The notes under the pieces are model-generated. The model did no database searches. It was not told the origin of the DNA and worked only from the letters and a program-made list of their open reading frames with translations. 64,000 bases of DNA from Actinomyces johnsonii (GTDB lineage Bacteria > Actinomycetota > Actinomycetes > Actinomycetales > Actinomycetaceae): the NCBI RefSeq assembly GCF_006546835.1, contig NZ_VICB01000004.1:403132-467131 (forward strand), written 5' to 3'. Each line of letters starts with the position of its first letter. Position 1 is the first letter of the stretch. Shown here one piece after another: positions 1 to 64,000 of the stretch. Made by a program: the position numbers and the translations under genes.

Positions 1-1
1 C

Positions 2-304
2 CGGCTCACCCCGGGGCTGGCCCAGTCCACTCTTGCAGCACGCTCCGTCCTTATCGACGTCGCCCAGCACCGTGAGGTCATCACCTACGGAGAGCTCAGC
101 GAGGCGATCGGACGGAGCGTGCTGCCGCGTCATATGGGTCCCCTCCTCAGTATGATCGATCACGACTGCGCCGCCCGGGGCGAGCCGGGCCTGGCTGCCC
201 TGGTGGTCTCGGCGGCCACCGGTGAGGTCGGCACCCGCGATGAGAGCTGGGCGCCGCCCCAAAGGCGCGCCTGCTGGATGCAGTGGGGCAGGGGCGTCCG
301 CTGA
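2..304 (+). CDS. C-terminal part of an unidentified conserved protein (5' truncated)
   Basis: An open frame enters from the left edge and stops at 302-304, leaving 100 residues. The visible part contains an ITYGELSEAIG segment followed by a MGPLLSMIDHDC stretch and a GLAALVV strand. This YGEL...LGxLL...C...LPALVV layout recalls small actinobacterial proteins with a winged-helix fold like the DNA-binding half of alkyltransferases, but the assignment is from pattern memory only. Nothing upstream is visible, so function, operon and full length cannot be judged. The downstream SAM riboswitch separates it from metF. Confidence 0.55.
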   Translation, partial: RLTPGLAQSTLAARSVLIDVAQHREVITYGELSEAIGRSVLPRHMGPLLSMIDHDCAARGEPGLAALVVSAATGEVGTRDESWAPPQRRACWMQWGRGVR

Positions 305-430
305 CCCGGCCTGCCCACGGCGCAGCGCCACGGGGCGGTGCCGGTGGGGATGGGACGGCTCGCGGACCGGGCAGGTCGATCTCACTATTCGGGACGCCGG
401 ATGGGGGGAAGGATGCTCGTGGTTTGATAC

Positions 431-517
431 GCTCGACCATCCAGAGCGGCCGAGAGACCTGGTTCGATGACGCCGCAGCAACCCGGTGCGCGGGTGCTTC
501 AGCCAGGATCGATGGAG
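431..517 (+). promoter_or_regulatory. SAM-I (S-box) riboswitch
   Basis: Matches the S-box consensus in order: CCAGAG, a GCGGC arm that pairs with GCCGC, GAGAGACCTGG, TTCGATGA, GCAGCAACC, then GGTGCTTCAGCCAGG. The core lies between about 441 and 507; P1 would be formed by CCATC near 438 and GATGG at 511-515. The 3' side runs into the metF Shine-Dalgarno (GGAG, 514-517), so SAM binding could act on translation by sequestering the ribosome-binding site. No U-tract terminator lies between the aptamer and the gene. It controls metF-metE, as expected for methionine biosynthesis. Confidence 0.85.
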
Positions 518-522
518 ACGAC

Positions 523-1707
523 GTGCTAGACAACGAGCCCACGGAGCCCACTGCAGCAATCGAAGGCCGCAACGATGATCCGGGCGACGCCGAACGGGCG
601 ACGAGCCGCTCGCTGCCCACCGTCAGTCTGGAGCTCTTCCCCCCTCGTGCGGGCAAGGCCGCCTCAGCCACCTGGGGACGCATCGACAGACTCCTGGCCA
701 CCGGTCCCGACTTCGTGTCGGTGACCTACCGGCCGGCCTTCGTCACCGACCCGGTGCCTGGAAGCGGCGAGAAGGGGCGCTGGCAGCAGTGCGATGCGCC
801 TCGGGTGCGCGCGGTCCAGGAGGAATCCAATCCATCCGAGGGCGTCCTCGCCCATGTGCTCGGCTCCAGCGCCGTCCCCCTCATGGCGCACCTGACCTGT
901 ATCGGCTACCGCAAGCGGGAGGCCGTCGACATCATCACTCGCTTCCTGCGCATGGGAGTGCGGCGCTTCCTGGCGCTGCGGGGCGACCCCCCTACCGGCA
1001 CCCGGGCCGACGACGTCGCCGGGGAACTGCGCCACGCCGACGCCCTCGTCCGGGTCATCCGGGAGGTCGAGGCCGACTACTTCGGCGACGGCAGGCGCCA
1101 TGTCACCATAGCCGTAGCCGCATACCCGGCCACCAACGACCACATCGAGGCCATCGAAGTGCTCGCCTCCAAGCAGGCCGCCGGGGCCGACCTGGCGATC
1201 ACCCAGGTGTTCTACGATCCGGCGGACTACGTGGCCCTGACCAATGCCGCCTCCTATGCGGGCGTGAACATCCCGATCCTCCCCGGCGTCATCCCCCTGA
1301 CCGACCTGGGACGGCTCACCCGCCTCGAGGCGCTCACCGGGGTCAAGGTGCCCGACGCCCTGCGCTCCTCATTGGGGTCCGCCAGCGGCGCCACCCTCGT
1401 GGAACGCGGCATCGGTGCGACACTCGACCTGGCCACGGCGCTACTGAGGGCCGGGGCGCCCGGACTGCACCTGTACACCTTCAACCGGACCCGCCCCGCT
1501 CTCGACGTCATCAGCCATCTGCGGTTGGGCGGCATCCTGGCCGGGGCCGCCCCCGACCGGGAGGTGCGCGACGCCGTCGACCGCGGCTACCTCCAGGCCA
1601 CCCCCGGCCGTGGCCCCTCCTTCCTGCGCTGCGGTTCCCCGGGCGCAGCAGTCTCTTCCCGTCACCCCGTCCAGCCCCACACCACCATCACCAAGGAGAA
1701 TGCATGA
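523..1707 (+). CDS. metF: Methylenetetrahydrofolate reductase MetF
   Basis: Reduces 5,10-methylene-THF to 5-methyl-THF, the methyl donor used by MetE encoded next. 394 residues from the chosen GTG. Family landmarks are VSLELFPPR near the N-terminus, LTCIGYRK and a RFLALRGDPP segment (FAD/folate barrel), DLAITQVFYD, and LHLYTFNR near the C-terminus. The frame is open back to 283, but that would run through the riboswitch; GTG at 523 has GGAG five bases upstream and lies directly after the aptamer, so it is preferred. The N-terminal 30 residues are a non-conserved acidic extension. The stop overlaps the metE start by 4 bp (ATGA), indicating translational coupling. Confidence 0.93.
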   Translation: MLDNEPTEPTAAIEGRNDDPGDAERATSRSLPTVSLELFPPRAGKAASATWGRIDRLLATGPDFVSVTYRPAFVTDPVPGSGEKGRWQQCDAPRVRAVQEESNPSEGVLAHVLGSSAVPLMAHLTCIGYRKREAVDIITRFLRMGVRRFLALRGDPPTGTRADDVAGELRHADALVRVIREVEADYFGDGRRHVTIAVAAYPATNDHIEAIEVLASKQAAGADLAITQVFYDPADYVALTNAASYAGVNIPILPGVIPLTDLGRLTRLEALTGVKVPDALRSSLGSASGATLVERGIGATLDLATALLRAGAPGLHLYTFNRTRPALDVISHLRLGGILAGAAPDREVRDAVDRGYLQATPGRGPSFLRCGSPGAAVSSRHPVQPHTTITKENA

Positions 1708-4094
1708 GCGCCAACCCCGAGTCGGCCGCCCCCGCCTCGCCGGCGGAGATTGCCGTGACCGAGTCGCAGGTCCCCTCGGCACCCCTGCCGGGGGCCACCA
1801 TCCTGGGCTACCCACGTATCGGTAGGGACCGTGAACTCAAACGCGCTGTGGAGTCCTTCTGGAAGGGAAACCTGAACGCCGACGAGCTGCGCCACGCAGC
1901 TTCCGAGCTGCGCGGGGCGACCCGTTCTCGCCTGGCGGAGCTGGGCCTGACCCAACCCGCCTCGGTGCCCGCGGACTTCACCCTCTACGACCAGGTCCTC
2001 CAGGTGACCGCCACCCTGGGCGCGGTCCCCGCCCGCTTCCGCGACCTGCTGGACGCCGATGGAGCACTCGACGTCGAGGGCTACTTCACGCTGGCTCGTG
2101 GTGAAGGAGCCCGCCCCGCCCTGGAGATGACCAAATGGCTCGACTCCAACTACCACTACCTGGTTCCCGAGATCGACGCCTCCACCCCCATCGGCTACGT
2201 CGACACCGCCATCGCCGACCAGGTCCGCGAGGCCAAGGAAGCCGGGGTAGAGGTGCGCCCCGTCGTCGTGGGACCGATCAGCTACCTGCTCATGGCCAAG
2301 CCCTCCGACGAGGCGGCCGAGGGCTTCCACCCCCTGGATCGGCTCGGCGACGTCCTGCACGCCTACGGCCACCTGCTCATGGACCTGCAGAAGGCCGGCG
2401 CCACCTGGGTCCAGCTCGACGAACCCGCCCTGGTCTCCGACTCCTGGAACATCGATCGCGAGCGCATCCTCCAGGCCGTGCGCGACGCCTACACCTGGCT
2501 GGGCGCCATCGTGGAGCGCCCCCAGATCCTGGTGGCCGGAACCTACGGCTCCCTGGGCGACGCCCTGCCCATGCTCGGGCGGGCCCCGATCGAGGCTGTG
2601 GGCCTCGACCTCGTGGCGGGCTCGCTGCCCGAAGCCGGCGACCTGGCCTCCCTGGAGAGCAAGGCCGTCGTCGCCGGCGTCGTCTCGGGACGCAACATCT
2701 GGCGCACCGACCTGGACGCGGCGCTGAGCACGCTCGAGCAGCTGCGCGAGCGCCTGCCCGAGGGTACCCCCATCACCGTGGCCACCTCCACGTCCCTCCA
2801 GCACGTGCCCCACGACGTCGAGCGCGAGACCGCCATCGACCCGCAGATCCGTTCCTGGCTCGCCTTCGCCGACCAGAAGGTCGGCGAGGTCATCGCCCTG
2901 GCCAGGGGACTGGCCGAGGGGCGCGAGGCCATCGCCGCCGAGCTCGCCCAGGACGCCGACCTGCGCAACCAGCGCGCAGCCCACCCGGGCGTGCACCGCG
3001 ACGAGGTGCGCGCCGCCGTCGACGCCGTCACCGAGGGCGACCGCACCCGTGCCCCCTACGCCGAGCGCAAGGCCGCCCAGGACGAGCGCCTCGGCCTGCC
3101 GGAGCTGCCCACCACCACCATCGGCTCCTTCCCGCAGACCGCCGAGATCCGCAAAGCCCGGGCCGCCCGGCGCAAGGGCGAGATCGGCGAGGCCGCCTAC
3201 GACGAGGCCATGCGCGCGGAGATCGCCAGCGTCGTGGCCCTCCAGGAGCGCCTCGGCCTGGACGTCCTAGTGCACGGCGAGGCCGAGCGCAACGACATGG
3301 TCCAGTACTTCGCCGAACTGCTCGACGGCTTCGTGACCACCGAGCACGGCTGGGTCCAGTCCTACGGCTCGCGCTGCACCCGCCCCTCCATCCTGTGGGG
3401 AGACGTCGTGCGCCCCGAACCGATGACGGTGGCCTGGTCGGCCTACGCCCAGTCCTTGACCGACAAGCCCCTCAAGGGGATGCTCACAGGCCCGGTGACG
3501 ATCATGGCCTGGTCCTTCGTGCGCGACGACATCCCGCGCGCCCAGGTCGCCGACCAGCTGGGCCTGGCCCTACGCCAGGAGGTCGCAGACCTCGAGGCCG
3601 CGGGCATCGGCGTCATCCAGGTCGACGAGCCCGCCATCCGCGAGACCCTGCCGTTGCGCCGCACCGACCGCCCCGCCTATCTGGAATGGTCCGTCGGCTC
3701 CTTCCGCCTAGCCACCGGGGGCGCCGCACCCGCCACCCAGGTCCACACCCACCTGTGCTACTCCGAGTTCGACGTCGTCATCGACGCGGTCGACCACCTC
3801 GACGCCGACGTCACCTCCATCGAGGCCTCCCGCTCGCGCATGGACATCCTTCCCGCCGTGGCCGAGCACGGCTTCGAGCGTCAACTCGGCCCAGGTGTAT
3901 GGGACATCCACTCCCCGCGCGTTCCCAGCCAGGCCGAGTGCACCGAGCTGCTCCAGCGCGCCGTGGACGCCCTGGGCGCGGAGAAGGTGTGGGTCAATCC
4001 GGACTGCGGTCTCAAGACCCGCGCCTACGCCGAGACCGAGGCGAGCCTGGCCAGTCTCGTGGGGGCCGCCCGCGCCGTGCGCGCGACCCTGTGA
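1704..4094 (+). CDS. metE: Cobalamin-independent methionine synthase MetE
   Basis: Transfers the methyl group of 5-methyl-THF polyglutamate to homocysteine, in the cytoplasm. 796 residues, slightly longer than the usual ~755 because of a ~30-residue N-terminal tail before the ILGYPRIG motif. Two related barrels are visible: the N-terminal one with TWVQLDEPAL and the catalytic C-terminal one with TTTIGSFPQT, GVIQVDEPAIRE, VHTHLCYSEF (zinc ligands His and Cys) and VNPDCGLKTR (third ligand Cys). AAGGAG stands 5 bases before the ATG. Second gene of the riboswitch-controlled metFE operon, followed immediately by a terminator. Confidence 0.96.
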   Translation: MSANPESAAPASPAEIAVTESQVPSAPLPGATILGYPRIGRDRELKRAVESFWKGNLNADELRHAASELRGATRSRLAELGLTQPASVPADFTLYDQVLQVTATLGAVPARFRDLLDADGALDVEGYFTLARGEGARPALEMTKWLDSNYHYLVPEIDASTPIGYVDTAIADQVREAKEAGVEVRPVVVGPISYLLMAKPSDEAAEGFHPLDRLGDVLHAYGHLLMDLQKAGATWVQLDEPALVSDSWNIDRERILQAVRDAYTWLGAIVERPQILVAGTYGSLGDALPMLGRAPIEAVGLDLVAGSLPEAGDLASLESKAVVAGVVSGRNIWRTDLDAALSTLEQLRERLPEGTPITVATSTSLQHVPHDVERETAIDPQIRSWLAFADQKVGEVIALARGLAEGREAIAAELAQDADLRNQRAAHPGVHRDEVRAAVDAVTEGDRTRAPYAERKAAQDERLGLPELPTTTIGSFPQTAEIRKARAARRKGEIGEAAYDEAMRAEIASVVALQERLGLDVLVHGEAERNDMVQYFAELLDGFVTTEHGWVQSYGSRCTRPSILWGDVVRPEPMTVAWSAYAQSLTDKPLKGMLTGPVTIMAWSFVRDDIPRAQVADQLGLALRQEVADLEAAGIGVIQVDEPAIRETLPLRRTDRPAYLEWSVGSFRLATGGAAPATQVHTHLCYSEFDVVIDAVDHLDADVTSIEASRSRMDILPAVAEHGFERQLGPGVWDIHSPRVPSQAECTELLQRAVDALGAEKVWVNPDCGLKTRAYAETEASLASLVGAARAVRATL

Positions 4095-4121
4095 GCTTCT
4101 GAGACGCTTCGCGGTACCTCT

Positions 4122-4158
4122 AGGCGGCCTGGGAGAGGACATCTCTCCCAGGCCGCCT
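4122..4158 (+). terminator. Terminator after metE
   Basis: A perfect 16-bp inverted repeat (arms 4122-4137 and 4143-4158) around a 5-nt loop. No U-tract follows, as is common in actinobacteria. It lies 27 bp after the metE stop and just before the hisD promoter. Confidence 0.85.
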
Positions 4159-4171
4159 CGCGCGGGGCCGG

Positions 4172-4177
4172 TAGGCT
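4172..4177 (+). promoter_or_regulatory. -10 element of a leaderless hisD promoter
   Basis: TAGGCT followed by 7 nt and then the hisD ATG, with no Shine-Dalgarno. Transcription would start at or next to the A of the start codon. Confidence 0.6.
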
Positions 4178-4184
4178 TGTCGGC

Positions 4185-5525
4185 ATGCTCTCCCGTATCG
4201 ATCTGCGCAGCTCCCGACTCGGCCCCCGCGAGCTGGCACAGGCTCTTCCCCGGGCCGCCCTCAACGTGTCCGCCGCCCAGACCGCGGTGGCCCCTCTGAT
4301 CGAGGACGTCCGCTCCCAGGGCGCGGCCGCCCTGCGCGACGCCGCCGAGCGCTTCGACGGCGTACGCCCCGTCCACCTCCGCGTGCCCGCACAGGCCATC
4401 GCCCAGGCGCTCAACGACCTGGATCCGACGGTGCACGAGGCTCTGGAGGTGTCCATCGCCCACAACCGAGCCGGTCACGCCGCTCAGGTGCCCACCGAGC
4501 GCACCACCGAGGTGGTCCCCGGAGGCGCCATTACCCAGCGCTGGATCCCGGTCAAGCGCGTCGGCCTCTACGTTCCCGGGGGACTGGCCGTATACCCCTC
4601 CAGCGTGGTCATGAACGCGGTCGCGGCCCAGGTCGCCGGCGTCGAGCAGATCGCCGTGGCCAGCCCGCCCCAGGCGGAATTCGGCGGACTGCCCCACCCC
4701 ACGATCCTGGCGGCGTGCGCACTGCTGGGACTGACCGAGGTCTACGCCGTTGGCGGCGCCCAGGCGATCGCGATGTTCGCCTACGGCGCCGATGCCCAGA
4801 ACGACATCGACCGCGCCGACGCCGGGGGAGAGGCCCTGTGCCGGGGAGTCGATGTCATCACCGGTCCCGGCAACGTCTACGTGGCCGCCGCCAAGCGCGC
4901 CGTCATGGGGACGGTGGGAATCGATGCCGAGGCGGGCCCCACAGAGATCGCCGTCCTGGCCGACGCCGGTGCCAACCCCGAGTACGTGGCCGCCGACCTG
5001 CTCTCCCAGGCGGAGCACGATCCCAATGCCGGCAGTGTTCTCATCACCGACTCCCCGGAGCTGGCCGAGGCCGTCGACGCCGCGCTCGAGCGCAGGCTCA
5101 GTGCGACCCGGCACCGGGACCGGGCAGGCACCGCCCTGAACGGTCCACAGTCGGGCATCATCCTGGTGCGCGACCTCGAGCAGGGCGTGCAGGTCGCCGA
5201 CGCCTACGCCGCCGAGCACCTGGAAATCCACACCGCCGACGCCGCCGAGGTGGCCCGTCGCGTCCGTAACGCCGGGGCGATCTTCGTGGGCCCCTTCAGC
5301 CCGGTGCCCCTGGGCGACTACCTGGCGGGTTCCAACCACGTCCTGCCCACAGGCGGTACCGCCCGTTTCGCCGCCGGGCTGAGCGTCATGGCCTTCCTCA
5401 AACCGGTCCAGCTCATCGAGTACGACGCAGGCGCCCTGGAGGCCATGACACCCCCGCTGGAAGTACTGGCGACGTGCGAGGACCTGCCCGCTCACGGTGA
5501 GGCGGCTCGCGCCCGGATAGAGTGA
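4185..5525 (+). CDS. hisD: Histidinol dehydrogenase HisD
   Basis: Catalyses the last two steps of histidine synthesis, histidinol to histidine with 2 NAD+. 446 residues, normal length. Typical motifs are [33 protein letters not shown], the [12 protein letters not shown] loop, [10 protein letters not shown] with the following SQAEHDP (catalytic and zinc-binding Gln/His), EHLEIHT and [10 protein letters not shown]. The start sits 7 nt after a TAGGCT hexamer and lacks a ribosome-binding site, so the mRNA is probably leaderless. In many actinobacteria hisD is followed directly by hisC and hisB; here the next his gene is 12 kb away, beyond the polysaccharide locus. Confidence 0.96.
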
Positions 5526-5847
5526 GAAAGATGATCGACCGGGCCACCGAGATCGTTATGTGATCTTCTCCGTGCTCATCGAGGAGGGAGCGCCGCGACC
5601 GAGGCACTCCCTCCTCGAGTCTTCAACCGTTGCAATGACGCCGTTTGAGGGCGTTGTGAGCCTTCCTCCAATAGAGTGCCGGCCGGATAGTCGAATGACA
5701 CAGTGTTGCGAAGCGTTATTCTATTGTTATATTTGGTCTTGGCGCACGGTGTGCCGTGCCCGACGGGCTGAGTTCCCACACCCGTCACCCCCGGGCACGC
5801 CGCACCGAGGCGTTGGTATCGGCTGGCTTTAGCTCACTCTTCCGGTA
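5526..5847 (+). promoter_or_regulatory. Intergenic region with promoter of the polysaccharide operon
   Basis: After the hisD terminator the DNA becomes AT-rich at about 5690-5740, in sharp contrast with its surroundings. It contains TTGCGA (5706-5711), a 16-bp spacer and TATATT (5728-5733), the most canonical housekeeping promoter in this part of the window. No other gene was found in the gap. The transcript would carry a leader of about 100 nt before the first small gene. Confidence 0.5.
5579..5618 (+). terminator. Terminator after hisD
   Basis: Perfect 11-bp inverted repeat (TCGAGGAGGGA and its complement) around an 18-nt loop, 54 bp after the hisD stop. Confidence 0.7.
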
Positions 5848-6144
5848 ATGCCGGTCGGTATCGGCCCTACCCCTTGGATCCAGATGGATGGCCTCATGCA
5901 CTACTCCCCATTCGCCGCCGGAACCGGACTGTTCGTTGTGTGGTACGTCGCTCCGGCAGGCTCCCTTCCCGCACTCGTTGCCCGTTTCCTCATTGACTGC
6001 GCCGGACTGGTATTCGTCGCCATCCTGGCATTCTTCCTGCTGACCAACCTCTACGGCGCCGTACGCGGCCTGCTCCCGCGCTCGCGCAGCGCCATGGGAC
6101 GTCACGTCCAACGGCGCGGCGGCACGATGAGTCTGCGGGCGTGA
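5848..6144 (+). CDS. Small membrane protein of the polysaccharide locus
   Basis: Up to 98 residues with two predicted membrane segments (around FAAGTGLFVVWYV and LIDCAGLVFVAILAFFLL) and a short basic C-terminal tail. The start is uncertain: ATG at 5848 or in-frame ATGs at 5884 and 5896, none with a good ribosome-binding site. Its TGA overlaps the start of the synthase gene (TGATG), so the two are translationally coupled. No family was recognised. By position it may be an accessory subunit of the GT2 synthase, as small membrane partners accompany several synthase-dependent polysaccharide systems; that role is inference. Confidence 0.6.
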   Translation: MPVGIGPTPWIQMDGLMHYSPFAAGTGLFVVWYVAPAGSLPALVARFLIDCAGLVFVAILAFFLLTNLYGAVRGLLPRSRSAMGRHVQRRGGTMSLRA

Positions 6145-7700
6145 TGAGTACGCAGATTTCGTTGATGCTCATGGATCTCGGCCCCTCGAGCCCCCTGGGA
6201 ATCCTCGACCGCGTCGGTTGGTGGGGCGCACTGGGAATGATCGCCGTCGCCCTCGTCTACACGCTGTTCATGCTGCTGGCCTCCCGCGGGGCCCCGAAGC
6301 ACGGTGGGGCCTCGCACCCGGATGCCCCGCTTCTCATTGTCATCCTCATGCCCTGCCTCAACGAGGCGGAGGTGATCGGAGCCAGTGTCAGGCGCCTTAC
6401 CTCGATTCCGGACCCCGGTCTGCGCATCATGGTCATCGACGACGGCTCCGACGACGACACCGCCCAGGTGGCCGCCCAAGCCGGGGATGCACGGGTCGAG
6501 GTAGTGCGACGCCGTCCCCCGCACGCCCGTCTGGGGAAGGGGGAGGCGCTCAACGACGCGCTGTCGATCGTGCGCTCCCGCTGCACGTCGGTGTCCTCCT
6601 CCAGGGTAGTCGTGGGGGTCATGGACGCCGACGGCCGACTCGACCCGCACGCCATCGGCGAGGTCCGCAAGGCCTTCGCCCCCCAGGAGGTCGGTGCCGT
6701 CCAGATGGGCGTGCGCATCAACAACCGTTTCGGCTCACTGCTGGCCCGTATGCAGGACATGGAGTTTGTCATCTTCACCGAGGTCTTCCAGCGGGGACGG
6801 CGCCGAGTCCACAGCGTCGGCATGGGCGGCAACGCCCAGTTCGTCCGCCTCAGCGCGCTCGACGCCCTGGGCCCCAGGCCCTGGACCCGGTCCCTGACTG
6901 AAGACTTCGATCTGGGGATCCGGCTCAACGCCACCAGCTGGACCAACGAGTTCTGGCCCTCGGCCTCCGTCCACCAGCAGGGCGTGACCAACATGCGTCG
7001 CCTCATGCGCCAACGCACCCGCTGGTTCCAGGGAAACCTCCAAGCGCTGCACCTCCTGCGCTCCGTCGCCCGCGAGCAGAGGGGACTGGGACGCGCCGAC
7101 ACGCTCTGGCAGATTCTCACGCCCTACCTTCTTCTGACCGGGTCCCTGCTGACCCTGTCGTTCCTCATCACGATGGTGACCGCCGCTGTGGCTGCGGTCC
7201 TGAGGTGGGAGCAGTCGTGGGCCTGGCTCGTGGGCGCCTACGTCATCGCCTTCGGGCCGGCGCTCATCTATGCCTGGATCTACTGGCGCATCGAGCGCAG
7301 AGAGGGCCTGAACCTGATTAAGGCGGTGGGCTACTCCCATCTGTTCGTCCTCTACGGACTCCTTCCCAGCCTCTACGGCTGGCGAGCCGTGGCCAGGGAG
7401 ATGACCGGACGAACCGGTTGGGCCAAGACGGCTCGCGAGGCCGAGCCGGCCCAGGGTGCCGATCCCTCCCGGACAGCTGCGGCCGTCGCCGCTCCGGGAG
7501 GGCCGCCGCCCGGAGGATCGCCGGGGCCGGGCGACCGACCCGCTCCACCCGGGGCTCGGCAGTCGCCAGCGCCAGCCGCATTGGGGACTCCTGATCAGGG
7601 TCGATCAACCCTGGCCGGCGCCCCCATGACCGGGGCGACGATCGTGGGGCGCAGCTCCCACCACACAGCGGGAAACCTGACCAATGAGGAGATGAGATGA
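6144..7700 (+). CDS. Processive family 2 glycosyltransferase (polysaccharide synthase)
   Basis: 518 residues. An N-terminal membrane segment (about 10-45) precedes a GT-A domain with MPCLNEA, VIDDGSDDD, VMDADG (metal-binding DxD), TEDFDLG (catalytic base) and QRTRW, the QxxRW signature of processive GT2 enzymes such as cellulose, hyaluronan and poly-GlcNAc synthases. Three or four further membrane segments follow (about 330-420), then a Pro/Ala/Gly-rich tail of about 90 residues without a PilZ domain. It should polymerise a nucleotide-sugar at the membrane and translocate the chain. The neighbouring UDP-GlcNAc 2-epimerase suggests ManNAc or GlcNAc as substrate. GTG at 6141 is an alternative start; the stop overlaps the next gene by 4 bp. 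Confidence 0.85.
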   Translation: MSTQISLMLMDLGPSSPLGILDRVGWWGALGMIAVALVYTLFMLLASRGAPKHGGASHPDAPLLIVILMPCLNEAEVIGASVRRLTSIPDPGLRIMVIDDGSDDDTAQVAAQAGDARVEVVRRRPPHARLGKGEALNDALSIVRSRCTSVSSSRVVVGVMDADGRLDPHAIGEVRKAFAPQEVGAVQMGVRINNRFGSLLARMQDMEFVIFTEVFQRGRRRVHSVGMGGNAQFVRLSALDALGPRPWTRSLTEDFDLGIRLNATSWTNEFWPSASVHQQGVTNMRRLMRQRTRWFQGNLQALHLLRSVAREQRGLGRADTLWQILTPYLLLTGSLLTLSFLITMVTAAVAAVLRWEQSWAWLVGAYVIAFGPALIYAWIYWRIERREGLNLIKAVGYSHLFVLYGLLPSLYGWRAVAREMTGRTGWAKTAREAEPAQGADPSRTAAAVAAPGGPPPGGSPGPGDRPAPPGARQSPAPAALGTPDQGRSTLAGAPMTGATIVGRSSHHTAGNLTNEEMR

Positions 7701-8410
7701 CAGCCACCACCGGCCCTCAGCACGTAGGAGTCCTTGACGGAGCCCGTCATGGCAAGGTCCTGCGCCGCGGACTACTGGTCGGCTGCGTCCTGGCACTGAT
7801 CCTAGGAGTCACCGTGTACTGCCACGCCAGGGAAGCCGGCACCCATGACTGCGACCAATGGGAGATCGTCTTCGACGGCTACGGCGAGGCCTCGTGCGCA
7901 GACGGCCTGCTTCGCCTCAAGCCGACGTCGGCCAACTCCCAGGACAAGACGCATGCGGGACTGGCCAAGTCCACTACGGTCGAGGTCGAGGAGGGCAATG
8001 TCCAGACCATCCACACCAGGATGACCACCGTCAGTCAACTCCGTGAGGACGGCAGTCCCAACGCCTGGGAGGTCGCCTGGCTCCTGTGGAACTACTCCGA
8101 CAACAACCACTTCTACGCCCTGGCCCTCAAGCCCAACGGCTGGGAGGTCTCCAAACAGGACACCGCCTACGAGGGCGCCCAGCGCTTCCTGGCCTCCGGC
8201 AACACTCCCGTCTACCCGCCCGGGGCGAGCCACGATGTCACCGTCGCCATTGACACCACCAACCCAGCAGCGGTCAGCTTCGTCATCACCGTGGACGGAA
8301 AGGAGCTCGGAACAGTGACCGACTCCCAGACCCCCTACCGGTCCGGAGCCGTAGCGGCCTACTGCGAGGACTCCGACGTCACCTTCACCCCGATTACCGA
8401 GGACCAGTGA
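7697..8410 (+). CDS. Membrane-anchored extracellular protein, probably jelly-roll (ConA/LamG-like)
   Basis: 237 residues. One signal-anchor segment (about 23-43, LLVGCVLALILGV) is followed by an extracellular domain of alternating strands with WEIVFDGYG, WLLWNYSDNNHFYALAL, NGWEVSKQD and a C-terminal VAAYCEDSDVTF strand. This arrangement resembles beta-sandwich carbohydrate-binding or lyase-like folds of the concanavalin type; the family call is by pattern only. Four Cys lie outside the membrane. It is translationally coupled to the synthase (ATGA overlap), so a role in binding or guiding the nascent polymer is plausible but inferred. Confidence 0.6.
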   Translation: MTATTGPQHVGVLDGARHGKVLRRGLLVGCVLALILGVTVYCHAREAGTHDCDQWEIVFDGYGEASCADGLLRLKPTSANSQDKTHAGLAKSTTVEVEEGNVQTIHTRMTTVSQLREDGSPNAWEVAWLLWNYSDNNHFYALALKPNGWEVSKQDTAYEGAQRFLASGNTPVYPPGASHDVTVAIDTTNPAAVSFVITVDGKELGTVTDSQTPYRSGAVAAYCEDSDVTFTPITEDQ

Positions 8411-8504
8411 GACCGGTCCGAGGCGGCCATTGCCCATCCCGATCCCGATCTTGGCGACCGGCCGTATCGGCGCCCGATCCCGACACACCTGAGCAGGAGA
8501 ACCC

Positions 8505-9710
8505 ATGACGACACACACCACGCCATCGGGCGGGCCCTTGAGGGTCATGCTCGTCTACGGCACCCGCCCGGAGGCGATCAAGCTCGCCCCCCTGGTGGCG
8601 GCCATGCGCGACGACGAGCGCTTCAACCCGATCGTCGTCGTCACCGGACAGCACCGCGAGATGCTCGACCAGGTCCACGAGTTCTTCGGGATCGTTCCCG
8701 ACGACGACCTCGACATTCATGCCCCGGGACAGACCCTCACCCAGATCACCAACCGCTCCCTGCAAGGGGTGGGCCGGGCGATCGAGGCACATCGTCCCGA
8801 CGCCGTCGTGGTCCAGGGTGACACCACTTCCGCTTTCGCCGCCGCGCTCGCGGCCTTCTATCACGAGATCCCCGTCCTCCATGTCGAGGCCGGCCTGCGC
8901 ACCGGTAATATCTCCTCGCCCTTCCCCGAGGAGGCCAACCGGCGGCTCATCAGCCAGGTGACCACATTGCATCTGTGTCCCACCACTACCAGTCGGGACA
9001 ACCTGCTGCGCGAGAACACCGACCCGCAGACCGTCCGCGTCACGGGCAACACCGTCATCGACGCACTCCTGGTCGCCGTCGACCGCCGGATCCCACCACC
9101 TGATGAGAACCTGGCGGCGGCTCTGGAGGACGGCTCCCGACGAGTCGTGCTCGTGACCGCCCACCGCCGCGAGTCCTGGGGCGAGCCTATGCGGGCCATC
9201 GGACGTGCCGTCGCCCGTCTGGCCGAGCACCACCCCGAGGTGCTCTTCGTCCTGCCGGTCCACCGCAACCCCAAAGTCCGCGAGGACCTCCTGCCGCAGA
9301 TCGAGGGCCACCGCAATGTTCTGTGGTGCGATCCGCTGGAGTACGGCGCCTTCTGCGCGCTTATCGACCGCTCCGACGTCGTCCTCACAGACTCGGGGGG
9401 CGTCCAGGAGGAGGCTCCCGCGCTGTCCAAGCCGGTCCTGGTCATGCGCGACAACACCGAGCGGCCCGAGGCCGTGGCCTTCGGTGTCGCCGAGCTGGTC
9501 GGAACCGACGAGGACCGCATCGTCGAGCGGGTCTCCACCCTGCTGACCGACGAGGCGGCCTACACGGCCATGGCCCACGCCGCCAACCCCTACGGCGACG
9601 GGCACGCATGCGAGCGCATCCTGGCAGCCACCGCCGCCCTGTTCGGTCGTGGCGTTCCCCTGCCCGAATTCGACCCAGTTCCCACTTCATCTCTCAAGGA
9701 GGATTCATGA
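8505..9710 (+). CDS. wecB: UDP-N-acetylglucosamine 2-epimerase (non-hydrolysing)
   Basis: Interconverts UDP-GlcNAc and UDP-ManNAc in the cytoplasm. 401 residues. Family motifs are YGTRPEAIKLAPL at the N-terminus, TGQHREML, VVVQGDTTSAFA, HVEAGLRTG, FPEEANRRLI, TAHRRESWG, and the C-terminal DSGGVQEEAP and RPEAV substrate loop. AGCAGGAGA stands before the ATG. The stop overlaps the deacetylase gene (ATGA). Placed between the synthase and the deacetylase, it most likely provides UDP-ManNAc for the polymer made by the GT2 synthase, though wall teichoic acid linkage synthesis is another known use. Confidence 0.93.
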   Translation: MTTHTTPSGGPLRVMLVYGTRPEAIKLAPLVAAMRDDERFNPIVVVTGQHREMLDQVHEFFGIVPDDDLDIHAPGQTLTQITNRSLQGVGRAIEAHRPDAVVVQGDTTSAFAAALAAFYHEIPVLHVEAGLRTGNISSPFPEEANRRLISQVTTLHLCPTTTSRDNLLRENTDPQTVRVTGNTVIDALLVAVDRRIPPPDENLAAALEDGSRRVVLVTAHRRESWGEPMRAIGRAVARLAEHHPEVLFVLPVHRNPKVREDLLPQIEGHRNVLWCDPLEYGAFCALIDRSDVVLTDSGGVQEEAPALSKPVLVMRDNTERPEAVAFGVAELVGTDEDRIVERVSTLLTDEAAYTAMAHAANPYGDGHACERILAATAALFGRGVPLPEFDPVPTSSLKEDS

Positions 9711-11659
9711 TTTCCCCGACCCTCATGTCATCTCGACGACGCCGCTGCGCACTGGCCGCCATCGCGGTGTGCCTGGGTACTTCCATTGCCTCTGTGGGCC
9801 CAGCCCAGGCCACGCCCCAGTCGGCTGTCTCCCAGCCGCAGGCCCGGGCCGTCGCGGCGAAGCAGGCCGATGGCGCACAGGCCAACGACGCGGACCCGGC
9901 CAAGAACCCGCTTCCGGCCCCGCCCGAGCCCGCCGCCGCGGCCAAGAAGGAGCTCCCCCTCAAGGGCGATAAGCAAGCCAACGTTGACCTGAACAAGCCC
10001 GCGCCCGCCGCGGGGCAGGTCCAGATTCGCGACTTGAAGCAGAATGCGCCCGAGATTCCTGTCGGCGCGGTGAGCTTCTCCAACCAGGACGCGGGACCCG
10101 CATCGACCCTGGTCCTGTTCGACACGACCGGTGACTACGCCAAGCTGGGGGAGTACTACGCCCTGAGTATGGGCACCCTGGCCAGCCACTCCGGAACCGT
10201 GACCACCCTTCCCGTCAAGGACTATGTCGCAGGCCTGGCCGGTCGTTTCACCAACGTGGTCTACATCGGCTCGACCTACGATGAGCCCCTGCCGCGCGCC
10301 TTCATCGACGACACCCTCACCGGCAACGTCCCGGTGATGTGGTCCGGCTTCAACATTTGGCAGTTGACCAAGACCGATGCCGACCGTGCCGCCTTCACCC
10401 AGCGTTACGGCTGGGACGCCGCGACCTCCTACATCGACTCCACCGACCGCGTCACCAAGATCAGTTACAACGGCGCCTCCCTGAAGCGCAACGAGCTCAA
10501 CAGCGGCGGGATCATCGCTCCGCACATCACCCGCGAGAAGGACGTCAAGGTCCTGGGGCGCGCCGAGTGCTCCAAGTCTGACGGCGCGGCCACGGCCTGC
10601 GCGTCCGTCGCCCAGTCCGGGACCAACTCCTTCCCCTGGGCCGTCAGTTCCTCCGGACTGACCTTCATCGGCGAGATCCCCCTGACCTACCTGGGTGAGC
10701 AGGACCGCTACATCGCTGCCGCCGATATCCTCCTGGACTTCCTCCAGCCCAACGCCCAGCAGTACCGTCAGGCCGCCGTGCGCCTGGAGGACGTCACCCC
10801 GGACAGCGATCCGGAGGAGCTCCAGGCGATCGTCGACTACTTCTACAGCGAGAACGTTCCCTTCCAAATGGCGGTGGTTCCCAAGTACATCGACCCCAAG
10901 GGCACCGAGAACAACGGCGTGCCCAAGGAGATGACTCTCAAGGACTCCCCGGAGTTGGTGGCCGTCCTCCAGGACGCCGTGAACAAGGGCGGAACGATTG
11001 TTCAGCACGGCACCACCCACCAGTTCGGCACTCTGGACAACCCGTACAATGCCGTGTCCGCCGACGACTTCGAATTCATCCGTTCGTGGTGCTCCACCAC
11101 GAACGACACCAAAGCCCCCGCCGTCGACTGCCAGGACAAGTCCTACGTGCAGATCGGAGGCACCCTGCCGGGAACCTCCCAAGCATGGGCCGCGGAGCGC
11201 GTGGAGCAGGGGCGCCAGATCTTCGGCGAGGTCGGATTGCCGACTCCGGAGATCTTCGAGACCCCGCACTACTCGGCTACCCGCGAGGCCTACTACGGCA
11301 TTGGCGAGCAGTACCCGGTGCGCTATGAGCGCGAGCTTCTCTACGCCGGCACTCTGACCAACACCCAGGCTGGCCCCCACGATTACTACGGGCAGTTCTT
11401 CCCCTATGCGGTCAACGACCCCTACGGGTCCCACATCCTGCCGGAGAACCTGGGTAACTTCGAACCCAATGAGATCAACCAGCACCCGCCGCGCCTGGCC
11501 CAGGAGGTCATCGACGCGGCCAAGCTCAACCTCGTCAACACTCATGCTACCGCCAGCTTCTTCTTCCACCCCTACTACCCGCTGCCCGAGCTGAAGAAGA
11601 TCGTCGCCGGCATCAAGGCCGAGGGGTACACCTTCGTTCCGGCTTCGGAGCTGAAGTGA
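9707..11659 (+). CDS. Secreted DUF2334-type polysaccharide deacetylase
   Basis: 650 residues. The N-terminus has a basic region and hydrophobic stretch ending in PAQA (signal peptide, about 1-35), then an Ala/Pro/Lys-rich linker to about residue 120. The body shows VRLEDVTPDSD, HGTTHQFGT, FETPHYSAT and FFFHPYYPL, the order of metal-binding and catalytic motifs expected for DUF2334 proteins of the polysaccharide deacetylase superfamily. The frame is open far upstream, but ATG at 9707 has AAGGAGG and overlaps the wecB stop. It would de-N-acetylate the exported polymer outside the cell, as PgaB/IcaB or PelA do in other systems. Substrate is inferred from context. Confidence 0.8.
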   Translation: MISPTLMSSRRRRCALAAIAVCLGTSIASVGPAQATPQSAVSQPQARAVAAKQADGAQANDADPAKNPLPAPPEPAAAAKKELPLKGDKQANVDLNKPAPAAGQVQIRDLKQNAPEIPVGAVSFSNQDAGPASTLVLFDTTGDYAKLGEYYALSMGTLASHSGTVTTLPVKDYVAGLAGRFTNVVYIGSTYDEPLPRAFIDDTLTGNVPVMWSGFNIWQLTKTDADRAAFTQRYGWDAATSYIDSTDRVTKISYNGASLKRNELNSGGIIAPHITREKDVKVLGRAECSKSDGAATACASVAQSGTNSFPWAVSSSGLTFIGEIPLTYLGEQDRYIAAADILLDFLQPNAQQYRQAAVRLEDVTPDSDPEELQAIVDYFYSENVPFQMAVVPKYIDPKGTENNGVPKEMTLKDSPELVAVLQDAVNKGGTIVQHGTTHQFGTLDNPYNAVSADDFEFIRSWCSTTNDTKAPAVDCQDKSYVQIGGTLPGTSQAWAAERVEQGRQIFGEVGLPTPEIFETPHYSATREAYYGIGEQYPVRYERELLYAGTLTNTQAGPHDYYGQFFPYAVNDPYGSHILPENLGNFEPNEINQHPPRLAQEVIDAAKLNLVNTHATASFFFHPYYPLPELKKIVAGIKAEGYTFVPASELK

Positions 11660-11753
11660 TAACGGTTCAGGAAACGGCGCTGAGTCGCGTGTCTTCCACC
11701 ACGACGGAACCGTTCGGTCGGAAAAACTCTCAAGAGACGGGAATAATGGTTCC
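11660..11753 (+). promoter_or_regulatory. Intergenic region with probable leaderless promoter for the lipoprotein gene
   Basis: AATAAT is followed by 6 nt and then ATG at 11754; no ribosome-binding site is present. The lipoprotein gene may therefore be transcribed independently of the upstream operon. Confidence 0.4.
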
Positions 11754-13250
11754 ATGATTCTTGAAACCAACCGCAGAAGGGCGCTGGCGCTCCTGGGGGC
11801 CGGGGTTATGGGAGCGTCAGTGTCCTCCTGTGGCCACGGGCACATGACCACGCCGCCGGCCATGGGCGACGGCGCGACGACCCATCTGAGCCTCCACATC
11901 ACCGACGCTCAGGGCAACGCCCTCAACCTCGAGGCGCTGCGGCGCATCCAGTCCAACGGCAGGGGCGAAGCCGGCTACGACGACGCCCTGCTGGACACCA
12001 GGACCCTGGAGGTCATCGCCGTCGGGCCGCTTTACCAGGACGAGGGCGGGGTCATCGGTCTCGACGTACCCACGGGGCGCGCCTGCACCCTGACCATGTC
12101 GTGGCCCACCAGCCACGGGTACTCGGCCCTCATGGCGGATCTGCCCGCCTCCGGTGAGCACGATCTTCTGGAGCTGGCGGCCAGGACACTTCACGAGCAT
12201 CAGGACGAGCGCTACCAGCAGGTTACCGCGCAGGGCCTCAAGGGCTCCGACGAGGCTGTGACGCTGCGGGCATCCGCCCAGCAGTCCCTGGATGGCTGCG
12301 CCACAGCCCAGTCCTGGACCGACAGAGGCCGCCTGGCGAACTCAGCCCTGGAGTCCGCCGCCGGGGTCCAGCTCGCCCTGGACCGGGCGCTCGTGGCCCA
12401 AGCACCGCAGGACGCCATCATCGGGGTCACCTTCACCCGAGTGCCCACTGCCGCCGAGATCACCGCCGCCCTGGCCTCGAACGGACCGGGGGGCGGCAAA
12501 CGGAAGGTGTCGGCCCGGCTTGTGATCGGCGACCCCGGTGACGCCCAGGAGATGGCTGGCTGGAAAACCACGGTCGACGCCCTGCATGCGCAAGGTGGCC
12601 TGGCTCTGGCTCAGATCTGCGACTCCCACGACATGGCCGCTCTGAGCGACGCTGCCTGGGACACGCGGGTCGACGCCCTCATCAAGGCCCTGCCGAGTGT
12701 GGACGCCTGGGAGATCGGAAATGAGATCGGGGGGGACTGGCTTGGCACCGGGCCGGTCGCCAAGGCCCTGCGCGCCGCCAAGGCGGTTCGCGAGCGCACC
12801 AGCGCCACCACAGTGCTCACCCTGTACTACCAGCTCGGACAGGCGGACCCGGCCTTCTCCCTGTTCAGCTACGCCGCCAGGGAGATCACCCAACCAATCA
12901 GGGACCTGGTCGACGTCGTCGGGCTGTCCGTCTACCCCCAGCTCCACCCGCTGGGTACGGCCGCCGACCGGATCCTGAGCACTCTGGACGCGGCCTTCCC
13001 GGCATCCCGGATCGCCGTCACCGAGCTGGGGTACGGGGCTGATGACCTCAACGCCGGCCCCTGGTGGTTCGGGTCGACAACCGACCCGGTCGTGGCCCGC
13101 ACCGCCGTCGCCGAGCACGTCACCGGTGCCGCACTGGGACGCTCCGACGCCTGGGGCGCGCCCTTCTGGTGGTACTACCTCGAGGATCAGGTCGGAACCC
13201 CCGGAGGTGGGGTGGCTCCGGCCCTGGCCGCCGCATCCACCGGGTTCTAG
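11754..13250 (+). CDS. Lipoprotein with clan-A glycoside hydrolase-like domain
   Basis: 498 residues. The N-terminus is basic and hydrophobic and ends in a lipobox (VSSC at about 21-24), so the mature protein is anchored to the outer face of the membrane. Residues about 225-480 look like a (beta/alpha)8 barrel: LALAQICD, WEIGNEIGGDW near residue 322 and AVTELGYG near residue 424 provide the two glutamates expected of a retaining clan-A hydrolase. LSVYPQ and PFWWYYLED fit strands 6 and 8. The N-terminal 200 residues form a separate domain not recognised. Next to the synthase and deacetylase it probably trims or cleaves the polymer. The GH family cannot be fixed from sequence reading. Confidence 0.7.
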   Translation: MILETNRRRALALLGAGVMGASVSSCGHGHMTTPPAMGDGATTHLSLHITDAQGNALNLEALRRIQSNGRGEAGYDDALLDTRTLEVIAVGPLYQDEGGVIGLDVPTGRACTLTMSWPTSHGYSALMADLPASGEHDLLELAARTLHEHQDERYQQVTAQGLKGSDEAVTLRASAQQSLDGCATAQSWTDRGRLANSALESAAGVQLALDRALVAQAPQDAIIGVTFTRVPTAAEITAALASNGPGGGKRKVSARLVIGDPGDAQEMAGWKTTVDALHAQGGLALAQICDSHDMAALSDAAWDTRVDALIKALPSVDAWEIGNEIGGDWLGTGPVAKALRAAKAVRERTSATTVLTLYYQLGQADPAFSLFSYAAREITQPIRDLVDVVGLSVYPQLHPLGTAADRILSTLDAAFPASRIAVTELGYGADDLNAGPWWFGSTTDPVVARTAVAEHVTGAALGRSDAWGAPFWWYYLEDQVGTPGGGVAPALAAASTGF

Positions 13251-13258
13251 CGCGTGCA

Positions 13259-13288
13259 GCTGGGTGGGGGCTACTGCCCCCACCCAGC
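13259..13288. terminator. Terminator between convergent lipoprotein and helicase genes
   Basis: Perfect 13-bp inverted repeat GCTGGGTGGGGGC and its complement around TACT, starting 8 bp after one stop and ending 1 bp before the other stop. It can serve both strands. Confidence 0.85.
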
Positions 13289-13289
13289 G

Positions 13290-15641
13290 CTATCGCTGGG
13301 CCAGGACGAAGGGATGAACCGCCGCCGCTCCCGCCTCGCGTAGGAGGGCGGCCGCCACCGTGAGCGTCCAGCCCGAGTCGCTCCAGTCGTCCACCAGGAC
13401 CACGGCGGCGCCTCGCAGATCCTCAAGCGTCTTCGCCGTCCACTCCTGAAGCGTCAGGTTGCGGGCCACCTCCGCCAGGCGGAACGCTGAACCCACATTG
13501 TGGTGCGGCGGCTCCTGGCCCACGAAGCCCACGACGCCCAGCGGCCTGGCCCCGAGCCGGCTGGCCACCGCCCGACCCAGCTGGCGGACCATGCCCGGCC
13601 GGGTACGGGAGTCGACGATGACGACGACGGTCTCTTCCCCCACGGGCCCGGTGCTGTCGGGGTCCTCGAGGTCGTCGCTCCGGTCGCCCCGAATGATCTC
13701 ACCGAGCCGGTCCACGGTCTGAAGCACCAGCGGCCTCAGGGAAACCGGAACCTCGCCGTCGGAGTCGGAGGCCACCAGCTCCCGCAGTGCGCCCGACGCG
13801 CCCAGTCCGTCCAGCCGTCCCACGGCCAGCCCGGTCGCCGCCTGCTGATCGGCGCTGATACGACCTTTGAAATGGCTCAGTCCCAACCGCTCCATCCCGG
13901 TGGGCCACTGACGACGCGCCCGCAGCTCGATCCCGACGCGACCGAGCGCCTGACGAGCGGAGGCGACCTCTTCCTCGTCGGGTGCGGCGGGCAGGAACAG
14001 GCCCCCGCACAGGTCGCAGGCGCCGCAGTGCCACCCCGGTTCGAGATGCGGATCGTCGAGCGCCGCCCTCAGGAAAGCCATCCGGCAGGGGGTAACCGTC
14101 GTCGCCGAGTCGGTATCGGCGCCGAGCTGCTCGTAGGCGATCATCGCCTCTTGCTCGGCCCGGCGCGCGGCGTCGACTCGCGCGTAGCGCTGGGCGTCAT
14201 AGGACCAGGACTGGCCGGTGGATTCCCATCCGCCGCGAACCCGGCGCACAGCTCCGTCGACGTCAAGGACCTTGAGCATGGACTCCAGTCGAGTGCGCCG
14301 CAGCGACGTCACCGTCTCCAGTGCCGCCGTCGACATCGGCCCTTCCCCCGCTTCCCGCTGCCTGTCCAGCCCGTCCAGGACCGCACGGACCTGGTCCTCG
14401 GGGGGAAAGCCCTGCGAGCCGAACCACTCCCAGATCGCGCGATCCTCGGAACCGGGGAGCAGAACCACCTCGGCTCGCTCCACGCCGCGACCGGCGCGCC
14501 CCACTTGCTGGTAGTAGCTCACTGGCGAGGAAGGCGCCCCCACATGCACCACGAAGGACAGGTCCGGCTTGTCGAAGCCCATGCCCAGGGCCGAGGTGGC
14601 CACCAGCGCCCTGACCCGGTTGGCCTTGAGATCCTCCTCCAGGCGCTCACGCTCGGCGGCATCGGTCTGCCCCGTGTAGGCGGCCACCTCCACACCCGCG
14701 GTGCGTAGGTATTCGGCGACCTCCAGCGCTGCCGAGACGGTCAGGCAGTAGACGATGCCGCTTCCGGGGGCGTGTCTGAGATATGCGGCCAGCCAGGCCA
14801 GACGTGTGGCCGAGTCCGGCAGAACCTCGACCCCCAGGTGGAGGGAATCGCGTCCCAGGTCACCGCGCAGAATTAGGACTCCCTGGTCGCCGTTCTCCGC
14901 CGGGTGCGCCCCCAACTGTTCGGCGACGTCGGCGCTGACCCGGGCATTGGCGGTCGCCGTGGTCGCTAGGACCGGGGTGTGCGGCGGCAGGCCTGCCAGA
15001 AGGGTCCGAATGCGCCGGTAGTCCGGACGGAAGTCGTGCCCCCAGTCCGAGATGCAGTGGGCCTCGTCGATGACAACCAGCGCGGCGTCTGCTGCCAGGT
15101 GCGGCAGGACCTCATCGCGGAACACAGGGTTGTTGAGACGCTCGGGGGAGACCAGGAGGACATCCACCTCGCCGGCGCGCACCTGGGCCTCGATCGGTGC
15201 CCACTGGGTGACATTGGCTGAGTTCATCGTCACCGCCCGGATCCCGGCGCGGCTTGCGGCGGCGACCTGGTCGCGCATGAGGGCCAGCAGCGGCGAGATG
15301 ATGACGCTCGCCCCCAGGCCTCCGGGCCGGCCGCGCGAGCCGGGGACGGGCACAGGCGTGCCGGGCCGCCAGTCTCCCCAGCCCTCGCGCAGCAGCACCG
15401 TCGCCACGAAGTACACCGCCGACTTGCCCCATCCCGTGCGCTGGACCACCAGGGCGCGGCGGTGAGCGATGACGAGAGCTTCTATCGCCCGCCACTGGTC
15501 CTCTCGCAGGCGCGCATCGCTGCGGCCGACGAGCTCGCGCAGGACGGCCTCGGCTCGCTTGCGGACGGGAGCACCGAGTTGCTGCGGGAACTCGGCGCGG
15601 TAGTCGGGACGCTCAGGTTCCTCATGGTCTGTGATCGTCAC
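13290..15641 (-). CDS. RecQ-family DNA helicase with C-terminal phosphoribosyltransferase-like domain
   Basis: 783 residues from GTG 15641. Superfamily 2 motifs are clear: QRTGWGKS (motif I, about residue 68), VVIDEAHCISDWGHD (DEAH box, about 190), ATTATAN, and QQVGRAGRG (motif VI, about 380). A cysteine cluster CGACDLCGG near residue 540 replaces or represents the zinc-binding part. The last 120 residues contain VVIVDSRTRPG and VVLVDDWSDSGWT, a PRPP-loop-like motif of type I phosphoribosyltransferases. The frame is open another 800 bp into the antiporter gene, but GTG 15641 lies 6 nt after TACCGT, a leaderless promoter pattern. Function is probably ATP-dependent 3'-5' unwinding in repair. 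Confidence 0.85.
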   Translation of the reverse strand: MTITDHEEPERPDYRAEFPQQLGAPVRKRAEAVLRELVGRSDARLREDQWRAIEALVIAHRRALVVQRTGWGKSAVYFVATVLLREGWGDWRPGTPVPVPGSRGRPGGLGASVIISPLLALMRDQVAAASRAGIRAVTMNSANVTQWAPIEAQVRAGEVDVLLVSPERLNNPVFRDEVLPHLAADAALVVIDEAHCISDWGHDFRPDYRRIRTLLAGLPPHTPVLATTATANARVSADVAEQLGAHPAENGDQGVLILRGDLGRDSLHLGVEVLPDSATRLAWLAAYLRHAPGSGIVYCLTVSAALEVAEYLRTAGVEVAAYTGQTDAAERERLEEDLKANRVRALVATSALGMGFDKPDLSFVVHVGAPSSPVSYYQQVGRAGRGVERAEVVLLPGSEDRAIWEWFGSQGFPPEDQVRAVLDGLDRQREAGEGPMSTAALETVTSLRRTRLESMLKVLDVDGAVRRVRGGWESTGQSWSYDAQRYARVDAARRAEQEAMIAYEQLGADTDSATTVTPCRMAFLRAALDDPHLEPGWHCGACDLCGGLFLPAAPDEEEVASARQALGRVGIELRARRQWPTGMERLGLSHFKGRISADQQAATGLAVGRLDGLGASGALRELVASDSDGEVPVSLRPLVLQTVDRLGEIIRGDRSDDLEDPDSTGPVGEETVVVIVDSRTRPGMVRQLGRAVASRLGARPLGVVGFVGQEPPHHNVGSAFRLAEVARNLTLQEWTAKTLEDLRGAAVVLVDDWSDSGWTLTVAAALLREAGAAAVHPFVLAQR

Positions 15642-15647
15642 GGGGCC

Positions 15648-15690
15648 ACGGTAGCGCGGCTGAATGAATAGATCAGGCCTTGGATACTCT
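15648..15690. promoter_or_regulatory. Divergent leaderless promoters for helicase and antiporter
   Basis: On the minus strand TACCGT (15653-15648) is 6 nt before the helicase GTG. On the plus strand TACTCT (15685-15690) is 6 nt before the antiporter ATG. The two -10 elements are only about 31 bp apart, so their -35 regions overlap and the genes are probably expressed in competition. Confidence 0.5.
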
Positions 15691-15696
15691 TGGCCC

Positions 15697-17664
15697 ATGG
15701 ACCTCCTCATTATCGCCGTGTTGGGCATTCTTGCCATCGCGGCTGCCTCGCAGCTCAGCGACCGCATCGGCGTCGCCCCGGCGCTGATCCTCCTGGCCGG
15801 TGGTACTGCGGTTGGATTCCTACCCTTCATCCCGGCAGTCGAGCTCGACCCCCAGGTGGTCCTCGAGGGCATCCTCCCCCCGCTGCTGTTCTCAACGGCG
15901 GTGAGCATCTCCACCATCAACTTCCGCCGAGAACTCGCCCCGGTGGCGGTTCTGGCCATCCTCCTGGTGGCCCTATCCGCCGCGGTGATCGGTGTGGCGT
16001 TCACCTTCCTGGTTCCCGGGCTTTCCCTAGCCTGGGCGATCGCCATGGGGGCGATCCTGAGTCCCACTGACGCCGTGGCCATCTCCATCGCCCGCCGCCT
16101 GGGCGTCTCGCAGCGCATCATCACCGTCCTGGAGGGGGAGGGTCTGCTCAACGACGCCACCGCCTTGGTGGTCCTGTCCTCGGCCGTCTCTGCGGCCACA
16201 TCGGGCGGCGTCAGCGTCGGAGGCGTGCTGGGCGGTTTCGTCCTGGCGGTCCTCGTTGCCCTGGGCGTGGGCTGGCTCGTCGGCGAGGTGAGTCTGCGGG
16301 TGCGCTCCCACATCACCGATCCCACGGTGGACACAGTCGTGTCCTTCACCGTCCCCTTCTTGGCGGCGATCCCGGCCGAGCACATGCACGGCTCGGGTCT
16401 AGTGGCCGCGGTCGTCGCCGGACTCATCACCGGTCACCGGGGTCCTCGGATGCTGCCGCCGGCCCACCGGGTGGCCTCGCGCACCAACTGGCACACCGTC
16501 GAGCTCACTTTGGAAGGCCTCATCTTCCTGTTCATGGGCCTGGAGTTCTTCGGCGTCGTGGAGAAGGTGGACGCCTCGGACCTCGGGGTTCGCCGGGCCG
16601 TCGCGGTCGCCGTCGTCGCCGGGGCGCTGACCGTTGTCGTCCGGGCTCTCGTCGTTGCCCCGATGCTCAAGCTCCTCAGCCACCGCACGGCGCGCTGGGC
16701 GATCCACTGGGAGGAGAACGAGGAGGCCATCCACCAGTTTCAGAACCGCTGCTCGGCTATCGTGCGCGGTGAGATCGATATGCCCCCGGTTCCCTGGGAC
16801 CGGCGCAGTCTCTCCCGGGTTCAGCGCAGGCTCCGGCGAGAGCCTAGCCATGAGAGCATCGCGCGGCGCGCCCGTCGAATCTCCAGTCGAGTCCGACGCC
16901 GGGGCGCCGACCTAGACTACTTCGCGGCCGAACCCCTGCGCGCACGCGAGGGCGCTGTCATCGTCTGGGCGGGTATGCGCGGTGCGATCACCCTGGCGGC
17001 GGCTCAGACCCTGCCGACCACGGCACCGCACCGGTCCTTCCTCCTCCTGGTGGCCATGCTCGTGGCCGCCGGCTCGTTGACGCTCCAGGGACTGACGCTA
17101 CAGGCCCTGGTGCGCATGGTCAGGCCCGCGATGGCCGGGTCCGCCGACGAGGAGGAGAAGGCAGCCGTCATCTCGCTTCTGGTCAACGCCGCCCGCGACG
17201 CCGTCGCCGATGGCCATGAGCTCCCCAGCCGCGGCGCCCACGACGTCGTCACCACCGATGCCGAGCCGACTGCTGAGGCTTCGCGCCTCGTACCACGGGC
17301 CGAAGGGCCGACTATCTCCGAAGAGCCTGCCGACTCCGAGGTGAAGGTGGAGCTGGACAAGTCCTCGGTCTCTGATCATGACGGCGAGAACCTCAGCCCA
17401 ACGCTCGATCAGCACGCCTTGCTGCGGCGCGAAGGGACGGACATCGTTGTCTCACCGGCCGCTGTTGCCCGGGCATGGACCGACCCCACCTGGCGGCACG
17501 ACGAGCTCGCCCCGATGCGAGAGCGCGCCCTGGACATAATCCGCGCCCAGCGCGAGGCCCTCCTGGACGCCGGTGACGAGGGCCTGTACTCGGCAGACTC
17601 ACTGGAACACGCCCTGGACCGCCTCGACTTCCAGGAGATCATGCTGACCAGCGAGCCCCACTGA
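15697..17664 (+). CDS. CPA1-type Na+(K+)/H+ antiporter
   Basis: 655 residues. About 12 membrane segments fill residues 1-450, with IGVAPALILLAGGTAVGF, GAILSPTDAVA and GEGLLNDATALV, the conserved core motifs of NhaP/NHE-type exchangers (the ND pair carries the transport residues). A charged loop of about 100 residues (330-430) interrupts the last helices. The final 190 residues are a hydrophilic cytoplasmic tail, probably regulatory. The ATG at 15697 is chosen over one at 15664 because MDLLIIAV starts the first helix and a -10 hexamer lies 6 nt upstream. It exchanges monovalent cations for protons in pH and salt homeostasis. Confidence 0.9.
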   Translation: MDLLIIAVLGILAIAAASQLSDRIGVAPALILLAGGTAVGFLPFIPAVELDPQVVLEGILPPLLFSTAVSISTINFRRELAPVAVLAILLVALSAAVIGVAFTFLVPGLSLAWAIAMGAILSPTDAVAISIARRLGVSQRIITVLEGEGLLNDATALVVLSSAVSAATSGGVSVGGVLGGFVLAVLVALGVGWLVGEVSLRVRSHITDPTVDTVVSFTVPFLAAIPAEHMHGSGLVAAVVAGLITGHRGPRMLPPAHRVASRTNWHTVELTLEGLIFLFMGLEFFGVVEKVDASDLGVRRAVAVAVVAGALTVVVRALVVAPMLKLLSHRTARWAIHWEENEEAIHQFQNRCSAIVRGEIDMPPVPWDRRSLSRVQRRLRREPSHESIARRARRISSRVRRRGADLDYFAAEPLRAREGAVIVWAGMRGAITLAAAQTLPTTAPHRSFLLLVAMLVAAGSLTLQGLTLQALVRMVRPAMAGSADEEEKAAVISLLVNAARDAVADGHELPSRGAHDVVTTDAEPTAEASRLVPRAEGPTISEEPADSEVKVELDKSSVSDHDGENLSPTLDQHALLRREGTDIVVSPAAVARAWTDPTWRHDELAPMRERALDIIRAQREALLDAGDEGLYSADSLEHALDRLDFQEIMLTSEPH

Positions 17665-17740
17665 CCCACCTCCCCGAGCCGCGTTCCGGCTGTTGCTGGA
17701 GACTCGGCCGTGGGGAGGCCCGAGCCGTAGACTCCAGTGC

Positions 17741-18883
17741 GTGAGCGCGAACCTGCCCCTGAGACCAGACCTGGAGGGCGAGAAGCCCTACGGTGCCCCG
17801 GAGCTCGACGTCCCCGTGCGGCTGAACGTCAACGAGAACCCCTACCCACCCTCGGCCGCGGTCGTCGAATCGATCGCCACCGCCGTGGCCCGGGCCGCCC
17901 AGGGGCTCAACCGCTACCCGGAGCGGGACTTCCCCAGGCTGCGGGAGGCGCTGGCGGACTATCTCGAGGCGGAGTCCGGGGTGCACCTGGCACTCGAGCA
18001 GATCTGGGCCGCCAACGGCTCCAACGAGGTCATGCTCCACGTGCTGCAGGCCTTCGGCGGCCCCGGGCGCACCTGTCTGACCTTCACCCCCACGTACTCG
18101 ATGTATCCGGAGTATGCCCGCGACACCCTGACCGACTACACCACACGCCCGCGCCGCAAGGACTTCACGCTCGACGTCGAGGCCGTGGCCGCGGCTATCA
18201 AGGAGCTGCGGCCCGCCGTCGTCATCCTCGCTAGCCCCAACAACCCCACCGGAACGGCCCTGCCGCTAAAGGACATCAGCCGGATCCTCGAGGCGGCACG
18301 CGGACACGGCCCCATGCTTGGAGCCGAGGTCGGCTCACCGGCCCGGGCAAGTGACTGCATCGTGGTCATCGACGAGGCCTACGCCGAGTTCCGCCGTTCC
18401 GGCGTGCCCAGCGCCCTGGAGCTGCTGGGGAAGGACAACCCGCACTTGGCCGTCACCCGCACCATGTCCAAGGCATTCGGAGCCGCGGGCCTGCGTCTGG
18501 GCTATCTGGCCGCCGACCGCGCCCTGGTCGACGCCCTGCGCATCGTGCGTCTGCCCTACCACCTCTCCGCCATCACCCAGGCCGCCGCCCTGGCCGCCCT
18601 GTCCCACCGCGACGAGCTCATGGCCCAGGTCGCTTCCCTGCGCGACGAGCGCGACGCCCTGGTGGCGTGGCTGCGCGCCCAGGGCCTGACCGCGTACGAG
18701 TCGGACGCAAACTTCGTCCTGTTCGGCCCCTTCCCGGACCGCGATGCCGTCTGGAGGAGCCTGCTCGAAGCTGGGGTTCTCATCCGCGTTGTCGGCCCTG
18801 AGGGCTTCTTGCGGGCCAGTATTGGTACGCCGGGGGAGATGGAGCGGCTGCGCAGCGCTTTGGCCGCGGCTGTCAGAAAATGA
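17741..18883 (+). CDS. hisC: Histidinol-phosphate aminotransferase HisC
   Basis: PLP-dependent transamination of imidazole-acetol phosphate in histidine synthesis. 380 residues. Motifs include LNVNENPYPP, NRYPERDFPRLREALA, ANGSNEV, SPNNPTGTA, VVIDEAYAEF and TRTMSKAFGAAGLRLGY, where the Lys of SKAF binds PLP. A 20-residue insertion rich in Gly/Ala (after ILEAARGHG) lengthens the loop before VVIDEAY. The GTG start lies 7 nt after TAGACT without a ribosome-binding site, so the transcript is leaderless. The next gene, hisB, follows after 101 bp with its own possible promoter. Confidence 0.94.
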   Translation: MSANLPLRPDLEGEKPYGAPELDVPVRLNVNENPYPPSAAVVESIATAVARAAQGLNRYPERDFPRLREALADYLEAESGVHLALEQIWAANGSNEVMLHVLQAFGGPGRTCLTFTPTYSMYPEYARDTLTDYTTRPRRKDFTLDVEAVAAAIKELRPAVVILASPNNPTGTALPLKDISRILEAARGHGPMLGAEVGSPARASDCIVVIDEAYAEFRRSGVPSALELLGKDNPHLAVTRTMSKAFGAAGLRLGYLAADRALVDALRIVRLPYHLSAITQAAALAALSHRDELMAQVASLRDERDALVAWLRAQGLTAYESDANFVLFGPFPDRDAVWRSLLEAGVLIRVVGPEGFLRASIGTPGEMERLRSALAAAVRK

Positions 18884-18904
18884 CGACGCCAGCGGCGCCG
18901 CGGG

Positions 18905-18923
18905 CCGGTAGGCTTGCTACCGG
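18905..18923 (+). promoter_or_regulatory. Hairpin/promoter-like element between hisC and hisB
   Basis: CCGGTAG, 5 nt, CTACCGG forms a perfect 7-bp hairpin that also contains the TAGGCT hexamer used as a -10 element elsewhere in the window. It could attenuate hisC transcripts or start hisB transcripts with a leader of about 60 nt. Confidence 0.35.
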
Positions 18924-18984
18924 TCGAAATACCTGAGAAACCAGTGCCGCTGAAAAGCACGACACACGATGCTTAAGGAAACAC

Positions 18985-19584
18985 ATGAACCGCACCGCGC
19001 GCATCGAACGATCCACGAGCGAGTCCAGTGTCGTCGTCGAGATCGATCTCGACGGCACCGGCCGGACCGACATCTCCACCACCGTCCCCTTCTACGACCA
19101 CATGCTCGCCGCCTTGGGGCGGCACTCCCTCATCGATATGACGATACGCGCCACCGGCGATACCGACATCGACGTGCACCACACCGTGGAGGACACCGCG
19201 ATCTGCATCGGCGAGGCCCTGCGCACAGCGCTGGGGGACAAGCGCGGCATACGCCGTTTCGGGGAGGCCTGTGTCCCCTTGGACGAGGCCCTGGCCCACG
19301 CCGTCGTGGACATCTCCGGACGCCCCTACCTGGTGCACGAGGGCGAGTCCGAGGCCTTCGTCCACCACCTCATCGGTGGGCACTTCACCGGCTCGATGGT
19401 GCGTCACGTCCTGGAGGCCATCGCCTACCACGCCGGCATCTGCCTGCACGTGCGAGTCCTGTCCGGGCGCGACCCCCACCACATCGCCGAGGCCGAGTTC
19501 AAGGCTCTGGCCCGCGCTCTGCGGGCCGCCGTGGAGGACGACCCCCGCGTCGAGACCATCCCGTCCACGAAGGGAAGCCTGTGA
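18985..19584 (+). CDS. hisB: Imidazoleglycerol-phosphate dehydratase HisB
   Basis: Dehydrates imidazoleglycerol phosphate to imidazole-acetol phosphate. 199 residues, the usual length for a monofunctional HisB. Diagnostic motifs are [28 protein letters not shown] and [15 protein letters not shown], whose His and Glu residues bind the two manganese ions. AAGGAAA precedes the ATG. The stop overlaps the next gene (TGATG). Confidence 0.96.
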
Positions 19585-20492
19585 TGGATCAGTTTCCCCG
19601 GCCAGACGAAGACCGCGACGACGGGCAGGACCGTCGGCGCGACCTGGACGCCGAGTTCGCCGCCCTCATGGATGACGTCGACATCCCCGACGACCTGTCG
19701 ACGTTCGACGGTCTCGCAGCGCCGGAAGGCGCCCGAGGCGGGCAGGCCCCAGGAGGCGCGACAAAGGCCACGACCGCCTCGGCGGCTGACGCCGAGGAGA
19801 CCGAGCAGGCGGGAGTCAGCCCCGAGGACGTCCCCCACAACACCTACCACCCCCTCGACGCGGGAACGGAGACCGACGATGGCTCCTCCCCACTCACCGA
19901 AGCCCAGGAGGCGCAGATCGCGGCTGCCGCCGACTCCCTGAGCTCCTACGGCCCCGGGGATTCCGACGAGCAGGCCCCCAAGGCGGTCAAGGTCGCCGTC
20001 GTCATCACGCCGCTGAACCGGGCTGACGGGCTGGCCGGAATGTGCGCCCTCATGGATTTGGACTGCACGGTGGTGCCCTCCTCCAGTGGCGCCTTCGCGG
20101 TCAAGCAGTTCGTTTCGGCCCACTCGGACTGGGACGTGGCCGAGCTCCTTGGCGGATCCGACTCCGAGCCGGCGGAGGCCGCGGAGCTGGCCGCCCAGCT
20201 CTCCCGACTGTCGAGAGCCGGCGCGGTCCTCATGACCGCCGATCTGGCTACCGACGTTGGTATTGAGTCCGGCCTGTCCGGGACGATCACCGCCCGCCAC
20301 TTCACCAACGGTCAGCCCGGGGAGGAGGCGTCGGCGGGACTCCTCCTGGCCTCCATGGACCAGGTCGTCGAGGACGTGCTCCTGGGCGTCATCGACGCCG
20401 ACGACGTTCCCGGCGCCGTGAAGTCCTCGGAGATCAAGGCGCCCCGGGCGATGCGCTGGTTCGGGCGAGGCCTGCGCCGTCCGCCGCAGTAA
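19584..20492 (+). CDS. Conserved protein of unknown function coupled to hisB
   Basis: 302 residues. The first ~130 are acidic and low-complexity (many D, E, A, G and S) and probably disordered. Residues about 135-302 form a compact alpha/beta-looking domain with VKVAVVITPLNRADGLAGMCALM and AVLMTADLATDVGIESGLSG, no membrane segments, and a basic end (RWFGRGLRRPPQ). Start overlaps the hisB stop, so it is co-translated with hisB and may be a small actinobacterial protein of the his operon; no enzyme family was recognised. A terminator follows 33 bp after the stop. Confidence 0.75.
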   Translation: MDQFPRPDEDRDDGQDRRRDLDAEFAALMDDVDIPDDLSTFDGLAAPEGARGGQAPGGATKATTASAADAEETEQAGVSPEDVPHNTYHPLDAGTETDDGSSPLTEAQEAQIAAAADSLSSYGPGDSDEQAPKAVKVAVVITPLNRADGLAGMCALMDLDCTVVPSSSGAFAVKQFVSAHSDWDVAELLGGSDSEPAEAAELAAQLSRLSRAGAVLMTADLATDVGIESGLSGTITARHFTNGQPGEEASAGLLLASMDQVVEDVLLGVIDADDVPGAVKSSEIKAPRAMRWFGRGLRRPPQ

Positions 20493-20525
20493 CTCGGCTG
20501 AGATCATTGCGGTCATCGCATGACA

Positions 20526-20564
20526 CCGCTGCTCGCGCTACGTGCTCCGCCGCGCGAGCAGCGG
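20526..20564. terminator. Terminator between convergent genes
   Basis: Perfect 13-bp inverted repeat CCGCTGCTCGCGC and its complement around 13 nt, 33 bp after the hisB-operon stop and 11 bp before the kinase stop on the other strand. Confidence 0.85.
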
Positions 20565-20574
20565 CCGCGGTACT

Positions 20575-22383
20575 TTAGCCGGCGTACGAGCTCGTCCGCT
20601 GCCCGCCCTTGAGGTCTGAGGCGATGCAGGAGAATCCCCGCTTCCCGGCGTTCCACCCCGCCTCGCCGGGGCCCAGCACCGATGTGCTCGGATTGGCCGC
20701 CCCGTACTGCTGAGCCGCCTGCGAGGTACAGGTCGCCTGCACATTGGGGTCGGAGGCCAGATCGTCATCGCTGGAGCCCGAGGTGGTCTCCGCCAGGGTT
20801 CCCACCTGATAGACCTCCCAGGAGTGGGGCTCGTTGCAGTCCACCTTCTTGGCCGTGGTCTGTCCCGAAATAGAGGTGGTGCCCGCCAGGCAGGTGCCGA
20901 CCGGGTGAGGCGGGGTGGAGACGATGTCCTGGTTCGACGGCGAGGGCTGGGACGATGATCCCGGGGCGGATGCCGCCGCCGTGGCGCCCGCGCCCGCCGT
21001 GCCGGCGGTGTGGGCCAGCCGGGCTCCGGCCATCCAACCGGCGCCCAACCCGATGACGAGGCCGACAACCGTTCCCACAGCACCCACGCGCAGACCGATC
21101 TGACGGCGCTCGCGGGTGGAGAGCCGCAGCGACGCGCTGGTGTCGACCGATGCCGGACTGTTCAGGGGGAAGGAGTCGGGCGACGACAAGAGCATCGGGG
21201 CGCCCCCGGAGTGCTCCAGCCGGTTGGAATCGACTGAAACCGCGGACCGCACCGAGTGGGCGGAGCGGGCCGAATCGGCCGATGGCTGTGACAGCGCACC
21301 GGCGAGGCTGTTTGACCCTATCGAGCCCACCGCCCGATGACCGGACGGCGATGCCAGGCCCGCGTCGACCAGCTGCAAGGAGGTGACCGGGCCGCCGACG
21401 GCCAGGTTGCCCGTCCCGAGCTGCTCCCGCAGCCGCTCCAGGGCGTTGGTGAGCTCGGCGCCGTTGCGGAAGCGATCCTTCGGATCGGGCGCCATGGCCT
21501 TGCTCAGCACCGGGAGCAGGAGATCGGGAACATTCGGGTCGTTGAGGTTCAGCGGCTCATCGAGGGAACGGACGATCTCGGGCAGGCTCCGTTGCACACC
21601 GTCGGGACCGCGTCTGGGACTCCGGCCCGTGAGAAGAGCGAAGAGGACCGCGCCCATGGACCACACGTCGCCCTCGGGGCCGGGACGGGCCAGCATGAAG
21701 GCCTCCGGCGCGGCGAAGTCGGGGGTGAGGCACTCTAGGGTGACGGTCGGGTCCTGGCCCTCGCGCTGGACGGATGCGATGCCGAAGTCCGACAGCCGCG
21801 GTGAGCCGTAGGAGTCCAGAAGGATGTTGGCGGGCTTGACGTCCCGGTGCGTGACGCCGGCCGCGTGGGCCGCACCCAGTGCTGAGGCCGCGGCCTGCAC
21901 CAGTGCCACGGCGTCGGAGGCGGGCGTCGGCCCCCGTGAGACGAGGTCGTAGAGGCTGCCGCCCGAGCACAGCTCCATGACCAGGTAGGGGCGCAGGTCG
22001 GGCAGCTTGCCGGTGTCGACCAGCGAGACCACGTGGGGGTGCCCCGAGATCCGCGAGGCGGCTTGCACCTCGCGCATGAACCGCCGCTCATTGCGCGGGT
22101 CGTCCAGGGGCCGGGAGTCGACCTTGACGGCGACCGGGCGCTCCAGGGAGTCCTGCACGCCCGCGTAGACCGTGGCGAAGCCACCGCGGCCCAGCACTGA
22201 CGTTATTCGCACCCCGGGAAGGGAGAACGGGGCGGCGCTGTGGGTGCCGCCGGAGCCGGGAGATCCTGAGGTTTCCACCGCAGATGCCTGACCGGCGGAC
22301 GGCGCGTTGGGTGCGGACGCCGGGGACGGCAGGGGGCTTTCGCCGGAAGGGGACTGCATGCTCACGGGTGAATCCTCGCCCAT
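20575..22383 (-). CDS. Transmembrane Ser/Thr protein kinase with extracellular septum-formation-like domain
   Basis: 602 residues. After ~50 residues of low complexity comes a complete Hanks-type kinase domain: GRGGFATVY (ATP loop), VAVKV (Lys), [10 protein letters not shown] (catalytic loop) and SDFGIAS (DFG). A Ser-rich juxtamembrane region leads to one membrane segment (about 433-455), then an extracellular part of ~145 residues. Its cysteine pattern (TCLAG...[13 protein letters not shown]...TCTS...[11 protein letters not shown]) matches the septum-formation type domain found outside many actinobacterial membrane proteins. It is therefore a receptor-like kinase, perhaps sensing the cell envelope. 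It interrupts the his gene order on the opposite strand. Start at 22383 is uncertain; in-frame GTG/ATG lie 18-24 nt downstream. Confidence 0.88.
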
Positions 22384-22595
22384 GTTAGAGGTTTGCGAAA
22401 GAAAGCCGGGTACCGGCCCCCGGCTCAGCCACTGGACGTGGCCGCGCTGCTCGGCGTTGCGGGGCCGCTCGATGGGCTCTCATCGTGTCAGGACTGTGCT
22501 GGAATTGTTGCACAAACCCCGAAGGCGGCAGGTCTGAGCATGTCAGCGACTATTTCAGAGTGTGGAGGATGTCCCAGAACGATCCGCTGGGACGG

Positions 22596-22601
22596 TAGGG
22601 T
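22596..22601 (+). promoter_or_regulatory. -10 element of a leaderless hisH promoter
   Basis: TAGGGT followed by 7 nt and the hisH ATG at 22609, with no ribosome-binding site. This fixes the start within a frame that is open back to 22393. Confidence 0.5.
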
Positions 22602-22608
22602 ATGTCAC

Positions 22609-23247
22609 ATGCAAGCGCCCTGCGTCACCGTTCTGTCCTACGGTTCCGGCAACGTCCGTTCGGCGGTACGTGCCCTGGAGCGCGTCGGCGCCGAGGTTGC
22701 CCTGACCAGTGACCCCCATGAGGTGGTCGAGGCCGACGGCCTGGTCGTTCCTGGTGTCGGCGCCTTCGGCGCGGTAATGGATCAGCTCAGGGCGGTCGAC
22801 GCCCCCCGCCTGATCGACCAGCGCCTGGCCGGGGGGCGCCCGGTCCTGGGAATCTGCGTGGGCATGCAGGTCATGTTCGAACGCTCCGAGGAGCACGGGA
22901 CCGCGGAGGCGGGACTGGGGCAGTGGCCCGGAACCGTGACCAGGCTGAATGCCGACGTCGTCCCTCACATGGGATGGAGCCGGGTCCGTCCGCCGCGGGA
23001 CTCGGTGCTGTTCGACGGCGTTGACGACGAGCGCTTCTACTTCGTCCACTCCTACGCGGCCACTCGGGATCCGGCAGCGCTGCTGGGTCCCGGCCCCACC
23101 CGGCCGCCCCGGGCCACCTGGGCGACGCACGGCCAGGACTTCATCGCCGCCGTCGAGAACGGGGCCCTGTGCGCCACGCAGTTCCATCCAGAGAAGTCCG
23201 GTGATGCGGGAGCGCAGCTCCTGCGCAACTGGTTGACAACCCTTTGA
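22609..23247 (+). CDS. hisH: Imidazole glycerol phosphate synthase, glutaminase subunit HisH
   Basis: Supplies ammonia from glutamine to HisF. 212 residues. Class I glutamine amidotransferase features: [13 protein letters not shown] at the N-terminus, VVPGVGAFG (oxyanion strand), [10 protein letters not shown] with the nucleophile Cys, and [10 protein letters not shown] with the catalytic His and Glu. Followed after 39 bp by hisA. hisF is not in the window. Confidence 0.95.
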
Positions 23248-23286
23248 ACCCTTCCGAGCCCCCCACGACCACCCCAGGAGAAACTT

Positions 23287-24039
23287 ATGCTCACCCTACT
23301 TCCCGCCGTCGACGTCGCCGATGGCAAGGCTGTCCGGCTCCTTCAGGGCGAGGTCGGCTCGGAGACCGACTACGGCAGCCCCGTCGACGCCGCTCGGGAC
23401 TGGGTGCGCGCCGGGGCCGAGTGGATCCACCTGGTGGACCTCGACGCGGCCTTCGGGCGAGGCTCCAACTCTGAGCTGCTCTCGCGCATCGTCGGCGAGG
23501 TCGGTATCAAGGTGGAGCTCTCCGGGGGCATCCGCGACGATGCCTCGCTGGCCCGGGCGCTGGCCGCCGGCGCCGCCCGTGTCAACCTGGGCACGGCCGC
23601 GCTGGAGGACCCCGAGTGGACCGAGCGGGTCATCGCCGAGCACGGAGACAAGATCGCCGTCGGACTCGACGTGCGCGGAACCACCCTGGCGGCCCGCGGC
23701 TGGACCAAAGAGGGCGGAGACCTGTGGGAGACCCTCGAACGGCTCAACTCCGCCGGATGCGCGCGCTATGTCGTCACCGACGTCACCCGTGACGGCACCC
23801 TGAGCGGTCCCAACACCGCGCTGCTCACCGAGGTCTGTCAGCGCAGCCCGGCGCCGGTCGTCGCCTCGGGCGGCATCGCCCACCTCGACGACCTCATCGC
23901 CCTGCGGCGCCTGACTCCGCTCGGTCTGGAGGGGGCCATCGTCGGCAAGGCGCTCTACAACGGAAACTTCACCCTCCAGGAGGCGCTGGCTGTGGCTGGC
24001 GACGAGGAGGCGCGCGAGCCGTCCAAGGCGCGGATCTGA
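23287..24039 (+). CDS. hisA: Phosphoribosyl isomerase HisA/PriA
   Basis: Isomerises ProFAR in histidine synthesis. 250 residues forming a (beta/alpha)8 barrel: [15 protein letters not shown] with the catalytic Asp, [39 protein letters not shown] with the second Asp, [12 protein letters not shown] and [15 protein letters not shown] stands 8 nt before the ATG. In actinobacteria this protein is often the bifunctional PriA, which also serves tryptophan synthesis as TrpF; which form this is cannot be told without checking for trpF elsewhere. Confidence 0.94.
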
Positions 24040-24081
24040 CAGCGAACAAGCGGCGGGCGGGAGCGCAGCGTCCCGTGGTGC

Positions 24082-25374
24082 CTACCGGCGCCCCGTGCCG
24101 TCTGGTCGGCGCCAGTGCCTGATGATTCCGCGCAGCGCGGTGGCGAAAACGACGCCGGTGGCCGCCAGGTAGGGGCCGTAGTGCTGGCGGGTGATCGGTC
24201 CCAGCGGCTTGCCCAACGTCTTGACGATGGCGGTGGAGGCCGCCATACGCGCAGCCCGTTCCCCGGCTGCGTGGATGACGACCGCGGGTAGAGGCTGGTT
24301 CCGGCGGCCGGATTCGGCGGCGAAGAGCTTCACCGGGATCCCGGTCAGCGCCTGCTTCCAGTAGCCGGACGGGCCCCGGCTCAGGTAGCGGGAGGTGGCC
24401 GTCCTCATCGCCGGCGTGGTCCACGGCGCGGGCGGGCGGTGCCCGGCCCGAGTGAGCAGATGGGTGACCGCCACCCCGGTGACCGAACCCGCCACGACCA
24501 GTCCCGCGCGGCGCCACATCCGCTCGGGATGGGTCAGCCCCAGCCACACCTGGCTCATCTCCGCCATGATCGGGAAGGAGATGGCCTCGGTCATGCCCCA
24601 GACGAACATGACGGCGTCCCCCCGACCACCGTCCATCGCGGTGTGCAGGACAGTGAAGATGTCCGAAACCGGCTCGGGCCTGCGGGGACGCTGGAGCATC
24701 TCCACGATCTGATCTCGTGCCTGATCGCTGACGCCCTCCACGTCGTCGCTGGGGGCGATCGGCTCGCCGACGCGCACCTCGACGGGGGAGTAACGTGGCA
24801 GGCCGCCCTTCTTCGGCATCATCTCCCGCGTCCCCACCAGCGCGACCGGTAGCACGGGGATGCCGAAGTCACGGGCGAGCCGGGCGGCCCCGGAGTGGAA
24901 ACGGCCCATCTTCCCGTCCGTGGAGCGGGTGCCCTCGGGGAAGATGAGGATGCTCATGGATTCGGCTACCCGGTTGGCCAGAGTTCCTCGCAGTTCCTCG
25001 TACGCGCCCTCGCCGTCGCGCCGTACCGGGTAGGCGCCCAGCAGACCCCGGGCCACGAGGCGACGCGACCGACGGGTGAACCAGTAGTCCTGGGCGGCCA
25101 CCGTCACCACCCGCATGAGGGTGGGGGAGGCGCTCATCATGGCGATCGTGTCCGCGTGGGAGCCGTGGTTGGCGACGACGACGTAGGGGCCGTCGGTCTC
25201 GAACTCGCCCTCGACATGCACGCCCCCGAACGGGGCGATGATGGCGGACCAGAAGCGCTGACGCAGCACCGCCCGCCAAGTGACCTTCTGAGGCGTTCGT
25301 ACGATCGATCGCAGACGGCGCCCGGCTGAGGCGATCTCGGCCGGACCCGGCATCGGGAGCATCTGACGCGGCAT
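24082..25374 (-). CDS. PlsC-type 1-acylglycerol-phosphate acyltransferase
   Basis: 430 residues. The acyltransferase domain spans about 55-260 with VVANHGSHADT (HX4D catalytic pair) and LIFPEGTRS (phosphate-binding loop), GIPVLPVAL completing the set. The C-terminal ~170 residues carry hydrophobic stretches (AGLVVAGSVTGVAVTHLL, YLAATGVVFATALRGII) and no recognised domain. The frame extends to 25800, but ATG at 25374 is preceded by GAAAGG and begins conserved sequence. Third gene of an operon-like minus-strand set with a CdsA paralogue and a CDP-alcohol phosphatidyltransferase, so it probably supplies or remodels phosphatidic acid in the inner leaflet. Confidence 0.88.
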   Translation of the reverse strand: MPRQMLPMPGPAEIASAGRRLRSIVRTPQKVTWRAVLRQRFWSAIIAPFGGVHVEGEFETDGPYVVVANHGSHADTIAMMSASPTLMRVVTVAAQDYWFTRRSRRLVARGLLGAYPVRRDGEGAYEELRGTLANRVAESMSILIFPEGTRSTDGKMGRFHSGAARLARDFGIPVLPVALVGTREMMPKKGGLPRYSPVEVRVGEPIAPSDDVEGVSDQARDQIVEMLQRPRRPEPVSDIFTVLHTAMDGGRGDAVMFVWGMTEAISFPIMAEMSQVWLGLTHPERMWRRAGLVVAGSVTGVAVTHLLTRAGHRPPAPWTTPAMRTATSRYLSRGPSGYWKQALTGIPVKLFAAESGRRNQPLPAVVIHAAGERAARMAASTAIVKTLGKPLGPITRQHYGPYLAATGVVFATALRGIIRHWRRPDGTGRR

Positions 25375-25481
25375 CGGGGCTACCTTTCCGTAGACGTGTC
25401 CTAGGTGTACGGGCGATGGAGAGGATGAGGCGGACAGAGAAGGCGCTGACCGGTTCGGACACCGGGCGGGACGTGACACGA

Positions 25482-26417
25482 TCATCCCAGAACGGCGGCC
25501 AGAGGCAGAACCAGCAGCAGGGAGTCGACCCGGTCCAGGAGCCCCCCGAATCCGGGCAGCCAGGCGCCGGCGTCCTTGACCCCGGCGGTCCGTTTGACAA
25601 GGGACTCCAGAAGGTCTCCCAGGACTCCCCCCAGACCGACGGCGATCACCAGGCCGGGTGTGATGTGGCCCAGCAGGGTGAGGATAAGCGCGGCCCCGAC
25701 GACGGCGCCGACCAGTCCTCCGAGCGTCTTGTTCGGGGACAGGGGAGACAGCGGGCGGCGCGCCCAGGCCATGGGGCGCAGGAAGGTCCCGCCGGCCCAC
25801 GCGGCCACGTCAGCGGCTGCCGCTGCGAAGGCGATGAGGAAGGCGTTATGCCACAGGACCACGAGATGCGCCAAGGACCAGGGAATCCAGATCGAGGAAA
25901 AACCTGCGACCGTCGCCCTCCTCAGGCCGTGCTCGATGTCTCCGGCCAACACTGCCGGCACGGCGCACACGAGCACCATGAGCGGGGCCAGGGCCATGAG
26001 GCCCGGACGCAACCACGCGGCCAGCGGATAGGCCGCTGCCAGTACCGCCAGTATGGTGGTCTCCACCCTCGGCAGGCCGGTGAGCCGGGAGAGCTCACGA
26101 ACAGCCTGAAGACCCAGGGCGGCGGCGAGCAGCGCCGTCGTCCCCCTGCCGACCCAGATCGGGATCCCGACCGCAGGGATGATGACGGCCCACGTAGTCC
26201 AGCGACGGCGCAGCTCCGCCTTGCGCGACAGGGCCACGCCGATGCCGGCCAGAAGCAGGATCGTCACGGCCGTGGCCGCGAGGAACACAGCTCGGCCGGT
26301 GAGGACCCACCCGGCCCCGGGAACGGTGATGGTCCACGAACGGCTACCGCCCAGGAGCCAGCCGATCGCCCCTCCAGACGCCTCGTTCCCGATCCAGGCG
26401 CCGACTGCGGCTGTCAC
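25482..26417 (-). CDS. Phosphatidate cytidylyltransferase (CdsA family)
   Basis: 311 residues with about eight membrane segments. The C-terminal signature is present: LSPNKTLGGLVGAVVG, GVLGDLLESLVKR and GVKDAGAWLPGFGGLLDRVDSLL, which carries the metal-binding Asp residues of CTP:phosphatidate cytidylyltransferases. It would make CDP-diacylglycerol. Its ATG overlaps the stop of the upstream CDP-alcohol phosphatidyltransferase gene by 4 bp, and the acyltransferase follows after 107 bp. The pairing with a CDP-alcohol transferase resembles the E. coli ynbA-ynbB arrangement, so it is probably a paralogue beside a housekeeping cdsA elsewhere (inference). Confidence 0.88.
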   Translation of the reverse strand: MTAAVGAWIGNEASGGAIGWLLGGSRSWTITVPGAGWVLTGRAVFLAATAVTILLLAGIGVALSRKAELRRRWTTWAVIIPAVGIPIWVGRGTTALLAAALGLQAVRELSRLTGLPRVETTILAVLAAAYPLAAWLRPGLMALAPLMVLVCAVPAVLAGDIEHGLRRATVAGFSSIWIPWSLAHLVVLWHNAFLIAFAAAAADVAAWAGGTFLRPMAWARRPLSPLSPNKTLGGLVGAVVGAALILTLLGHITPGLVIAVGLGGVLGDLLESLVKRTAGVKDAGAWLPGFGGLLDRVDSLLLVLPLAAVLG

Positions 26418-27112
26418 GACCCCTCCCCTCGGTCGTCGCCGCCCTCGGGGGCGTTACGGCCGATGCGGGCGATGTCCTGCGGCGGTGGCGGGGCCATGGT
26501 GTCGGCCATCGCCGGGCCGCTGCGTCCCGCCAGTGCCCCGGCGGTGCGTGCCAACCGGACGCAGGCCGTCACCACGGAACCCGCGATAACGATCCAGGCG
26601 ACGATCGCCAAGTACTGGGGCAAAGCCGCGGCCACCACTGCCGCCAGGCACCTCTCGGTCTTGCCGAACGGCCCGCCGTTGAGCCTGGCGGCGCCTGCGC
26701 CCGCAGCGGCCAGGGAAACGAAGGTCGGCAGCATCGCCGCCGCCAGGGCGATGAGAAGCAGGTGGACCGTGGCGGCGGAGGAGCCCGTGCGCAGGGCGAG
26801 ACCCACCAATCCGGCCATGATGAGGAGATCGGACACCCGGTCCCCAATCTCATTGAGGACAAAGCCGAACGGCCGCGACACGCCGCGCGCCCTGGCAACG
26901 GCGCCGTCCAGGTTCGCCCCGCCGAGCCGGGCCGCCAGCAGGATGAAGGCCAGGGGCCACCAACCCATGACCAGCGCCCCACAACCCAGCGCTGCGGCGA
27001 CAACGCCGACGGCAGTCCACACGTCGGGGGAGATGCCGCGGCGCACCGATGCCCGGATGATGACTCCCAGGCGGCGGGTGTACCAGTACTTCAACGAGTA
27101 GAGCGATATCAC
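26414..27112 (-). CDS. CDP-alcohol phosphatidyltransferase with altered metal motif
   Basis: 232 residues, about six membrane segments. The CDP-alcohol transferase signature D(x2)DG(x2)AR(x8)G(x3)D(x3)D is recognisable at about residues 67-95 but altered. The first Asp is Ala (ANLDGAVAR) and the third is Asn (GFVLNEIGD); the second and the catalytic fourth Asp remain. The protein should transfer a phosphatidyl group from CDP-diacylglycerol to an unknown alcohol, if active. GTG start 6 nt after TAGCCT (leaderless). First gene of the phospholipid operon, divergent from the SseB-like gene. Confidence 0.8.
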   Translation of the reverse strand: MISLYSLKYWYTRRLGVIIRASVRRGISPDVWTAVGVVAAALGCGALVMGWWPLAFILLAARLGGANLDGAVARARGVSRPFGFVLNEIGDRVSDLLIMAGLVGLALRTGSSAATVHLLLIALAAAMLPTFVSLAAAGAGAARLNGGPFGKTERCLAAVVAAALPQYLAIVAWIVIAGSVVTACVRLARTAGALAGRSGPAMADTMAPPPPQDIARIGRNAPEGGDDRGEGS

Positions 27113-27118
27113 TGCAAC

Positions 27119-27204
27119 AGGCTATCGGCCCGGCCCCTCGAAATTGCGCGATTGGTCCGGAACGCGCTGGGGAGTAATACCCCTGCGCCCAGACGCGCTA
27201 CGGT
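27119..27204. promoter_or_regulatory. Divergent leaderless promoters for phospholipid operon and SseB-like gene
   Basis: Minus strand: TAGCCT (27124-27119), 6 nt, GTG. Plus strand: TACGGT (27199-27204), 7 nt, ATG. Neither gene has a ribosome-binding site. The 74 bp between the hexamers hold no other obvious element. Confidence 0.5.
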
Positions 27205-27211
27205 GTGCGCT

Positions 27212-28066
27212 ATGAGCAGGTCCTCGGAGACTTCGGATACCCGGGCGCCGGACCCTCGGCCCGAGGCAGTGCCCCACGTGGCCGCGGCCATAGCGGCCCG
27301 GGCCAAGCTGGAGCGTCTTCTATCCGCTCCCTCGCCCTTCGCCGGTGACGACGGGACGATCCGCCCGGAGGTCGGTGCGGCGCTGGAAGCCACCGATCTG
27401 CCTCGGCACGACTACCTCGACCGGCTGTGGGCGGCGCTCGCCGGGGGGCGGCTGATCGTGCCCGTCGCCGCTCACGCCCTGCCCGACCGCTCGATGCCGA
27501 GCGGCCCGCAGGCCGTGAGCCTGCCGCGGGGCGTCTCGCACGGGAGTCCGACCCACGAGGTGCACACCGCCGATGCCTGCCAGGACGCGGCGACCCTGGC
27601 GGTGAGCCTGCCCGACGGACATATCGCCCTCCCGGTCTTCACCAGCGCCGAGGCGATGAACCGATGGCGCAGCGACGTGCGCCCCGTGCCGGTCTCGCCC
27701 GAACGGGCGGCTCAGGTGGCCTGCCTGTCCACCGACCAGCTGTGGGTGCTCGACCCCGGCAGCCGGGACTTGCGTCTGCCGCGCCCCGCTGTCGTGGCAC
27801 TGGCCGGGGGAGAGCAGTGGGTGCCCTCCTGGCGCAATGAGCCGGTTCAGGCCGAGGTGCGCGCCCAGCTCGAGGGGGTCGACGGCGTCACCGGCGTGGC
27901 CTTCGGACCGGGTGAGGACGCCGAGCTGCGGGTCTTCATCCGCATCGACGCCGCGGGTGGGCGGGCCGACGTGGCCCGGAGTCTGGAGGGGTGTCAGCAC
28001 GTCATGGTCAACCCGGCCTGGGGCGACCTCATCGACACCGTGGAGCTGTGCCCTCTGCCGGCCTGA
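27212..28066 (+). CDS. SseB-like protein of unknown function
   Basis: 284 residues, soluble. The central part (about 85-200) has the SseB N-terminal domain pattern: LWAALAGGRLIVPVAAH, LAVSLPDGHIALPVFTSAEAMNRW and AAQVACLSTDQLWVLDP. The C-terminal ~80 residues with GVTGVAFGPGEDAELRVF match the C-terminal enhancing domain of the family. Function is not established in actinobacteria. Commonly found near rplT/infC in related genomes. Leaderless start after TACGGT. Confidence 0.82.
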   Translation: MSRSSETSDTRAPDPRPEAVPHVAAAIAARAKLERLLSAPSPFAGDDGTIRPEVGAALEATDLPRHDYLDRLWAALAGGRLIVPVAAHALPDRSMPSGPQAVSLPRGVSHGSPTHEVHTADACQDAATLAVSLPDGHIALPVFTSAEAMNRWRSDVRPVPVSPERAAQVACLSTDQLWVLDPGSRDLRLPRPAVVALAGGEQWVPSWRNEPVQAEVRAQLEGVDGVTGVAFGPGEDAELRVFIRIDAAGGRADVARSLEGCQHVMVNPAWGDLIDTVELCPLPA

Positions 28067-28091
28067 TCCGGCTTCCCCGCAGCCTTAAGCG

Positions 28092-28109
28092 ACGACGTCG
28101 GAACGTCGT
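28092..28109. terminator. Possible terminator between convergent genes
   Basis: ACGACGT, CGGA, ACGTCGT: a short 7-bp hairpin after the SseB-like gene, ending at the stop of the opposing gene. Confidence 0.4.
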
Positions 28110-28426
28110 TAGGGGCGTTGCAGAATCGTGGCGCTCCACTGCTCGACCTGGCCGTAGTGGTCCTCTAAGGGACCGGCCACCTGGTCGAATCGGGCCACCA
28201 CCTCGCGCAGTGCCCGCGCGTTGTCGTCACGTCCGTCATCCTGCGCGATGCGGGCGGCGGCCTCCGCGACCGCCCGCACCTGGGCCAGGTCCCGAGTGGA
28301 GACCGTTACCCGGCCGGGACCCGGGTCCCTAGTGGTGCTCCAGTCTGCACCCGCCTGGCGGGACGGGGTGGGGCCGCTGCCGGGTTCGCCGTGCGGGTCT
28401 GAGGCCCTTACACTGTTCCATTCCAT
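28109..28426 (-). CDS. Small hypothetical protein
   Basis: 105 residues from the ATG at 28426. The N-terminal half is polar (Pro/Gly/Ser), the C-terminal half is mostly helical with VRAVAEAAARIAQ and ALREVVARFDQVAGPLEDHYGQVEQW. No membrane segment and no family recognised. TACGCT stands 8 nt before the ATG, a leaderless layout that supports expression; codon use is normal for the window. Confidence 0.6.
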   Translation of the reverse strand: MEWNSVRASDPHGEPGSGPTPSRQAGADWSTTRDPGPGRVTVSTRDLAQVRAVAEAAARIAQDDGRDDNARALREVVARFDQVAGPLEDHYGQVEQWSATILQRP

Positions 28427-28736
28427 GACGAGGGAGCGTAGGGCATCAGAATCGACCCGGCTACCGAATTGACGTGTGCCGAATAGTACCGGCGCGCACC
28501 GCATCTCATGGCCCTACGAGCGGCGCTCGTAGGGCTCTGGCCCCGGCGCCCATCGTCTGCGCCGTCGCAGCGCCGACGACGACGGTACTTGGGATCCAGG
28601 CCGCCGCCTGCGCCATCGTCCTCCTGCGGGGGAGTTGAACGAACCAATGGGCCTCCTGATCTCCGGTCAGCCTCGTACGTGGGAGGACTCACGCCGACGG
28701 CGTCGTCTGCGCCTGGGAACCGCGCCGACGTCCTGG
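28427..28736. other. Non-coding stretch upstream of infC, with a perfect hairpin at 28511-28535
   Basis: About 300 bp without a supportable gene. GCCCTACGAGC, GGC, GCTCGTAGGGC (28511-28535) is a perfect 11-bp hairpin with a 3-nt loop. It sits upstream of both flanking genes, so it is not a normal terminator; it could insulate antisense transcripts or be part of a small RNA. Confidence 0.4.
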
Positions 28737-28966
28737 TATCATTCGTCACTGACCAACCGGGGTTCGCCCCGGTGCGCAAGCGGAGCGATCCCACCTTGGT
28801 TCCTTCACGGGAATCGGGTTCATGCAAGGGCTGCGAGCCCTTCACGGTCGTCTCTCGGCTCCGGCCGGGAGAGGGTCGTGCTCTTCACGAGGCCTCCGAC
28901 CTGCGCGGCAGGGACGGGGGCCTTTCCCGTTCCGCAACCATCCGTGACTCAGAGTGAGGAACCGAC
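28737..28966 (+). promoter_or_regulatory. Promoter and long structured leader of infC-rpmI-rplT
   Basis: TGGTATCAT (TATCAT at 28737-28742) is an extended -10; transcription would start near 28749, giving a leader of about 218 nt. It holds several hairpins: AAGGGCT-GCG-AGCCCTT, CTCTCGGC pairing with GCCGGGAGAG, and a GGGACGGG/CCCGTTCC stem (about 28913-28937) that ends 30 nt before the start codon. Long leaders regulated by L20 or IF3 are known for this operon in other bacteria; binding here is inferred. Confidence 0.5.
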
Positions 28967-29611
28967 ATCAGCGAGCCCCGTATCAACGAACGGATCCGCG
29001 TTCCCGAAGTGCGTCTCGTCGGCCCCAGCGGCGAGCAGGTCGGCGTCGTCCGCGTGGAGGACGCCCTGCGTCTGGCCGAGGAGGCCGACCTCGACCTGGT
29101 CGAGGTCGCCCCCGACGCCCGCCCTCCGGTGTGCAAGCTCATGGACTACGGCAAGTTCAAGTACGAGTCGGCCATGAAGGCGCGCGACGCGCGACGGAAC
29201 CAGGCAAACACCCAGCTCAAGGAGATCCAGTTCCGCCCTAAGATCGATGAGCACGACTACGCCACCAAACGCGGCCACGTCGAGCGATTCCTCAAGGGCG
29301 GGGACAAGGTCAAATGCATCGTCCGTTTCCGCGGCCGCGAGCAGTCCCGGCCCGAACTCGGGATCAGGCTCCTCCAGGGCCTGGCCGAGGAGATGGCCGA
29401 GCTGGGCACCATCGAGTCCCACCCCCGCCAGGACGGCCGCAACATGGTGATGGTCCTGGCCCCGGTCCGCAAGAAGGCCGAGGTCAAGTCCGACCAGCGC
29501 CGCCGCCGCGAGGAAGCCCGTGCCGCCCGCCGTGCCGAGAAGCACGCCGGCCGGACGCCCAAGGGTACCAAGGTCGCGGCGGGCGGGGAGCCCACCGGCG
29601 AGAACGCCTGA
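28967..29611 (+). CDS. infC: Translation initiation factor IF-3 (ATC start codon)
   Basis: 214 residues. Binds the 30S subunit and discriminates start codons. N-domain with [23 protein letters not shown] and [14 protein letters not shown]-domain with [12 protein letters not shown] and [18 protein letters not shown] at 28955-28957 closes the frame upstream, and the only start that keeps the conserved INERI segment is ATC at 28967, preceded by TGAGGA. The first ordinary start (GTG 29009) would remove it. E. coli infC uses the rare AUU for autoregulation, so ATC here is likely a functional equivalent. The C-terminus has a Lys/Arg/Gly tail of about 35 residues. Confidence 0.93.
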
Positions 29612-29736
29612 GAGCGCTCCACACGGCGCCTCGACAACTCACCTGACACCCAAGACCCACCCCCTCGCCACCGTGAGCGGGGTCCGCAGTCCCGGCGACC
29701 ACCCGTCTGCCAGGGACCGAGAAGAGGAAATTACCC

Positions 29737-29931
29737 ATGCCGAAGAACAAGACGCACTCCGGTGCCAAGAAGCGCTTCCGGGTCACCGGCAGCGGCAAGC
29801 TCATGCGCGAGCAGGCCAACAAGCGCCACCTGCTGGAGGTCAAGTCCTCCCGCCGCAAGCGCAAGCTGTCCCAGGACCAGCCGGTCGCCCCGGCCGACGT
29901 CCGCCAGGTCAAGAAGCTGCTCGGTCGCTGA
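29737..29931 (+). CDS. rpmI: 50S ribosomal protein L35
   Basis: 64 residues, basic, beginning [20 protein letters not shown] and containing the typical KRHLLE and SRRKRKL segments. Second gene of the conserved infC-rpmI-rplT operon, 125 bp after infC and 27 bp before rplT. GAAGAGGAAAT precedes the ATG. Confidence 0.97.
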
Positions 29932-29958
29932 CCGCCCAACCCACCAAGGAGTCTCACC

Positions 29959-30339
29959 ATGGCACGTGTGAAGCGGGCTGTTAACGCCCAGAAGAAGCGT
30001 CGTTCCGTTCTCGAGAAGGCCTCGGGCTACCGCGGCCAGCGCTCGCGCCTCTACCGCAAGGCCAAGGAGCAGGTCACCCACTCCGGCGTCTACGCCTTCC
30101 GCGACCGTCGCGCCCGCAAGGGCGACTTCCGTCGCCTGTGGATCCAGCGCATCAACGCCGCCGCCCGCGCCGAGGGCCTGACCTACAACCGTTTCATCCA
30201 GGGGCTCGGCCTGGCCGGCGTGGAGATCGACCGCCGCATGCTCGCCGAGCTGGCCGTCAACGAGCCAGGGGGCTTCAAGGCCCTCGTGGAGGTCGCCCGC
30301 AAGGCCCTGCCCGAGGACGTCAACGCCCCCAAGGCCTGA
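29959..30339 (+). CDS. rplT: 50S ribosomal protein L20
   Basis: 126 residues: [36 protein letters not shown] and the conserved [15 protein letters not shown]. Binds 23S rRNA early in assembly and represses its own operon in several bacteria. AAGGAG stands 8 nt before the ATG. Confidence 0.97.
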
Positions 30340-30382
30340 ATCATTAGCGCACTCGGGCGCAGGCCCCACTGACGCACAGACG

Positions 30383-30429
30383 CCGAGTCCTCGTCACATG
30401 CCCTGAACCGGTTTGTGGCGAGGACTCGG
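30383..30429 (+). terminator. Terminator after rplT
   Basis: CCGAGTCCTCG (30383-30393) and its perfect complement (30419-30429) form an 11-bp stem around 25 nt, 43 bp after the rplT stop and before the methyltransferase promoter. Confidence 0.75.
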
Positions 30430-30462
30430 TGTTCCCGCCGATGGCTCACGTAGGCTGAACCC

Positions 30463-31377
30463 ATGAGCCATACCTCCTCCGCCGATCCTGATGAGCTTCT
30501 CGATGACACTGCCGAGCAGCCTGCTGCCCGCGGGCCGCGGCGCCGCACCGTCAGTGAGGGGCCGGCTGCTGGCCACGAGGTGCTGAACAACCCCGGCTCG
30601 GCCCGCATCTCCCGTGTGGCCGGCCTGTCCCGCCGCAACGCGCGAACCAAGCACCGCCGCTTCCTTGTCGAAGGCCCCCAGGGCGTGCGCGAGGCAGTCC
30701 GTCACGCCCCCGACCGCGTCCTCGACGTCTACCTCACCGAGGCCGCCGTCGAGCGCCACGCCGAGATCTGGCAGGAGGCTGTGGCAGCCCAGCTCTATGT
30801 GCACGTCACCAGCGAGCAGGTCATGGACGCCATGAGCACCGATGCCCAGGGCATCCTCGCCGTCGTCGCCACCGAAGAGGCCGCCGGCTCCGAAGCGCTG
30901 GCCGCCGCCCTGGACGGGGCCAGGCTCGTCGCCGTCCTCACCCAGACCCAGGACCCCGGAAACGCCGGCGCCATCATCCGAGCCGCTGATGCCGCCGGAG
31001 CCGATGCCGTCGTCCTCGTGCGGGGCAGTGTGGATCCCACTGCTCCGAAGGTCGTGCGTTCCACCGCCGGAAGCCTCTTCCACCTGCCCGTCGTCACCGG
31101 GGTAGCCCTGGACGACGTCGTCAGCGCCCTCCACGAGGCCGGACTCACCGTCCTAGCGGCTGACGGACGCGGGGACTTCGATCTCTTCGAGGCCGAGTCT
31201 CTCCTGGAGGCGCCCAGCGCCTGGCTGCTCGGCAACGAGGCCCGCGGACTACCCGCAGAGGCACTGAGCCGGGCCGACGCCGTCGTCTCCATCCCCGTCT
31301 ACGGCAAGGCGGAGTCCCTCAATGTCGCGGCAGCTGCGGCCGTCTGCCTCTACGCCAGTGCCCGGGCGCAGGCGTAG
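30463..31377 (+). CDS. SpoU/TrmH-family rRNA 2'-O-methyltransferase
   Basis: 304 residues. A substrate-binding N-domain (KHRRFLVEGPQGVREAV) is followed by the SPOUT domain with the three motifs LTQTQDPGNAGAIIRAADAAGA, WLLGNEARGL and VSIPVYGKAESLNVAAAAAV (knot and SAM site). It methylates a ribose in 23S rRNA or tRNA; the exact site cannot be read. The ~35 residue acidic N-terminal tail is variable. TAGGCT lies 6 nt before the ATG (leaderless). In related genomes pheS follows directly; here 14 kb of accessory genes intervene. Confidence 0.92.
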   Translation: MSHTSSADPDELLDDTAEQPAARGPRRRTVSEGPAAGHEVLNNPGSARISRVAGLSRRNARTKHRRFLVEGPQGVREAVRHAPDRVLDVYLTEAAVERHAEIWQEAVAAQLYVHVTSEQVMDAMSTDAQGILAVVATEEAAGSEALAAALDGARLVAVLTQTQDPGNAGAIIRAADAAGADAVVLVRGSVDPTAPKVVRSTAGSLFHLPVVTGVALDDVVSALHEAGLTVLAADGRGDFDLFEAESLLEAPSAWLLGNEARGLPAEALSRADAVVSIPVYGKAESLNVAAAAAVCLYASARAQA

Positions 31378-31418
31378 GTACCGGTCGGGAGAGCCTCGGC
31401 GGCAGAGCCGCAGCAGAC

Positions 31419-32699
31419 TCACAGCAGCTCGCAGATCGCCTCGGCCGCCCGGCCCGGTCCGTCCAGCCCCTCCATGAGCTCGGCCATGCGCCGGGCTCGC
31501 GAACGCATGACCTCGTCGGTCAGGGCCTCGCGCACCAGTGCGGTCCAGTCAGTCGCGCGAGCCTCCTTCTGGGACACGAGCCGAGCCGAGCCGAAGGCCG
31601 CGCAGCGCTGAACATTGAAGCGCTGCTCGAACTGCAACGGGATCCCGATGAAGGGCCACCCCTGCGCGCAGCTGGTCTGTACCGTTCCCTCACCGCCGTG
31701 GGTGATCGCCAGGTCGACGGCGTCGCCCAGCTGGTGCGCCGGGATCCAGTCGGTGACATGGACGTTGAGGGGCAGGGTCTCCAGGTCCTCTGGGTGGAGG
31801 TGGGAGCGCACCGGCGCCAGCACCTGGCAGTCGGCCCGTCCCAGGCCCCTGAGCACGTCGAGGACGAGGTCTCGGTTCCCCGATGAGCCCACGGCGAAGT
31901 ACACCAGGGGCTTGGGGCCGGCGGCCAGGTCAGAGACGAACTCGGGGACCTCGCCGGGCAGATGGGCGTACACCGGTCCCACCACCCGGTGGCCCTCGGG
32001 CATCTCCAGCCACCGGGGCAGCAGATGCGGAGCACTGGCGATGAGATTGAGGTCCGCGGTGAGTCCGGCGAACACCCCCTGGGGCAGAGAGACACCGTTG
32101 GCCTTGGCCACCTGGTGGAAGGAGCGTGACAGGGGCACCCGGGTCCCAACCGTGTGGAGCAGGCGTGCGGCGGCGGCGTCGACCAGGCAGTCCTCAGGAG
32201 TCACGCGGGGCAGGAAGCCGGTGGCGCCAACCCTGCGCGCAGCCTCCAAATGGGCCAATGAGTAGGCGAAGGGCCGTACGAAAACCAGGGGCACGCACTC
32301 GGCGCGGGCCGAAATAAACTGGCTAGGAGTTACTCCGATAACGACGGCGTCCGGACGCAGGCAGCGCAACAGCACCCGCTCGCTCGTGACCCGCTGAGCG
32401 AGCATCTGCGTCGTGAACGGGTGGCGCAGGCTGCGCCCCTGGTCGAATGCCAGCGCCAGCCGGCCCTCCTCGTCGCTCAGGTGGGGGGTGAGTAGACGGA
32501 ATTCGAAGCCCGCCGCCTTGATGTACTCGGAGTTGCGTCGCGAGAAGCCTGCGAAAACGCACTCCACGTCCGAGGGCATGCACCGGGCCACCTCAATGGC
32601 GCGCGTCACCTCGGCGAAATTGAACGTCTCCGGAGCGAAGAGAAGCCGGGACGTATTCTTGCGCACGGCCACCGCGCTTCCAGTGGCGCCTTCAGGCAT
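31419..32699 (-). CDS. MGT-type (GT1) glycosyltransferase
   Basis: 426 residues from ATG 32699, which has AAGGAG 8 nt upstream; an in-frame ATG at 32753 lacks one. The N-half (LLFAPETFNFAEVTRAIEVA, VVIGVTPSQFISA) and C-half Rossmann domains fit the GT-B fold, with KPLVYFAVGSSGN and the nucleotide-sugar motif AITHGGEGTVQTSCAQGWPFIGIPLQ typical of macrolide-type glycosyltransferases. No signal peptide. It probably glycosylates a small molecule for detoxification or modification, though lipid or cell-wall acceptors are also possible. An inverted repeat in its promoter suggests control by a nearby regulator, perhaps the TetR gene downstream of the promoter region. Confidence 0.83.
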   Translation of the reverse strand: MPEGATGSAVAVRKNTSRLLFAPETFNFAEVTRAIEVARCMPSDVECVFAGFSRRNSEYIKAAGFEFRLLTPHLSDEEGRLALAFDQGRSLRHPFTTQMLAQRVTSERVLLRCLRPDAVVIGVTPSQFISARAECVPLVFVRPFAYSLAHLEAARRVGATGFLPRVTPEDCLVDAAAARLLHTVGTRVPLSRSFHQVAKANGVSLPQGVFAGLTADLNLIASAPHLLPRWLEMPEGHRVVGPVYAHLPGEVPEFVSDLAAGPKPLVYFAVGSSGNRDLVLDVLRGLGRADCQVLAPVRSHLHPEDLETLPLNVHVTDWIPAHQLGDAVDLAITHGGEGTVQTSCAQGWPFIGIPLQFEQRFNVQRCAAFGSARLVSQKEARATDWTALVREALTDEVMRSRARRMAELMEGLDGPGRAAEAICELL

Positions 32700-32759
32700 G
32701 ATCAGCTCTCCTTCTGAGAGTGAGGGGTGCCAAGCACCGGAGTCCCCCGACATCTCTTA

Positions 32760-32776
32760 TTGCACGCCATGTGCAA
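32760..32776. promoter_or_regulatory. Inverted repeat operator candidate upstream of the glycosyltransferase
   Basis: TTGCAC, 5 nt, GTGCAA, 60 bp before the glycosyltransferase start, within the promoter region. The adjoining 32790-32880 is the most AT-rich DNA of this block and contains no gene. Confidence 0.45.
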
Positions 32777-32927
32777 CTGGAGGAGAGGTTAGCACGTCTA
32801 TTCTTACACGGATGCCATTTTTACGATGAGGTTGGAATGCCGGATAAATATATGCAAGGTGAATAAAGCGGATAGGGGCGGCGGTGCCCCGGTTGGGGCT
32901 GCTCTCAATGAGTTTCGGGGCGGGTCC

Positions 32928-33578
32928 TCAGTGATCGCCTGCCGGATCGTGGGAGGGTGATGGTATCGAGATGTGGCTCGGGGTCTCTTCGGCGCCCTGC
33001 TGCACCTGAGAGACCAGACTCCGCAGTGTCTGGGCCGACATATTCGTGATGGTCCGCTGGCTGATCTCCGGATGATCCAGCCACGCCAGGCACAGGGCGA
33101 TCATCGTGTCGATCCACACCTTGGCGGCGAACATAGCGTGCTCGTCGGGGGTCGCGACTCCCAGGAGCATGAGGACGAGGCGCTCATAGCGCTCGAAGCT
33201 GGTGTTCAGCGCGGCCGCGATCTCTGGGTCCTGGTCGAGGCCTCCGGTGTGCAGGGCCCGGAAGCTGTCCGGCCTGGCTCTCACATAGCCCGCGAAAGTG
33301 GAGATCGCCGCCTCCAGTGTCGGCTCGATCTGCTGCTCCACCAGGTCGTGAAGGTGAAGGATCTCATGCTCGACGATCGCTCGGGCGAAGGCCGCCTTGG
33401 AGGGGAAGTAGTGGTAGAAAAGCGTGCGCGAAACGCCGGCCCGCTTGATGATCTCATTGACGTGAGTGCGGTCGAGGGTGCCCTCCGCGAACAGTTCGAC
33501 CCCGACTCTCACCAGTTCCTCCCGGCGCTGCTCGGGCTGGAGTCGGCGGCGCGGATCGGTCGTATTCGCGGGGCTCAT
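32928..33578 (-). CDS. TetR-family transcriptional regulator
   Basis: 216 residues. The N-terminal HTH spans about 20-65: ELFAEGTLDRTHVNEIIKRAGVSRTLFYHYFPSKAAF contains the TetR recognition helix pattern (the motif is split here only by convention). The C-terminal ligand domain is all-alpha with VWIDTMIALCLAWLD. Start ATG at 33578. Lies between the glycosyltransferase and the amino-acid importer, divergent from the latter; its target is probably local but not shown. Confidence 0.88.
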   Translation of the reverse strand: MSPANTTDPRRRLQPEQRREELVRVGVELFAEGTLDRTHVNEIIKRAGVSRTLFYHYFPSKAAFARAIVEHEILHLHDLVEQQIEPTLEAAISTFAGYVRARPDSFRALHTGGLDQDPEIAAALNTSFERYERLVLMLLGVATPDEHAMFAAKVWIDTMIALCLAWLDHPEISQRTITNMSAQTLRSLVSQVQQGAEETPSHISIPSPSHDPAGDH

Positions 33579-33675
33579 GCGGATGAGACTACGGCCGGGT
33601 GGTCGACTCGGCCGGTTAGGCGCTCTGCGTGGCGTGTGACCATCATCGCAGCAAGAGACGCGTTTTGAGATTCGG

Positions 33676-33706
33676 TTGACGCTCCGGTCGCGGGCGGTGT
33701 TACCCT
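33676..33706 (+). promoter_or_regulatory. Promoter of the amino-acid importer operon
   Basis: TTGACG (33676-33681), a 19-bp spacer and TACCCT (33701-33706). The resulting leader of about 205 nt contains a hairpin (GGGCCGGT with ACCGGTCCC, about 33779-33807) and the Cys-rich leader peptide. Confidence 0.5.
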
Positions 33707-33841
33707 TCCTGACGAAAGGTCGGAACTGCGGCTACCCGTTATCCATGGGCGCTTACGGCGAACAGCCATGGGCAATCTGGGCCGGTGAGCGGTTTGAACC
33801 GGTCCCAAAGGTCTGAAGCCATACGAGCAAGGAGGAATGCG

Positions 33842-33877
33842 GTGCGCATGTGGATGTGTTGCTGTCACTGTCGCTGA
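33842..33877 (+). CDS. Poly-cysteine leader peptide (attenuator)
   Basis: GTG at 33842 follows an excellent AAGGAGG with 6 nt spacing and encodes 11 residues, MRMWMCCCHCR, before TGA. Four of the last six residues are Cys, three consecutive. The bases of the Cys codons lie in an arm that can pair: AUGUGGAU (33848-33855) with AUCCACGU (33896-33903), directly before the importer's GTG. A ribosome slowed at Cys codons would open that stem and expose the downstream start. Poly-Cys short ORFs acting as cysteine attenuators are described in mycobacteria. An overlapping ATG frame at 33837 is also Cys-containing but sits too close to the Shine-Dalgarno. Confidence 0.65.
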   Translation: MRMWMCCCHCR

Positions 33878-33918
33878 GGCAGATTCCGCTCCTATATCCA
33901 CGTTGAGACGAGGTACTC

Positions 33919-34773
33919 GTGACCACATCCGCATCCTCTCCCGATCGAACAGCTGCAGACCGATCTGACGACGTCGACGACGACGTCAAAGGCGCCCAGC
34001 GCGAGCCCCGGGACGCTGGCGCGGACCGGAAACCCGACGACGCCCTGGTGCGCATCAGCCATGTCACCAAGTACTACGGCCATTTCAAAGCGCTCGATGA
34101 CGTTTCACTCGACATCCACCGTGGTGAGGTCGTGGCCGTCATCGGAGCCTCGGGTTCCGGTAAATCGACGCTGTGCCGCACCGTCAACCGCCTCGAGCCG
34201 ATCCAGAAGGGCGAGATCGAGATCGACGGCGTCCCATTGCCTCAGGAGGGCAGGGCGCTGGCCCAACTGCGCGCCGAGGTGGGAATGGTCTTCCAGTCCT
34301 TCAACCTCTTCCCGCACCGAACGGTGCTGGACAATATCACCCTGGCGCCCATCAAGGTGCGCGGCACCCCCCGCCGGCAGGCCGAGACGCGGGCCCATGA
34401 GCTGCTGGCTCGCGTCGGGCTAGCGGATCAGGCCTCCAAGCGCCCCGCGCAGCTCTCGGGAGGCCAGCAGCAGCGGGTCGCCATCGCCCGCGCCCTGGCC
34501 ATGGATCCCAAGGTCATGCTCTTCGACGAACCCACCAGCGCTCTGGACCCGGAGATGATCAACGAGGTCCTGGACGTCATCAAGGATCTGGCTTCCTCCG
34601 GCATGACCATGCTTGTCGTCACTCACGAGATGGGATTCGCCCGCTCCGCCGCCGACCGCGTCGTCTTCATGGATGGCGGCCAGATCGTGGAATCAGGCAG
34701 CCCCGCCGAGTTCTTCTCCTCTCCGCGCACCGAACGCGCTCGCGACTTCCTGTCCAAGGTGCTCAGCCACTGA
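33919..34773 (+). CDS. Polar amino-acid ABC importer, ATP-binding protein
   Basis: 284 residues. After a ~40 residue charged N-terminal tail: GASGSGKST (Walker A), [13 protein letters not shown] (Q-loop), [15 protein letters not shown] (signature), [12 protein letters not shown] (Walker B) and VVTHEM (H-loop). The closest pattern is the GlnQ/GluA type serving glutamate, glutamine, cystine and related substrates. GTG start. First of four genes making a complete importer (ATPase, binding protein, two permeases). The Cys-rich leader peptide upstream suggests that the substrate is cystine/cysteine or that the operon responds to cysteine. Confidence 0.93.
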
Positions 34774-34863
34774 GCCCCGAACCGCACCTTCTCCCGGGTG
34801 CGGCTGCCACCGCAGGCCCTGGGCCTGGGACGGTTCCGTCCCCGTCCGAACGAAAGGAACACC

Positions 34864-35922
34864 ATGACCACCTTCTCCCGTCGCAGCCTTCTGGCCACCA
34901 CCGGCGCCATTTCCCTTGCCGGCGTGCTGGCGGCCTGCGCCGACACGGGCACCGACGGCAAGGCCGACGCCGAGTACAACAAGGCCATCAACTCCGGGCC
35001 GGTGGCCGCCGCCGACGTCGTAGCCGCCTCCAGCTGGGCCGCCGCCGTCAAGAAGGCGGGCAAACTCGTCACCGGCGGGACCAAGACCTCCGAGGTGTTC
35101 TCCTGGGAGGACTCCAAGACGAAGAAAATCTCCGGCTTCGATGCGGCCATCGCCCAGGTCCTGGCCCGCTACATCATCGGCGGTGACGACGCCCGCTCCC
35201 TGCTCGAGATCAAGCAGGTCACCTCCGACACGCGTGAGACCGTCCTGGTCAACGGTACAGTCAACGCCGTCGTGGCCACGTACACGATCACCCCGGAACG
35301 AGCCGAGAAGATCGACTTCGCCGGCCCGTACTACGCCTCCAGTCAGGCCATCCTGGTCAAGGCCGACAACAAGGACATCACGGGTGTCGACAGCCTGGCC
35401 GGAGACGTCGCGGTCCAGTCCAACTCCTCATCGGCCTCCGCCCTGAAGAAGTACGCCCCGAACGCGACGGCCAAGCCCTTCGACACCCAGGCCAAGTGCG
35501 TCGCCGCCGTCGAGAGCGGGCAGGTCAAGGCCTACGTCGTGGACCAGTCCCTGCTCAAGAGCGAGGTCCTGTCCAATGACAAGGTCAAGATCGTCGGCAA
35601 CACCTTCGCCGAGGACCCCTACGGCATCGGACTCCCCAAGGACTCCGGTGCCCAGGCCTTCGTCAACACTTTCCTGCAAACGATCGAGTCGGACGGCACC
35701 TGGAAGACCATCTGGGAGGCGACGATCGGCAAATCACTCGGTGGCGATGCGCCCCAGCCGCCGGTCATCGGCTCGGTTCCCGGATCGTCGACCGCCGGTG
35801 CCGAGGGTGCGGTTGGTGCAGAGCAGACTCCCGTTCCCGAGGACACTCCCGCTCCTGAGGACGGCTCCGAGCCGGCGCCTGAGCAGGGCGGTGGCGGTGA
35901 CGAGGCCCCGCAGGAGTCCTGA
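34864..35922 (+). CDS. Family 3 solute-binding lipoprotein of the importer
   Basis: 352 residues. Twin-arginine start (FSRRSLLATTG) and lipobox LAAC at about residues 18-21 mark an exported lipoprotein. Residues 55-300 form the amino-acid binding domain with FSWEDSKTKKISGFDAAIAQ, VNAVVATYTITPERAEKIDFAGPYY and AVESGQVKAYVVD. The last ~50 residues are a Pro/Glu/Gly/Asp-rich acidic tail not usual for this family, probably disordered. AAAGGAA precedes the ATG. It captures the substrate outside the cell for the permeases encoded next. Confidence 0.9.
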   Translation: MTTFSRRSLLATTGAISLAGVLAACADTGTDGKADAEYNKAINSGPVAAADVVAASSWAAAVKKAGKLVTGGTKTSEVFSWEDSKTKKISGFDAAIAQVLARYIIGGDDARSLLEIKQVTSDTRETVLVNGTVNAVVATYTITPERAEKIDFAGPYYASSQAILVKADNKDITGVDSLAGDVAVQSNSSSASALKKYAPNATAKPFDTQAKCVAAVESGQVKAYVVDQSLLKSEVLSNDKVKIVGNTFAEDPYGIGLPKDSGAQAFVNTFLQTIESDGTWKTIWEATIGKSLGGDAPQPPVIGSVPGSSTAGAEGAVGAEQTPVPEDTPAPEDGSEPAPEQGGGGDEAPQES

Positions 35923-36052
35923 ACGGAGCTCGTTGACCAGTCAGGCTCGTTGCGTCGTCGCGGCCCGAGCGGATCCTCCGCAGGACCGCCGACGCGACAG
36001 CCCACAACGTTCACGTCATGATTGACGAACCGAATCCTTCAAGGAGGCGACC

Positions 36053-36712
36053 GTGAGTGCCATCACCGACAATCTCGCTGATATTGGCTCCGGCCTGCTC
36101 ATCACGCTGGTGATCTCCGTACTGTCCTACGCGGGCGGACTAATCCTGGGATCGCTCATGGCCATCCTCCGGGTCGGTCCCATCCCTCCTCTGCGGGCAC
36201 TGGGCGCGGCGTGGGTGACGGTGGCCTGCAACATCCCCAACCTGTGCCTCATGGTGCTGGTCGGCCTGGCGCTTCCCAACGTCGGCATCAGGATTCCACT
36301 GTTCTGGTCGGTGATCGTCGCCCTGGTCTTCTCCTCGTCCGGATTCGTGTGCGAGACGGTGCGCAGCGGAATCAACTCGGTGCCGAAGGGACAGATCGAG
36401 GCCGCGCGCGCATTGGGAATGCCCTTCTGGCTCATCATCCGCGGTATCGTCCTGCCTCAGGCCCTGGCCCGCACGATCCAGCCACTGGTCAATGTCTTCA
36501 TCGCCTGCCTCATCGGCTCCTCGCTGGCTGCAGCGGTCGGCGTCGTTGAGCTGACTGCCGTTACGCAGAGAATCAACCAGGAGCGAGCGGCGGGAGTCAT
36601 CACCTTCCTCACCTCGGGGCTCACCTACCTGGCCATCGCCTTCGCCGCCACGAAGTTCGGCGGGCGTCTTGAGAGACGCCTCGAGTTCATGGGGAAGGAG
36701 GAACGCGCATGA
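36053..36712 (+). CDS. Amino-acid ABC importer permease 1 (GluC-like)
   Basis: 219 residues, about five membrane segments. The inner-membrane EAA loop is present as GQIEAARALGMPFWLIIRGIVLPQALARTI, split here for description: the EAARALG part contacts the ATPase. AAGGAGG lies 7 nt before GTG 36053. Overlaps the second permease by 4 bp. Confidence 0.9.
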   Translation: MSAITDNLADIGSGLLITLVISVLSYAGGLILGSLMAILRVGPIPPLRALGAAWVTVACNIPNLCLMVLVGLALPNVGIRIPLFWSVIVALVFSSSGFVCETVRSGINSVPKGQIEAARALGMPFWLIIRGIVLPQALARTIQPLVNVFIACLIGSSLAAAVGVVELTAVTQRINQERAAGVITFLTSGLTYLAIAFAATKFGGRLERRLEFMGKEERA

Positions 36713-37584
36713 GCTCCGACATCATGCCCATGACGGATCAGCGTCCCGCCAAGCAGCGGGGCAAGGGCTCAGGGGCGACGGACGCGGCGCTGCTCTTCGA
36801 TGAGCCGGGGCCGCGGGGGCGCGTCATGATCGCCATCGGATCAGTTATTGCGGTTCTTGGGATCGTGGCGCTGCTGGGCGCGGTCCTCTACCGACTGGAC
36901 CTTGCGGGCCAGCTCGACTATCCCGAGTGGCGCTACTTCCTGGGGCGCTCGGTGGTCAGTCAGCTTCTGGAAGCCGCCGGCAACACCCTGTCCCTGGGGG
37001 CCGTCGCAGCCGTCCTCACCTTTCCTCTGGGAATCGTCCTGGGCTGGCTCCGCCTGTTGGACAACCGGCCCGTGAGGTGGTTGGTCGGCTTATGGATCGA
37101 TGCCATGCGAGCGGTGCCGATGCTGCTGCTCGTCTACTTCTTCCTGCTAGTGGTTCCGCGTTTCGTGGATGTCTCGGACTTCTGGAAGCTGGCGCTGCCC
37201 ATCATCATGTGCACCTCGGCGACGACGGCGGAGGTCTTCCGCTCAGGCGTCCGGGCCCTGGACCGAGGTCAGACGGAGGCTGCACTGGCGCTGGGAATGA
37301 GCAGATCTCTCACGATGCGTCTCATCCTGGCGCCGCAGGCACTGCGTCTTATGCTCCCGACCCTCATCACACAGATGGTGACCATCATCAAGGGCACCAC
37401 GCTCGCGTACGTGCTCGCCTATCCCGAGCTCATGTACCGCGGTTCCACGATGATCGGTCAGGCGAAGATAGACGCCCACCTGTCCGTCTTCTTCCAGACC
37501 TACGTCATCATCGCCGTCGCCTACGTCATCGTGAACTGGGCTCTGGGAGCGTTGGCGAGGCGCATCGGAGCCCGCACCCGGTGA
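36709..37584 (+). CDS. Amino-acid ABC importer permease 2 (GluD-like)
   Basis: 291 residues. A ~35 residue cytoplasmic N-tail precedes about six membrane segments. The EAA motif reads TEAALALGMS followed by LILAPQALRLMLP. It pairs with the preceding permease to form the heterodimeric channel. Ends 25 bp before the stop of the convergent VOC gene. Confidence 0.9.
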   Translation: MSSDIMPMTDQRPAKQRGKGSGATDAALLFDEPGPRGRVMIAIGSVIAVLGIVALLGAVLYRLDLAGQLDYPEWRYFLGRSVVSQLLEAAGNTLSLGAVAAVLTFPLGIVLGWLRLLDNRPVRWLVGLWIDAMRAVPMLLLVYFFLLVVPRFVDVSDFWKLALPIIMCTSATTAEVFRSGVRALDRGQTEAALALGMSRSLTMRLILAPQALRLMLPTLITQMVTIIKGTTLAYVLAYPELMYRGSTMIGQAKIDAHLSVFFQTYVIIAVAYVIVNWALGALARRIGARTR

Positions 37585-37609
37585 CGGGTGGGGCTCCGAC
37601 GGCCTCGAG

Positions 37610-37996
37610 TCAGGCGAAGCTTGAGGTATCGGTGGCGCACACGCGCAGGCGGTGCCCATCGGGGTCGGTTGCCACAAAGGTGTAGCCGAACTCGAGGAGG
37701 GCCGGTTCCATGAGCATCGGAATGCCCAGGGCCCTCCACCGCGCGTGAAGACTGTCGACGTCGGCTCGCTCGACGTCGCTCAAACTCAGCTCACCCCCGC
37801 CCACATATGGCTCAGCAGCCGGCTCAATCTCATCGGCTGCCTGCAGACCGAGAGTCAAGTCGTCAGACAACTTGAAGACGCTGAAGCCTGGATAGGTCTC
37901 GATCGGTCCATGACCGAGAATTCCGCGGTAGAAGGCGGTGCTCGCCTCGACGTCGGAGGCGTAGAGGATGACGCTGTTGGGAACGAAGACAGTCAT
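37610..37996 (-). CDS. VOC-family (glyoxalase/bleomycin resistance) protein
   Basis: 128 residues, the usual size for a single VOC unit made of two beta-alpha-beta-beta-beta modules: VILYASDVEASTAFYRGILG and FGYTFVATDPDGHRLRV are the two halves. ATG 37996 has GAGGGAG 6 nt upstream, so longer in-frame starts are rejected. Substrate unknown. Divergent from the WYL regulator, which may control it. Confidence 0.85.
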   Translation of the reverse strand: MTVFVPNSVILYASDVEASTAFYRGILGHGPIETYPGFSVFKLSDDLTLGLQAADEIEPAAEPYVGGGELSLSDVERADVDSLHARWRALGIPMLMEPALLEFGYTFVATDPDGHRLRVCATDTSSFA

Positions 37997-38098
37997 GGAG
38001 TACTCCCTCATACTTGTGAGAACGCGACATGCGCTGATAACGACGAGGCTAGAGATGATTGATGCCATCTCCTGTCATGTACGTGTGAGGATCGATCT

Positions 38099-39121
38099 GT
38101 GCGTGCCGATCGTCTGCTTTCCATGATCTGGCTGCTTCGGGCTCACGGCCGTCTATCTGCTTCCGAGCTGGCGCAGCGGCTGGAGGTCTCGCGGCGGACC
38201 GTGCTTCGGGATGTCGAAGCGCTGTCGGCTGCCGGCGTGCCGGTGTGGTGCGAAAGGGGCCCCCACGGGGGAGTGAGGATCGATCCCGGCTTCCACCTGG
38301 ACGTGACGGGGCTGAACCATGAGGAGAGTCGGGCGCTCTTCGCCGGTATCACCGGCTGGGGCGCTGCGCCCCTCGGCCTCGGCGAAGCCCTCGCCTCGGC
38401 TGTCCGCAAGCTGCTCGCCGCCGTCCCCGACAGACATCGGAACCAGTCCATCGACGTGGCCTCGCGCATCGTGGTTGATCCCCAGGGCTGGTTGCCCCTG
38501 CCCGAGAGCGAGCGAGCCGACACCGTCTTCCGTGCAGTTCAGGAAGCAGTCTTCACGCGCCATCGGCTGCGCATGGTGTTCCGGCACAAGTCGAGGGCGA
38601 CGACGCAGGGCGATGTCGACCCGCACGGGCTGGTCGCCGCCGGTCGCAGCTGGTACCTGTGCGCCTCGCACGGCGCCGAGGTCCGCTTCACCAGACTCTC
38701 CCGGATCGAGGCGGCCGAGATCCTCGCCGAGGAGTGCCCTGACGACGCCGGTTTCGACATGACCGCGGCGTGGCGCAAACAGCGTGAGAGGTTTCTTGAA
38801 GGGTTCGAGGCCATCACAGCCACTGCCTGGGTGCGGGACGAGCGGTGGAGCGACGTACGGGAGTGGACGCTGCGCGCAACGACGACCGACACGGATGACG
38901 ACCCTCCTGACGATGACGGATGGACCTGCCTCCGGCTGGAGTTCATGGACCACCTGCACGCCATGACGATTCTTCTACGGCTCGGTCCAGACGCCCACGT
39001 CATCGCCCCCGGGCGCCTGCGCCAGGACCTCATCGACTACCTGAGCCTCATGCTTGCGCAGTACCGGGCTGACGGGACCCGATGCCCTAACGTTGAGGCA
39101 GGGGATCGCATCCCCTCGTGA
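38099..39121 (+). CDS. WYL-domain transcriptional regulator (DeoR-type HTH)
   Basis: 340 residues. The N-terminal HTH (about 1-60: ASELAQRLEVSRRTVLRDVEAL) is followed by a WYL domain with LRMVFRHKS and WYLCASHGAEVRFTRLSRIE, and a C-terminal extension. GTG start after TGAGG. Divergent to the VOC gene by 102 bp, so local autoregulation is likely. The ligand is unknown. Confidence 0.9.
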   Translation: MRADRLLSMIWLLRAHGRLSASELAQRLEVSRRTVLRDVEALSAAGVPVWCERGPHGGVRIDPGFHLDVTGLNHEESRALFAGITGWGAAPLGLGEALASAVRKLLAAVPDRHRNQSIDVASRIVVDPQGWLPLPESERADTVFRAVQEAVFTRHRLRMVFRHKSRATTQGDVDPHGLVAAGRSWYLCASHGAEVRFTRLSRIEAAEILAEECPDDAGFDMTAAWRKQRERFLEGFEAITATAWVRDERWSDVREWTLRATTTDTDDDPPDDDGWTCLRLEFMDHLHAMTILLRLGPDAHVIAPGRLRQDLIDYLSLMLAQYRADGTRCPNVEAGDRIPS

Positions 39122-39138
39122 GATGAAGGAGGCGCTCC

Positions 39139-39741
39139 ATGTCCAATGCCGAGCAGCAGGGCGGTTCCCCCTCGCGGCGTCGAGCCCACATCGACGCCAG
39201 GCTTTCCGAGGCCGTACGTGAACAGCTGGGATCCCTGGGGTACCAGGCGCTGACGATCGAGGGCGTATCCAGACAGTCGGGGGTTGCCAAGACAACGATC
39301 TACCGGCGCTGGCAGTCGAAGGCGGAGATGGTATTCGATCTGGTTATTCACCGCCGTGATGAAGAGGGGATCGCCGACTCCGGCTCTCTGACCGGAGACG
39401 TCGAGGCCCTCGCCGGGCGGGTGGTCGACCTCATCGCCGCCGAACCCGGTAAGAGCACGCTTCCAGGACTGCTGGCCGACATGGCCGGTGATCCCGACCT
39501 GACTGCAAGGCTGCAGCAGAGTGTCGTCGCTGCTGTGCGTGCAGACATCGAGGTCATGGTCGACCGCGCGATTTCCCGAGGGGAGGTGCGGGCGGGAGCC
39601 GACGTAGACGGGCTGTATGCGGCGCTGCTCGGTGTGCCGTACGTGCATGTGCACCTTCTCGGTCGGGTGCGCCCCGAACTGCTCCGAGAAGAGCTTTCGG
39701 AGGTCCTTCTGACGCTTCTGGGAGCCGCTCGGAGAGACTGA
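39139..39741 (+). CDS. TetR-family transcriptional regulator
   Basis: 200 residues. HTH at about 15-60 with LTIEGVSRQSGVAKTTIYRRW, followed by an all-helical ligand domain containing GLLADMAGDPDLTARLQ, as in the TetR_C_11-like group. AAGGAGG precedes the ATG. It is directly upstream of a long palindrome and the quinone oxidoreductase gene, its probable target. Confidence 0.9.
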   Translation: MSNAEQQGGSPSRRRAHIDARLSEAVREQLGSLGYQALTIEGVSRQSGVAKTTIYRRWQSKAEMVFDLVIHRRDEEGIADSGSLTGDVEALAGRVVDLIAAEPGKSTLPGLLADMAGDPDLTARLQQSVVAAVRADIEVMVDRAISRGEVRAGADVDGLYAALLGVPYVHVHLLGRVRPELLREELSEVLLTLLGAARRD

Positions 39742-39765
39742 ATCCCGGGTGCGGATCTGCCTATG

Positions 39766-39823
39766 GTCCTCCTCTTCCTGTTGCGCTACGCTACGTAGCG
39801 TAGCGCAACAGGAAGAGGAGGAC
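39766..39823. repeat. 58-bp perfect palindrome upstream of the quinone oxidoreductase
   Basis: Arms of 29 bp with no spacer and no mismatch, centred between 39794 and 39795 (core TACGCTAC|GTAGCGTA). The right arm contains the AGGAAGAGGAGG ribosome-binding site of the gene that starts at 39827, so in RNA the hairpin would hide it. It also ends the TetR gene's transcript and has the symmetry of an operator. Terminator, operator and translational switch are all possible. Confidence 0.9.
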
Positions 39824-39826
39824 GTC

Positions 39827-40783
39827 ATGGTTGCACAGAACACAATGCGGGCGGTGCAGTTCCGCTCTTACGGTGCTCCGGAGGTACTTGAGGTGGGAGT
39901 GGCCGAGATTCCGAGTCCCGGCCCCAAGGAGATCGTTGTCGAGGTCGCCGCCTTCAGTGTCAACGCCGTTGACCTTCTGACCAGGCGGGGAAAGATGTGT
40001 CTACTCGACGGGATGGGGTTCCCAAAAGGTACGGGCGTGGATTTCGCGGGGCTCGTGCACGCGGTTGGGGATCAGGTCGGGAAGCCGGTGCTGGGGCGCC
40101 GAGTCTGGGGCTATTTGGGGATGAGGCCTCCCGGCCGTACGGCTGCTGGGGCGCAGTACGTGCGAGTCCGGTCCGACCGCCTCGCCCCTGCTCCTGATGG
40201 GGTCCCGCTCGCGGAGGCCGCGGCTCTGCCTCTCGCAGGCTTGACGGCCGTGCAGGCGCTCCGCCCCCTTGAGCTCCGTCGAGGGAATCGAGTGCTGGTG
40301 GTGGGGGGAAACGGTGGCGTCGGTTCCACGGTGGTTCAGGTAGCCCGCATCATGGGCGCAGAGGTGGATGCCGTCGTCGGCGTCCGCAGCGATGTGGCGG
40401 TCAGCGCTGGAGCGCAGCAGGTCTTCAACTACCACGATCTGAAGCCGTCGGATATTCCCGGGCGCTACGACGTCGTCATCGACACTGCGGGCGCCGATGC
40501 TCTCGCCTACCGAAGGCTGCTCAAGCCCGGAGGGCGCATGACGGCCATTGCTCCCGGAGCCTTCTGGGACATCGTCACGTCTATGCTCTCGCCGGGGCCG
40601 ATGATCCGGATGGTGTCGGGAAAACCGAGCGTGAAGGACCTGGTGTGGCTCGCTGCGCGGGTGGACTCCGGGGAACTCAAGCCGCTGATCGCTTCAACCT
40701 ATCCGCTTGACCGGGTTGCGGATGCTCACCGCGACGCCGAGAGTCTGTCGGCGGCGGGAAAGCGCGTCGTCCTGGTGCAGTGA
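39827..40783 (+). CDS. NADPH:quinone oxidoreductase-type MDR protein
   Basis: 318 residues, zinc-free medium-chain dehydrogenase. MRAVQFRSYGAPEVLEV opens the GroES-like domain; VLVVGGNGGVGSTVVQVARIMGA is the Rossmann NADP-binding site; no structural-zinc cysteine cluster is present. ATG 39827 has GGAGG 5 nt upstream; the frame is open back to 39749 but would translate the palindrome. Probably reduces quinones or enones under stress, under control of the preceding TetR. Confidence 0.9.
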   Translation: MVAQNTMRAVQFRSYGAPEVLEVGVAEIPSPGPKEIVVEVAAFSVNAVDLLTRRGKMCLLDGMGFPKGTGVDFAGLVHAVGDQVGKPVLGRRVWGYLGMRPPGRTAAGAQYVRVRSDRLAPAPDGVPLAEAAALPLAGLTAVQALRPLELRRGNRVLVVGGNGGVGSTVVQVARIMGAEVDAVVGVRSDVAVSAGAQQVFNYHDLKPSDIPGRYDVVIDTAGADALAYRRLLKPGGRMTAIAPGAFWDIVTSMLSPGPMIRMVSGKPSVKDLVWLAARVDSGELKPLIASTYPLDRVADAHRDAESLSAAGKRVVLVQ

Positions 40784-40801
40784 CGCCGGTGAGGCCGGCT
40801 G

Positions 40802-41260
40802 CTACGGCCTGTTGCCGGCCGCAACCGAAGAAGCTCGAAGAAGGGCGGGCAGGAGCCTGTCCAGGGCCTGCAGGTCGGCGGGGGAGAGGTGCTTGTGCAG
40901 CTCGACGTCGAGTTTCTTGGCGGCATCGGTGGCGAGCCGCAGTAACTGGCGTCCCTCGTCTGTGATTTCGACGACCTGTACCCGACGGTCGGTCTGACTG
41001 CGCGTCCTGCGCACAGCGCCGATGTTGGCGAGCTGGTCGACCAGTGACACCACCAGGCTCGGGGCGACACCGAGCTGTGCGGCGATCTCTCGTTGAGAAC
41101 TCGCTTGGTCGGCGTCGACGACGGCGAGCAGGCCCACCTGCTTGTGGGTCAGGCCGGTGTGCTGGATGAGCAGTGAGAACGATCGGGTGATCTGGGCTCC
41201 TGCGACACCGAGCTGGAAGCACGTCGAGGACATGATCGCGCGACCATCTTCTCTTCCCAT
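40802..41260 (-). CDS. MarR-family transcriptional regulator
   Basis: 152 residues. Winged helix at about 40-110: LTHKQVGLLAVVDAD, QREIAAQLGVAPSLVVSLVDQLANIGAV and the wing RTRSQTDRRVQVVEITDEG. TACCGT lies 7 nt before the ATG (leaderless). Convergent with the oxidoreductase and divergent from the small membrane protein gene, with which it shares a palindromic operator. Confidence 0.9.
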   Translation of the reverse strand: MGREDGRAIMSSTCFQLGVAGAQITRSFSLLIQHTGLTHKQVGLLAVVDADQASSQREIAAQLGVAPSLVVSLVDQLANIGAVRRTRSQTDRRVQVVEITDEGRQLLRLATDAAKKLDVELHKHLSPADLQALDRLLPALLRASSVAAGNRP

Positions 41261-41267
41261 GACGTCA

Positions 41268-41299
41268 ACGGTACACTACAGAATGATTCAGTTCTGAAT
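41268..41299. promoter_or_regulatory. Overlapping divergent promoters and MarR operator
   Basis: The minus-strand -10 TACCGT (41273-41268) overlaps the plus-strand -10 TACACT (41272-41277). Just downstream on the plus strand is a perfect inverted repeat ATTCA-GTTC-TGAAT (41286-41299) flanked by AATGAT on both sides, a likely MarR site. Confidence 0.5.
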
Positions 41300-41319
41300 G
41301 ATGTGAGGGAGTGATCCTC

Positions 41320-41670
41320 ATGCCATGGTGGCTCTCGCTGCTGAATTCGTCACTGGGAATCATCTCAGCAGGGTTCGGTGTCGTCGCGGTGATCCGTCCG
41401 CAGACGCTCGCCCCTTCCGGGTGCGGCGAGCCCGGAAGGCGTTTCTATCCGGCGATGTACGCAGCCCGGAGCGTTCCGCTCGGACTGCTGGTCGCTGCCG
41501 TTGCCTGGTTGGCTCCTGCCCAGTCGCTGACCTTGCTCGTCCTGGTTGCAGCGGCGGCCGCTCAGCTCGCAGACGTCGCTATCGGTGTGGTGCACCGCGT
41601 GCCGGGAATGGTGGTGTTTCCTCTTGCTGTTGCCGTTCTCCATCTGGCCGGTGCGACTTATCTGCTATGA
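41320..41670 (+). CDS. Small four-helix membrane protein (DUF4267-like)
   Basis: 116 residues with four membrane segments. The FYPAMYAARSVPLGLLVA region resembles DUF4267-type small proteins that often sit beside MarR/TetR regulators. ATG 41320 is preceded by GAGGGAG; GTG 41311 is an alternative. Function unknown; probably repressed by the divergent MarR. Confidence 0.7.
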   Translation: MPWWLSLLNSSLGIISAGFGVVAVIRPQTLAPSGCGEPGRRFYPAMYAARSVPLGLLVAAVAWLAPAQSLTLLVLVAAAAAQLADVAIGVVHRVPGMVVFPLAVAVLHLAGATYLL

Positions 41671-41973
41671 GGGCGTAGGTGCAAAATTTGAGATGTACCA
41701 CCGCTGCCAGGGCGTCTCTGCTGCCCGTGGGTGGTATGTGTCTCGGATGAAATTCAGTGCGCTGACCGGGTCCATTCCGTCAAGTATCGCAATGCAGGCG
41801 AGTTCGGTGCCTGATCGTCCCACACCCCCGCGGCATGCTGTGTGGTTCGGCGAGTTCCTGCTTGTTTTGTAGTAGCGGATAGGTCGCCCCCTTATTCGTG
41901 CACCGGAAGGGAAAGCAATGACGCCTGATTCGTGTTTGTCCCACTGTCTGATAAAGGTGTTTCTTTTGCTCAT
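41665..41973 (-). pseudogene. Tyrosine-phosphatase-like remnant with internal deletion
   Basis: 102 residues. The start (SGVIAFPSGARIRGRPIR) and the end (ACRGGVGRSGTELACIAIL, YHPRAAETPWQRWYI) match the two ends of an actinobacterial family of small protein-tyrosine phosphatases, with an intact CX5R loop. The ~60 residues that normally lie between, including the segment with the general acid, are missing. It could be a decayed gene or a minimal form. Base composition is lower in GC than its neighbours, and the gene overlaps the end of the convergent membrane protein gene by 6 bp. Confidence 0.6.
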
Positions 41974-42027
41974 GATGCCCCTGACGCAATGTGTGTTTTT
42001 AAGAGAATGCAAGAACAGTAAGTCGTG

Positions 42028-43698
42028 TCAGGAGGGCATGTCGCGGCGGGTGTAGGAGGTCAGACCGATCGCGATACCGACGAGGCCGATCACGGTCTGG
42101 ACGGCCAAGGGCTTCCAGTCGGGGGAGCCGACGACGTCGAGATGGTGCCCGAGGACGCTGAGGTCCTTGGCCCAGTCCTTGAGCTCGACGAGCCCTCCGA
42201 AGAACTGAGCGAAGGCGCTCCACGTCACCACCGCCCAGGACAAGCCGACCAGTCGTGGCGCCAGGCCCACGAGGCCCGCCGCTATCCCGATGGCCGCCAC
42301 CATGCCCGGCATCTGGCTCACTGTGAACACGAAGGCCCGCGCCACGGCGTGGTCGTCCGTGAGCTGGACGGCTGTTGTCGCCGCCAGAACTGCCGCCGAG
42401 ATGACCAGCAGGATGGCCGATTCGATCATGGCGCCGAGAACCTGTGAGAGGAACAAACGGCTGCGGCTGACTCCGGTAGCAAGCTCGACCTCCACCAGGC
42501 CCGCGTGTTCCAGGCCCGCCAACCGGTTCATCCTGCGCACTGCCGCCACGGCCACGAGCAGCACCGTTACCACCGTCAGCAGGGACATGAACTGCTCCAC
42601 TGCGGACCCCGAGGCCATCTTGCCGACATAGGACGCCGTCGGAGAGTCTGGGGCGAGGAGATCGTTGACGCTTCCCGACACCGAGCCGTACAGGGCCGCA
42701 AGACCCGTCGAGGCCAGAGCCCAGCCCAGAGCGCCGCGCCGGGATAGGCGAGTGAGCAGATCCATGTGACCGCGCAGCCTCCACCTGCGTCGAGAGGCGC
42801 TGCGGTCGGGTAGGTAGCTGTCCAGGTACTCGCGGTGCGCGGCCAACGCCGCCGCCACGATGACCAAGGCGATGGCAATGACGCCGCACACCGCCAGCAC
42901 CGCGAACCGGTCATCGGAGTAGGGCCGCACGAGGTCGCGCCACCCCAGGGGGGAGAGCCACCTCAGCCAGTTGGAGCTGCTGCCCTCGGCGACCTGGTCG
43001 GCGGCCACCCGCATACCGAAGGCGAGTGCGAGCACGATCATGGACAGGCTTCGAGCCTGACCGACCTGCCGTCCCAGCTGGGAGGCCACTGCCGCAAGGG
43101 CGGAGAACGCCCAGCCTACGACGCACACCGTCCCGGCCAGCGCCCAGGCTCCGGAGACGGTCAGCTCTTCGATGTTCTTGGCCTGCCAGGTCAGAATGCC
43201 TCCGGCCCCCGCAGACAAGGCGCCGACCGCCGCCCACACCAGGGCCACCGGCACGAGAAAGGGAACCGCCCTGCCCGCACCCGCGGCGCGCAGGATCTCG
43301 ACGAGTCCCTCGTCCTCATCCGCCCGCAGTACCCGGCAGGTCAGCAGAATCGCCATGAGAGCGGTGCATATCAGCAGGAAGGTCCCGGTCTCCCACTGAA
43401 GGAGTTGACCGAGCCGGCCGGGTGTGGGCACGTAGCCGTAGAGCAGTCGCGTTGCCGGAGACTTGCGCATCTGTTCGATGAGCACGGTCCGGGTCTCCAA
43501 CGAGGGGTAGATGCTCTCATAGCTCGGTGCCGTGACACTGATCAACAACCACAGGGGCAGTACCCAGGCCGCGATCTGCACCCGGAACCGCCTGAGCAGG
43601 ATCTGCAGGCAGGTGCCCCAGCCGGCCAGGGCGCCGCCTGCCTCGGTCCTGTCGGTCAGAATTCTCCTGACCATTGCTGTGCTCTGCGCGGTGCTCAT
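42028..43698 (-). CDS. ABC-2 type exporter permease (polyketide antibiotic type)
   Basis: 556 residues with about twelve membrane segments in two similar halves (RFRVQIAAWVLPLWLLISVTA in the first; RRGALGWALASTGLAALYG in the second), a layout known from actinobacterial TetB/multidrug exporters. RADEDEGLVEILRAAGAGR and AGLEHAGLVEVELATGVSR are the corresponding cytoplasmic loops of each half. Overlaps the ATPase gene by 4 bp. Confidence 0.88.
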   Translation of the reverse strand: MSTAQSTAMVRRILTDRTEAGGALAGWGTCLQILLRRFRVQIAAWVLPLWLLISVTAPSYESIYPSLETRTVLIEQMRKSPATRLLYGYVPTPGRLGQLLQWETGTFLLICTALMAILLTCRVLRADEDEGLVEILRAAGAGRAVPFLVPVALVWAAVGALSAGAGGILTWQAKNIEELTVSGAWALAGTVCVVGWAFSALAAVASQLGRQVGQARSLSMIVLALAFGMRVAADQVAEGSSSNWLRWLSPLGWRDLVRPYSDDRFAVLAVCGVIAIALVIVAAALAAHREYLDSYLPDRSASRRRWRLRGHMDLLTRLSRRGALGWALASTGLAALYGSVSGSVNDLLAPDSPTASYVGKMASGSAVEQFMSLLTVVTVLLVAVAAVRRMNRLAGLEHAGLVEVELATGVSRSRLFLSQVLGAMIESAILLVISAAVLAATTAVQLTDDHAVARAFVFTVSQMPGMVAAIGIAAGLVGLAPRLVGLSWAVVTWSAFAQFFGGLVELKDWAKDLSVLGHHLDVVGSPDWKPLAVQTVIGLVGIAIGLTSYTRRDMPS

Positions 43699-44663
43699 CG
43701 GGACTCCTCGTAATGACGCAGGAAAAGGTCCTCCAGACTGGCCGGCTCACAGGTGACGTCCTGCACCCGATGCTCACCGGCCACACTCAGCACCGCCGGC
43801 ACCTGCTCGGCCGGCACCTGAAGGCTCAGGTGCCCGGAGTCCTCGACGACCTCGAGATCCATGGCTCTGAGCGCTTGCGCGATCGTGCCGAGTACATCAG
43901 GTACATCAGGTACATCGGGGGGCGCTCCCAGTTCGATGCGGGTGCGCGACAGGCGCCGCAGGGTCCCCAGGTCGCCGTGCTCGACGACGCGGCCGTTCTT
44001 GATGATCGTCACGGCGCTGCACAAGCGTTGGACCTCGGCCAGGATGTGGCTCGAGAGCAGGACCGTGCGCCCCTCTCCAGCCACCCGGGCGATCTCCTCG
44101 GTGAAGACTCTCTCCATGAGCGGGTCCAGGCCGCTGGTGGGCTCATCGAGCACGAGCAGGCGCGTCGGCGCGGCCAGGGCCGCCACGAGCGCCACCTTCT
44201 GACGGTTGCCCTTGGAGTAGGTGCGTACCCGTTTGCTGGGATCAAGATCAAATCGTTCGATGAGTTCGGCCTCCCGCTTGGTATCGCGCGATCCACGCAG
44301 TCCGGCCAGGGCGTCGAGCACCTGTCCGCCGGTCAGGGGCGGCCACAGCGCCACGTCACCGGGGACATAAGAGACCTGCCGGTTGATGACCGAGGCCTCC
44401 TGCCACGGATCGCGGCCCAGCACGCTTACGTTTCCGTCGTCGGGCCGGTAGAGCCCCAGCAGGGTGCGGATCGTTGTGGACTTGCCCGCCCCGTTGGGGC
44501 CGAGGAAGCCGTGGACGCTGCCTGCCTCCACCTCCAGGTCCAGGTGATCGAGCGCCCTGAAGCGTCCGAAGTGCTTGACCAGGCCCCGAACACGTACCGG
44601 CGGATGAGAACCGGCTTCGACATCGAGGGCCTTGACAGACGCAGATTCGGTAGTGGTTGTCAT
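43695..44663 (-). CDS. ABC exporter ATP-binding protein
   Basis: 322 residues: FLGPNGAGKSTTIR (Walker A), YSKGNRQKVALVAAL (signature region with variant SKGNRQK), LLVLDEPTSGLDP (Walker B) and LSSHIL (H-loop). The C-terminal 90 residues form the usual DrrA-like accessory region and contain a VPD repeat encoded by three tandem 9-nt units at 43892-43918. Energises the permease encoded next; 4-bp overlaps on both sides show one transcript with the MerR gene. Confidence 0.92.
   Translation of the reverse strand: MTTTTESASVKALDVEAGSHPPVRVRGLVKHFGRFRALDHLDLEVEAGSVHGFLGPNGAGKSTTIRTLLGLYRPDDGNVSVLGRDPWQEASVINRQVSYVPGDVALWPPLTGGQVLDALAGLRGSRDTKREAELIERFDLDPSKRVRTYSKGNRQKVALVAALAAPTRLLVLDEPTSGLDPLMERVFTEEIARVAGEGRTVLLSSHILAEVQRLCSAVTIIKNGRVVEHGDLGTLRRLSRTRIELGAPPDVPDVPDVLGTIAQALRAMDLEVVEDSGHLSLQVPAEQVPAVLSVAGEHRVQDVTCEPASLEDLFLRHYEESR
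43892..43918 (-). repeat. Three tandem 9-bp units inside the ATPase gene
   Basis: GTACATCAG twice and GTACATCGG once, encoding DVPDVPDVP-like repeats. In-frame slippage here would change length without breaking the protein. Confidence 0.8.
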
Positions 44664-45523
44664 AGCACTGGCTCCTCTCCCGCCGAGCGGCGGATGGTTG
44701 CGGCGAAGTCCGGATCGGCGAGCATGAGCTCCATGAGCTCAGCCACGAAGGCCTGCTGCGCCGGGTGGGGGTAACTGGAGGCGTTCAGCACATGGGTGAG
44801 TCGCCACATGGCGCGACCCAAAGTGCCCGAGGGCAGGTCGTCCAGGACGGCCAGGGTGCGCTCCTTGTGGCGGCACGCCAGCGCCCAGCTGTTATGCGCG
44901 AGCCGGCGGGCCTCGGCCCGGCCCTCGGCCTCGGTCAGCGTGGATAGCCGGGTGAAGTCCGCGATCTGCTGGGCGGACAGCTCCCGATCGGCCTCATCCA
45001 GTCCCTCGATGAAGGGGATCGTGCTATCGGGCACCATGCCCAGTGAGGCGAGTACCACCATCATCTGGCGCTCGGCCCGCAGCCCTCGCATGCTGCCGCC
45101 CAGGCGGGTGATCCTGGCCTCGATGTCGTCGTAGAAACGCGTCAGGGCACTGGGGGCGGGGGACAGGCCCTCACCGCGCTCCACCCGGGCGATGAGCTCG
45201 TCAATACGGGAGGCCTGCTCGGCCAGGCTGCGTTGCTGCGCCTCGATCGTTCCCCGAGTAGCCCGCAGGTCGCGCAGTACCGCTTCGCGGCGAGAGTCCT
45301 GATCGGTGCCGATCGTGTCCGAGGCGAGCATCTCGGCCACCTGCGTCAGCGACAGTCCGCCGTCGGCCAGCCACCGGATGCGCAGCAGGCGGGCCACGTG
45401 CTCGACGCCGTACTCTCTCCGCCCCCGTACCGTGGGTGGGATCTCCAACAGGCCCAGGTGATGGTAATGACGCACCGCCCTCGGCGTGGTACCGGCGATT
45501 TGAGCGAGCTCCTTGACGCGCAT
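44660..45523 (-). CDS. MerR-family (TipA-type) regulator of the exporter
   Basis: 287 residues. MerR HTH at 1-70 (VKELAQIAGTTPRAVRHYHHLGLL, REYGVEHVARLLRIRWLADGGLSL), a coiled coil to about 120, and a C-terminal ligand domain with FARLS-type helices. Its promoter has the 19-bp spacer typical of MerR control. Co-transcribed with the exporter genes (4-bp overlap), so drug-induced self-activation is likely. Confidence 0.9.
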   Translation of the reverse strand: MRVKELAQIAGTTPRAVRHYHHLGLLEIPPTVRGRREYGVEHVARLLRIRWLADGGLSLTQVAEMLASDTIGTDQDSRREAVLRDLRATRGTIEAQQRSLAEQASRIDELIARVERGEGLSPAPSALTRFYDDIEARITRLGGSMRGLRAERQMMVVLASLGMVPDSTIPFIEGLDEADRELSAQQIADFTRLSTLTEAEGRAEARRLAHNSWALACRHKERTLAVLDDLPSGTLGRAMWRLTHVLNASSYPHPAQQAFVAELMELMLADPDFAATIRRSAGEEPVL

Positions 45524-45529
45524 GAATCC

Positions 45530-45560
45530 ATTTCAGCAGGTGACGTAACGTCACCGTCAA
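45530..45560 (-). promoter_or_regulatory. MerR-type promoter with palindromic operator
   Basis: Read on the minus strand: TTGACG (45560-45555), a 19-bp spacer holding GGTGACG-TTA-CGTCACC (45555-45539), and TGAAAT (45535-45530), 6 nt before the ATG at 45523. Long spacer plus centred palindrome is diagnostic of MerR-activated promoters; the transcript would be leaderless. Confidence 0.75.
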
Positions 45561-45651
45561 GGCCTGGCCGACAACAACCGGATCGGGGCCCGTGAGCGGC
45601 CGCACGCCACCCCGACTGCGGGACGATTTACACCCCCGCGACGGCGCAGAC

Positions 45652-45657
45652 TACCCT
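45652..45657 (+). promoter_or_regulatory. -10 element of the pheST promoter
   Basis: TACCCT about 45 nt before the pheS start, giving a leader of about 35-38 nt with GGAAGG. No T-box is visible. Confidence 0.4.
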
Positions 45658-45701
45658 TAAGGGCGGACAACCCCGGAAACACCTGGTGGAAGGCACCGCA
45701 T

Positions 45702-46787
45702 ATGACTGACGCTCCCGGCGCGCTCTCGCCCCTGGACGAGGCCGGCATCAACGCCGCCGTCGAGGAGGCCCTGGCCGCCTTCGCCGCAGCCGGCACCCTC
45801 GCCGAGCTCAAGGAGGCCCGCCTGGCCCACACCGGCGACGCCTCGCCCCTGACGCTGGCCAACCGGCTCATCGGCACCCTGGACAAGGCGGACAAGCCCA
45901 CGGCAGGCAAGCTCCTGGGCGGCGCTCGCGGGCGCATCGCCAAGGCTCTGACCGCCAGGCAGGAGACCCTCGAGGCCGCCGCCGAGGAGGAGATGCTGCG
46001 CACCGAGGCCGTCGACGTCACTGTCCCCACATCTCGGACGGTGACGGGCTCGCGCCACCCCCTCGACGTCCTGGTCGACGAGGTCACCGACCTGTTCGTC
46101 GCCATGGGCTGGTCCATCGCCGAGGGCCCGGAGGTCGAGCACGAGTGGTTCGACTTCGACGCCCTCAACTTCGACGCCGACCACCCCGCCCGCCAGATGC
46201 AGGACACCTTCTACATCGACGGCTCCAGCGTCGGGGCGGCCGATGGGCAGGCGGCCAACCTCGTGCTGCGCACCCACACCTCCCCGGTCCAGGCCCGGGT
46301 CATGCTCGATCAGCAGCCCCCGATCTACGTGGCCTGCCCCGGTAAGGTCTTCCGTTCCGACGAGCTCGATCAGACCCACACTCCCGTCTTCCACCAGGTC
46401 GAGGGCCTGGCCGTGGACAAGGGCCTGACGATGGCGCATCTCAAGGGCGTCCTCGACCACTTCGCCAAGGCCATGTTCGGTCCCGAGGCGCGCACCCGCC
46501 TGCGTCCCTCCTTCTTCCCCTTCACCGAGCCCAGCGCCGAGATGGACCTGTGGTTCCCCCAGAAGAAGGGCGGCGCCGGCTGGATCGAGTGGGGAGGCTG
46601 CGGCATGGTCAACCCCAACGTGCTCACGGCCTGCGGCATCGATCCCGAGGTCTACACCGGCTTCGCCTTCGGCATGGGCCTGGAGCGCACCCTCATGCTG
46701 CGCCACGGCATCGCCGATATGCACGACATCGTCGAGGGAGACATCCGCTTCTCCCAGCAGTTCGGCACCACCGGAAAGGGAAACTGA
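45702..46787 (+). CDS. pheS: Phenylalanyl-tRNA synthetase alpha subunit
   Basis: 361 residues. Coiled N-terminal tRNA-binding arm (about 1-100) and class II catalytic domain with [37 protein letters not shown] (motif 2 region, described in parts), [10 protein letters not shown] and [14 protein letters not shown] (motif 3). Forms an alpha2-beta2 enzyme with PheT, whose gene follows after 1 bp. Confidence 0.97.
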
Positions 46788-46788
46788 C

Positions 46789-49446
46789 ATGCCCTACGTC
46801 CCCATTGAATGGCTGCGCGAGCACGTCGATGTTCCCGCCGGCCTGAGCGCCGAGCAGCTCGCCACCGACCTCGTCCGGGTGGGCCTGGAGGAGGAGCGCA
46901 TCGTTCCCCCGGCCGTCACCGGTCCGCTCGTCGTCGGCAAGGTCCTCTCGCTCGAGGCCAAGGAGCAGACCAACGGCAAGGTCATCAACTACTGCCGCGT
47001 CGACGTCGGCCCCGAGTACAACGATGCCCCCGGCACCGGCAAGGAGCCCTCCGAGCTGCCCAGCCGCGGAATCGTCTGCGGCGCCCACAACTTCGACGTC
47101 GGTGACTCCGTCGTGGTCTGCCTGCCCGGCGCCGTCCTTCCCGGCGACTTCCGCATCGCCGCACGCAAGACCTACGGCCACGTCTCCGACGGCATGATCT
47201 GCTCCGCCCGTGAGCTCGGCATCGGGGAGGACCACTCCGGCATTATCGTGCTCCAGCAGTGGCTGGCCGAGCACGGCCACGAGGGCGAGGAACCGCCCGC
47301 CCCCGGAACCGACGCGATCGGCATCCTCGGTCTGGGGGAGGAGGTTTTGGAGATCAACGTGACCCCGGACCGCGGCTACTGCTTCTCCATGCGCGGCGTG
47401 GCCCGCGAGTACTCCCACTCCACCGGAGCCCGCTTCACCGACCCCGCCGACGCCACCGACACGGGGCTCTACCCCAACGGGCTGGCGCCGGCCGGCGAAG
47501 GCGGCTTCGACGTCGTCATCCCCGAGGACCCCCGCCCCATCCACGGGCGCCCCGGCTGCGACCGCTACGTTGCCCGCCTCGTGCGCGGCATCGACCCGTC
47601 CGCCCCGTCCCCCGCCTGGATGCAGGACCGCCTCACCGCCGCAGGCATGCGGCCCATCTCCCTGGCCGTCGACGTCACCAACTACGTCATGCTCGACCTG
47701 GGCCAGCCGCTGCACGCCTTCGACGCCGGAAAGCTCACCGCCCCCATCGTCGTGCGACGCGCTCAGGAGGGCGAGCGTCTCACCTTCCTCGACGACGTCA
47801 CCCGCACCCTCGACCCCGAGGACCTAGTCATCTCCGACTCCCCGGAGGGGGAGGGCTCGCGCGCCCTGGTACTGGCCGGCGTCTTCGGCGGGGCCCTGAG
47901 CGAGGTCGATGCCGAAACCCGCGACGTCCTCATCGAGGCCGCCCACTTCGATCCGGTCTGCGTGGCCCGCTCCTCCAGGCGCCACAAGCTGCCCACCGAG
48001 TCGTCCAAGCGCAACGAGCGCGGCGTGGACACCGAGCTGGCCCCCATCGCCGCTCAGCGCGCCGTCGATCTGCTCGTCGAGTATGGCGGCGGGACCGCCG
48101 AGCCCGTGGCCACCGACGTCAACCGGACCCGGGCCCCCGAGTCCATCACCATGCGCTCCGACGCCGCCGAGCGCCTCACAGGCGTCGCCTACGGAACCGA
48201 TCGCGTCACCGAGTTGCTCACCACCATCGGCTGCGCCGTGGAGCAGATCGGCCCGGCCGACGACGGGACCGCGCTTCTCGCCGTCACCCCGCCGACCTGG
48301 CGGCCGGACCTGGTCGGCCCTGCCCACCTGGCCGAGGAGATCGCCCGCCTCGACGGCTACGACGCCATCCCGGTCATCGTGCCTACGGCCCCCGCCGGCA
48401 CGGGGCTGAGCACCGACCAGAGGGCCAGCCGTGATGTCGTGCGTGCCCTGGCCGATGCCGGGCTCACCCAGGTCCTGTCCTACCCCTTCATCGGGGACAT
48501 CCACGACCTGCTCGAGATCCCCGCATCCGATCCGCGCCGCCAGGCGGTCCGTTTAGCCAATCCCCTGGCTGAGGACGCCCCCTACCTGCGCACCAGCGTG
48601 CTGGACTCCCTGGTGGAGGTCGCCCGGCGCAACGTCTCCCGCGGCCTGGCCGACGTGGCCGTCTTCGAGATCGGGTCTGTCACCCATCCGGCCGGCACCG
48701 TCCCCGCACCGATCCCCGGAACCGACAACCGGCCCAGCGACGCCGAGCTGGCGGCCCTGCGAGCGGGCATCCCCGCTCAGCCCACCCACGTCGGCGCCGT
48801 CATGATCGGTGAGCGCACTCGCACCGGGGTCCTGGGGTCGGGCCGCCGCTGGGACTGGGCCGATGCCATCGAGGTGGTCCGCACTGCGGCCGGCGCCCTG
48901 GGCTTGGAGATCGTCGTCATCGCCCCGGAGCAGCCCTACGCCCCCTGGCACCCCGGACGCACCGCGGAGATCCGGCTGCCCGGCCTCCGCCGGGGCAAGA
49001 AGATCGAGCCCGGGGCGCTCGTAGCCCACGCCGGTGAGCTCCACCCCCGGGTGGTCCGCGCACTCGGACTGCCCGAGCGCGCCTGCGCCGTCGAGATCGA
49101 TCTCGACCCGCTGCTGGAGGCCGTACGCAGTTCCGGCGCGCTTCAGGTCAAGGCGGTCTCCACCTTCCCGGCCGCCAAGGAGGACATCGCCCTCGTCGTC
49201 GACGAGGCAGTCACCGCTGCCCAGGTCGAGGATCTGGTCAGGCAGGCCGTCGGGGAGCTGGGCGAGGAGGTTCGCCTCTTCGATGTCTTCCGAGGCGCCC
49301 AGCTCGGTGAGGGCAAGAAGTCGCTGGCCGTGTCCCTGGTACTGCGCGCTCCCGACCGCACGCTGACCGCCGAGGAGACCGCCAGTGTGCGCAAGCGCGT
49401 GGTCAAGCGGGCCGCCAAGCTCCTGGGAGCCGAGCTGCGCAGCTGA
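46789..49446 (+). CDS. pheT: Phenylalanyl-tRNA synthetase beta subunit
   Basis: 885 residues, somewhat longer than the usual ~820-850. In order: N-terminal region, tRNA-binding domain (VVGKVLSLEAK... VCGAHNFDVGD), B3/B4 editing domain (VTNYVMLDLGQPLHAFD), B5 domain, the inactive class II core, and the C-terminal ferredoxin-like anticodon-binding domain (VSTFPAAKEDIALVVDE). Ends at a strong terminator. Confidence 0.97.
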   Translation: MPYVPIEWLREHVDVPAGLSAEQLATDLVRVGLEEERIVPPAVTGPLVVGKVLSLEAKEQTNGKVINYCRVDVGPEYNDAPGTGKEPSELPSRGIVCGAHNFDVGDSVVVCLPGAVLPGDFRIAARKTYGHVSDGMICSARELGIGEDHSGIIVLQQWLAEHGHEGEEPPAPGTDAIGILGLGEEVLEINVTPDRGYCFSMRGVAREYSHSTGARFTDPADATDTGLYPNGLAPAGEGGFDVVIPEDPRPIHGRPGCDRYVARLVRGIDPSAPSPAWMQDRLTAAGMRPISLAVDVTNYVMLDLGQPLHAFDAGKLTAPIVVRRAQEGERLTFLDDVTRTLDPEDLVISDSPEGEGSRALVLAGVFGGALSEVDAETRDVLIEAAHFDPVCVARSSRRHKLPTESSKRNERGVDTELAPIAAQRAVDLLVEYGGGTAEPVATDVNRTRAPESITMRSDAAERLTGVAYGTDRVTELLTTIGCAVEQIGPADDGTALLAVTPPTWRPDLVGPAHLAEEIARLDGYDAIPVIVPTAPAGTGLSTDQRASRDVVRALADAGLTQVLSYPFIGDIHDLLEIPASDPRRQAVRLANPLAEDAPYLRTSVLDSLVEVARRNVSRGLADVAVFEIGSVTHPAGTVPAPIPGTDNRPSDAELAALRAGIPAQPTHVGAVMIGERTRTGVLGSGRRWDWADAIEVVRTAAGALGLEIVVIAPEQPYAPWHPGRTAEIRLPGLRRGKKIEPGALVAHAGELHPRVVRALGLPERACAVEIDLDPLLEAVRSSGALQVKAVSTFPAAKEDIALVVDEAVTAAQVEDLVRQAVGELGEEVRLFDVFRGAQLGEGKKSLAVSLVLRAPDRTLTAEETASVRKRVVKRAAKLLGAELRS

Positions 49447-49470
49447 GCTGCGCAGAGCCCCTTCGCGTTG

Positions 49471-49507
49471 CCGGCGGCCATGGTGTGATGCACACCATGG
49501 CCGCCGG
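49471..49507 (+). terminator. Terminator after pheT
   Basis: Perfect 17-bp inverted repeat CCGGCGGCCATGGTGTG and its complement around ATG, 24 bp after the pheT stop. Confidence 0.9.
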
Positions 49508-49577
49508 TGCATCTTCGACACCTTCGTCGGGTAACGGGTCCCAGACAGCGGGTGTGGTCTCCGCAATACTAGGCGCT

Positions 49578-50096
49578 ATGAAGATCCTGCTTACTTCTTC
49601 CTCCAAGCACGGGTCCACCGACGAGGTGGCCGCGGTGATCGCCGAGCGGCTCCAGGCTGCTCAGATCGATGTGGAGACCAAACGCCCCGAAGACGTCGAC
49701 ACCGTGGACGACTACGACGCCTTCGTCCTGGGCAGTGCCGTCTACATGACCAAATGGACGCCGGAGGCGGTCGACTTCACCAAGCGCTTCCACGACGCCC
49801 TCAAGGCCAAGCCTGTGTGGGCGTTCTCCGTGGGGCTCTCCGGCCTGCCGAAGGGCAAGGTCTCCGACCCCATGCGCATCGGCCCGGTCCTCCTGGCGCT
49901 CGACCCCGAGGACCACATGACCTTCGCAGGTCGCTTCGACCCCTCCCGGCTCAACCTGCGCGAGCGCTCTATCGCCAAGCTCGGGGGCGCCTCCGAAGGA
50001 GACTTCCGCGACTGGGGCGAGGTGCGGCAGTGGGCGGATGCCATCGCCACCTCGCTCCACGACGACACGCTCACCGGGGGTCGGGAGCGACCCTGA
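49578..50096 (+). CDS. Flavodoxin-domain protein (HemG-like)
   Basis: 172 residues. [23 protein letters not shown] binds the FMN phosphate, [20 protein letters not shown] forms the second flavin loop, and [10 protein letters not shown] the third strand. This matches the flavodoxin_5 group that includes protoporphyrinogen oxidase HemG; substrate unknown. The frame is open to 49485, but that would cross the pheT terminator; AATACT lies 7 nt before ATG 49578, pointing to a leaderless mRNA. Confidence 0.88.
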
Positions 50097-50149
50097 CTGT
50101 CGCCGCAGGGCGCTCCAGGAGGAGAAAGATCACAGCAGCCTCCGGACAT

Positions 50150-50178
50150 ATGTATTTCTATGCATGTGGATGTATGGT
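50150..50178 (+). promoter_or_regulatory. argC promoter with possible ArgR sites
   Basis: TATGGT (50173-50178) is 6 nt before the argC ATG. Overlapping it are AT-rich imperfect repeats ATGTATTTCTATGCAT and ATGCATGTGGATGTAT resembling ARG boxes. ArgR, encoded four genes downstream, would repress here. Confidence 0.5.
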
Positions 50179-50184
50179 TACTGC

Positions 50185-51291
50185 ATGACTTGGACAGTAG
50201 CTGTTGCCGGAGCCACCGGATATGCGGGCGGTGAGGTTCTGCGCCTGCTCGCCAATCATCCTGAGGTGACGATCGGTGCGCTCACCGCGGCCTCCTCCGC
50301 CGGTAGCCGTCTGGGCGACCACCACCCGCACCTGCTGTCTTTGGCCGACAGGATCGTCCAGTCGACCGAGGCGGAGCTTCTCGCCCAGCACGACGTCGTC
50401 GTCCTGGCCCTGCCCCACGGTGCCTCCGGAGCCATCACGGCCGCAATCGAGAAGCTCGGGACCGGTGGCGCCACTCCTCTTCTCATCGACTGCGGAGCGG
50501 ACCACCGGCTGACCAGCAGACAGGCGTGGGAACTCTTCTACGGCTCTGACTACGCCGGCGCCTGGACCTACGGCATGCCCGAGCTCCTGCATGCGGGTGA
50601 GTCGCACGCCCGCGCCCAGCGCACCGAGCTCGCCTCCACCAGGCGTATCGCCGTTCCCGGCTGCAATGTCACCGCCGTCACCCTGGCGCTCCAGCCCGGT
50701 GTCGCCGCCGGACTCGTTGACCCATCCCGGTCAACCGCGGTCCTGGCGGTGGGCTACTCCGGTGCTGGCAAGGCGCTCAAGCCTCACCTCACCGCCGCCG
50801 AGGCGCTGGGATCCGCCCAGCCCTACGCCGTCGGCGGTACCCATCGGCACATCCCCGAGATCATTCAGAACTTCGAGGTGGCCGGCGCCCCTGCCGGCTC
50901 GACGCGCCTGTCCTTCACCCCGGTCCTGGTCCCCATGAGCCGGGGAATCCTCGCCACTGTCACCGCCCCCCTGACTCCGGCTCTGCGTGAAATCCCCGAC
51001 CCCGAGGCCGCCGTGCGGACGGCCTGGGAGACCGCCTACGGGGCGTCCGGAAGAGGCGAGAGCCTCATCCACCTCCTGCCCGAAGGCACCTGGCCCGCGA
51101 CGGGCACCGTCGTGGGCAGCGGCACCGCTACCGTCCAGGTCGCCATCGATCGCGGTGCAGACACCGTGGTCGCCATGTGCGCCGTCGACAACCTCGGCAA
51201 GGGCACCGCCGGTGCCGCTCTGCAGTCCCTCAACCTGGCCCTCGGCCTGGAGGAGACCACCGCTATCACCACCCAAGGAGTCGCACCATGA
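50185..51291 (+). CDS. argC: N-acetyl-gamma-glutamyl-phosphate reductase
   Basis: Third step of arginine synthesis. 368 residues. [16 protein letters not shown] binds [18 protein letters not shown] contains the catalytic Cys; GYSGAGKAL and HRHIPEI follow (family HxxE). ATG 50185 is chosen because [13 protein letters not shown] begins the Rossmann fold and a -10 lies 6 nt upstream. First gene of an argC-J-B-D-R run with 4-bp overlaps. Confidence 0.96.
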
Positions 51292-52484
51292 GCGTGACCG
51301 CTGCTCGGGGCTTCCGAGCCGCCGGCGTACGCGCAGGCCTCAAGACCTCCGGCAAGCCCGACCTCGCCCTCGTCGTCAACGACGGCCCGCTTGATACCGC
51401 TGCCGGAGTATTCACCACCAACCGCGTCGTCGCCGCGCCGGTGGTCTGGTCGCGCCGGCTCCTAGCCGGTCAGGAGGGCGGCCAACCAGGCCGCGCCCGT
51501 GCCGTCGTCCTCAACTCCGGGAGTGCCAACGCCTGCACCGGGTCCCAGGGCCTGCGCGACACCGAGGCTACCGCCGCGCGCGCCGCCGGACTCCTGGGAG
51601 TCGAACCAGGTCGAGTCCTGGTGTGCTCCACCGGCGTCATCGGCGAGCGCATCGATATGCCCGTCCTCCTGGAGGGGCTCGACGTCGCCACCCTCGCCCT
51701 GGCCGATACTCCCCGGGCTGGAACCGACGCGGCCACCGCCATCATGACCACCGACACCGTCTCCAAGGAGGACACCCTCACCATGGGCGCCGGTGAGGAG
51801 AAATGGACCATCGGCGGCATGATCAAGGGCGTGGGCATGCTGGCACCGGGCCTGGCCACGATGCTCGCCGTCCTCACCACCGATGCCGTCCTCACCCCCC
51901 AGGAGGCGCAGGACGCCCTGGCGTCTGTTACAGCGCGAACCGTCAATCGGATCAACTCCGACGGCTGCATGTCCACCAACGACACAGTCCTCCTCCTGGC
52001 CTCCGGCGCATCCGGGAATACGCCCTCTCGGGCCGAGTTCGAAGAGGCACTGACCGGAGTGATGAGCAGACTCGGTCGCCGCCTCGTGGCCGACGCCGAG
52101 GGAGCCACCCACGACATCGCGATCACGGTCAGCAGCGCTGTCAGCGAGGCGGCCGCCGAAGCCGCGGCCCGCACCGTGAGCTCCTCCAACCTCCTCAAGT
52201 GCGCCGTCGCCGGGGCCGACCCCAACTGGGGGCGCGTCCTGTCCCAGCTGGGAACCGTGCCCGAGGACGTCTGCCCCTTCGACCCCGAGGAAGTCGACGT
52301 CGCCATCAACGGCGTCACGATCTTCCGCCACGGCGCCCCCGACCAGGACCGGGACTCAGTGGACATGAGTCCTCGCGAGACCCGCATCGACATCACCCTG
52401 TCAGCAGGGCAGGCCGAGGCCACCGTGTGGACCAACGACCTCACCCACGGATACGTCACCATCAACGCGGACTACACAACATGA
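51288..52484 (+). CDS. argJ: Glutamate N-acetyltransferase (ornithine acetyltransferase)
   Basis: Recycles the acetyl group from N-acetylornithine to glutamate. 398 residues. [23 protein letters not shown] and the autocleavage region [21 protein letters not shown], whose Thr in ATML becomes the nucleophile at the N-terminus of the beta chain. The Val at KGVGM replaces the more common Ser. CAAGGAG before the ATG. Overlaps argC and argB by 4 bp each. Confidence 0.96.
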
Positions 52485-53407
52485 ACCGGACACCCCTCGA
52501 CCCGCAGATCAAGGCATCCGTCCTGCTGGAGGCCGTGCCGTGGCTGCGCACCTACAAGGGCGCCACCATGGTCATCAAGTACGGCGGCAACGCCATGGTG
52601 AACGACGACCTCAAGCGAGCCTTCGCCCAGGACATCCTCTTCCTCCATCAGGTCGGGGTGCGCCCCGTCGTCGTCCACGGCGGCGGCCCCCAGATCAACG
52701 CCATGCTCAAGCGGCTGGGCATCAGCTCGGAGTTCCGCGGAGGCCTGCGCGTGACCACGCCCGAGGTCATGGACGTGGTCCGTATGGTGCTCACCGGTTC
52801 CGTGCAGCGCGAGCTCGTCTCCCTTCTCAACACCGACGGCTCCGCAGCGGTCGGCATCAGCGGTGAGGACGGCGGGATCCTGCAGGCCCGTCAGCGCCTG
52901 GCGACGGTGGACGGCGAGAGCATCGACGTGGGCCTGGTCGGCGACGTCGTCGACGTCAGCCCACAGCCGATCATCGACCTGCTCGACCAGGGCCGCATTC
53001 CCGTCATTTCCTCGGTCGCCCCGTTGACGACGGACTCCGAGACCGTCCTCAACATCAACGCCGACACGGCCGCCGCCGCGATCGCCGTGGCGCTCAAGGC
53101 CCGCACGCTCCTCATGCTCACCGACGTCGAGGGGCTCTACGCCGCATGGCCCGACCGCGGCTCGCTGGTGCCCTTCATCAGTGCGGCCGCGCTCGAGGAG
53201 CTCCTGCCGACGCTCGAGTCTGGGATGATCCCCAAAATGGAGGCCTGCCTGAGGGCCGTCTACGGCGGAGTCGCACAGGCCCACGTCGTCGACGGGCGCC
53301 AGGCCCACAGCATGCTCCTGGAGATCGTCACCGACCAGGGTGTCGGTACCGTCATTCACCCCGGGGACACCCCGATACCGCCACTGAACGGAGGCAAGAG
53401 CCTATGA
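52481..53407 (+). CDS. argB: Acetylglutamate kinase
   Basis: Phosphorylates N-acetylglutamate. 308 residues of the amino-acid kinase fold: [23 protein letters not shown], and MLTDVEGLY, ending with GGMIPK-like [14 protein letters not shown]. An N-terminal helix of ~25 residues is typical of arginine-inhibited forms. Start overlaps argJ stop. Confidence 0.96.
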
Positions 53408-54714
53408 CCACACAGGCAAGAACCCTCTCAGAAGCACCGGCTCCCACCACCGACAGCACCGACCCTGCCGCCGGTGCGGCCAGCGGTGACGGTTCGGCCA
53501 ATGCCAACTGGCTGAACCGCTACACCGACGCCGTCATGAATACTTTCGGCGCTCCCGGCCGGGTGCTGGTCCGAGGCCGGGGCGCCCGCGTTTGGGACGC
53601 CGACGGCAAGGAGTACACCGACCTCCTGGCCGGGATCGCCGTCAACTGCCTGGGCCATGCCCACCCCGCGATCGTCGAAGCCGTGACCGACCAGCTCAAC
53701 ACCCTCGGCCACGTCTCGAACTTCTTCACCACTCCCGCCCAGGTCCGTCTCGCCGAGGAGCTCATCTCTCTGACCTTCCCGGGGCCGGCCGCACGCGAGT
53801 CCCGGGTCTTCCTGGCCAACTCCGGGACTGAGGCCAACGAGGCCGCCTTCAAAATCGCCCGCCGCCACGGCGGCAGCAGCCGCCCTCGCGTCCTGGCGCT
53901 CCAGGATGCCTTCCACGGGCGGACCATGGGCGCCCTGGCCCTGACCTACAAAGCCGCCTACCGAGAGCCCTTCGAGCCACTGCCCGGCGGGGTCGAGTTC
54001 ATCCCGGCCGGGGATGTCGGGGCACTGCGCAACGCACTGGGGCCGGACGTGGCCGCACTCATCGTCGAGCCTATCCAGGGCGAGGCCGGGGTCCGCGAGC
54101 TGCCCGCCGGGTACCTGGAGGCCGCCCGAGAGCTGACCAAGGCCGTCGGCGCTCTGCTCATCATCGATGAGGTCCAGACCGGCATGGGGCGCTCCGGCGC
54201 CTGGATGGCGCACCATCTGATAGCCCCCGGCGTCGTCCCCGACGTCGTCACCTTCGCCAAGGGGCTGGGCGGCGGCATCCCCATCGGCGCAGTCGTCGCC
54301 ACCGGCGAGGCCGCGACCCTCCTAGGACCCGGTCAGCACGGCACCACCTTCGGCGGCAACCCAGTGGCCTGCGCCGCCGCTCTGGCCGTCATCGAGACCA
54401 TCGGCAGTCAGGACCTGCTCGGCCGGGTCGAGAGGCTCGGCTCCGCCTGGGCCCGGGACCTCGCGGCCGTCGACGGCGTCGACCAGGTACGCGGCCGAGG
54501 CCTGCTAATCGGCATCGGACTGGCAGAGGGCCTCCCGCCCGCAGGCGAGATTGCTGCCGCTCTGGCTGCTCGCGGCTTCATCGTCAACGCGCCGCGTCCC
54601 GACACGATTCGTCTGGCGCCGCCCTTCATCCTGTCCGACGACGACGCCCGAGCCTTCACCACCGCCTTGTCCGAGGTCCTCACTCGGGCACTGTCAGAGA
54701 AGGCCGACTCATGA
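53404..54714 (+). CDS. argD: Acetylornithine aminotransferase
   Basis: PLP enzyme making N-acetylornithine. 436 residues with a ~35 residue variable N-tail. [16 protein letters not shown] [72 protein letters not shown], and [14 protein letters not shown] (PLP lysine). Immediately followed by argR; argF is absent from this usual place. Confidence 0.96.
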
Positions 54715-55298
54715 GCGCCACCACCGAGGCCACTACCCAGCGTGATCTGGCGGCAACGGCCCCAGTGGTGCCCTCCACCAAGACCGCCCGGCACGCCAGC
54801 ATCGTCCAGATCCTCTCCCGTGAGCGCATCCGCTCCCAGGCCCAGCTGCGCAAGGCCCTGGCTCAGCGCGGCATCAGCACCACCCAGGCCACACTCTCGC
54901 GGGACCTGGTGGAGTTGCGGGCCACGAAGATCCGCGCTCCGGGCGGAGAACTCATCTACTCGATGCCCGAGGCGGGCGTTCCCAGACAGATTCACGCCGG
55001 AGGCTTCACCACGGAGGAGACCGACGACTCCCTGCCGGCCCACACGACTCCCCGCCTGACCCGATGGTGCGCCGAGCTGCTCGTCACCGCCGAGTGGGCA
55101 GGCCCCCAGGTGGTGCTGAGAACCCCGGCCGGAGCCGCACAGCTGCTCGCCGGAGCCGTCGACGACGCGATGATGCCCGGGGTCCTGGGCTGCATCGCCG
55201 GAGACGACACCGTCCTGGTCATCACCCGCAGCAGCCAGGTCGCCGCCGACGTGGCCGGTCACCTGCTTGCGCTGGCCGACCCCTCGACCCGATCCTGA
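54711..55298 (+). CDS. argR: Arginine repressor ArgR
   Basis: 195 residues. N-terminal winged helix about 20-90 ([26 protein letters not shown]... [10 protein letters not shown]) and C-terminal oligomerisation/arginine-binding domain with [24 protein letters not shown]. Overlaps argD by 4 bp. Expected to repress the arg genes around it when arginine is plentiful. Confidence 0.95.
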
Positions 55299-55368
55299 AC
55301 CATTCCCAACGCCCCTCGTCCCCTCATCACCGGTTCATCAGTGTCACCGCGAAGAGAAGAGATATCCC

Positions 55369-56592
55369 ATGAGTACCCACAAGGACCGTGTCGTCCTGGC
55401 CTACTCCGGAGGCCTGGACACGTCTGTCGCCATCGGCTGGATCGGTGAGGCCACCGGCCGAGAGGTCGTCGCCGTCGCCGTCGATGTCGGCCAGGGCGGC
55501 GAGGACCTTGAGGTAATCCGTCAGCGAGCCCTCGACTGCGGTGCCGTCGAGGCCTATGTGACCGACGCACGAGATGAGTTCGCCAACGACTACTGCATGC
55601 CCGCCCTCAAGGCCAACGCCCTCTACGAGGGAACCTATCCGCTCGTCTCCGCGCTCTCCCGCCCCGTCATCGCCCGCCACCTGGTCAAGGCCGCCCGCGA
55701 GTTCGGCGCCCGCACTGTGGCGCACGGCTGCACCGGCAAGGGCAACGACCAGGTCCGCTTCGAGGTCTCCATCACCTCGATGGCCCCTGACATGGACTGC
55801 ATCTCCCCGGTGCGAGACTTGGCGCTGACTCGCGACGTCGCCATCGACTACGCCGAGAAGCACAACCTGCCGATCGAGACCACCAAGCACAACCCGTTCT
55901 CTATCGACCAGAACGTCTGGGGGCGCGCCATCGAGACCGGCTTCCTGGAGGATTTGTGGAACGCCCCCACCAAGGACGTCTACGTCTACACCGATGACCC
56001 CGCCTACCCGCCCCTGCCCGACGAGGTGATCATTTCCTTCAAGGAGGGCGTCCCGGTGGCAATCGACGGCCGTGACGTCAGCCCGCTGGAGGCCATCCAA
56101 GAGCTCAACCGCAGGGCCGGGGCACAGGGCGTGGGCCGCATCGACACAGTGGAGGACCGGCTCGTGGGCATCAAATCCCGCGAGATTTACGAGGCCCCCG
56201 GGGCGGTGACCCTCATCGAGGCGCATCAGGCGCTCGAGGCCGTCACCCTGGAGCGCATGCAGCGCCGCTACAAGCGGAGTATGGAGCAGACCTGGGCCGA
56301 GCTCATCTACGAGGCGCAGTGGTACTCCCCGCTCAAGCGCTCCATGGATGCCTTCATCGAGGATACCCAGCGCTACGTCAGCGGCGACATCCGCATGGTC
56401 CTGCACGGCGGCCGGGCAACTGTCACCGGGCGCCGCTCCGAGACCGGCCTGTACGACTTCAACCTGGCCACCTACGAGAGCGGAGACACCTTCGACCAGT
56501 CCTCCTCCCGGGGGTTCATTGAGATCTACGGCATGCAGTCCAAGCTCGCCGCCGCTCGTGACGTGCGTGCCGGTAACGGCCAGGGATTCTGA
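55369..56592 (+). CDS. argG: Argininosuccinate synthase
   Basis: Joins citrulline and aspartate with ATP. 407 residues. [15 protein letters not shown] (ATP P-loop), [27 protein letters not shown] and [25 protein letters not shown] precedes the ATG; 70 bp separate it from argR. Length fits the actinobacterial type. Confidence 0.96.
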
Positions 56593-56673
56593 TCGGGGTC
56601 TCGACCGGGACGATGAGCGGCAATCCGCCTCGTCGCCAGCCTGCTCAGCGTCGTCGGTGAGGAGGAGACATGA

Positions 56674-56719
56674 CGAACCGGTTGCCACCGCCTGCAGCAG
56701 TGCGGTGGCAACCGGTTCG
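56674..56719. terminator. Bidirectional terminator between argG and the formate/nitrite transporter
   Basis: Perfect 18-bp inverted repeat CGAACCGGTTGCCACCGC and its complement around 10 nt, in the middle of the gap between convergent genes. Confidence 0.9.
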
Positions 56720-56787
56720 CTCGTTGTCCTGTCGTGGCGGACGGACGGGCCGACTGATGGCCGGAGGACGTCTACCTCGGTCTCGGT

Positions 56788-59440
<2,653 letters not shown>

Positions 59441-59461
59441 GCGAGCTCGCAAGGACGACTG

Positions 59462-60118
59462 ATGAGGGCGCCTGCGGTGGAACTGAGTCCCGAGGCCGTC
59501 TCACTCCTGAGCCGCGACAGCCTGGAGGTGGCCCCGGCGCTGCTGGGCGCCGTCATCGCTGTCGCCTGTCCGGAGGGGAGCGTCGCGATCCGCCTGACCG
59601 AGGTGGAGGCCTATCGGGGCGAGGAAGACCCCGGTTCCCACGCCTTCCGAGGGCTCACAGCGCGCAACGCCTCCATGTTCGAGGCCGGCGGTTGCATTTA
59701 CGTCTACTTCACCTATGGCATGCACCACTGCCTCAACATCGTCACCGGACCGGCGGGAATCTCGCGAGCGGTGCTCCTGCGAGGGGGAGAGGTGGTGGAC
59801 GGCATCGAGCTGGCACGAACCCGTCGCCCCGCTGCGCGTACCGATCGCGACTTGGCCCGTGGACCGGCCCGGCTGTGCTCCGCGCTCGGGCTGGACCGAT
59901 CCGACGACGGCGAGCCGCTGGGCGGACCGGGATCACGTATCAGCCTGACGCTGCCGGAGTTGCAACGGGTGCCGGATGCTGAACGCATCCGGTGCGGGCC
60001 GCGCACCGGGGTCGCCGGCCCCGGGGGAGACGGAGAAGCCTTCCCGTGGCGCTTCTGGCTGGATGGAGAACCCACCGTCTCAACGTACCGGCCCGCCGTC
60101 ACCAGGCGACGCTCATAG
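59462..60118 (+). CDS. 3-methyladenine DNA glycosylase (AAG/MPG family)
   Basis: 218 residues. Excises alkylated purines. APALLGAVIAV, RLTEVEAYRGEEDPGSHAFRG (catalytic Glu in EVEAY), YVYFTYGMHHCLNIVT and RGPARLCSALGL are all family motifs. ATG 59462 follows argH by 21 bp. argH-glycosylase-tyrS is a conserved actinobacterial order; here four extra genes precede tyrS. Confidence 0.94.
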   Translation: MRAPAVELSPEAVSLLSRDSLEVAPALLGAVIAVACPEGSVAIRLTEVEAYRGEEDPGSHAFRGLTARNASMFEAGGCIYVYFTYGMHHCLNIVTGPAGISRAVLLRGGEVVDGIELARTRRPAARTDRDLARGPARLCSALGLDRSDDGEPLGGPGSRISLTLPELQRVPDAERIRCGPRTGVAGPGGDGEAFPWRFWLDGEPTVSTYRPAVTRRRS

Positions 60119-60192
60119 GACTGAACTTCACCGAGCCTCACGGCCGTTAAACACCCAGCTTGCCAGAGCCTCGCCCATCCGCTAATAATAGG

Positions 60193-60222
60193 TACACAGA
60201 TTATCGCTACACAGACTATTCG
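60193..60222 (+). repeat. Tandem 15-bp direct repeat upstream of the SRPBCC/MarR genes
   Basis: TACACAGATTATCGC directly followed by TACACAGACTATTCG, in an AT-rich spot 40 bp before the gene. Probably a regulator site, perhaps of the MarR protein encoded next. Confidence 0.6.
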
Positions 60223-60259
60223 TGTTGTGGACCCGCTGAGGGCGGAGGAAGGACAGGCC

Positions 60260-60685
60260 ATGTGGTCGACTGAGTGTCAACGGATAGTGGAGCTCCCGGT
60301 GGAAGTCCTGTGGGAGACTTGGATCAAAGTCCTCTCCGGTGAGATTGAGCTCCCAGAGGGAGACCGTTACGAACCGCGCGAGCCCGTAGGGCCCGGTGCA
60401 TCGATCGCGATGACACCGGCCGGGCAGGACAGCGTCGAGATCACGGTGACGCGCTGGGAACCCCCTCATGTCCAGGCCGACCGGGTCTCCTACAGGGGCG
60501 TGGAGCTGACCTTCACGCACTCCTTCATATCTGAGCAGACACAGGGGAAGAGCGTCGTGACTACCCGCCTCGACATCGACGGGCCCGGAGCCGATGACGC
60601 AGGCCCGGTGATCGGCCCGAGAATCGCAGCAGACTTTCCGCAGGCCCTCGACTCACTCATCGCGGCTGCTAGGGTCGCCATGTGA
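60260..60685 (+). CDS. SRPBCC-like small protein
   Basis: 141 residues. VELPVEVLWETWIKVLSGE at the start and a C-terminal helix FPQALDSLIAAARVA, with beta strands such as ITVTRWEPPHVQADRVSYRG between, fit a START/polyketide-cyclase-like fold. ATG 60260 has GGAAGGA 6 nt upstream. Overlaps the MarR gene (ATGTGA), so both are made together. Confidence 0.65.
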   Translation: MWSTECQRIVELPVEVLWETWIKVLSGEIELPEGDRYEPREPVGPGASIAMTPAGQDSVEITVTRWEPPHVQADRVSYRGVELTFTHSFISEQTQGKSVVTTRLDIDGPGADDAGPVIGPRIAADFPQALDSLIAAARVAM

Positions 60686-61242
60686 GAACACGGTTCCAGG
60701 GGCCGGAGGCGAGCCCCGGCTTCCTCATGTGGAGGACCGCGCTGGCCTGGCAGCGCGACATCGCTGCCGCCCTGGAACCAGTTGGACTGACGCACTCCCA
60801 GTTCGTCCTCCTGTCCTGCACGCAGTGGCTCGAGGAGCAAGGGGACGGGGCCAGCCAGGTGATGATCGCGGCCCAAGCGGGAATGGACGTGAAAACCGCC
60901 AGCCAGGTGCTGCGCCGGTTGGAGCGGGCCGGCCTTGTCTCGCGTCAGCAGGATCCGAACGACGCCCGTGCCCGGATCGTGACAACGACAGCGGCAGGGC
61001 GAGATGTCGGGGCCCGGGCAACGCCTCTGGTGGAGGATGCCGATGAGGCGTACTTCGCCGCCGTGCCCCACCTGCGCGAGGCACTGCTGCGCGACGCCGG
61101 TGCCGTGGTGCGCAGCCCCACAGCGCACCGCAGCGAGGAGACCGATGCGTCCGTCGGCCGGAGTGTGAACCCCAGGCCCCCTGGTGACACAGCCGGTCCG
61201 ACCGAGGTGGCTGCTCCGTCAGGTTCTCACAGTGGCCGATGA
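60682..61242 (+). CDS. MarR-family transcriptional regulator
   Basis: 186 residues. GLTHSQFVLLSCTQWLEE, VMIAAQAGMDVKTASQVLRRLERAGLV and the wing QQDPNDARARIVTTTAAG define the winged helix. The last ~40 residues are polar and overlap the following gene by 59 bp in another frame. GTG start overlapping the SRPBCC stop. Confidence 0.85.
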   Translation: MRTRFQGPEASPGFLMWRTALAWQRDIAAALEPVGLTHSQFVLLSCTQWLEEQGDGASQVMIAAQAGMDVKTASQVLRRLERAGLVSRQQDPNDARARIVTTTAAGRDVGARATPLVEDADEAYFAAVPHLREALLRDAGAVVRSPTAHRSEETDASVGRSVNPRPPGDTAGPTEVAAPSGSHSGR

Positions 61243-61846
61243 CTACTGGAACCACAATGTCGCTTTTCACCGGCGCATTGTGCGGGACGCGGCGCGGCGC
61301 GGTGGTAGCGCGCTCGATGTCGGATGCGGCGACGGGCTCCTGCTCGCGCGCCTGACAGCGGTGTGCCGCTGCGTCGTCGGACTCGATCCTGACGAGCAAG
61401 CCGTTGCACGAGCGCGTCGTCGCCTGGAACAGATCCCGCAAGCCAAGATCCTGCTCGACGACGTCATGGACCCGGGTCTGCCCGAGCGCATCGGAACCTT
61501 CGAGACCGTCAGTTGCGTGGCAACCCTGCACCACCTCCCGCTGGAGCCAGCCCTGACGAGGCTGAGTGGGCTGGTGGCACCCGGTGGGCGACTCATCGTC
61601 GTCGGCCTGGCCGCCAATAAGAGCCCATGGGACTGGACGCTGTCTGCCCTCGCTGTCCTCCCACTGCGCGTGATCGGTGCGATGCACCGGGAGACCCCCG
61701 ATATCGGCGTCGTCACGAGCGCTCCAAGAGAGTCTCTCGACGAGATCCGCGCAGCGGCAACTCGGAGCCTTCCCGGGGCCAGGGTTCGACGGCGCTTCTA
61801 CTACCGCTACACCCTCATCTGGGACCGCCCCGTCAAGGACTCATGA
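61184..61846 (+). CDS. SAM-dependent methyltransferase
   Basis: 220 residues. SALDVGCGDGLLLARL binds SAM, VVGLDPDEQAV is motif II, and VSCVATLHHLPLEPAL and VAPGGRLIVVGL are the later motifs of class I enzymes. GTG start inside the MarR gene's 3' end. Substrate unknown. Confidence 0.87.
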   Translation: MTQPVRPRWLLRQVLTVADDYWNHNVAFHRRIVRDAARRGGSALDVGCGDGLLLARLTAVCRCVVGLDPDEQAVARARRRLEQIPQAKILLDDVMDPGLPERIGTFETVSCVATLHHLPLEPALTRLSGLVAPGGRLIVVGLAANKSPWDWTLSALAVLPLRVIGAMHRETPDIGVVTSAPRESLDEIRAAATRSLPGARVRRRFYYRYTLIWDRPVKDS

Positions 61847-62240
61847 ACGTTCCCCGTATTTCGCTCGGATCTCGCCAGATACACCGATCCCCATACGCAC
61901 CCGTACGAGCTGCTGCGCTCCGAGCTCGGCGAAATCGAGCCCTGGTCCGCCGAGCTGATGAGGCTTCCCGGCTTCGGCCCGGAGAGGGTCGATCTCGTCG
62001 CCCTCATGGTCTACGACTGCCCCCGGTTCATCTTTGATGCCTACGCCAGGCGCCTACTTCGTCAAGCCGGCTATGAGATGGGGCGGGGTTATGAGGACGC
62101 TCGTCGTGCTCACGAAGCAGCGATGACCGGCAGCGGCCTCGGCATCGACCGGCACAAGGACTTCAACGGACTGATCATCGCCGTCTGCCAACGCGCGCGT
62201 GCAGCGGGCGGTCGGCGTGACAACGACGCCGGTCTGATGC
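61847..62240 (+). pseudogene. Remnant of an endonuclease III-like (HhH-GPD) gene
   Basis: The frame following the methyltransferase stop reads ELMRLPGFGPERVDLVALMVY and FIFDAYARRLLRQAGYEM, the helix-hairpin-helix and catalytic-Asp region of endonuclease III-like glycosylases. The N-terminal half is lacking and no start codon with a ribosome-binding site precedes it. The usual [4Fe-4S] cysteines are absent; after about 62240 the sequence runs on without similarity into the tyrS leader. A decayed or truncated gene is the simplest reading. Confidence 0.6.
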
Positions 62241-62369
62241 GACCGCATCGTGGAAGCTGGGCCGGGACATGGCAGACTATCCGCGCCGGAGGTTTCAACC
62301 GGCCCCGGGCGCGACGTGCCGGGACAACGCGTGCAGGACGCACGACGACCCATGGAAGGCGACTGGACA

Positions 62370-63650
62370 GTGACGGACATCCTGGACGAACTGCAGTGGC
62401 GCGGGCTCATTGCCCAGCACACGGACATCGATGCGCTGCGCGCCGCGTTGGCCGATGAAACCGTCACCTTCTATTGCGGGTTCGACCCCACGGCACCGAG
62501 TCTCCACCACGGCCACCTCGTGGCCGTCAAGGTGATGCGCCACCTTCAGCTCGCCGGACACCGCCCTCTCGCACTCGTGGGCGGAGCGACCGGGCTCATC
62601 GGCGACCCGCGCGCCAAGGGCGAGCGCACTCTCAACACGAAGGACGTCGTGGCCGGATGGGCTGCCGACCTGCAGGAGCAGCTCGAGAACCTTCTCGACT
62701 TCAGCGGGGACAACCCGGCGCGGATCGTCAACAACCTGGACTGGACCCAGGCGATGAGCGCCATTGACTTCCTGCGGGACCTGGGCAAGCACTTCCGCAT
62801 GGGCACCATGCTCTCCAAGGACATCGTCGCACGCCGCCTGGCCAGTGAGGAGGGCATCTCCTACACCGAGTTCAGCTACCAAGTCCTCCAGGCCAACGAC
62901 TACCTCGAGCTCTACCGGCGCTACGGCTGCACCCTGGAAGTGGGTGGCAACGACCAGTGGGGCAACCTCGTGGGCGGGATGGACCTCATCCACAAGGTCG
63001 AGGGCGCCTCGGTCCACGTCATGACCAACCCGCTCATCACCAAGGCCGATGGCACCAAGTTCGGCAAATCCGAGGGTGGGGCGATCTGGCTCAACCCCGA
63101 GATGCTCAGCCCCTACGCCTTCTACCAGTTCTGGCTACAGGTCGACGATGCCGACGTGGCGCGCTTCCTCAAGGTCTTCACCTTCCTGGAGCGCGAGGAG
63201 ATCGAGCGCCTCGAGGCGGTTACCGCCGAGAACCCCAAGGCGCGCGAGGCCCAGCGAGCCCTCGCCCATGAGGTGACGACGTGGGTCCATGGAGCCGAGG
63301 CCACGGCACAGGCCGAGGCGGCGACCGCGGCCCTGTGGGGACGCGGGGATCTCGCAGACATCGACGAAGCGACAATCCTGGCCGCAACGGCGGACCTCGC
63401 CTCCGGCGACGTGGTGACGGGCGAGACCACGATCGTGGATCTGCTCGTCAGTACCCAGTTGGAGCGGGGGCGTAACGCCGCCCGCAAAACCATCGCCGGA
63501 GGCGGGGCCTACCTCAATAACGTCAAGGTGGAGGACGACGCCACGGTGATCGGTCCCGAGCACCTGCTCGCCGGGGGAGTGGTCCTGGTGCGCAAGGGAA
63601 GGCGCAACTTGGCAGTTGGTCGATCGGCTCAGTTCCCTTCAAAGATATAG
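62370..63650 (+). CDS. tyrS: Tyrosyl-tRNA synthetase
   Basis: 426 residues from GTG 62370, preceded by GGAAGG; ATG 62352 is an alternative. Class I features: [16 protein letters not shown] (HIGH-type), [10 protein letters not shown], and KFGKSEGG (KMSKS-type). The C-terminal S4 RNA-binding domain is visible ([15 protein letters not shown]... [19 protein letters not shown]). No T-box upstream. Final protein gene of the window. Confidence 0.96.
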
Positions 63651-63671
63651 TCCGATTTTCGACCGAGCTGA

Positions 63672-63705
63672 CGCGGTGACGGCCTCTGTGGGCACCGTCA
63701 CCGCG
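63672..63705 (+). terminator. Terminator after tyrS
   Basis: CGCGGTGACGG and its perfect complement form an 11-bp stem around 12 nt, followed by TTTGCGTTT. Confidence 0.88.
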
Positions 63706-63712
63706 TTTGCGT

Positions 63713-63741
63713 TTGACGGTCAACAGACCTGTGCGTAATGT
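63713..63741 (+). promoter_or_regulatory. rRNA operon promoter
   Basis: TTGACG (63713-63718), a 17-bp spacer and TAATGT (63736-63741): near-consensus, directly downstream of the tyrS terminator. Confidence 0.75.
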
Positions 63742-63748
63742 TCTCTCC

Positions 63749-64000
63749 GGCCCGGAACGAGGAGGACAAGTCCTCAAACCGACCGGGAGTTGAGAACTGA
63801 AGAGAACCGAAGGGGAGACGAGGGTCACCGAACCATCGTTTGACTCCAGATAATCGGATCGCTAAAGTTTCTCAGGCGCTTCTGGAAAGGAAAACGGAAG
63901 ACGAAAGTCTTTCGAAGAGTTTCCAGTGGGTGTGTTGTTTGAGAACTCGATAGTGTGTCATGTTTTTTATGCCATTTGGTTCTGGGGGGCTGTGCATGGC
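63749..64000 (+). ncRNA. Leader of a 16S-23S-5S rRNA operon (16S gene beyond window)
   Basis: No protein gene. CTGGAAA (63882-63888) pairs with TTTCCAG (63920-63926), enclosing small GAAA-loop hairpins, as in precursor-processing leaders. TGTTGTTTGAGAACTCGATAGTGTG (described in parts: the TTTGAGAACTC core is the boxA-like antitermination region typical of actinobacterial rrn leaders) lies at about 63934-63958. Confidence 0.75.

Follow-up and report, generated by a model that had tools for sequence, protein, structure and literature searches.

According to work of Canestrari et al. from 2020, the leaderless short open reading frames (ORFs) with runs of cysteine codons that are found in mycobacteria reportedly act as cysteine-responsive attenuators. 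Such ORFs with contiguous Cys codons are described, in the available sections of one study, to regulate downstream genes of M. smegmatis by cysteine-dependent attenuation (PMC9031893), and the available parts of PMC9031893, PMC9094748 and PMC13236596 describe or cite the mycobacterial poly-Cys leaders (Canestrari 2020). Already in 2005, a survey had predicted poly-Cys leaders for mycobacterial cys operons as well as for P. acnes and B. longum cbs; its available sections characterize the mycobacterial regions as being without conserved hairpins able to act as terminators and, with A. naeslundii among the genomes covered, report no Cys leader found in this species (PMC1262725). While the existence of poly-Cys leaders in mycobacteria and others is thus known, we found no paper in the open-licence literature that describes them in Actinomyces.

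The locus described here is located on a stretch of 64,000 nt from Actinomyces johnsonii (GCF_006546835.1, contig NZ_VICB01000004.1), which we refer to as the window and whose positions are used as coordinates throughout. An initial annotation, made from the letters of this stretch, had proposed an 11-codon ORF with four Cys codons and its own Shine-Dalgarno (SD) sequence in front of an amino acid ABC importer. This proposal is confirmed by our reading of aaGGAGGaatgcg GTG CGC ATG TGG ATG TGT TGC TGT CAC TGT CGC TGA (33842-33877), which encodes the leader peptide VRMWMCCCHCR with Cys at codons 6, 7, 8 and 10 and is preceded by a GGAGG that ends 6 nt before the GTG at 33842. The leader stop is separated by a spacer of 41 nt from the GTG of the importer (33919). 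The region contains the following features.

33676 to 33681, forward strand: TTGACG, a -35-like motif read by eye, present in 7 of 8 aligned loci of the window's clade, the window included, with TTGACC in one.
33701 to 33706, forward strand: TACCCT, a -10-like motif 19 nt after the -35-like motif; among the aligned loci of the clade, TACTCT in 6 of 8 and TAGTCT in one.
33831 to 33835, forward strand: GGAGG, core of the leader SD sequence.
33842 to 33877, forward strand: leader ORF VRMWMCCCHCR with GTG start and TGA stop, assigned from the sequence and its orthologs.
33848 to 33858, forward strand: 5' arm of helix P1 (codons 3-5 and the first two bases of codon 6), from folding and covariation.
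33857 to 33865, forward strand: Cys codons 6-8 (TGT TGC TGT), invariant as Cys across the 26 type A leaders (defined below) found among 30 loci.
33868 to 33872, forward strand: 5' arm of helix P2 (last base of codon 9, Cys codon 10 and first base of codon 11), from folding and covariation.
33869 to 33871, forward strand: Cys codon 10 (TGT), read in the sequence.
33878 to 33882, forward strand: 3' arm of P2, directly 3' of the stop codon, with the latter located in the loop of P2; from folding and covariation.
33893 to 33903, forward strand: 3' arm of P1, between the leader stop and the importer, from folding and covariation.
33908 to 33920, forward strand: importer ribosome-binding site (RBS), where a hairpin ACGAG-GUA-CUCGU, predicted in the minimum free energy fold, covers the SD sequence GAGG (33910-33913) and the start codon.

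Alternative leader starts (ATG 33837 in another frame and upstream in-frame starts) were dropped as they are not kept in orthologs. A promoter scan with a spacing rule of 16-18 nt did not detect any promoter upstream of the leader, and the -10-like motif at 33701-33706 suggests a transcript start that would be located well upstream of the ORF, for which reason we regard this leader as not leaderless. Between 33560 and 34100, no Rfam family is matched at its gathering score, the single hit being at chance level (16.2 of 45 bits, E 3.3), and a search for intrinsic terminators with a T-run found none in 33580-34100. On the minus strand, divergent from the leader, a gene for a TetR-type regulator (32928-33578) could add transcriptional control.

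The operon downstream of the leader contains four genes, which were assigned from domain matches.

33919 to 34773, forward strand: ATPase of a PAAT-type ABC importer (ABC_tran), first gene of the operon.
34864 to 35922, forward strand: solute-binding lipoprotein (SBP_bac_3).
36053 to 36712, forward strand: permease 1 (BPD_transp_1).
36709 to 37584, forward strand: permease 2 (BPD_transp_1).

With SBP_bac_3, ABC_tran and BPD_transp_1 proteins encoded in one operon, the system is an amino acid ABC importer of the PAAT type, which shares gene content and domains with GluABCD, GlnHPQ and the cystine importer TcyJLN but does not reach any equivalog cut-off. The best solved relatives of the binding protein are of the Glu/Gln type (5eyf, 6h1u), and the NCBIfam cystine equivalogs (TcyN, FliY and cystine permease) are matched below their cut-offs by the ATPase (296.9 of 406 bits), the binding protein (62.7 of 312 bits) and the permease (106.3 of 300 bits). 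Homology by itself leaves the substrate vague, and cystine is in this respect a prediction.

To define the conservation of the leader, we used the binding protein as query against 59 genomes, comprising that of the window together with 36 from its genus and 22 further ones. A match was present in 54 of these, and the best 30 importer loci, all from the same genus and including that of the window, were fetched via this protein alone. An SD-led leader before the PAAT importer, termed type A, is found in 26 of these 30 loci. According to the initial annotation, its proposal would be refuted if the Cys codons were not kept in orthologous leaders. In the 26 leaders identified, codons 6, 7 and 8 are invariably Cys, a count that is not wholly independent of the search since a minimum of three Cys within no more than 16 codons was required for detection. 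All 26 leaders also share a GTG start, a Met at codon 5 and an SD core of the sequence GGAGG, GGGAG, AGGGG or GAGGG; none has a TANNNT hexamer 5-9 nt before its start. Codon 9 encodes Cys in 15 of the 26 and His, Arg or Ser in the remainder. The leader is 11 codons long in 25 cases and 9 codons in one, where two codons are missing in frame, and the later type A locus L096 contains a leader of 10 codons; these shifts in whole codons favour its reading as protein. The spacer to the importer spans 41-58 nt, with 24 of the 26 falling between 41 and 48 nt. Taken from the alignments, these features support selection acting on a leader with its Cys codons. Among the four importers without such a leader, L027, L029 and L030 have none, and L026 keeps an SD sequence and a two-Cys peptide. 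In latter locus, the region upstream of the ATPase holds a degenerate leader (MSALTRRCRGCRLHH) with a good SD sequence, probably a decayed copy.

Outside the genus, we inspected importer homologues in 22 genomes, comprising 16 of 164 genomes from other genera of the family and 6 from other families, of which 10 contained a match at 1e-30 (13 loci). A poly-Cys leader is absent within the 500 nt scanned in all 10 out-of-genus loci that include the ATPase; among the three loci lacking it, a short ORF with three Cys is seen only in L149, on the strand opposite the match, and not in L150 or L151. An exact-pattern scan of a collection of 84,980 species, which covers only leaders ending in MCCC-x-C-Arg-stop and says nothing on poly-Cys leaders generally, retrieved 24 stretches, 21 of which are from Actinomyces. 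The other three were rejected, as they lack both an in-frame start further upstream and an SD sequence of the GGAG type and look like chance matches. This distribution bears on the explanation that the region would contain a conserved structured RNA or a chance ORF without any role in cysteine sensing. Although the conservation of the hairpin described below is what a structured RNA would display, we give this explanation hardly any credence, as the length of the leader is kept in whole codons (9, 10 or 11) despite sequence change, and a chance origin is at odds with the concentration of pattern matches in Actinomyces and with the rarity of such ORFs: the window contains a single SD-preceded ORF of at most 16 residues with at least four Cys, compared to none in 60 random 64-kb sequences generated by a first-order Markov model, and without the SD requirement the count is two in the window compared to 0.13 per random sequence.

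The initial annotation had further noted that the leader RNA can pair with the segment just before the importer's GTG. We recover this pairing in the minimum free energy fold of the window, where positions 33848-33858 (AUGUGGAUGUG) and 33893-33903 (UAUAUCCACGU) form helix P1. Folded alone, the hairpin of the window is only mildly better than chance (z -1.59, with 13 of 200 shuffles folding equally well), and its support thus comes from conservation. For this analysis, we used 28 sequences outside the window's clade, 21 of type A and 7 of type C, a second SD-led type introduced below. In this set, 95.3% of the P1 and P2 cells are paired, compared to 32-43% after sliding by 1-3 columns and 90.7% in shuffled alignments. 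The number of cells changed on both sides (20) and the covariation score (0.236) were each matched by none of 500 shuffles; the number of pairs with two-sided change (4) was reached by 98 and that of further pair types by 117 of 500 shuffles. Compensatory swaps include A-U to G-C in P1 in 12 sequences and C-G to G-C in P2 in 6. An unguided consensus fold recovered P2 and placed the inner half of P1 with a slip of two bases, and in the clade of the window P1 sits two columns over. Pairing of the leader arms is stronger with the spacer of the same locus than with those of other loci (means of -9.9 vs -8.1 kcal/mol, permutation p 1e-4), although such p-values are overstated because the loci are related. 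Four loci (L019, L022, L023 and L028) show a weak or broken P1, and in L006-L010 this helix is of reduced strength. The comparison demonstrates, at the level of predicted pairing, a covarying two-helix hairpin with its 5' arms inside the leader ORF.

A model built from the 28 sequences, with the window's clade left out, matches the window at 62.9 bits (E 1.5e-15). When searched against 213 genomes of the family, it matched 56 at E <= 0.1. Within the genus these are 43 of 49 genomes (42 at E <= 1e-6 and one at 0.1), a count that pools both SD-led types and the genomes that gave training rows. The 13 of 164 genomes from other genera were matched weakly (E 8e-4 to 0.1), and the four of them that were read contain no 11-codon Cys leader. 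A second weak match in the window (44298-44382, minus strand, 17 bits, E 0.0088) looks coding-like, has no Cys run and is probably due to chance.

The leader ORF with its SD sequence and Cys codons 6-8, its near-constant length of 11 codons, the short spacer and the covarying hairpin are all read from the sequence, and their best explanation is that a ribosome stalled at the Cys codons when Cys-tRNA is scarce would open the conserved hairpin and thereby raise expression of the importer. We consider it probable that the ORF encodes a cysteine-sensing leader peptide of this kind. How opening of the hairpin might act on the importer was investigated by modelling the ribosome as a block on the RNA of the 26 type A loci, either absent (free) or placed at the first Cys codon or at the stop. 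The segment upstream of the importer SD is unpaired to a fraction of 0.39 in the free RNA, 0.43 with a ribosome at the stop and 0.59 with a ribosome at the first Cys codon, compared to 0.48, 0.56 and 0.56 for shuffled leaders, and it opens on stalling in 21 of 26 loci, the exceptions being L007-L010 and L025. The unpaired fraction of the importer SD and start, by comparison, hardly changes (0.40 to 0.43, p 0.20), and we thus propose that control is exerted on the upstream segment as a standby site. The mean cost of opening the importer RBS amounts to 9.75 kcal/mol in the free RNA, 9.14 with the ribosome stalled at the first Cys codon and 10.17 with the ribosome at the stop (9.66, 9.30 and 9.68 kcal/mol, respectively, for shuffled leaders).

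These simulations bear on a simple sequestration in the style of mycobacteria, where the stalled ribosome would unmask the importer's SD sequence itself. Such a mechanism has in its favour that the mycobacterial system is the closest characterised one, and in minimum free energy folds of the window's clade the leader RBS can also pair with codons 2-10 of the importer. Still, we find it quite unlikely: stalling lowers the cost of opening the importer RBS in just 12 of 26 loci, the mean gain in its unpaired fraction is the small one reported above, and in the window the cost even worsens from 7.3 to 8.1. Constrained folding of the 26 loci thus lends no support to a sequestration of the SD by the leader. 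A consensus fold of the aligned spacers detected no conserved helix, neither as an alternative to the hairpin nor over the importer RBS. The layout of a cysteine-responsive attenuator, which the initial annotation had recognized, is supported with respect to the conserved Cys leader, a kind of leader that also precedes two further ABC importers; a freeing of the importer SD by stalling is not apparent from the folding.

A different role of the leader would be to govern the access of Rho to the C-rich 5' coding RNA of the importer, in which case the hairpin would only set the timing or the release of the ribosome. The absence of an intrinsic terminator in 33580-34100 would fit such Rho-based cysteine attenuation, and Rho was suggested for the mycobacterial cys leaders in 2005, as stated in the available part of PMC1262725. 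The C-over-G excess, which was measured for type A importers only, averages 0.165 in the first 90 nt of the importer (26 loci) compared to 0.059 deeper in the gene, with a background of -0.001 (sd 0.078) in 40 ORFs of the window with mechanically chosen starts. C-rich Pro/Ala/Thr stretches are, however, common in proteins such as the first gene product of the importer; 3 of the 40 ORFs attain the excess of 0.133 seen in the window's own importer; and stalling of the ribosome would leave the spacer exposed instead of covering it. We therefore view Rho as an unlikely, albeit not negligible, primary target of the leader. The 5' coding region itself (33919-34008) is C-rich, with a variable N-terminal extension, and could be a Rho site or just a linker.

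Cys-rich leaders are also found in front of two other importers of the genus. As a finder we used a gap-free Met-Cys-Cys-Cys pattern, which matches in 45 of 49 same-genus genomes, many of the matches being coding overlap; a reversed control pattern also matches many genomes, for which reason the pattern served to locate candidates only, and motifs in long frames (such as L062 and L069) were dropped as coding overlap. Leaders of type C (MTKRMCCCCCR and variants, 11 codons with 2-5 Cys) precede a permease gene in all 24 close orthologs, counted at 69-100% identity with distant matches (<=41%) left out and with a finder that asked for at least two Cys. Six of them (L201, L202, L204, L212, L213 and L214) lack three adjacent Cys, and in all 24 a TANNNT hexamer is missing at 5-9 nt upstream of the start. 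A close ortholog of this permease is absent from the genome of the window itself. In the most fully annotated operon, L083 from another Actinomyces (239-7085), an 11-codon Cys leader is followed by an Opp/Gsi-type importer and a glutathione S-transferase-like ORF. For the ATPase and binding protein of L083, the best models are GsiA and GsiB, whose cut-offs are not reached, and the permeases match Opp4C (in L066) and Opp2B best, followed by GsiD and GsiC at lower scores. The two-domain ATPase passes the cut-offs for NikD, NikE and a dipeptide subfamily, with a score that sums both domains. Since nickel and dipeptide cut-offs are passed and those of Gsi are not, glutathione is a guess among peptide, glutathione and nickel as candidate substrates.

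Leaders of type B, whose sequence is unrelated to types A and C, are Cys-rich ORFs of 31-39 codons upstream of the genes for an SsuA-like binding protein, a permease and an ATPase, with sulfonate models leading in case of the binding protein and the ATPase, all below cut-off. The SsuA-like protein was found in 28 of 49 genomes, and with a finder for ATG ORFs of 28-42 codons with two Cys in the last 14 (leaving out L190, a second fragment from one genome), the leader is present in 28 of 28 loci, with 31 codons in 5, 32 in 20 and 39 in 3; a scan limited to 34 codons recovers 25 of 28. In most loci it ends some 210-390 nt before the coding match. Each of the 28 ATG codons is preceded by a TANNNT hexamer, at a distance of 7 nt in 27 cases and 6 nt in one, and at gaps of 0-30 nt the sole other placements belong to two internal starts. 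Type B thus looks leaderless in its layout. It is present in the window's own genome (L061/L081, contig C13, minus strand), where an ORF of 32 codons is located about 310 nt before the importer operon. The contrast between SD-led and leaderless poly-Cys ORFs that the initial annotation had drawn with respect to mycobacteria thus holds for type A but is not clean, because the same genome also contains a leaderless-looking Cys-rich ORF. Jointly, the loci look like an importer set that is responsive to cysteine and started in two ways, SD-led and leaderless. For all three importers, substrates are called from best-model matches below cut-off, except for the Opp/Gsi-type ATPase, and the predicted cysteine link of the window's importer draws on its leader and on the two accompanying importers, for which sulfur compounds are among the nearest models. 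By eye, the first proteins of type B and C operons also look N-terminally extended. In some leaders, Cys is replaced by Arg (MTKRMRCRCCR in type C, MCRCCQAR; L201, L202, L204, L212, L214 and several type B loci), and cysteine sensing may be weakening or tuned there.

The recurrence of Cys-rich leaders before two other importers, one with an unrelated and distant leader, also speaks against a mere translational coupling, in which the leader would feed ribosomes to a weak importer start and its Cys codons would be incidental. The near-constant short spacer would suit this explanation, as would the short local hairpin predicted over the importer RBS in the minimum free energy folds of 14 of 26 loci, the window included. 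Yet Cys is invariant at codons 6-8 of all 26 leaders, in contrast to codon 9, which drifts to His, Arg or Ser, and we regard coupling as very unlikely.

Our preferred reading thus remains that of a leader peptide that senses cysteine by ribosome stalling. With cysteine in plenty, the ribosome would finish the leader and leave, allowing P1 and P2 to close directly upstream of the importer RBS. Upon cysteine shortage, a ribosome parked at the Cys codons would occupy both 5' arms of the hairpin, and the freed segment upstream of the importer SD might serve as a single-stranded standby site on which the next ribosome could land. As an added step, Rho could end transcription in the C-rich first codons of an untranslated importer. 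The same logic, if shared by the Opp/Gsi-type and SsuA-type operons, would cause cysteine shortage to raise the uptake of several candidate sulfur sources together. As a tentative extension, which we consider possible, Actinomyces might thus contain a ribosome-read sulfur-import regulon, in which SD-led leaders with a covarying hairpin and leaderless Cys-codon leaders set the output of polar amino acid (predicted cystine), Opp/Gsi-type (predicted glutathione or peptide) and SsuA-type (predicted sulfonate) importers from one shared signal, charged Cys-tRNA. The hairpin would in this case target a standby site and neither serve as terminator nor act on the SD. If true, ribosome-based cysteine sensing would extend from mycobacterial genes to nutrient uptake in a common oral genus, one genome would employ SD-led as well as leaderless ORFs for the same sensing logic, and a physiological role in sulfur scavenging could be proposed for three importers that homology leaves vague.

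In comparison to known systems, the Actinomyces leaders share with the mycobacterial poly-Cys short ORFs, as far as the available parts of the cited studies describe them, the run of Cys codons in a short upstream ORF, the presence of several operons per genome and, as proposed here, the action by attenuation. The SsuA-type leader also resembles the mycobacterial ORFs in its leaderless appearance. Conversely, the leader of the window has its own SD sequence and lacks a -10-like hexamer at 5-9 nt upstream of the start (present in 0 of 26), and the Actinomyces systems differ by their covarying hairpin and their importer targets. With the leaders predicted in 2005, they have in common that Cys runs are located near the stop codon and that a terminator is missing; the targets in the available part of that survey are cys and cbs genes rather than three importer operons, and a conserved hairpin is now supplied where none was reported there for mycobacterial leaders (PMC1262725). 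Compared to the classical attenuators of trp and ilv, a T-run terminator hairpin and a conserved competing helix were not found, whereas the placement of leader codons in the 5' arms of a hairpin that a stalled ribosome would open is shared. As far as the searched literature goes, new elements are the occurrence in this genus, importers as targets, an SD-led form that has a covarying hairpin, and both initiation modes within one genome.
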